20,746 nt of DNA from a virus. The stretch covers positions 1-20,746 of IMG/VR virus record IMGVR_UViG_3300006090_000003. One strand, 5' to 3'. Position 1 is the first letter of the stretch. The number at the start of each line of letters is the position of its first letter. This document shows positions 1-20,746 of this stretch, in pieces. A model generated the notes under the pieces. The model was not told the origin of the DNA. It worked only from the letters and a program-made list of their open reading frames with translations, and ran no database searches. The translations under genes and the position numbers were made by a program.

Positions 1-485
1 TTTTCTCTAAAAATATCTGCCGCCGCGGCTCCTGTTGAAAATGCTCTTTGTAATTGCTCACCCGTTGTCTTAAAGTCCAAGCCTGCCACTGCCGCAATAT
101 TACCTGTAAGTTTTAAGTTTTCGTTTAAGGCATCAGCATCAGCCGATACAATGGCCAAGTTTCCTGAAGCCGCCGCAATATCTTGAAGACTAAACGGGAC
201 TTCTCCCGCATAGTTAGTTAAGGTTTGGAATGCTTTGGCACCTTCTCTTGCTGATCCAAATAAGAACTTAAATCTTAATTGTAATGATTCAACTTCTTTA
301 CCAACTTGAACTAAACCTTTTAAAAACTTATATGTTCCAATAGCCGCTAAAGCAACACCGGCTAACGTAGCCGCTCGACCCAAAGACATTAATGCTTTTT
401 GATTTTGCCCTAATGCTTTTTTTAAGCCTTCAACATCACGTTTGCCTGATACTTTGGCTTTAATGTTATATGTTTGTGTTGTCAT
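1..485 (-). CDS. Tail tape measure protein, N-terminal part (cut by window edge)
   Basis: Partial gene; about 161 codons are visible and the rest lies beyond position 1. Tape measure proteins set tail length and help DNA ejection. The N-terminus is lysine-rich, followed by a hydrophobic Ala/Gly/Leu stretch at about residues 34-50. Residues 68-110 (LQLRFKFLFGSAREG, then AGEVPFSLQDIAAASGNL) match the conserved N-terminal region common in siphovirus tape measure proteins. The ATG at 485 overlaps the TGA of the chaperone frameshift extension as ATGA, and AAGAAG lies just upstream as a weak ribosome site. Its position after the tail chaperone is the classic siphovirus order. The visible part is family-level evidence only; the C-terminal domains cannot be judged. 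Confidence 0.85.
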   Translation of the reverse strand, partial: MTTQTYNIKAKVSGKRDVEGLKKALGQNQKALMSLGRAATLAGVALAAIGTYKFLKGLVQVGKEVESLQLRFKFLFGSAREGAKAFQTLTNYAGEVPFSLQDIAAASGNLAIVSADADALNENLKLTGNIAAVAGLDFKTTGEQLQRAFSTGAAAADIFRE

Positions 486-685
486 CTTCTTCTTTTAGCC
501 TTACTTTTGGCTTTCATTGCCCTCATTTGTTTATTGGATGCGTCGTTCTCACTTTTAATGTATGCTAACCACATATCTATCTCCAACGTTGTTAGTTCCA
601 TTACTTCTGATAAACTTTTTTTAAGTCTATCACCCAACACAAGTAGAAACCTTGTCTCAACGTTGGTTTCTACTCCTTTACTAAA
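482..685 (-). CDS. -1 frameshift extension of the tail assembly chaperone (GT-like)
   Basis: This reading frame has no start codon near its beginning. It is open from 685 to a TGA at 482, in exactly the -1 frame relative to the chaperone that ends at 670. A ribosome slipping back one base between 685 and 670 would add about 63 residues, including MELTTLEIDMWLAYIKSEN and a basic Lys/Arg tail that ends overlapping the tape measure start. An E-x(3)-W-x-AY pattern is typical of the T part of lambda-like GT chaperones. The slip window reads GATTTAGTAAAGGAGTAG in mRNA sense. There is no perfect XXXYYYZ heptamer; A-AAG next to an AAGGAG Shine-Dalgarno-like run is the best candidate. An internal ATG at 601 could instead start a 40-residue protein, but its ribosome site is poor. 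Confidence 0.68.
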   Translation of the reverse strand, partial: FSKGVETNVETRFLLVLGDRLKKSLSEVMELTTLEIDMWLAYIKSENDASNKQMRAMKAKSKAKRRR

Positions 686-1017
686 TCATCAATCTTTGGT
701 TTTAAAGCCGCGTTATTGATTGTGCCTGCTATTTTTGTTATAACACCTGGATCTGCTTCGTTCATAAGCACTACCCTGTCTGCTTCGTTAAAAATCTTTT
801 TTCCACTTTTATCTAATGCTTTTTGAATTAAAGATTCTATTAAAGCCTCCACAATATGGCCCTTTGCTTGTAGATCTAATACCTTACTTTCCACAACAAA
901 CGGGTATGTTTTTTTATAAAAAACATCCATATCCCATTCCTTAACGTGTAATTGTAAAGCCTCACCATTCACTTCTCTGTGATAGTGTTTTGTTATTTTT
1001 TCTATATTATTTGTCAT
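670..1017 (-). CDS. Tail assembly chaperone (gpG-like)
   Basis: Encodes 115 residues. It lies between the tail tube and gp10-like genes and the tape measure gene, the invariant place of the tail assembly chaperone, which coats the tape measure protein during tail polymerisation. The protein is mostly alpha-helical in character, with charged helices and a short conserved-looking acidic C-terminus (KIDDLVKE). The ATG at 1017 overlaps the stop of the gp10-like gene (ATGA), and a GAGG run sits about 10 bases upstream. The function is inferred from position, size and the overlapping -1 frame rather than from a strong sequence motif. Confidence 0.7.
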   Translation of the reverse strand: MTNNIEKITKHYHREVNGEALQLHVKEWDMDVFYKKTYPFVVESKVLDLQAKGHIVEALIESLIQKALDKSGKKIFNEADRVVLMNEADPGVITKIAGTINNAALKPKIDDLVKE

Positions 1018-1322
1018 CTTCTTTTTCCTCTTTGTCTATTGGACACTTCCCGAGACGCTGGTCGGTAAAAACCCCCCGGTGCTTGTTTCGAATAACCCTC
1101 GTCAAGACGTGTAGCATAAGGCACGGTGTTCCGTAAATTATAACTTGAATTGGAGTTTTTACTTAATCTCCAATTCTGTCTTGCCCGACCCGATTTCTTG
1201 GGTGTGAATCTTTTAATTGTTTTAAAAAGATCCTGGGCTATTGAGCGAACTGACTGATCAAATATCCGTTCAAAATCAGCCGTTGCTTTTCCCGTTTTAG
1301 GTGATATACTAACTTTTAACAA
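1014..1322 (-). CDS. HK97 gp10-like minor tail or neck protein
   Basis: Encodes 102 residues, strongly basic. The pattern TPKKSGRARQNWRLSKN followed by VPYATRLDEGYSKQAPGGFY is typical of the HK97 gp10-like family, small proteins acting at the head-tail or tail-completion interface. The apparent start is a TTG at 1322, eight bases after a clear GGAG; no ATG is available near the N-terminus. The start codon lies inside a hairpin (1304-1330), so translation may be deliberately weak. In many siphoviruses this gene comes before the tail terminator; here it follows the tail tube gene. The family call is good; the exact role is uncertain. Confidence 0.72.
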   Translation of the reverse strand: MLKVSISPKTGKATADFERIFDQSVRSIAQDLFKTIKRFTPKKSGRARQNWRLSKNSNSSYNLRNTVPYATRLDEGYSKQAPGGFYRPASREVSNRQRGKRR

Positions 1323-1330
1323 AAGTATAT
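1304..1330 (-). promoter_or_regulatory. Hairpin enclosing the TTG start of the gp10-like gene
   Basis: ATATACT (1304-1310) is complementary to AGTATAT (1324-1330). An alternative inner stem ACTTTT/AAAAGT (1312-1317 with 1321-1326) has a three-base loop. In the mRNA the TTG start codon (1320-1322) falls at the tip of the structure, between ribosome site and coding sequence. It could limit translation of the gene, but the stem is AT-rich and its stability is not calculated. Confidence 0.4.
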
Positions 1331-1334
1331 CTCC

Positions 1335-1769
1335 TTATGCTACTGCGGCTATTGTTATGCCGTTTCCGCTACCGTCGTTCGTTCCTTGGAATGAACACGT
1401 TCCTTCTACCATACCGTCAAAGTTTGAAGTAATTGAAAAACCTGTGATTAAAACTTCACCTGTTAAACTCATACCTGCTGTTTCTCCTGATGGGTAAAGT
1501 TTGATTGAAGCGGGTGCTGATCCTTGTGTTCTCATCGCTTGTTGAGCAGTATCACTGTCTCTTAAGAACACGTCCATAGATCCACTAAAATTAGTTAAAC
1601 CTGCTTTGTAAGATCTAACTCCAGCGGAATCCATACTTGTATCTTCGATAGTTTCTGTTTCTAAATCTATTGAAAAAGATCTAACAGACGCTACCTTCGT
1701 TAAAGACGCACCAACATCAAACTCAACTCTTCCACTTTCTCCGGTGTATGTTGTTGTGTTATAAGCCAT
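1335..1769 (-). CDS. Major tail tube protein
   Basis: Encodes 144 residues, the usual size for siphovirus tail tube subunits that polymerise around the tape measure. Features seen are a Gly/Ser/Thr-rich, beta-strand-rich sequence, the opening GESGRVEFDVGASLTKVASV, a central SGSMDVFLRDSD stretch, and a C-terminal half with alternating strands ending in GTCSFQGTNDGSGNG. Acidic residues are frequent, as in tail tube lumens. The gene has the strongest ribosome site of the region (AAGGAGG), fitting a highly made protein. Its ATG overlaps the stop of the 83-residue gene upstream (TAATG). The neighbours (tail terminator upstream, chaperone downstream) support the call. Confidence 0.82.
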   Translation of the reverse strand: MAYNTTTYTGESGRVEFDVGASLTKVASVRSFSIDLETETIEDTSMDSAGVRSYKAGLTNFSGSMDVFLRDSDTAQQAMRTQGSAPASIKLYPSGETAGMSLTGEVLITGFSITSNFDGMVEGTCSFQGTNDGSGNGITIAAVA

Positions 1770-2020
1770 TATAAGGCCTCCTTGTTATTGGTTGTTAAAT
1801 CTTTCGGTCCAAAAAGATTTAGATTTGTTTTTGTCGTCAATACTACAGGGGTATCAACTTCAACAACTTTTTTAACATTACGTCTTTTAGTTGTTTTTTT
1901 TGTTTTCCTTTGTAGCACCGATGGCTCGTTGTATGACCAACCATCTATCAGCCGTTGCTGGACTTGTTTGTTTCCAACAATTTCTGAATTCCCGAATTTA
2001 TCCCATAATTGAATACTCAT
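1769..2020 (-). CDS. Small hypothetical protein between tail terminator and tail tube
   Basis: Encodes 83 residues if started at the ATG at 2020, which overlaps the previous stop (TAATG) and has AAAGGAG upstream. A longer frame to 2053 would overlap the tail terminator gene and is less likely. The N-terminal third (MSIQLWDKFGNSEIVG) contains an aromatic/Gly motif; the middle (about residues 38-52) is very basic (KTKKTTKRRNVKK); the C-terminus holds NLFGPKDLT. I recognise no family. A small basic protein here may be a virion or tail-completion component, but this is only positional inference. Confidence 0.6.
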   Translation of the reverse strand: MSIQLWDKFGNSEIVGNKQVQQRLIDGWSYNEPSVLQRKTKKTTKRRNVKKVVEVDTPVVLTTKTNLNLFGPKDLTTNNKEAL

Positions 2021-2457
2021 TATAAAACTCCTTTTACATATTGATAGACGCATTGAACGGTAATTATTATTTCCCCTAATGGTAATTCTCTTTCAATAAC
2101 TTCTATGTTTGTTATACTTGTGCTCACGCCGTGTATGTTAGTATCTGCTAACGTAATATCTCTATCACGTGATACTTCCATTATTTCCTCGATGCGTTCG
2201 ACAAGTTCATTTTTGGCGGTGTCTAATTGTGTGCCGCGAACATAACACTTTAATTGGTAATCAATTGTTCCTTGTCTTAAGTCAGTAGATATGTCTTCTC
2301 TTGATTCATTCATACTATTCATTAAGATAGCGGGGAATTGTGTTATTGCTATTTTAGATACGTCAAAGAATTCTCTGCTCACTAACCCCAACGCAGGATT
2401 GGTTATGTTTTGTAATTGGTTAAAAATATTTGTTGCTATGTTTTCTCTTGCTGACAT
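2020..2457 (-). CDS. Tail terminator-like protein
   Basis: Encodes 145 residues. It lies between the head-tail adaptor and the tail tube gene, where siphoviruses carry the tail terminator, which caps the tail tube and joins it to the head. The sequence has the usual pattern of this family: an N-terminal helix (ENIATNIFNQLQNI), a VSREFFDV strand, then FPAILM, an ID(Y)QLKCYV strand, a long helix (AKNELVERIEEIMEV), and C-terminal strands ending in a branch-rich IIITVQCVYQYV. ATG at 2457, overlapping the preceding stop (TAATG); no strong ribosome site, so translation is probably coupled to the upstream gene. Confidence 0.65.
   Translation of the reverse strand: MSARENIATNIFNQLQNITNPALGLVSREFFDVSKIAITQFPAILMNSMNESREDISTDLRQGTIDYQLKCYVRGTQLDTAKNELVERIEEIMEVSRDRDITLADTNIHGVSTSITNIEVIERELPLGEIIITVQCVYQYVKGVL
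2023..2036 (-). promoter_or_regulatory. Small hairpin with the Shine-Dalgarno GGAG as its loop
   Basis: TAAAA (2023-2027) pairs with TTTTA (2032-2036) and the mRNA loop is GGAG, the ribosome site of the 83-residue gene starting at 2020. A five-base AT stem is weak alone, but it resembles the larger elements at 2913-2958. Confidence 0.3.
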
Positions 2458-2906
2458 TATCTTATAAGCCTATTATGATAAAATGTTTGTTTTTCACCTT
2501 CACTAAATGTGCCGGAAGAATCTAAATCATATGAAACACCTACGGCTAATATCGAGTCAAACTCTTCATTAAACTTTTCTTTGTAGTAATGTAGTTTTTC
2601 TCTAAATGAATCGCCTTCTACCTCGAATTTTGATAAACGTGGGTAAATGTATTGATACAGAACGTGATATACAGCCGCTCTTGTAAATTGACTGCTATCT
2701 AATCTGCTGGGTGATAATTTAGTATTTGCTCCTATAACACTTACGTCTCTTGTGCCGTATCTTGCTGTAGGATACCATTTTATGTTTAATAGTCTTATAA
2801 GGTCATCATACGTCTTCTCGTGTAAATCACTGAAGTCTTGGATGCCATAGTTTTTTATGTCTGGTTCGTATTCAAGTATATCTGAATCGCTTGCGAATGT
2901 TGCCAT
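2457..2906 (-). CDS. Head-tail connector / adaptor protein with an EF-hand-like loop
   Basis: Encodes 149 residues. It follows the major capsid gene and precedes the tail terminator, the position of gp6-like head-tail adaptors that sit under the portal. It is mainly helical: DILEYEPDIKNYG at residues 8-20, then DDLIRLLNIKWY, and a long helix around residues 75-115. Near the C-terminus, residues 127-138 read DLDSSGTFSEGE, which fits the calcium-binding EF-hand loop (D1, D3, S5, G6, hydrophobic 8, E12). The ATG at 2906 is preceded at 12 bases by an AAGGA that sits in a hairpin loop. The adaptor role is inferred from position and fold style. Confidence 0.62.
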   Translation of the reverse strand: MATFASDSDILEYEPDIKNYGIQDFSDLHEKTYDDLIRLLNIKWYPTARYGTRDVSVIGANTKLSPSRLDSSQFTRAAVYHVLYQYIYPRLSKFEVEGDSFREKLHYYKEKFNEEFDSILAVGVSYDLDSSGTFSEGEKQTFYHNRLIR

Positions 2907-2912
2907 AATAGA

Positions 2913-2958
2913 TAAAAGTCCTTCTTTTAATTTAATACAATAAAGTCCTTCTTTATTG
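2913..2958 (-). promoter_or_regulatory. Two tandem hairpins presenting AAGGA in five-base loops
   Basis: The first hairpin read in mRNA has a perfect 8-bp stem: 2938-2945 (caataaag) pairs with 2951-2958 (ctttattg). The second has a 6-bp stem, 2913-2918 with 2924-2929. In both the mRNA loop is AAGGA. The shared core is a 13-base exact direct repeat (2915-2927 and 2942-2954), 27 bases apart. The proximal AAGGA is the only ribosome site for the connector gene at 2906. This 128-base gene-free gap also contains the terminator at 2979-3011. Confidence 0.6.
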
Positions 2959-2978
2959 CTGTATTATTTATTTAATAT

Positions 2979-3011
2979 AAAAAAAAGGCCCCAGATTGCT
3001 ACAGGGCCTTT
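2979..3011 (-). terminator. Intrinsic terminator downstream of the major capsid gene
   Basis: In mRNA sense AAAGGCCC (3004-3011) pairs with GGGCCTTT (2984-2991) around a 12-base loop, and a run of eight U follows (2979-2986). It starts 24 bases after the capsid stop codon. It would end or reduce transcription after the capsid gene and lower expression of connector and tail genes relative to capsid. Confidence 0.88.
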
Positions 3012-3034
3012 AATGTATTTGAGCAAATTAATTA

Positions 3035-3910
3035 TTAGTTAATTTGTTTGTCGCCTCTTACTAATACTGCGTATGCCGCTTGAACAATAGCATTACCTCT
3101 TGCTGTCGTTCCCACATATTCCGTATTACGAAGGCTGGCATCACGTTGGGTCTCAATTTTCAAAGGTCTTTTTAAAACGTGTCCAAATGCTGTTGGACTA
3201 AAGACTGCTCCCAAAGCGTCTGTAGAAACAGAATCTGCCGCTACTACCGCTGAAGAAAACATTTTCACATTGAATAGTCTTCCTACGTATGCTGATTTGC
3301 CGATCGCTTGATCACCAACTGAAGATAAAACATTAGCCGCAGTTGAATACCCTGCTGTTGTTAAAGTTTTTGCTATGTTATATGCTTGACTTGGATGTAA
3401 TACTGCTACGTAATCTCCGTCAGCATCTGTAGGTGCTGATTGACTTCGTAAAGTATAAACCGCTTGAAGAATATGAGCCGGTGTTAATTCCGTTCCACTT
3501 CCACCAACATTTTGTGAAATGTTGCCTTCTGTAAAGAACGCAAAAGCATCCGTATCAATTTTCTCTGCGATCGCATTTCCTATCATAATCCCTACATCGG
3601 AACCCATATTTCTTGCTGTGGATTCTGATAAAAGATCTGATACATCAACTCTCGCACCAATTTCGCTTGCCGCGATACTAACGCTTGATGTTGATGGATT
3701 TAAAGATGAAAGGTCGTCTTCTTGCCCTGGGGCAGATGCTTGAACACTTCCATATATAGGAATTTGAGCCGTTAAGCCCGGGCTTCCTGTCATATCATAA
3801 ACTTTGAATACACTTGCCGCTATAGATTTTTCTTGTAAAGTAAATCTTGCTTCCTGCAAAATATTCGTTAGTAATGATGTATCACCCGTTTGTAGTTCTG
3901 GACTTGCCAT
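3035..3910 (-). CDS. Major capsid protein (HK97-fold type)
   Basis: Encodes 291 residues, directly after the scaffold gene, as usual. Typical features are the N-terminal helical part (TSLLTNILQEARFTLQEKS), a Pro/Ala-rich strand region (GLTAQIPIYGSVQAS), the segment EIGARVDVSDLLSES, GNAIAEKIDTDAFAFF, and C-terminal strands including GRLFNVKMFSSAVV and TTARGNAIVQAAYAVLVRG. This is the layout seen in many marine siphovirus and podovirus capsid proteins of HK97 fold. GAGGAG lies about 9 bases before the ATG at 3910. An intrinsic terminator follows. No prohead protease gene is found nearby, so maturation may not need one or it lies elsewhere. Confidence 0.85.
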   Translation of the reverse strand: MASPELQTGDTSLLTNILQEARFTLQEKSIAASVFKVYDMTGSPGLTAQIPIYGSVQASAPGQEDDLSSLNPSTSSVSIAASEIGARVDVSDLLSESTARNMGSDVGIMIGNAIAEKIDTDAFAFFTEGNISQNVGGSGTELTPAHILQAVYTLRSQSAPTDADGDYVAVLHPSQAYNIAKTLTTAGYSTAANVLSSVGDQAIGKSAYVGRLFNVKMFSSAVVAADSVSTDALGAVFSPTAFGHVLKRPLKIETQRDASLRNTEYVGTTARGNAIVQAAYAVLVRGDKQIN

Positions 3911-3941
3911 TTGCTACTCTCCTCGTTTAATACAAAAAACT

Positions 3942-4673
3942 TTATACTTGTTTGTAGATTTCTCGTCTCAACTTTTTATATAAAGCAAATTGTTCTGGAT
4001 TCTTAAGATCCAATTTGTTTATATCAACGTCTGTAGCACCTTCTGAAGATGTGTTCGATTTAGATCCGCTACCTGCCGGTCCTGCTAATACAAAATGAGC
4101 GTTGCTTTTTAAAAATTCAGCAACAAGTCCATCTGGTGTTAAAGCATCACCTTTTTCAGTATAACGTGTCTGTTTTGATATTGGATCAATTACTTCTACT
4201 GAACCATCGTCTCTCATTACCACCTGTTCTCTTACAAGTTTTACAACTTGCTCGGGGTTAATAGCAGAATGCTTACTTGCTGAGTTCAGCAAAGCGCCAT
4301 CCACCTTAATGTTTGACAATTCGGTTGTTAAAGTATTGACTTTTAAGTTTGCCTTTTCGGCTTGCTCTCTCAATATCTTCTCAAACTCACCTTTTTTCTT
4401 TTGCTCTTCTAATTTGGATTGCTCCTCTTTATCAAGCAAAGTCTTATAGGTCTCAACATTTACACCATCAAACTTTTTTAACACTCTTGCCTCGGTAGTA
4501 TGTTTTACCTTGGCCATAATATTATCTACGTCTTCTTGTGTATATGCCTTCGTTGGTTGATTAACAACGTTCTCCTGCGATGGAATATTTTTTGTTTGTT
4601 CTGGTTGTGCCGCAGTAGCATTTTCCTTATTCAAATCCGATGTTTGTGTTGTTGTTGTTTCTTCTTGACTCAT
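3942..4673 (-). CDS. Capsid scaffolding protein
   Basis: Encodes 243 residues immediately upstream of the major capsid gene. It has the standard character of phage scaffolds: a low-complexity Thr/Gln/Glu N-terminus (residues 1-45), a long charged coiled-coil region (about residues 78-125, KEEQSKLEEQKKKGEFEKIL), and a mixed C-terminal part ending in a basic helix (LYKKLRREIYKQV) of the kind that contacts capsid subunits. Scaffolds guide procapsid assembly and leave afterwards. AGGAGG lies about 7 bases before the ATG at 4673. Strong by position and composition; no catalytic protease motif is seen. Confidence 0.8.
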   Translation of the reverse strand: MSQEETTTTQTSDLNKENATAAQPEQTKNIPSQENVVNQPTKAYTQEDVDNIMAKVKHTTEARVLKKFDGVNVETYKTLLDKEEQSKLEEQKKKGEFEKILREQAEKANLKVNTLTTELSNIKVDGALLNSASKHSAINPEQVVKLVREQVVMRDDGSVEVIDPISKQTRYTEKGDALTPDGLVAEFLKSNAHFVLAGPAGSGSKSNTSSEGATDVDINKLDLKNPEQFALYKKLRREIYKQV

Positions 4674-4694
4674 CGTGTCCTCCTATTATTTTAT

Positions 4695-4710
4695 AGGGTA
4701 GTATAACCCT
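4695..4710 (-). repeat. Short inverted repeat upstream of the scaffold gene
   Basis: AGGGT (4695-4699) and ACCCT (4706-4710) flank a six-base loop, 20 bases before the scaffold ATG. There is no U run after it in mRNA sense, so it is not a convincing terminator. Possible mRNA structure only. Confidence 0.25.
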
Positions 4711-4720
4711 TTTTATAAGT

Positions 4721-4984
4721 TTATTTATTATTAGGCTTACCATATATAGGTTTTTGCCCTTTGTTTTGGCTATCACTATATAAGTTTAAAATTTCGTGTC
4801 CTCTTGCTAAAGCAATTTTCCGCATTTGTCTTAATGCTCTTCTTGCCTGTATAGCATAAAGTCTTGAAGGCCTATTCATTAGTTTATCATAAGCAGTAAA
4901 ATAATCTAAACAAGTTTTTTTTAATTTTAAATGTCTTGCTGACTCAACTGGCTCTTTGTATATTCTTCTTATTGTGTTTGGCAT
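4721..4984 (-). CDS. Small basic hypothetical protein
   Basis: Encodes 87 residues with many Arg and Lys. The central part (about residues 38-62), RPSRLYAIQARRALRQMRKI followed by ALARG, forms a strongly basic amphipathic helix. I recognise no named family, although similar small basic proteins occur next to head genes in marine phages. The ATG at 4984 overlaps the stop of the 55-residue gene upstream (TAATG), so translation is probably coupled. A nucleic-acid-binding or head-related role is possible but not shown. Confidence 0.6.
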   Translation of the reverse strand: MPNTIRRIYKEPVESARHLKLKKTCLDYFTAYDKLMNRPSRLYAIQARRALRQMRKIALARGHEILNLYSDSQNKGQKPIYGKPNNK

Positions 4985-5151
4985 TAATGATATGATTCCT
5001 CATCTACACATTGTCCTTGATTCCAATTTAAATCTCTTTCTAATCTATAAGGTTTAATATGTGAATATTTTATTTTAGCAAACAACTCGTATTTGTCATA
5101 AAATTCTGTATCTTGTAAATCAAATGTTGTTGCGCCTTTATCAAATGTCAT
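4984..5151 (-). CDS. Small hypothetical protein, 55 residues
   Basis: A short gene read directly from the sequence: ATG at 5151, TAA at 4984-4986. The product begins MTFDKGATTFDLQDTEF and ends CVDEESYH; it is acidic with many aromatic residues (YDKYELFAKIKYSHIKPY). It fits exactly between its neighbours: the upstream gene ends at 5153 (TAATATG) and its stop overlaps the downstream ATG (TAATG). The ribosome site is weak, so it probably relies on translational coupling. Function unknown. Confidence 0.62.
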   Translation of the reverse strand: MTFDKGATTFDLQDTEFYDKYELFAKIKYSHIKPYRLERDLNWNQGQCVDEESYH

Positions 5152-5152
5152 A

Positions 5153-5365
5153 TTAATCAAAATTAATAACGCTCCAAGGCATTGCTCTACCTTGTGAGTT
5201 CTTTACTAAATCACCTGTATCTACAAAACTCGCCACTCTTAACATTTTGTAGCCATTGGAGGTAATCTTCTTTTGATAGACTTGACAAGGTCTTACTTCT
5301 CTGCCTTTTATAAAATACTTTGGCTTTAGGATTGACGGACCTTTTCTGTTTTTTGTGCCTGCCAT
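5153..5365 (-). CDS. Small basic hypothetical protein, 70 residues
   Basis: The N-terminus is basic (MAGTKNRKGPSILKPKYFIK), followed by GREVRPCQVYQKK and a C-terminal SQGRAMPWSVINFD. It looks like a small beta-rich protein of the head block. No family recognised. GAGGTAG lies about 7 bases before the ATG at 5365. It continues the run of small genes between portal and scaffold. Confidence 0.6.
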   Translation of the reverse strand: MAGTKNRKGPSILKPKYFIKGREVRPCQVYQKKITSNGYKMLRVASFVDTGDLVKNSQGRAMPWSVINFD

Positions 5366-5387
5366 CGCAATCTACCTCATTAATCAT

Positions 5388-5468
5388 TTAAAAAGTATCC
5401 TCTATCCATCTATGTATTATATAACACAGATATACCATTAACAATACAAATAGAAACAAGTTAATCAT
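5388..5468 (-). CDS. Putative 26-residue membrane micropeptide
   Basis: ATG at 5468, TAA at 5388-5390. Residues 2-18 are almost entirely hydrophobic (INLFLFVLLMVYLCYII), followed by a short charged end (HRWIEDTF), a typical single transmembrane segment. The ribosome site is poor (AAAGAA about 6 bases upstream; a better GGAG lies about 17 bases away), so it may be translated by coupling to the peptide ending at 5481. Possible holin-like, exclusion or virion membrane peptide; chance is also possible at this length. Confidence 0.42.
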   Translation of the reverse strand: MINLFLFVLLMVYLCYIIHRWIEDTF

Positions 5469-5480
5469 ATTATTTCTTTA

Positions 5481-5591
5481 TTATTCTCCTACAGCAGGTA
5501 TATCTGTTGGTGCAAATATTCCAGTTTGCCATACTACAACTAATACAACAACTACAATAACTCCTGCCCATATCCATTTATTTTTAAGCAT
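5481..5591 (-). CDS. 36-residue single-pass membrane micropeptide
   Basis: ATG at 5591 with an excellent AAAGGAG ribosome site about 6 bases upstream; TAA at 5481-5483. The product starts MLKNKWIW, then has a Val-rich hydrophobic segment (about residues 6-21, AGVIVVVVLVVVW), then a short polar tail ending in Gly-Glu. Lys residues before and Trp at both ends of the segment are classic membrane-interface marks, suggesting N-terminus inside. The strong ribosome site argues for real expression. Function unknown; it lies just downstream of the portal gene rather than in a recognisable lysis cassette. Confidence 0.7.
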   Translation of the reverse strand: MLKNKWIWAGVIVVVVLVVVWQTGIFAPTDIPAVGE

Positions 5592-5604
5592 TATTTTCTC
5601 CTTT

Positions 5605-5712
5605 CTAATTGCCCACCAATCCACCCAAGATCTTATAAGATCCTTCGCCTGACAACCACTCTGCTATTTTATCTAAAGTCGCAAAAATGGCTTCTACTAT
5701 TTTATCTATCAT
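5605..5712 (-). CDS. 35-residue amphipathic micropeptide
   Basis: ATG at 5712, TAG at 5605-5607; AAAGGA lies about 9 bases upstream. It starts 11 bases after the portal stop codon. Residues 1-20 (MIDKIVEAIFATLDKIAEWL) form an amphipathic helix with acidic and hydrophobic faces; the C-terminus is Gly-rich (GGLVGN). It could associate with membranes or with the portal. No homologue recognised. Expression is supported by ribosome site and spacing. Confidence 0.6.
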   Translation of the reverse strand: MIDKIVEAIFATLDKIAEWLSGEGSYKILGGLVGN

Positions 5713-5723
5713 TATTATTCCTT

Positions 5724-7160
5724 TTATTGATTGTTTTGTTCTGGTGGATTAACATTACTATCTCCAACACATTTAAGCATTTCTTCTAACTCGTCTTCGT
5801 TTTTAGCAAGTAGTTCTTTAATTTTTATTTCAATTATATTTTTTAAATCTGGTGATGCTGTTGCTACATCTTTTTGAATTGTTGCCGCTTTTTGTAATAA
5901 ATCCATATCCAAGTTTTTATCTCTAATATGAAATGCCATTGGGTATTTTATTTGTCCATCAAATGGTGCTCCTTGCCATTTAAAAAAGAATCTAAAAAAT
6001 TGTTCTTCAAATAATTCTAATTGTTTTGCTTTTTCTGATAGTTTGGCATCTAATAATAAAAACTCTGACATCATTGCTACACCACTCATTTGTCTTGACT
6101 CGATGCTACGGATGGCACCCATATGAGCAATACGGTCGATTGCTTTAATTTTACTTTCAATACTTTTTAAAATAGCATCTAAATTAGTTCCTGAAGGTTG
6201 AAGCAAATAAGGTTTTAATCCCGCATCTGTTTCATTAGGCATAGTAATAATACTACCTGCCCCGGCTGTTGCCGAAACATCGGGCGTTTTAACAAGAGTT
6301 GGATGATTTGTTAGACGTATTAATTGTTCAATTTCTGATATCTCTTGATAGATAGAATTTTGTAAGTCCGCTACATCATTTACATCGCTGACTCCTATTC
6401 CACGTATATTTGATCTTGCCGCATAACACCAAATTGCTGGAATACTTCTAATTGGATTTGGTTTGCTTTCTATAAGTTCAAAAGATTTATTCTTTGCTGG
6501 ATAATATGCTTGTAAAGTAATTTCTTCTTTAGTCCAAGTTCTACAATAATATTTTGTTGTAGTTCCATAAGTTTTATCATCTTTTTCTAATAATTTTAAA
6601 TATTGTAATTCATAATGTCCTGATGGTAGTCTTTCAAAGTTCCAATCAATTACATTTTCTGGTGTGTAAATTGTAGCGTAAGGACGAATGCCGAGTTTTA
6701 ATTCTTCAGCACGAGTGCCCATTTGTGTCTCGGGGCGATCACACATTACAACACAATGTCCGTAAATTGTGCTCATAAGATTTACGTCTCTCATAAACGA
6801 TTCCCAACTTCTGCCTTCCATATCAGCATCTTCTAAAAATTGTTCTATTTCTGGAGCATAGTTATAACTACCAAAATCTCTTTTAGGTTCCTGTCTAAAA
6901 ATGAAACTATTATAAATGTGGGCAATCGATTTCACGTGGTTGTCTAAAGGCGTTTGTGCTAATCTTGAAATGTAGTCTGGTGCTGATTCATAAACGTATT
7001 TTGTTAGGTAATTGCCTAATCTATATTGAGCACCGCCCAAATAAGAGTTTATTAAAAACTTCCAACGTTTAATATAATTTCTATATTCATCGTGTGCTTG
7101 TAAGCCTTGAACGATAATTTCTGAATCATCGTCTTGCTTTGCTGGACTATACTCTGCCAT
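5724..7160 (-). CDS. Portal protein
   Basis: Encodes 478 residues directly after the large terminase, the normal position and size for the portal ring through which DNA enters and leaves the head. Recognisable parts are the N-terminal YIKRWKFLINSYLGG with RLGNYLTKYVYES, the PLDNHVKSIAHIYNSFIFRQ helix, a central beta-rich region, GVSDVNDVADLQNSIYQEIS, and a late helical region (about residues 360-400) with SGVAMMSEFLLLDAKL. The style resembles DUF4055-like portals of marine phages. The gene start overlaps the terminase end by 14 bases. Little doubt about the role; the subfamily is less certain. Confidence 0.85.
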   Translation of the reverse strand: MAEYSPAKQDDDSEIIVQGLQAHDEYRNYIKRWKFLINSYLGGAQYRLGNYLTKYVYESAPDYISRLAQTPLDNHVKSIAHIYNSFIFRQEPKRDFGSYNYAPEIEQFLEDADMEGRSWESFMRDVNLMSTIYGHCVVMCDRPETQMGTRAEELKLGIRPYATIYTPENVIDWNFERLPSGHYELQYLKLLEKDDKTYGTTTKYYCRTWTKEEITLQAYYPAKNKSFELIESKPNPIRSIPAIWCYAARSNIRGIGVSDVNDVADLQNSIYQEISEIEQLIRLTNHPTLVKTPDVSATAGAGSIITMPNETDAGLKPYLLQPSGTNLDAILKSIESKIKAIDRIAHMGAIRSIESRQMSGVAMMSEFLLLDAKLSEKAKQLELFEEQFFRFFFKWQGAPFDGQIKYPMAFHIRDKNLDMDLLQKAATIQKDVATASPDLKNIIEIKIKELLAKNEDELEEMLKCVGDSNVNPPEQNNQ

Positions 7161-8415
7161 AAACTCTTTCTCCCTCTGTTCCTTGTGTTTGAACGTTAAA
7201 TCTTTGTATTGGTTGCTCTTCTATATCACGTTTAATTGGATACAAATAACTTATCATATAACCTAAAGCGTCTCCTAAATGATCTAACCCTTGTTGCTTG
7301 TTTGGCACACTTGTTCCTTCTTTATATGTTTGCTTGACAAGTGTATTTACAATATTTTTACATTTGGAATTTATAAACAAACTTCTAACATTATTAGCAT
7401 TACATAATTTACTATTAACACTATTAATTCTATCTCTTACTGCCATATGACTTCTTAAAACTTTACATATAAATCCATTATTTTGTAAAATAGATAAGTC
7501 CGTTTTTCCTCCCGCACTTGTTCGTCTTTGAACACACGACGGATCCGGGAAGGCTATAATTTTTTTATTAGGATAACGAGTTAAAATCTCATCACATAAT
7601 TCTTGTGTATCACTTCCAAATATACGTATTTCATCAACGATGTCTATAACGTTATCTCTAATTACGGCTATAACAGCACTAATTGGTGAAACGTTAAAAT
7701 CAATTCCTACAAATAATATTTTATCTGCTTCTGTAATAGCACTTGCTCTAACATTTTTAGACATATCAAAACTTGCGTATATTAGGCCCGTGAATGTTTC
7801 CCAAGTTGCTTCATATTCCTGACGATATACTTTTTGTGATAAATCGTTTTTTGCTTGTTCTATTTCTTCAGCATCTACCCAACCGCCTTCGCGTGTCGTA
7901 TATAAATGACTATTCCATTCACTTTCGTTTGGGTCTTTTCCTCTTTGATATAAATCATAAAACCAATTATGACCTTTAGGAGTTCCTGTGAATAAGCACC
8001 TACCTTTAGTGTCGCTCAAGGTTGGACGTAAAACCTCGGTCCAACTTTGTTCGCTTATATCAGCACATTCATCTAATACAAGGTAATTAATCCCTACACC
8101 ACGAAGGCTATCCGGGTTATCCGCACCTCTTAAACATATAAATGAATTGTTTTTTAAATGACAAGTTAAATCTGCTTCGTTAAACTTTTTTACCCAACGT
8201 AATTCCATTAATTTTTTCTTTAATTTCATCCAAGCAATTTGTTTTGCTTGTCTATAAGAAGGCGCAATATACCAACATAATTGATTTGGTTTTCTTGCGT
8301 GGTAGCATAACTCTCTAATTGCTAAAGTTGTCTTACCGAACCTACGCCCACTCACTATCACCTTAAATCTACTTTTATCTTGTGCTACAACGTTTTGTGG
8401 TTTTGATAATTTCAT
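7147..8415 (-). CDS. terL: Terminase large subunit (ATPase and nuclease)
   Basis: Encodes 422 residues. It powers DNA packaging into the procapsid and cuts the genome. Motifs seen: Walker A GRRFGKTT at residues 23-30, Walker B YLVLDEC at 111-117 with catalytic E116, coupling motif LFTGTPKG at 141-148, then an RNase H-like nuclease domain with D239 (VGIDFNVSP), D291 (FPDPSC) and the C-terminal GLDHLGDALGY with D378 and D382. All expected catalytic residues are present and length is normal. It starts three bases after the small terminase stop and overlaps the portal start. Confidence 0.96.
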   Translation of the reverse strand: MKLSKPQNVVAQDKSRFKVIVSGRRFGKTTLAIRELCYHARKPNQLCWYIAPSYRQAKQIAWMKLKKKLMELRWVKKFNEADLTCHLKNNSFICLRGADNPDSLRGVGINYLVLDECADISEQSWTEVLRPTLSDTKGRCLFTGTPKGHNWFYDLYQRGKDPNESEWNSHLYTTREGGWVDAEEIEQAKNDLSQKVYRQEYEATWETFTGLIYASFDMSKNVRASAITEADKILFVGIDFNVSPISAVIAVIRDNVIDIVDEIRIFGSDTQELCDEILTRYPNKKIIAFPDPSCVQRRTSAGGKTDLSILQNNGFICKVLRSHMAVRDRINSVNSKLCNANNVRSLFINSKCKNIVNTLVKQTYKEGTSVPNKQQGLDHLGDALGYMISYLYPIKRDIEEQPIQRFNVQTQGTEGERVYGRV

Positions 8416-8418
8416 ATT

Positions 8419-8721
8419 TTATTCCTGCCAAGGTAAAGGTGTATTGCTTTCAGTATCTATTGCGTTTTCTTTCTGCGATAGTAATTGTTTGCCGAGCCAT
8501 ATAAGCATACGCACATCTTTCTTTTCCACCGCGGCTTCAAACTGGGCTCTACGTAAAGACTTTTTACCTTCTGCTCTACCTTTATCTATTATTTTACTAA
8601 ATCTTTTTTGTAATGTTGAAACTGATGTTTGAGCACAATCAGCAATTTCCTCATATGAACAATGAATACTTGCTAACTTAAAAATTAAATCGTGGTCGAT
8701 TTTATATTTCTTTTCCGTCAT
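8419..8721 (-). CDS. terS: Terminase small subunit
   Basis: Encodes 100 residues just upstream of the large terminase. It recognises the packaging site on phage DNA. Residues 15-45 look like a helix-turn-helix (LASIHCSYEEIADCAQTSVS); after it comes the typical small-terminase pattern GKKSLRRAQFEAAVEKKDVR followed by MLIWLGKQLLSQKE. The ATG at 8721 overlaps the previous stop (TAATG). The mRNA around 8730-8753 can fold with the AGGA ribosome site in its loop. Confidence 0.88.
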   Translation of the reverse strand: MTEKKYKIDHDLIFKLASIHCSYEEIADCAQTSVSTLQKRFSKIIDKGRAEGKKSLRRAQFEAAVEKKDVRMLIWLGKQLLSQKENAIDTESNTPLPWQE

Positions 8722-9065
8722 TATAGATGTTTAGGTCCTATTATAATCCTAAATCTCCTTACATCAGTATCACCGTTTGTTGTTATTATTGAAACATCAA
8801 TATTATATTCATTACCGCTTGTTCCTGCTTCTAATCTTATATTAACTAATGCCCCCGCAACTACTACATCTGTTGATGGGTTTGTTGGTAGTGCTAAAGG
8901 ACTGGCATCGCCTGATATTGTTTCTATACTAACAGAAGCACTTGATATAGCGTCTCCGCTGTTCAAATAATCCGTGAAGTCGATTCCATATTGGACGTTT
9001 GCTGAAGAGTGCTTCTCGATGTATGCTCCCTTATTATCCTTCTTAAATCCTGTTAAATTGGCCAT
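8721..9065 (-). CDS. Small virion protein, probable fibre-tail adaptor
   Basis: Encodes 114 residues. The opening (KDNKGAYIEKHSSANVQYGI) leads into DFTDYLNSGDAISSASVSIE and an Ig-like series of strands (VVVAGALVNIRLEAGTSGNE, then VDVRRF-type end). This matches a known family of small phage proteins with a DY-x-ID-W/F-x-x-WL motif often found beside tail fibre genes. It lies between the fibre block and the terminase. ATG at 9065, overlapping the previous stop; GGAGCGAGG upstream. The Ig-like adaptor call is family knowledge plus position. Confidence 0.6.
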   Translation of the reverse strand: MANLTGFKKDNKGAYIEKHSSANVQYGIDFTDYLNSGDAISSASVSIETISGDASPLALPTNPSTDVVVAGALVNIRLEAGTSGNEYNIDVSIITTNGDTDVRRFRIIIGPKHL

Positions 9066-10372
9066 TAAACCTCGCTCCTTACTTTTGGAATACTGCTTCT
9101 TTGACTAAATGTTGGTTTGAATATTTTAATTTTACGTGTTTCTTCGAACACAGGCAGTCTCCTTGTTTCACTTATAAGTTTATTTACACGTGTTTCTTGT
9201 AAAACACTATTTACTCGTGTCTCAATTGGTAAAACAAACGTTCTTAATTCTTGTGGAGCAGTTAATATATTCCAAGGGTCAGCAATAGTAATTAATCTTG
9301 CGAATGATAACTGCGTATTAAACGCACTAAAACTTGCTCCTGCTTTGTAAGATACGTTAGCATTACCGCTTATTGATGCTATTGGTGTTAAATCTTTTGT
9401 TGGACTATGTGTTTGATTAGCATTAGAACTTAATGCTGTCGCTACATTATAAGTTTGATCTGCTCCAAATGTAGCATTACCATTAGCACCAATAGTATAT
9501 GCTGTGCTAAATGATCCTGTTCCTGAATGTAAAATACTTCCTGTGAATACACCACTAAACACACCTGTTGGCGAAGTTGATACATTTCTAATTCTTATAT
9601 AATCACTTGTTATACTTGTAGTTGCTAATAAGTCTTTTGGTTGAGCAAAGCCTGTTATTTTATTACCATTAACTGAAGTATCAATTGCTGTTGTATAGGA
9701 TCCTGTGCCTGATGAAATTAATCCACCATTACAACTAAAGTTTATTGTTTTAACAAAAGCAATTAAACCTGGATGCCATTGTCCGCCAAACCATTCATTC
9801 CAAGTTCTATCTATTGTGCTATCTTCACTAAAAGTATCCCAAGTATAATCGTCTTGTCTTCCTTCTTGAAATGCGTTGAATATTATACCTCCAACACTTA
9901 TTACCGTTGAAGTAATATCTAATGTTGGTGTAGATACAAACGATACGTTGGCACTTCCACTTAAACTTGCGGTTGCTGTTATTGTTTTTGTTGGCCCGTG
10001 TGTTTGGTTTGCGTTTGTGCTTGTTGTAGTTGTTGATGAACTACTTGCTGTTGGTGTTTGTAATCTACCACCATTACAACTTAAACTTGATGTTGATGTT
10101 AAACTTGCTGAAGCAAAGTCAAACTTTTCAGCACTTACACTTACGGTAAATGTTGATGTAAAATCTGCTTTTACATTACTTACAACAGCATCACAACTTA
10201 AAGTAAATGTTGATGCTGGTAAATCTAATCCTTCACTTACATAGCCGCTGGCTACAAAGTCCTCTAATACATAATCACCAACACTTGGAATTGGTGTTGT
10301 ATAAGTCTCTGGAGTGTAATATGTTTGGACAACATAAATGTTGTCCGCTATTCCTATACCTTTTAAAGCCAT
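9065..10372 (-). CDS. Tail fibre-type structural protein with internal repeats
   Basis: Encodes 435 residues, rich in Ser, Thr, Ala and Asn with alternating beta strands. Two copies of a module are clear: NANQTHGPTKTITATASLSG (from residue 120) and NANQTHSPTKDLTPIASISG (from residue 317), 197 residues apart; shorter copies of SCNGG occur at about 98 and 213. The C-terminus (375-419) is a five-fold nine-residue repeat. No enzyme motif is seen. It is most likely a fibre or baseplate-associated structural protein. AAGGAG precedes the ATG at 10372 but can pair with an upstream TCCT. Confidence 0.62.
   Translation of the reverse strand: MALKGIGIADNIYVVQTYYTPETYTTPIPSVGDYVLEDFVASGYVSEGLDLPASTFTLSCDAVVSNVKADFTSTFTVSVSAEKFDFASASLTSTSSLSCNGGRLQTPTASSSSTTTTSTNANQTHGPTKTITATASLSGSANVSFVSTPTLDITSTVISVGGIIFNAFQEGRQDDYTWDTFSEDSTIDRTWNEWFGGQWHPGLIAFVKTINFSCNGGLISSGTGSYTTAIDTSVNGNKITGFAQPKDLLATTSITSDYIRIRNVSTSPTGVFSGVFTGSILHSGTGSFSTAYTIGANGNATFGADQTYNVATALSSNANQTHSPTKDLTPIASISGNANVSYKAGASFSAFNTQLSFARLITIADPWNILTAPQELRTFVLPIETRVNSVLQETRVNKLISETRRLPVFEETRKIKIFKPTFSQRSSIPKVRSEV
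9116..9250 (-). repeat. Five tandem nine-residue repeats (E-[TL]-R-x6) in the fibre protein
   Basis: ELR at residue 375 and ETR at 384, 393, 402 and 411 are spaced exactly nine residues apart. Each unit has a hydrophobic residue at positions 4-5 or 7-8 after the charged triplet. The exact register suggests an elongated beta structure or fibre shaft. Confidence 0.85.
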
Positions 10373-10394
10373 TGGGCAATCTCCTTAATTAGGA

Positions 10395-10871
10395 TTATGC
10401 CAACGATATCGTAAGGTTGCCTGATGTTATTTGGAATGTGTCGCCCGATAATACCTCTTTAGCATTGTCAAGTTGTCCATAGAAAAGAACATTACCCGTG
10501 TGTGTAGTTGATCCGTCTGGAGTAAAAGCACCATCCATAACTGCTATACAAGTTATTGTTGAACCTGATGTAGCCGCGTTATTATAGTTTGCGTCTGCTG
10601 TTGCGAAGGTGCAATTCGCGTTTGAAGCCGCACTTCCACCTGAAGCCGCCGCAAATGTTATTGCTGTTCTTACATACGCTCCACCGGTTATCTCATAATA
10701 TCCCCAATTTGTCGCTGTTCTTGCGCCTGAGCCTGCCTCTAAAGCAACTAAAACGTCCGAAGCCGTTCCTGCGAATAGAGCAATTCTCAAAGTTGAAGGT
10801 TGTGAGTATGATGTATTACGTAATACGTGATCGAGTAATTTGTCTTCTAAATCATTACTGGCTGCCGACAT
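10395..10871 (-). CDS. Tail fibre-like protein of a common phage family
   Basis: Encodes 158 residues. It has the familiar order LEDKLLDHVLRNTSYSQPST, LRIALFAG, GAYVRTAITFAAASGG, a Thr/Asn-rich strand, IAVMDG and GNVLFYGQLDNAKEVLSGDT, ending in a short strand LTISLA. This layout is shared by many small phage virion proteins of fibre or baseplate type found across unrelated tailed phages; their precise role is not settled. AAGGAG lies about 9 bases before the ATG at 10871. Confidence 0.65.
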   Translation of the reverse strand: MSAASNDLEDKLLDHVLRNTSYSQPSTLRIALFAGTASDVLVALEAGSGARTATNWGYYEITGGAYVRTAITFAAASGGSAASNANCTFATADANYNNAATSGSTITCIAVMDGAFTPDGSTTHTGNVLFYGQLDNAKEVLSGDTFQITSGNLTISLA

Positions 10872-10896
10872 AATAAAAATCTCCTTATGTTATTAT

Positions 10897-10937
10897 TAAA
10901 CGTTTAACATTTTTATTTATTAAATGTTAAGTGTTTA
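10897..10937 (-). repeat. Long AT-rich hairpin at the end of a fibre gene
   Basis: Positions 10897-10912 pair with 10922-10937 over 16 bp, with two G-U wobbles in RNA and a nine-base loop. It overlaps the stop codon of the fibre gene at 10927. No U run follows in mRNA sense, so it looks like a 3' mRNA stabiliser or weak pause rather than a proper terminator. Confidence 0.5.
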
Positions 10938-11535
10938 TCTTTGTTAGTATAATATATCCTTTAAATGGATTGGATCTCTGTAATCCACCACCGCTTGGTG
11001 CTTCACTTACTGGACACGCAATATAATATTCATATGGTGTATCTATACTTCCGCCAATAGCAAGTCCGTGTGCTCCACCACCTTCAAGTGTTGTAGATAT
11101 CTCGTCGTGTTTGTATAAATTAAGACTTGCTATTGCGGCTGTTCCACCACCTCCTGAATTCTTAACAACAAACACTTCTATAAAACAAGTAGCATTAATA
11201 TCAAAATGTTTATCAATTGAACTATCACTTACAAGTCCGTATTGATCAGTCCAAGTTATATCAAGTTTATGTGCGTCTGCCGCATCTGTTGATTCTAATG
11301 CATCATCAAATATTCCTATAGACTTTTGTTGAACATTACCTACATTAAATCTTGCGTTGCCACTATCATATACAAGTGTTTGTCCTTCACTAACACTACC
11401 ACCTATATTAAAAATATCAATAATACTATTAACATTATCAATATTTTGTTTTATATCTTCACGTGCTAAACGTGGTTTATCACTACCACTATCTACGTTG
11501 TCTGTTGATGCTTTTGTTGTTGGCCAAGTTGGCAT
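10927..11535 (-). CDS. Tail fibre paralogue 2 (shared N-terminal module)
   Basis: Encodes 202 residues. The first 45 residues (MPTWPTTKAST, SGSDKPRLAREDIKQNIDNV) are clearly related to the start of the next protein upstream in the operon, 11545-12207, while the rest differs. The C-terminal part is Gly/Ser-rich with EGGGAHGLAIGGSIDTPYEY and ends in a beta-like KGYIILTKI. This is the pattern of a common virion anchor with variable exposed domains. GGAG lies about 7 bases before the ATG at 11535. A fibre role is inferred. Confidence 0.62.
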   Translation of the reverse strand: MPTWPTTKASTDNVDSGSDKPRLAREDIKQNIDNVNSIIDIFNIGGSVSEGQTLVYDSGNARFNVGNVQQKSIGIFDDALESTDAADAHKLDITWTDQYGLVSDSSIDKHFDINATCFIEVFVVKNSGGGGTAAIASLNLYKHDEISTTLEGGGAHGLAIGGSIDTPYEYYIACPVSEAPSGGGLQRSNPFKGYIILTKINT

Positions 11536-11544
11536 AATATTCTC

Positions 11545-12207
11545 CTATTCAAACTTTATTATTTTTAAAAAAATGTCGGAGCCTGTTGAGTTGCCGACGG
11601 TTATATTTCCTGGTAAAGTAATATTGTGTGCGTCAATATATAATTCATCTTCGTAAGTTGTTCCTTCACTAACATTTAATATCTCTCCAAAATATTGCCA
11701 ATCTTCCTCCCCCGGACCTAAATCATTATTATGAACTTTCCAATACATATTGGGTCTATAATATTCCTCTGGATAATAATAATAGACAGGATTACTGTGT
11801 TTAGATAAAACCTGCCAAAAATATTTTCCTGGTTGTAATATTATACCTGTGCTCATACTATTAAGTCCAACAAAATTATTATCGTCTATTACTTCGTCCC
11901 AAATACATCTTTTTTTTTCATATCCACCATCACCTGTTTCAAGGACTTCATATTGATACCCACTACCATCAAAACTTGCTCCATCCTTTGTCCGTAATGT
12001 TGCTTCAAATAATGGTGCTCTTGTTGTAGCAAATAAACTTGAACTATAACTTAATATACTTTTATCGTTAGGACTGCTTATAGTAAAGTTATCAATAATT
12101 GTATTGACGTTATCTATATTTTGTTTTATTTGTGGTCTTGCTGTGTTTGGGTTATCCGATCCACTATCTAATGCTGTTGTAGTTGCTTTTGTTGTTGGCC
12201 ATCCCAT
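11545..12207 (-). CDS. Tail fibre paralogue 1 (shared N-terminal module)
   Basis: Encodes 220 residues. The N-terminus (MGWPTTKATTTALDSGSDNP, IKQNIDNVNTIIDNF) matches the start of the protein at 10927-11535. The middle contains a Tyr-rich segment (about residues 130-150, PVYYYYPEEYYRPNMYWK) and the end DITLPGNITVGN-like strands. The aromatic patch would suit glycan binding, but this is inference. Weak ribosome site (AGAG) before the ATG; only three bases separate it from the upstream gene, so coupling is likely. Confidence 0.6.
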   Translation of the reverse strand: MGWPTTKATTTALDSGSDNPNTARPQIKQNIDNVNTIIDNFTISSPNDKSILSYSSSLFATTRAPLFEATLRTKDGASFDGSGYQYEVLETGDGGYEKKRCIWDEVIDDNNFVGLNSMSTGIILQPGKYFWQVLSKHSNPVYYYYPEEYYRPNMYWKVHNNDLGPGEEDWQYFGEILNVSEGTTYEDELYIDAHNITLPGNITVGNSTGSDIFLKIIKFE

Positions 12208-12210
12208 TTA

Positions 12211-12459
12211 TTATTCTCTGTTATATAAACTATTCCACTTATTTGTAATTTTGACAAAATTACTACCTGATGTTATTCGAACCCAACTACCGCTGGTGTC
12301 ATCAAAGAAACGCGGACATAAATCTTCTAATTGTGGTTTTGAATAATCATCTGTGCCTTCATAGACAGCATTGAATACCGTATCGAAATCACTATTTTCA
12401 ACTTCGTGAATTGTATAAACATCTGCTTCGTTTTTTGTTGAATACCTGCCTTTAAACAT
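12211..12459 (-). CDS. Small hypothetical protein in the fibre block
   Basis: Encodes 82 residues, acidic and aromatic (VENSDFDTVFNAVYEGTDDY), with a C-terminal beta-like part (GSWVRITSGSNFVKITNKWN). Not recognised. AGGAG lies about 10 bases before the ATG at 12459, which overlaps the stop of the LamG-like gene. It could be a small virion domain or a fibre-assembly helper; position is the only evidence. Confidence 0.5.
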   Translation of the reverse strand: MFKGRYSTKNEADVYTIHEVENSDFDTVFNAVYEGTDDYSKPQLEDLCPRFFDDTSGSWVRITSGSNFVKITNKWNSLYNRE

Positions 12460-13406
12460 TATATTGTGTCTCCTGTGCCTGGTCCTACAGATTTATCAAT
12501 AACCGTAATAGCGCCTGTTCCTATTGATGTTTCTGTTATTGTAATTGAATCTGATCCACCATTTAATAAAGTTGTTCCATTATGATATAAAAATATATCT
12601 GGTTGTGTTGCTCCGGCTGTTGTTGTGCCTGTTGTAGTTGGCTCAACAAATCCGTCTGTGTTGGTAGGATCGTAATATCTTCTTCTAACACTTTCAGTCC
12701 TAAAATCAATATATGAATTGTAAATCCATATCGGTCCCATTTGAAATCCTTTACCTGTTTCATTTAGGGCATTATAAGTTGTGTTTGTTGTGGCACTATA
12801 TCTCATATTCATACCATCAAATTCTGAAGCGTCCCAATCTCCTCTGCTATGTCCCGCGGGGCCATTTTCATAATCATCATCATTAACATACAAAGCCTGG
12901 TAATCGTCTTCTGCTCCACTGCCTGATGTATTCCCACCCCCTGTGCCGCCTATATCTGAATCAAAAGCCACCATAACACAATTCCAATTGCCATCAAAAC
13001 TATCTGCCGCTTGTGTGGCTGTGTTCCCAAAACCTCTGCCATCAATATAAGCATTAGTTTCATCTAACATAGTCATCTGCCAACCAAAATCTTGTAGTGT
13101 GAACCAAAATCTAAAAAAATCTGAATTACCGGTATCTTTAATCATTTGAAGAAAATAACTGCCTGAACCACCACCTGATGTCCCATCAATCCAATCGTCA
13201 GCATCACCGTCTGCGTCTGCTCCGTTGGCTCTAAACCACATCACAACGCTCATTAAATTATTTGTTGTAAAGTCAGCACCTGTCCATCTATAAGATGCCA
13301 TATTGTCGCTGTTTGCTACATTATTAGTTGTCCAACCATAATGTGTTCCACCTGACGCCGCCGGCGCCGCTGTTGTTAAAACTGATCTTGCTATTCCTAA
13401 TGGCAC
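12459..13406 (-). CDS. LamG / concanavalin-like fold virion protein
   Basis: Encodes 315 residues from a GTG at 13406, eight bases after GGAG; there is no in-frame ATG nearby. The pattern LMSVVMWFRANG, then FDGNWNCVMVAFDSD, then YQALYVNDDDYENG, then GFQMGPIWIYNSYIDF is typical of LamG/ConA-like lectin folds, where strands of a jelly roll alternate with short Gly/Asp loops. The region at about residues 145-165 is Gly/Asp-rich. Such domains in phage virions usually bind polysaccharide on the host surface. The C-terminus has a Thr-rich linker and a Gly/Ser-rich beta segment. Confidence 0.62.
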   Translation of the reverse strand: MPLGIARSVLTTAAPAASGGTHYGWTTNNVANSDNMASYRWTGADFTTNNLMSVVMWFRANGADADGDADDWIDGTSGGGSGSYFLQMIKDTGNSDFFRFWFTLQDFGWQMTMLDETNAYIDGRGFGNTATQAADSFDGNWNCVMVAFDSDIGGTGGGNTSGSGAEDDYQALYVNDDDYENGPAGHSRGDWDASEFDGMNMRYSATTNTTYNALNETGKGFQMGPIWIYNSYIDFRTESVRRRYYDPTNTDGFVEPTTTGTTTAGATQPDIFLYHNGTTLLNGGSDSITITETSIGTGAITVIDKSVGPGTGDTI

Positions 13407-13418
13407 GTGCTATTCTCC

Positions 13419-14936
13419 TTATGCCGCGTATGCTTTGGCTATGTTGCCTAAATAGTTCGTCCCATCATTTGTGATTGAAACTATGTCTATACCTGTTGTC
13501 GCGGTTGTTGTTAAAGTTGGTGTTCCGCCAGCAAACTTAACTGCTGAACTGCCTTCTGTCCCGAACGCCCCTGTTCGATCTCCTGTCCCATCTTGAGTTA
13601 TAATTATTGAACAAGTTTGTCCTGTTCCTAAATTCTTAATATTAAATGTTGTGTTGTGTCCCAATGTAATTGTAAATGTTGGACCTAAACTACAATCCAC
13701 ATTCACAGTAGTGCTTGATGTTAAGGCTGTAATTTTTTCACGATAGGATTCTAACTTACCTACTGCTGATAATGCGTCTGCGTCTTCAGCATAAAAAGCA
13801 TATTCGTTTGTAATGTCTGATGCACCTGAATTTGTATTGGCATAAAAAGCATAAGAATTTGTAATTGCAGATGTCCCAGAACCACCTGTTGAAACACCAG
13901 TTGCATAATACTGATATGCATTTGGAATTGATATTGTAGAGCCGCTGTTAGGATTTATATCCATCCAACTTGTATAAGCCGCGGTTCCTGCATTTGTAGT
14001 AGATGAATCCGGATTCATCGCATTAAACGACATATCACCTGTGCTTTCAGTTTTAATATTTACTCCTGTTTGAACACCACTGGCATTTCCAATTTCACTA
14101 TCGTTAGCAGAGGTATTTGTTAGCAAACACTCATTTGCTAAAGCCATTGGTCCTCTACTCAAATAACTGGATGTGGCATTTATAGCCGATCCATTTAAGT
14201 CAAACTCAATAAAAGCATATTGTCTCCATCTGTCATTTGAATTATTTGTTCTTTGTCCTGAGTCTAATTTAATTTTCGTCAGCATATTATTGGAATAAAG
14301 TCTGTCGTTTGCTATGGTATGAGTCAAATCCTCATAATACATATTATTGGAACCATTGTATCTGGACTCTGTGCTCCAATTAGAAAAAGTTCCACTATTA
14401 GCAGATATAACAATCAATCCAGTTCCGTTTGCTTGAAGATTTAAATCTTCATTACTTCTTAAACCTGATATTGTTGCTGATCCGCTATCAATACTAATTG
14501 TGTCTGTTGAAATATCTGAAGCATCACCTGATGTTGTAATGGCTCCTGTTGCTGTAATATTTCCTGTCGCGGCTAAAGTTGATCCATCGTATGTTAATCC
14601 ACTTTCCGCATCTAATTCTGTTGTTGTTGCTCCTACAGAAACAAGTTCATTTGCTGTTGCGTTGTTTAATGCTGTAATAGCCGGTGTCGCACCTGTTATG
14701 GTTAAAGTTGTTCCTGATACTGCGGTAGTAATATTTGAACCGCCCGCCACGGTAATTGTATTTCCGTCATCTACTTGTATTACCGTTGATGAATCATCAC
14801 CTAATCCCCAACTGCTGTCTCTTAAATTAATAAGATTTGAATCTAATTCCGCGTGTGTTAGGGCACTACCGGATGCCGCTGTTGAACTAACTGAACTTGT
14901 TGTTGCTGTTCTTGTTTTTAAATGGGCTTTTGTCAT
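13419..14936 (-). CDS. Large repeat-rich tail fibre protein
   Basis: Encodes 505 residues, the largest of the fibre block. The N-terminus has SALTHAELDSNLINLRDSSW, an anchor-like motif common in marine phage fibres. After it come repeated strand-turn units rich in Thr/Ala/Gly (GLTYDGSTLAATGNITATGA), giving a likely beta-helical shaft, then a globular middle with Asn/Ser/Tyr, and a C-terminal jelly-roll-like part (about residues 410-500) with FTITLGHNTTFNIKNLGTGQ. It probably binds the host or forms the side fibre. The ribosome site is AGGAG in a small hairpin loop (14944-14955). Confidence 0.7.
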   Translation of the reverse strand: MTKAHLKTRTATTSSVSSTAASGSALTHAELDSNLINLRDSSWGLGDDSSTVIQVDDGNTITVAGGSNITTAVSGTTLTITGATPAITALNNATANELVSVGATTTELDAESGLTYDGSTLAATGNITATGAITTSGDASDISTDTISIDSGSATISGLRSNEDLNLQANGTGLIVISANSGTFSNWSTESRYNGSNNMYYEDLTHTIANDRLYSNNMLTKIKLDSGQRTNNSNDRWRQYAFIEFDLNGSAINATSSYLSRGPMALANECLLTNTSANDSEIGNASGVQTGVNIKTESTGDMSFNAMNPDSSTTNAGTAAYTSWMDINPNSGSTISIPNAYQYYATGVSTGGSGTSAITNSYAFYANTNSGASDITNEYAFYAEDADALSAVGKLESYREKITALTSSTTVNVDCSLGPTFTITLGHNTTFNIKNLGTGQTCSIIITQDGTGDRTGAFGTEGSSAVKFAGGTPTLTTTATTGIDIVSITNDGTNYLGNIAKAYAA

Positions 14937-14994
14937 AATAGTTAAACTCCTGTTTTAATACACGTATTTACTTTCAATACTTGTATATTTATAA

Positions 14995-15612
14995 CTAACT
15001 ATAGAATTTAACTATTTTTTCTTTTTCTTTACAAATTATTATGTGTGTTTTTTGTTGTTCTTCTACTGCTATTTCCCATCCGCAAGTAGGATTGTAATAT
15101 GTATAAACTATTTTTGTTGGGTCCATCCCAATAGTATGAACAATAACCGTTGGTAATGACTTAATGCTTGTAGTTAAACTAATAGTTGTTGCTTCTTTAG
15201 GACATTTCTCGAACAAGTTATTAAATTGATTTGGTGTTTTTGATGTTTTTGGTGTTTTTGGTGTTTTCGATGGTTTGGAAGTTTGGTGGATCTTTTTCTT
15301 TGGTTTATCAATTATATCTATAATTTTTGGTCTGTCTTCATCAACAAAATAATCCGCTTCTAATGTTTTAGCACTACGGCTTCTTATTTTAAGATTACCC
15401 ATCATTATCCATTTGCTTGGTGCTAAAAGTTTGTTGTCTGCCATATCCTTCCAATTTTTATAATTTCTCATTTTAGGATTTAGTTGTAGGCTCCACCCTT
15501 GTTCTAATTTGTCGTTTATTACAACCTCGAACACACACTTATAAATTGTTCCTGTCCATTTTGTTTGTGTTTTTGATGGATATGGTCCTAAATGTGTTAA
15601 ACATCCTTCCAT
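14995..15612 (-). CDS. Two-part hypothetical protein with Lys-Thr-Pro linker
   Basis: Encodes 205 residues from the ATG at 15612, which overlaps the upstream stop (TAATG) and has AAAGGAG upstream; an earlier in-frame start would overlap the HNH-like gene. An N-terminal part of about 110 residues (tryptophan-rich, with PSKTQTKWTGTIYKC and GWSLQLNPKM) is joined by a repeat linker (PSKTPKTPKTSKTP) to a C-terminal part with EKCPKEATTISL and YYNPTCGWEIAVEEQQ. No family recognised. It lies just before the fibre block. A 58-base AT-rich gap to the next gene contains no clear promoter. Confidence 0.6.
   Translation of the reverse strand: MEGCLTHLGPYPSKTQTKWTGTIYKCVFEVVINDKLEQGWSLQLNPKMRNYKNWKDMADNKLLAPSKWIMMGNLKIRSRSAKTLEADYFVDEDRPKIIDIIDKPKKKIHQTSKPSKTPKTPKTSKTPNQFNNLFEKCPKEATTISLTTSIKSLPTVIVHTIGMDPTKIVYTYYNPTCGWEIAVEEQQKTHIIICKEKEKIVKFYS
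15233..15268 (-). repeat. Nine-base tandem repeat coding for a Lys-Thr-Pro linker
   Basis: Four near-identical nine-base units (ggtgttttt, with one or two changes) follow each other and encode repeated Lys-Thr-Pro or Lys-Thr-Ser. The run forms a flexible linker and can change length by slippage. Confidence 0.75.
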
Positions 15613-15914
15613 TATTTTTTCTCCTTTGTTGATCTTGGTCCAATAAAACAATTTTGTTTATTCCAAGGTTTGCCTTCATCATATCTATGTAATTGATAAC
15701 TATCGGCTTTTTTACCTCGCTTGTCCATACAATCTGCCCAAAAATTCCAATAATCAGCAAATACAAGTTCCCATCCTTCATCTCTAAAATGTGCTTGTGC
15801 TTTTGCTAATAGATACCATCGATTAACAATACGTTTATCGTTGCTTGGTCCATATTTCCATCTATCCGGGAACTTTAAACCTTTTTGTCCGCTTACATAT
15901 CCTCTAAATGTCAT
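15612..15914 (-). CDS. Small HNH-like protein (possibly degenerate nuclease)
   Basis: Encodes 100 residues. The C-terminal half, DYWNFWADCMDKRGKKADSY followed by QLHRYDEGKPWNKQNCFIGP, copies the pattern of small phage HNH-like proteins (S-x-x-L-x-R-x-D ... W-x-x-x-N-C). The usual HNH residues are only partly present: H76 and D79 with N88 and C89, but no clear metal-binding His pair, so activity is doubtful. It may be a remnant or a DNA-binding member. The ATG is at 15914, two bases after the previous gene. Confidence 0.45.
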   Translation of the reverse strand: MTFRGYVSGQKGLKFPDRWKYGPSNDKRIVNRWYLLAKAQAHFRDEGWELVFADYWNFWADCMDKRGKKADSYQLHRYDEGKPWNKQNCFIGPRSTKEKK

Positions 15915-15916
15915 TA

Positions 15917-16417
15917 TTAAACCAACCTCAAATTATTAGTTGTTTTCAAATGTGTTAATACAAGCATTCCTCTTAAATCTTTAGCATACGGATGTCTCCA
16001 CTTTAACTTTTTAGATATTGGCATATCAAAATCATCTTTAGTAATATCCCATTTCTCGCTTTTTAAAAAAAGTTCATCAAGTAATTTTAAGTATTCTAAA
16101 TCTTCTTGTAAAGGAATTGTTTTATGTCTTGCTTTTGGATAATAATATCCTGTTTTACCTTCTACAACATCATTTCCTTTTTTATCACTTTTTTGTGTTT
16201 TTCGTATATCATTATTAATATAAGTGATTGCTTTACTATGTAATCTTTTTAATGTTGATATTAAATCTTGTTTATGTTCTTTACCTGCTACTTTAATTGG
16301 CGCAAAAGCAGGCTTACTAAATTCAGTTATAGTCATATTTTTTAACCAAGGAACCCATTCATCTACTTTAATATCATAATCAAGTTGTTCATTCCAATAT
16401 TTTCTAATCGTAATCAT
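15917..16417 (-). CDS. Hypothetical protein, 166 residues
   Basis: Tryptophan-rich N-terminus (ITIRKYWNEQLDYDIKVDEW), then a basic helix (LISTLKRLHSKAITYINNDI), a region with GYYYPKARHKTIPLQEDL, and a C-terminus (WRHPYAKDLRGMLVLTHLKT). No catalytic motif or family recognised. Its ATG overlaps the lipoprotein stop (ATGA), so the two are translationally coupled. Confidence 0.55.
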   Translation of the reverse strand: MITIRKYWNEQLDYDIKVDEWVPWLKNMTITEFSKPAFAPIKVAGKEHKQDLISTLKRLHSKAITYINNDIRKTQKSDKKGNDVVEGKTGYYYPKARHKTIPLQEDLEYLKLLDELFLKSEKWDITKDDFDMPISKKLKWRHPYAKDLRGMLVLTHLKTTNNLRLV

Positions 16418-16719
16418 TTTATTACACTATGTCCTCTGTTTATTAAACATTGTTTAACCGCTAATCTATATGTTGATTGGCGTTTTGGTATCAAGCCTAA
16501 ACTTGCTGTGCTAAAATACCAATTAACCGCCTGTTGATACGAGTCCCAAGCCTTATTAACGTGTTCATCCACTAACGTTTCACAATGTTGTATGTCGTTT
16601 GTTATTTGGTTTGCTTGGTCTGTTGTAAATGTGCCTGACCTCCCGGCTGTATCTATAACAGGCTTGTATGAACAAGCGGTTAAAATCATTATAAAACTAA
16701 TTGCTAATAGTTTTTTCAT
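16414..16719 (-). CDS. Small phage lipoprotein
   Basis: Encodes 101 residues from the ATG at 16719, chosen because AAAGGA lies about 6 bases upstream; a start at 16740 would add seven residues within the methyltransferase. The N-terminus is a signal peptide (MKKLLAISFIMILTAC) with lipobox LTAC, so Cys16 would be lipidated after cleavage and the protein anchored in the membrane. The rest resembles a common small lipoprotein pattern (PVIDTAGRSGTF and a C-terminal CLINRGHSVIK). It could be a superinfection-exclusion or spanin-type lipoprotein; neither is shown. Confidence 0.75.
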   Translation of the reverse strand: MKKLLAISFIMILTACSYKPVIDTAGRSGTFTTDQANQITNDIQHCETLVDEHVNKAWDSYQQAVNWYFSTASLGLIPKRQSTYRLAVKQCLINRGHSVIK

Positions 16720-17398
16720 TTGTTTCCTTTCTAAAAACAAAGTTAGCAGGTTTGTTTGCTCCTAAATGTCCTGGTAATGCCGCTATTTGTTTAAATCCAA
16801 ATGTATCTATTAAGTATTGCCCTGCGTTTTTTGGATTATTAGCCGAACGTTTAAAGTCTTCCATATAAATTGTTGGATTACATTCAGTTAATATTTTTTT
16901 AGCACCTTTTAATAATGTTAATTCAAAGCCTTCAACATCTATTTTTATAAAATCAACTCTCGTAAATTCTTTCTTTTCATAAAATGAATCTAAAGTTGTT
17001 ATATCAACTGCTATCATACGTTCTCTTGATGTAATCTTTCTATTCAAACGCATTTTTTCCATACTGCTTCTACCACCATTATATAAACATATTTTCATTG
17101 GTTGTCCTGTTCCAAAATAATCCCCTAATGCTGTCTTGTGTAATTTTACATTGTTAATGTCTCGTAAATTGTGTTCAAAACACTCTATATGTCTTGGCAC
17201 TGGCTCAAAACTATGAACTTGATTAAAAAGTTTAGATAATTTCTTACTCCAAACACCAATATGTCCTCCACAATCTAATGCTACCATATTTGCGCCTTGC
17301 GTCATTGCCATTGTTTTTTTAATGTTTGTTGCTTCGTAAGTTTCCCGCATTACGGGATCGTTATCTGGCATTGCCCAATTATTTTTTGTTATTTTCAT
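16697..17398 (-). CDS. FkbM-family SAM-dependent methyltransferase
   Basis: Encodes 233 residues. SAM-binding motif I is VALDCGGHIG at residues 39-48, followed by HSFEPVPRH (acidic residue E65 binding the ribose) and the FkbM signature VDFIKIDVEGFE at 148-159. Members O-methylate small molecules and sugars, often in surface polysaccharides. In a phage it may alter host or virion glycans or be an auxiliary gene. It lies in the middle of the genome between small unknown genes, and its end overlaps the lipoprotein start. The fold is secure; the substrate is unknown. Confidence 0.88.
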   Translation of the reverse strand: MKITKNNWAMPDNDPVMRETYEATNIKKTMAMTQGANMVALDCGGHIGVWSKKLSKLFNQVHSFEPVPRHIECFEHNLRDINNVKLHKTALGDYFGTGQPMKICLYNGGRSSMEKMRLNRKITSRERMIAVDITTLDSFYEKKEFTRVDFIKIDVEGFELTLLKGAKKILTECNPTIYMEDFKRSANNPKNAGQYLIDTFGFKQIAALPGHLGANKPANFVFRKETNEKTISN

Positions 17399-18098
17399 CT
17401 TTATCTCCTGTATATTTCCATTTGTTGCTATAAGAACCTTCTTTGCTAACTAATTCCCAATTAAACCATTTTTTAATACATCTTCTTCCAAGCATAGTAG
17501 TATAACTGCTTTTATATCTTTTAGTTTCTAAAACTTTTGTTGGTTTGAAGGCTTTTATAACTGCGTTTATTTGATTTTGTAATTTAATAGTATCGCCGTA
17601 TGTTAATTCATATGGTAGATACATTACTGGTCTCATTTCCCTTGTATCAATATGACACGTTGGCTTGTTATCGGAATAATTTTTTAGATGTATTGGTCCT
17701 TTTGTAATACCATTTCTTCTTTTATCAATTCTTTTTACATATTCCGCTTCTAAATATGCCTCATTACTGCTAAAGAAACCATTAATAACATTTTGAAGTC
17801 TAAAACTACTATCGTCCATACGTAATACACACGTTGATATTGGGTTGTCGCCTTGATATGAATATTTGTTTCTTTTGTTAGGTAATAAATTCCCAAACTT
17901 GTCTTTTACTTTACCTTTGAGTTTGTGTGTTAAACTATTTTTATAACACCAATGCTTAAACTTGCTTCTATGAAACGTTTGCCCTAATGCTTCTAATAAT
18001 TGATCTTTCCACAAGTAGTCTAACAATGCTTTTGTGTCCATATAAATTATATTGTCGCCTCTGTTGTTTGTTATGCGTGTAATATTATAGTCTATCAT
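17379..18098 (-). CDS. Hypothetical protein, 239 residues
   Basis: Basic and rich in Asn, Lys and Tyr. Parts seen: KALLDYLWKDQLLEALGQTF, FKHWCYKNSLTHKLKGKVKD, TCHIDTREMRPVMYLPYELT, and a basic C-terminus with TTMLGRRCIKKWFNWELVSK. No nuclease, kinase or helicase motif is evident. AAAGGAG lies about 9 bases before the ATG at 18098. It overlaps the methyltransferase start by 20 bases. Unknown; may bind nucleic acid. Confidence 0.55.
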   Translation of the reverse strand: MIDYNITRITNNRGDNIIYMDTKALLDYLWKDQLLEALGQTFHRSKFKHWCYKNSLTHKLKGKVKDKFGNLLPNKRNKYSYQGDNPISTCVLRMDDSSFRLQNVINGFFSSNEAYLEAEYVKRIDKRRNGITKGPIHLKNYSDNKPTCHIDTREMRPVMYLPYELTYGDTIKLQNQINAVIKAFKPTKVLETKRYKSSYTTMLGRRCIKKWFNWELVSKEGSYSNKWKYTGDKDENNKK

Positions 18099-18133
18099 AT
18101 TACCTTCTCTCCTTTAACAAATCGATATACATA

Positions 18134-18373
18134 TTACTCCCATTCACTATTATAATTGCTAACTCCATAAGGTCCTTCAAGCATCGCGGAGAATACTATC
18201 TCGATCTGATACCAACTGAAGCCTCGGCCTCGTAGATCTTTAATCAACCTCTCGTGCTTATGCCCCGGGCCATTCCAAGGTAAGTCGTTAAGCCAATTAT
18301 AAAAAATCTCTTTGTTTTCTACCTCGTCTCCGGTATCTATTCTATCGTAATGTTTGATTGTTTTCATTAACAT
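18134..18373 (-). CDS. Small hypothetical protein, 79 residues
   Basis: The product is acidic to neutral with LNDLPWNGPGHKHERLIKDL, then RGRGFSWYQIEIVFSAMLEG, and a short acidic end. Two start codons are possible (18373 and 18367). It directly follows the upstream gene in a TAATATG junction, so coupling is likely. No family recognised. Confidence 0.5.
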   Translation of the reverse strand: MLMKTIKHYDRIDTGDEVENKEIFYNWLNDLPWNGPGHKHERLIKDLRGRGFSWYQIEIVFSAMLEGPYGVSNYNSEWE

Positions 18374-18374
18374 A

Positions 18375-18890
18375 TTAAGCCGTTTCCTTTTCTAACTTAT
18401 TAATGTAAGTTGTTTGTTTAGGGTTTTCATCTTTAATAGTATCCCAATCAATTGTATAACCTAATTCGTCAAGAGCATTTACATAATTTGAAAGCATACA
18501 TTCTCTACTTTCAACATCTGGATAATGCTCTTCTTCATATACATCATAATCGTGTATAGAGTAAAAGTAAGACATACAAGGTGCTCCGCCAATTATATCC
18601 CATAACCTTTCAGCAACCTCTCGTTGTTCTTTACTATCCATTTTTTCAACTTTATCATAATCTAAATAAGTCTTGAAACTACCATAATAGTCTGTATCAA
18701 TATCTTCTATTAAATCTAATAGTTTTTTATCTAATGGGTTTTTACTTTTTTTTAATTGTTCCATCACTTCTTTATACATTCTTGTAGTTTGTGTTTTATG
18801 TAATGGTATATCTAAAGGCCAAAAGCAATAAGCCTCACCATCTTCCATTCCATAAGGAGTATTTGTGTGTATAGTAGTCATATGTTCCAT
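18375..18890 (-). CDS. Hypothetical acidic protein, 171 residues
   Basis: Acidic and aromatic, mainly helical; parts include MYKEVMEQLKKSKNPLDKKL, YYGSFKTYLDYDKVEKMDS and YSIHDYDVYEEEHYPDVESR. It ends in KETA, similar to other genes of this operon. GAAGG lies 6-7 bases before the ATG at 18890. No family recognised. Confidence 0.55.
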   Translation of the reverse strand: MEHMTTIHTNTPYGMEDGEAYCFWPLDIPLHKTQTTRMYKEVMEQLKKSKNPLDKKLLDLIEDIDTDYYGSFKTYLDYDKVEKMDSKEQREVAERLWDIIGGAPCMSYFYSIHDYDVYEEEHYPDVESRECMLSNYVNALDELGYTIDWDTIKDENPKQTTYINKLEKETA

Positions 18891-18891
18891 A

Positions 18892-19131
18892 TTAAGCCTT
18901 CACTCCCGCCCTTGGAGTTGTATCGCCATCTCCTTCATATATTAAACTTTCAATTGATTTATTTTTAATTTCTTTTAAACACGTAAGTTGGTATTCTACA
19001 TCAGCAATTTTATTGTCTAATTTTTTTCGTTCTTCCCAATATGCTTGTTTGATCTCTTCATTGTCTTTAGCATTAAAATCCATTGGTGCTACCATAAGTG
19101 TATATTCGTTTATGTCTTTATTGTCTGTCAT
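18892..19131 (-). CDS. Early protein with duplicated start (copy A), 79 residues
   Basis: The first 12 residues, MTDNKDINEYTL, and then AP two residues later are identical to the start of the next protein upstream, 19133-19432; the remainder differs. The body is a charged helix with likely coiled coil (EEIKQAYWEERKKLDNKIAD). Function unknown. The DNA repeat behind the shared start is listed separately. Confidence 0.6.
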   Translation of the reverse strand: MTDNKDINEYTLMVAPMDFNAKDNEEIKQAYWEERKKLDNKIADVEYQLTCLKEIKNKSIESLIYEGDGDTTPRAGVKA

Positions 19132-19132
19132 A
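19083..19132 (-). repeat. Repeated gene-start sequence, copy A
   Basis: Fifty bases matching 19384-19433 at an offset of 301. The block 19097-19122 is exactly the same in both; other positions differ at a few sites. It covers the ATG and first 14-16 codons of the two neighbouring early genes. Confidence 0.85.
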
Positions 19133-19432
19133 TTATTTGTAATCCTTTAAAGCCTTTATAACTTCTTCTCTGGCTACTTTATCATATTGAATTTTAATAT
19201 CTTTTAACTTTGGTGCTTTAGACATCAAATAATCTATAATGCCCTGATCAAGTTTGCCATTTAATAATTGTTTGATCTGTTCCTTCTTTACTTCTGCTTC
19301 ACCCTTAAGGTATATTGCTTCTGCTATATCCCAACTATGTCCGTGTTTTGTTATAACATTGTCTATATAATAACCTATTTCTTTTGGTGCTTCTGTTAGT
19401 GTATATTCGTTTATGTCTTTATTATCTGTCAT
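19133..19432 (-). CDS. Early protein with duplicated start (copy B), 99 residues
   Basis: Shares MTDNKDINEYTL plus AP with the neighbour at 18892-19131. The rest is helical with GHSWDIAEAIYLKGEAEVKK and KLDQGIIDYLMSKAPKLKDI and is unlike the neighbour. Overlaps the upstream gene by 11 bases. No family recognised. Confidence 0.6.
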   Translation of the reverse strand: MTDNKDINEYTLTEAPKEIGYYIDNVITKHGHSWDIAEAIYLKGEAEVKKEQIKQLLNGKLDQGIIDYLMSKAPKLKDIKIQYDKVAREEVIKALKDYK

Positions 19433-19433
19433 A
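19384..19433 (-). repeat. Repeated gene-start sequence, copy B
   Basis: Partner of 19083-19132. The match runs over the start codon and the first codons, then stops, so two different genes carry the same beginning. Confidence 0.85.
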
Positions 19434-19640
19434 CAAATTATTCTCGCTCTCTGTTAGTTCATAAAGTAATCCTTGTAATTGTGAAAGCACTGGTATATCA
19501 TCATATGGTGCTTCTACTTTGTAGCCTAAAAAAGCATAAACTTTTTCAAGTTCATCTATTGCTGTTTCAACTTTTCCAATCATTACTTCTGGTGTTGCTA
19601 ATTGGTTTGGCTTGAATAAACTTAATTGTTCTTTTGTCAT
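19422..19640 (-). CDS. Small hypothetical early protein, 72 residues
   Basis: Begins MTKEQLSLFKPNQ and contains a helical, acidic stretch (VETAIDELEKVYAFLGYKVE). The ATG at 19640 overlaps the upstream stop (TAATG). It carries the strong AGGAGA ribosome site that belongs to the 28-base cassette at 19627-19654. No family recognised. Confidence 0.55.
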   Translation of the reverse strand: MTKEQLSLFKPNQLATPEVMIGKVETAIDELEKVYAFLGYKVEAPYDDIPVLSQLQGLLYELTESENNLYDR

Positions 19641-19654
19641 TATGCTGTCTCCTC
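19627..19654 (-). repeat. Ribosome-site and start cassette, copy 2
   Basis: Twenty-eight bases spanning the AGGAGA ribosome site, the ATG and the MTKE codons. It matches 20515-20542 at 27 of 28 positions, 888 bases apart. Confidence 0.85.
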
Positions 19655-19864
19655 ACCATCGGATGTAAATGCTTTGCCTAAATTAGGCACGACAACCACT
19701 CCACCTGGTTTCAACATACTGCTCATTTTATTAAACCATTCATTGTTTGCTTTATGTTGTGAATCAGTAAGACTATTGTAGTGTTTTTCACTCCAACCTC
19801 TCCCTTGTGCTTTAGCCTGCTTAACTCTGTCTTCGTATGTGCCTCTGTTTTTTGCTTGTCCCAT
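19640..19864 (-). CDS. Small early protein with conserved GQAKNRG start, 74 residues
   Basis: Starts MGQAKNRGTYEDRVKQAKAQ, a beginning I have seen in small phage and proteobacterial proteins of unknown function. The middle is SLTDSQHKANNEWFNKMSSM, then a hydrophobic KPGGVVVVPNLGKAF. Preceded by a perfect AAGGAGG about 9 bases before the ATG, and downstream of the strongest promoter in the window, so probably well expressed. Confidence 0.65.
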   Translation of the reverse strand: MGQAKNRGTYEDRVKQAKAQGRGWSEKHYNSLTDSQHKANNEWFNKMSSMLKPGGVVVVPNLGKAFTSDGEETA

Positions 19865-19915
19865 CGCTTATATCCTCCTTTTTTGTATATTTGTTTTTTT
19901 TAACATTATGTATTT

Positions 19916-19943
19916 ATTATAACATATATTAGTAGTATGTCAA
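19916..19943 (-). promoter_or_regulatory. Near-perfect sigma70 promoter
   Basis: In minus-strand sense TTGACA (19938-19943) is followed after 16 bases by TATAAT (19916-19921), with TGT just before it giving an extended -10. It would start transcription about 19905-19909, roughly 40 bases before the gene at 19864. Beside the -35 lies a small inverted repeat TGCTT-AA-AAGCA (19945-19956), a possible operator. This gap of 104 bases contains no gene. Confidence 0.85.
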
Positions 19944-19968
19944 GTGCTTAAAAGCATTATTTTACAAC

Positions 19969-20247
19969 TTATAATTGTATTGTCTCCTTAACAAATAATT
20001 CTGGGAATAAACCTTTTTCTTGCCAATCATCTCCAAACTTTTTATTCACAGCCAAAACAGACTTGCCATCAAGCGGATAAGCAACTACATAGGCATAATC
20101 AAGACCTTTTTTGTATAGCATAACTTGGACCTCTACCAATTTTTGCATTTTGTTAGCATCATTTACACCTTTATAATAATTTAATGTGCTATTATTGAGC
20201 CTGGCAGTAATATAACCGTTTTTTAGATTTAATATTTTCTTTGTCAT
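19969..20247 (-). CDS. Small hypothetical early protein, 92 residues
   Basis: Basic with MTKKILNLKNGYITARLNNS and VEVQVMLYKKGLDYAYVVAY; mixed helical and strand character. The ATG at 20247 overlaps the upstream stop (TAATG). It lies upstream of the internal promoter, so it belongs to the earlier part of the operon. No family recognised. Confidence 0.55.
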   Translation of the reverse strand: MTKKILNLKNGYITARLNNSTLNYYKGVNDANKMQKLVEVQVMLYKKGLDYAYVVAYPLDGKSVLAVNKKFGDDWQEKGLFPELFVKETIQL

Positions 20248-20528
20248 TAGGCTACCTTCTCAACGGTTAAGGAGTCTAAATTCCTATCACATTCGTAGTC
20301 TGAATCATAGTTCTTATCACCATATTTCTCTAATCTATATTCATCAGCACATAAAGACTCTACAATATCCTCGTCAGTTTCCCAAGTAGTAATCTCGCCA
20401 CAATGTTCATCAGTAAAAGTAAGTTCTCCTTCTGCACCGTCTGGATCGGGCTCTATATCACCACAAGTCCATTTATATTTGTATGGTCCTTTTAACACCT
20501 TGATTAGTTTGTCGTGTTCTTTTGTCAT
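20247..20528 (-). CDS. Very acidic small protein, 93 residues
   Basis: It contains 26 Asp/Glu against 11 Lys/Arg, net about -15. Acidic patches alternate along the chain (GDIEPDPDGAEGE, TWETDEDIVES, YGDKNYDSDYECD). It also has four Cys (22, 43, 60, 80). Early phage proteins of this kind are sometimes DNA mimics that block host nucleases or other DNA-binding proteins, but no such family is recognised here. AGGAGA precedes the ATG at 20528, which overlaps the upstream stop by four bases. Confidence 0.6.
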   Translation of the reverse strand: MTKEHDKLIKVLKGPYKYKWTCGDIEPDPDGAEGELTFTDEHCGEITTWETDEDIVESLCADEYRLEKYGDKNYDSDYECDRNLDSLTVEKVA

Positions 20529-20542
20529 TCTGCTGTCTCCTC
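20515..20542 (-). repeat. Ribosome-site and start cassette, copy 1
   Basis: Matches 19627-19654 at 27 of 28 positions. It contains the ribosome site AGGAGA, the last codons of the upstream gene and the first four codons (MTKE) of the downstream gene. Confidence 0.85.
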
Positions 20543-20740
20543 GCTATTTGTTGCTATTTCATACATATCTTCTATATGATGATTTAGATCAACAAGTGCA
20601 GTTGATACATCTTTAATCAATACTTTTGCATTTTCGCGACTTATACGATCGCTATTAGATAAATCAAATGTATCATTAAATGTAGTTTCTATCTCAGCAA
20701 TCTGCTCTTTAAGATCTTCTATTTGTTGTATAATAAGCAT
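20525..20740 (-). CDS. Small helical early protein, 71 residues
   Basis: Acidic, predicted mostly helical and likely coiled coil: IIQQIEDLKEQIAEIETTFN and NAKVLIKDVSTALVDLNHHI. ATG at 20740, overlapping a TAA (20740-20742) that probably ends another gene beyond the window, so the operon continues to the right. No family recognised. Confidence 0.55.
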   Translation of the reverse strand: MLIIQQIEDLKEQIAEIETTFNDTFDLSNSDRISRENAKVLIKDVSTALVDLNHHIEDMYEIATNSEETAE

Positions 20741-20746
20741 TAGGCT

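Follow-up and report, generated by a model that had tools for sequence, protein, structure and literature searches.

What do two adjacent RNA hairpins with the same AAGGA loop do in front of the connector gene of an uncultured tailed phage? The window, i.e. the whole stretch of DNA analysed here, is the 20.7 kb IMG/VR virus record IMGVR_UViG_3300006090_000003, which shows no DNA similarity to named phages. Nearly all of its genes lie on the minus strand, including those for the terminase, portal, scaffold, major capsid, connector, tail terminator and further tail proteins.

Tandem hairpins precede the connector gene

From the capsid to the connector gene, the minus strand carries in turn a terminator-like hairpin, the element TAAATAAATA, hairpin 1, hairpin 2 and the ATG at 2906. 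The features are as follows.

3035-3910 (-), major capsid gene, upstream of the connector leader
2979-3011 (-), intrinsic-terminator-like hairpin, AAGGCCCTG...TGGGGCC followed by a T run, 3' of the major capsid gene; from sequence and fold
2965-2974 (-), TAAATAAATA, late-promoter-like -10 element; from conservation and enrichment of TAAATA
2938-2958 (-), hairpin 1, arms CAAUAAAG and CUUUAUUG around the loop AAGGA, 8 bp (9 with an outer G-U pair); from fold (z -6.5) and covariation in relatives
2913-2929 (-), hairpin 2, arms UAAAAG and CUUUUA around the loop AAGGA, 6 bp; weak alone (-1.8 kcal/mol), with pairs 2-4 covarying in relatives
2457-2906 (-), head-tail connector/adaptor gene, 149 aa; from predicted-structure matches and gene position
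2020-2457 (-), tail terminator gene; weak match to PHROG 3907 (tail terminator)

Both loops are closed by a G-C pair and the two copies are spaced by 27 bases; an earlier note on this DNA, which had reported AAGGA-loop stems of 8 and 6 bp at that spacing between the capsid terminator and the connector gene, was exact in its description. The AAGGA of hairpin 2 ends 12 nt upstream of the ATG and is the sole Shine-Dalgarno-like sequence there; the loop therefore doubles as the ribosome site in this phage, the only one of the connector gene, as the note had also held. The other genes of the window have ordinary open ribosome sites. Two smaller look-alikes to which the note had drawn attention, before the genes at 2020 (GGAG loop) and 14936 (AGGA loop), proved to be chance, as relatives keep the ribosome site and lose the arms.

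The terminator-like hairpin is found at the same place in many relatives. In DSL-LC06 (L115, OR003941), an HNH endonuclease gene (18451-18870) is inserted between the capsid and connector genes, and the connector hairpins are intact.

Compensatory base changes define a conserved RNA structure

Folding of the single sequence gave a mixed picture. Hairpin 1 alone folds at -7.7 kcal/mol with a z-score of -6.5, far better than its shuffles, whereas hairpin 2 alone (-1.8 kcal/mol, z -0.2) is no better than shuffles, and the fold of the whole leader in the window is unremarkable (z only -1.4 to -1.8). Computational folding, one of the checks put forward in the earlier note, thus speaks for hairpin 1 and not for hairpin 2 taken alone. 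The comparative test was decisive and strongly positive.

Leaders were gathered solely by similarity of the connector protein, independently of any RNA feature. The first search yielded 34 IMG/VR contigs with recognisable versions of the hairpins, and widening it with alignments of diverse connectors gave 192 leaders, 127 of them distinct and 124 long enough. GNAGGAC occurs at least 24 nt upstream of the start in 115 distinct leaders, and three of the other 12 are incomplete; that is, hairpin 1 was found in 115 of the 124 sufficiently long leaders. As hairpin 1 was located by its loop letters only, the statistics on its stem are not circular. The fixed loop letters partly follow from this selection, but the presence of the loop in 115 of 124 leaders does not.

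Pairs 2, 3, 4 and 5 of hairpin 1 are formed in 102, 101, 100 and 100 of 102 distinct sequences, respectively, compared to 85, 50, 40 and 40 expected with independent sides. These four pairs are kept in 98-100% of the sequences with several pair types at each, and pair 6 is formed in 86 of the 102. The same holds for hairpin 2 over a shorter helix, with pairs 2-4 formed in 82, 75 and 67 of 82 sequences. Both sides change at five of the six pairs of hairpin 1 and at three of the four of hairpin 2. In the structure counts over 47 and 36 diverse sequences, 94-95% of the cells are paired, compared to 57-62% in shuffles, and the covariation score reaches 0.86-0.93, against 0.20 in shuffled alignments and 0.03-0.20 in slid controls. 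Moreover, RNAalifold, unprompted, returns exactly the two helices. Each hairpin usually has an NAGGA pentaloop, whose closing G-C pair is constant or nearly so across relatives, and the stems vary freely; at other GNAGGAC sites in the same 2.9 Mb, such stems are rare. Long-range pairing between the hairpins is disfavoured, as stems 1 and 2 are unlike each other in most phages.

The covariation check proposed earlier thus came out strongly positive. The earlier note had taken relatives that keep AAGGA and lose its complementary arms as the outcome that would speak against the structure; what the relatives show favours it, and their compensatory changes decisively uphold the claim that it is not due to chance. 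By these changes and by their constant position before one gene, the tandem hairpins have the marks of a conserved structured cis-regulatory RNA; very probably they control the connector gene as a genuine RNA element that had not been described before.

In the records searched, the hairpins mark connector leaders

We searched the window, DSL-LC06 and ten IMG/VR contigs of 29-32 kb with a covariance model of the tandem hairpins. The best match of the model was the connector leader in all 12 genomes or large contigs, with ten strong matches (E 4e-4 or better) and two weak but correctly placed ones (0.085 and 0.98), the latter being variants with a CAGTA loop in hairpin 2. Elsewhere in these 12 records, and throughout three pelagiphages without the hairpins, no match was better than E 1; in 63 contigs that contain distant capsid relatives, none was better than 0.4. 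In a gene-independent scan of IMG/VR for two AGAAGGACT sites, the two-hairpin form occurred, among the matches listed, only before connector genes; the rest of the matches listed were coding repeats and chance pairs. The tandem pattern also occurs in 43 stretches of GTDB genomes, mostly coding repeats with 3-bp stems. The few stretches with longer stems were rejected as the same element, being repeated units and not comparable leaders. Altogether, close to two hundred contigs of uncultured phages were examined, and in them the structure goes with a single structural gene.

Seven leaders lack the hairpins before the connector gene found by similarity (L255, L263, L266, L268, L274, L275 and L279). 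These loci contain a tandem duplication of the connector, in which TAAATA and both hairpins precede the diverged second copy, beside the tail genes. Contig G006 (L403) has the same arrangement, with the hairpins before the second connector copy. As the duplicated-connector loci carry them there, the sequences indicate that the hairpins travel with the head of the tail gene block. In the leaders L386 and L387 the hairpins are missing altogether. Nor are tandem hairpins present in distant relatives, among them the pelagiphages HTVC111P, HTVC112P, HTVC202P and HTVC026P, where a terminator-like hairpin is followed by an ordinary, plain ribosome site.

The loops are kept where the ribosome site lies elsewhere

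In the usual case the AAGGA of hairpin 2 is the Shine-Dalgarno sequence, 3-10 nt upstream of the ATG (12 in the window). In the clade L317-L341, NAGGA is kept in hairpin 2, up to 16 nt from the ATG, and is followed by a separate ribosome site of the GGAGG type. The hairpin-2 loops of other clades read CAGTA, CAGAA, AAGAA, AAGTA or AGGGA, with AGGA or AAGG in the 5' arm. Across the leaders, the hairpin-2 loop lies 3-16 nt from the ATG, and the two loops are spaced by 20-37 nt in 97 leaders. Hairpin 1 is never at the start codon and keeps G-NAGGA-C.

Since some clades retain such a loop in hairpin 2 with their ribosome site at another place, the pattern points to recognition of looped hairpins, and the loop is more than a displayed Shine-Dalgarno sequence. 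The idea that the loops display this sequence to set the dose of connector, also raised in the earlier note, therefore survives in part: the hairpins are so placed that their binding or melting would set translation, but display is not their sole role, given that hairpin 1 stands off the start codon and that several clades keep a loop of the NAGGA or NAGNA type with the ribosome site outside it. The conservation of AAGGA in hairpin 2 is partly explicable without a protein, being itself a ribosome site. In loops that start with U, pairing of this U with the final A could reduce the loop to an AGG triloop, and what is recognised may therefore be AGG on top of an N-A pair.

A promoter-like element lies upstream of the hairpins

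TAAATA is present upstream of the hairpins in all 115 of 115 leaders, 14-38 nt before the hairpin-1 loop and mostly 15-20 nt. Pooled over these phages, it outnumbers every other hexamer with the same composition in the 90 nt upstream of genes (82 occurrences versus 33-66), but it is not the top one in the AT-rich window taken alone. Late-promoter-like TAAATA elements stand upstream of several genes of the window (2974-2965, 4728, 10920, 14992-14971 and 19917, all on the minus strand), in phages of about 30 kb. The other TAAATA-led genes are without the hairpin element. TAAATA would thus be a late-promoter-like element of general use, to which the hairpins are added at the connector. By analogy with T4 late promoters, transcription is predicted to start near the base of hairpin 1.

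The connector gene and its probably coupled neighbour

The AlphaFold model of the connector is helical, with a pLDDT of 78. Its best matches in VIA-align are the neck protein of phage Mu (Z 8.4) and the connector of JBD30 (Z 7.6), followed by the adaptors P22 gp4 and Sf6 gp7 (Z ~4), at about 10% identity; the six highest-ranking matches are, without exception, proteins of phage necks or tail complexes. A Z of 8 for a helical protein is by itself only suggestive of a connector, and the gene position agrees with this assignment. The protein has no match in Pfam and no clear match in PHROGs, where a few members give weak ones. No connector homologues were found in GTDB genomes, and the hosts are therefore not readable from prophages. 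The C-termini of the connectors (C-terminal region of 2457-2906 in the window) often contain a stretch DxDxSGTxxxxE, which resembles an EF-hand calcium loop, and end in RLxR.

In the window, the start of the tail terminator gene overlaps the connector stop codon (TAATG). As the next gene starts at the connector stop or within 9 nt of it in 114 of 121 loci, translation of the tail terminator is probably coupled to that of the connector.

Proposed function and alternative explanations

We consider it reasonably likely that the hairpins act in cis as an RNA operator, located at the 5' end of the late transcript with which the connector and tail genes begin, and that this operator is read by a protein and limits translation of the connector. 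We infer the binding, the binder and the sign of control. The protein, most likely encoded by the phage and possibly the connector or another neck protein acting autogenously, would recognise the looped hairpins, with hairpin 1 as a strong anchor and hairpin 2 as a weak site on or against the ribosome site. One protein bridging both hairpins would hold the ribosome off, so that less connector and coupled tail terminator would be made relative to the capsid protein, which is encoded before the terminator. Each virion of known phages contains about 12 copies of the connector.

Simple feedback by the connector is weakened, because in the duplicated clade the hairpins accompany the diverged copy and the tail genes, and not the closest connector orthologue. 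An alternative candidate binder is a family of small basic proteins (15612-15914, minus strand), present in 12 of 12 hairpin-bearing records and in none of three hairpin-less HTVC pelagiphage genomes. It weakly matches PHROG 16521 (function unassigned there), and its relative in DSL-LC06 is annotated as PacI-like. This family could equally be a factor that reads TAAATA or a marker of the clade.

The position right behind a promoter-like element would be compatible, too, with a role in RNA stability or in transcription. The hairpins might stabilise the 5' end of the mRNA and serve as a landing pad that raises translation without a regulator, with hairpin 1 shielding the transcript end and both loops presenting AGGA to the tail of the 16S rRNA. 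We regard this as unlikely, if deserving of some weight: hairpin 1 starts a few bases past the predicted transcription start, AGGA is complementary to the usual anti-Shine-Dalgarno, and the ribosome sites of the other genes in the window are of the ordinary open kind, but the fixed pentaloop size with its G-C closing pair, the retention of the loop where the ribosome site is elsewhere, and the restriction of hairpins to the connector among several TAAATA-led genes are all left unexplained. We give lower credence to a transcription element that acts on RNA polymerase to pass later terminators, in the manner of lambda boxB with its ligand N, or of the put RNA of HK022. Its place would be apt, just past the promoter-like element at the head of the tail genes, and a pentaloop with a middle purine and a final A recalls boxB, as tandem stem-loops recall put; however, hairpin 2 is pinned to the start codon by the 3-16 nt between loop and ATG, and the other TAAATA-led genes are again without hairpins.

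Similarly improbable is repression of the kind known from E. coli glgC, in which CsrA/RsmA of the host, or a protein much like it, would occupy both GGA loops. The layout is the classic one, with two GGA-loop hairpins 20-37 nt apart and one on the ribosome site. By contrast, the loop here is a pentaloop closed by G(-3)-C(+1), with a stem that covaries in that register, instead of an ANGGAN hexaloop closed at -3/+2; position -2 is A in 82, T in 19 and C in 1 of 102 sequences, and hairpin-2 loops such as CAGTA are without any GGA. On the phage side, CsrA is encoded in 0 of 16 related records. As for a functionless chance inverted repeat around the ribosome site, the unremarkable whole-leader fold in this genome would fit, but the massive compensatory change in relatives already refutes it, and the rarity of such stems at other GNAGGAC sites agrees; we attach practically no probability to it.

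Returning to the protein-read operator, we would tentatively go further and propose, as a conjecture that may well fail, a new class of translational operators in tailed DNA phages, in which paired NAGGA pentaloop hairpins are bound by a neck protein or a dedicated phage protein, meter the connector and the coupled tail terminator, and are common to a large group of uncultured phages. If protein-read, the element illustrates a way in which these phages could match neck parts needed in few copies to capsid proteins needed by the hundred, and it provides a compact new RNA-protein pair for study. The duplicated connector and the relocated ribosome site are natural experiments for testing it.

Comparison with known systems

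Rfam 15 gave only BjrC68 on the window, under its cut-off and on the terminator, and no match on four relatives. Searches of the open-access literature for such a tandem GGA-loop motif returned nothing comparable, and a paper on structured RNAs of Pelagibacter makes no mention of phage or GGA loops. The nearest named motif from the literature is TwoAYGGAY, listed from human gut, gammaproteobacteria and Clostridiales (Weinberg 2010, PMC2864571). Judged by its name, this motif also has two hairpins with conserved GGA-containing loops; the name equally sets it apart, as AYGGAY has a pyrimidine where the five-base loops described here have A before GGA.

At E. coli glgC, a bridging dimer of CsrA/RsmA represses translation. 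Such operators resemble the connector leader in having two GGA-loop sites, about 25 nt apart, with one over the ribosome site. They differ from its NAGGA pentaloop with fixed G-C closure, its 5-10 bp hairpin-1 stems and its single target per phage genome. The loop of a CsrA site is an ANGGAN hexaloop, in most cases closed by pairing of AC with GU, and CsrA bridges sites 10 to 63 nt apart (PMC7652899). Two GGA sites within this spacing, one on the ribosome site, are found here, with exceptions in hairpin-2 loops. Functionally, CsrA offers the closest analogy, but the geometry of the loop does not agree with its defined site.

Lambda boxB is a pentaloop hairpin and HK022 put consists of two stem-loops, near the start of phage transcripts; unlike them, the present element belongs to one structural gene and keeps to its start codon. 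The -10-like TAAATA upstream of several genes resembles in its letters a T4-type late promoter (TATAAATA), in genomes that differ from that of T4 in being about 30 kb long. In the coat-protein operators of the RNA phages MS2, Qbeta and PP7 and in the RegA and gp32 operators of T4, a phage protein represses translation at an mRNA hairpin or site at the start codon. The connector leader likewise places a phage mRNA hairpin at a start codon, where we infer protein binding; it differs in its tandem similar loops and in its occurrence in tailed DNA phages other than T4. We file the tandem hairpins not as members of the CsrA or TwoAYGGAY families but as kin to the translational operator hairpins of phages.
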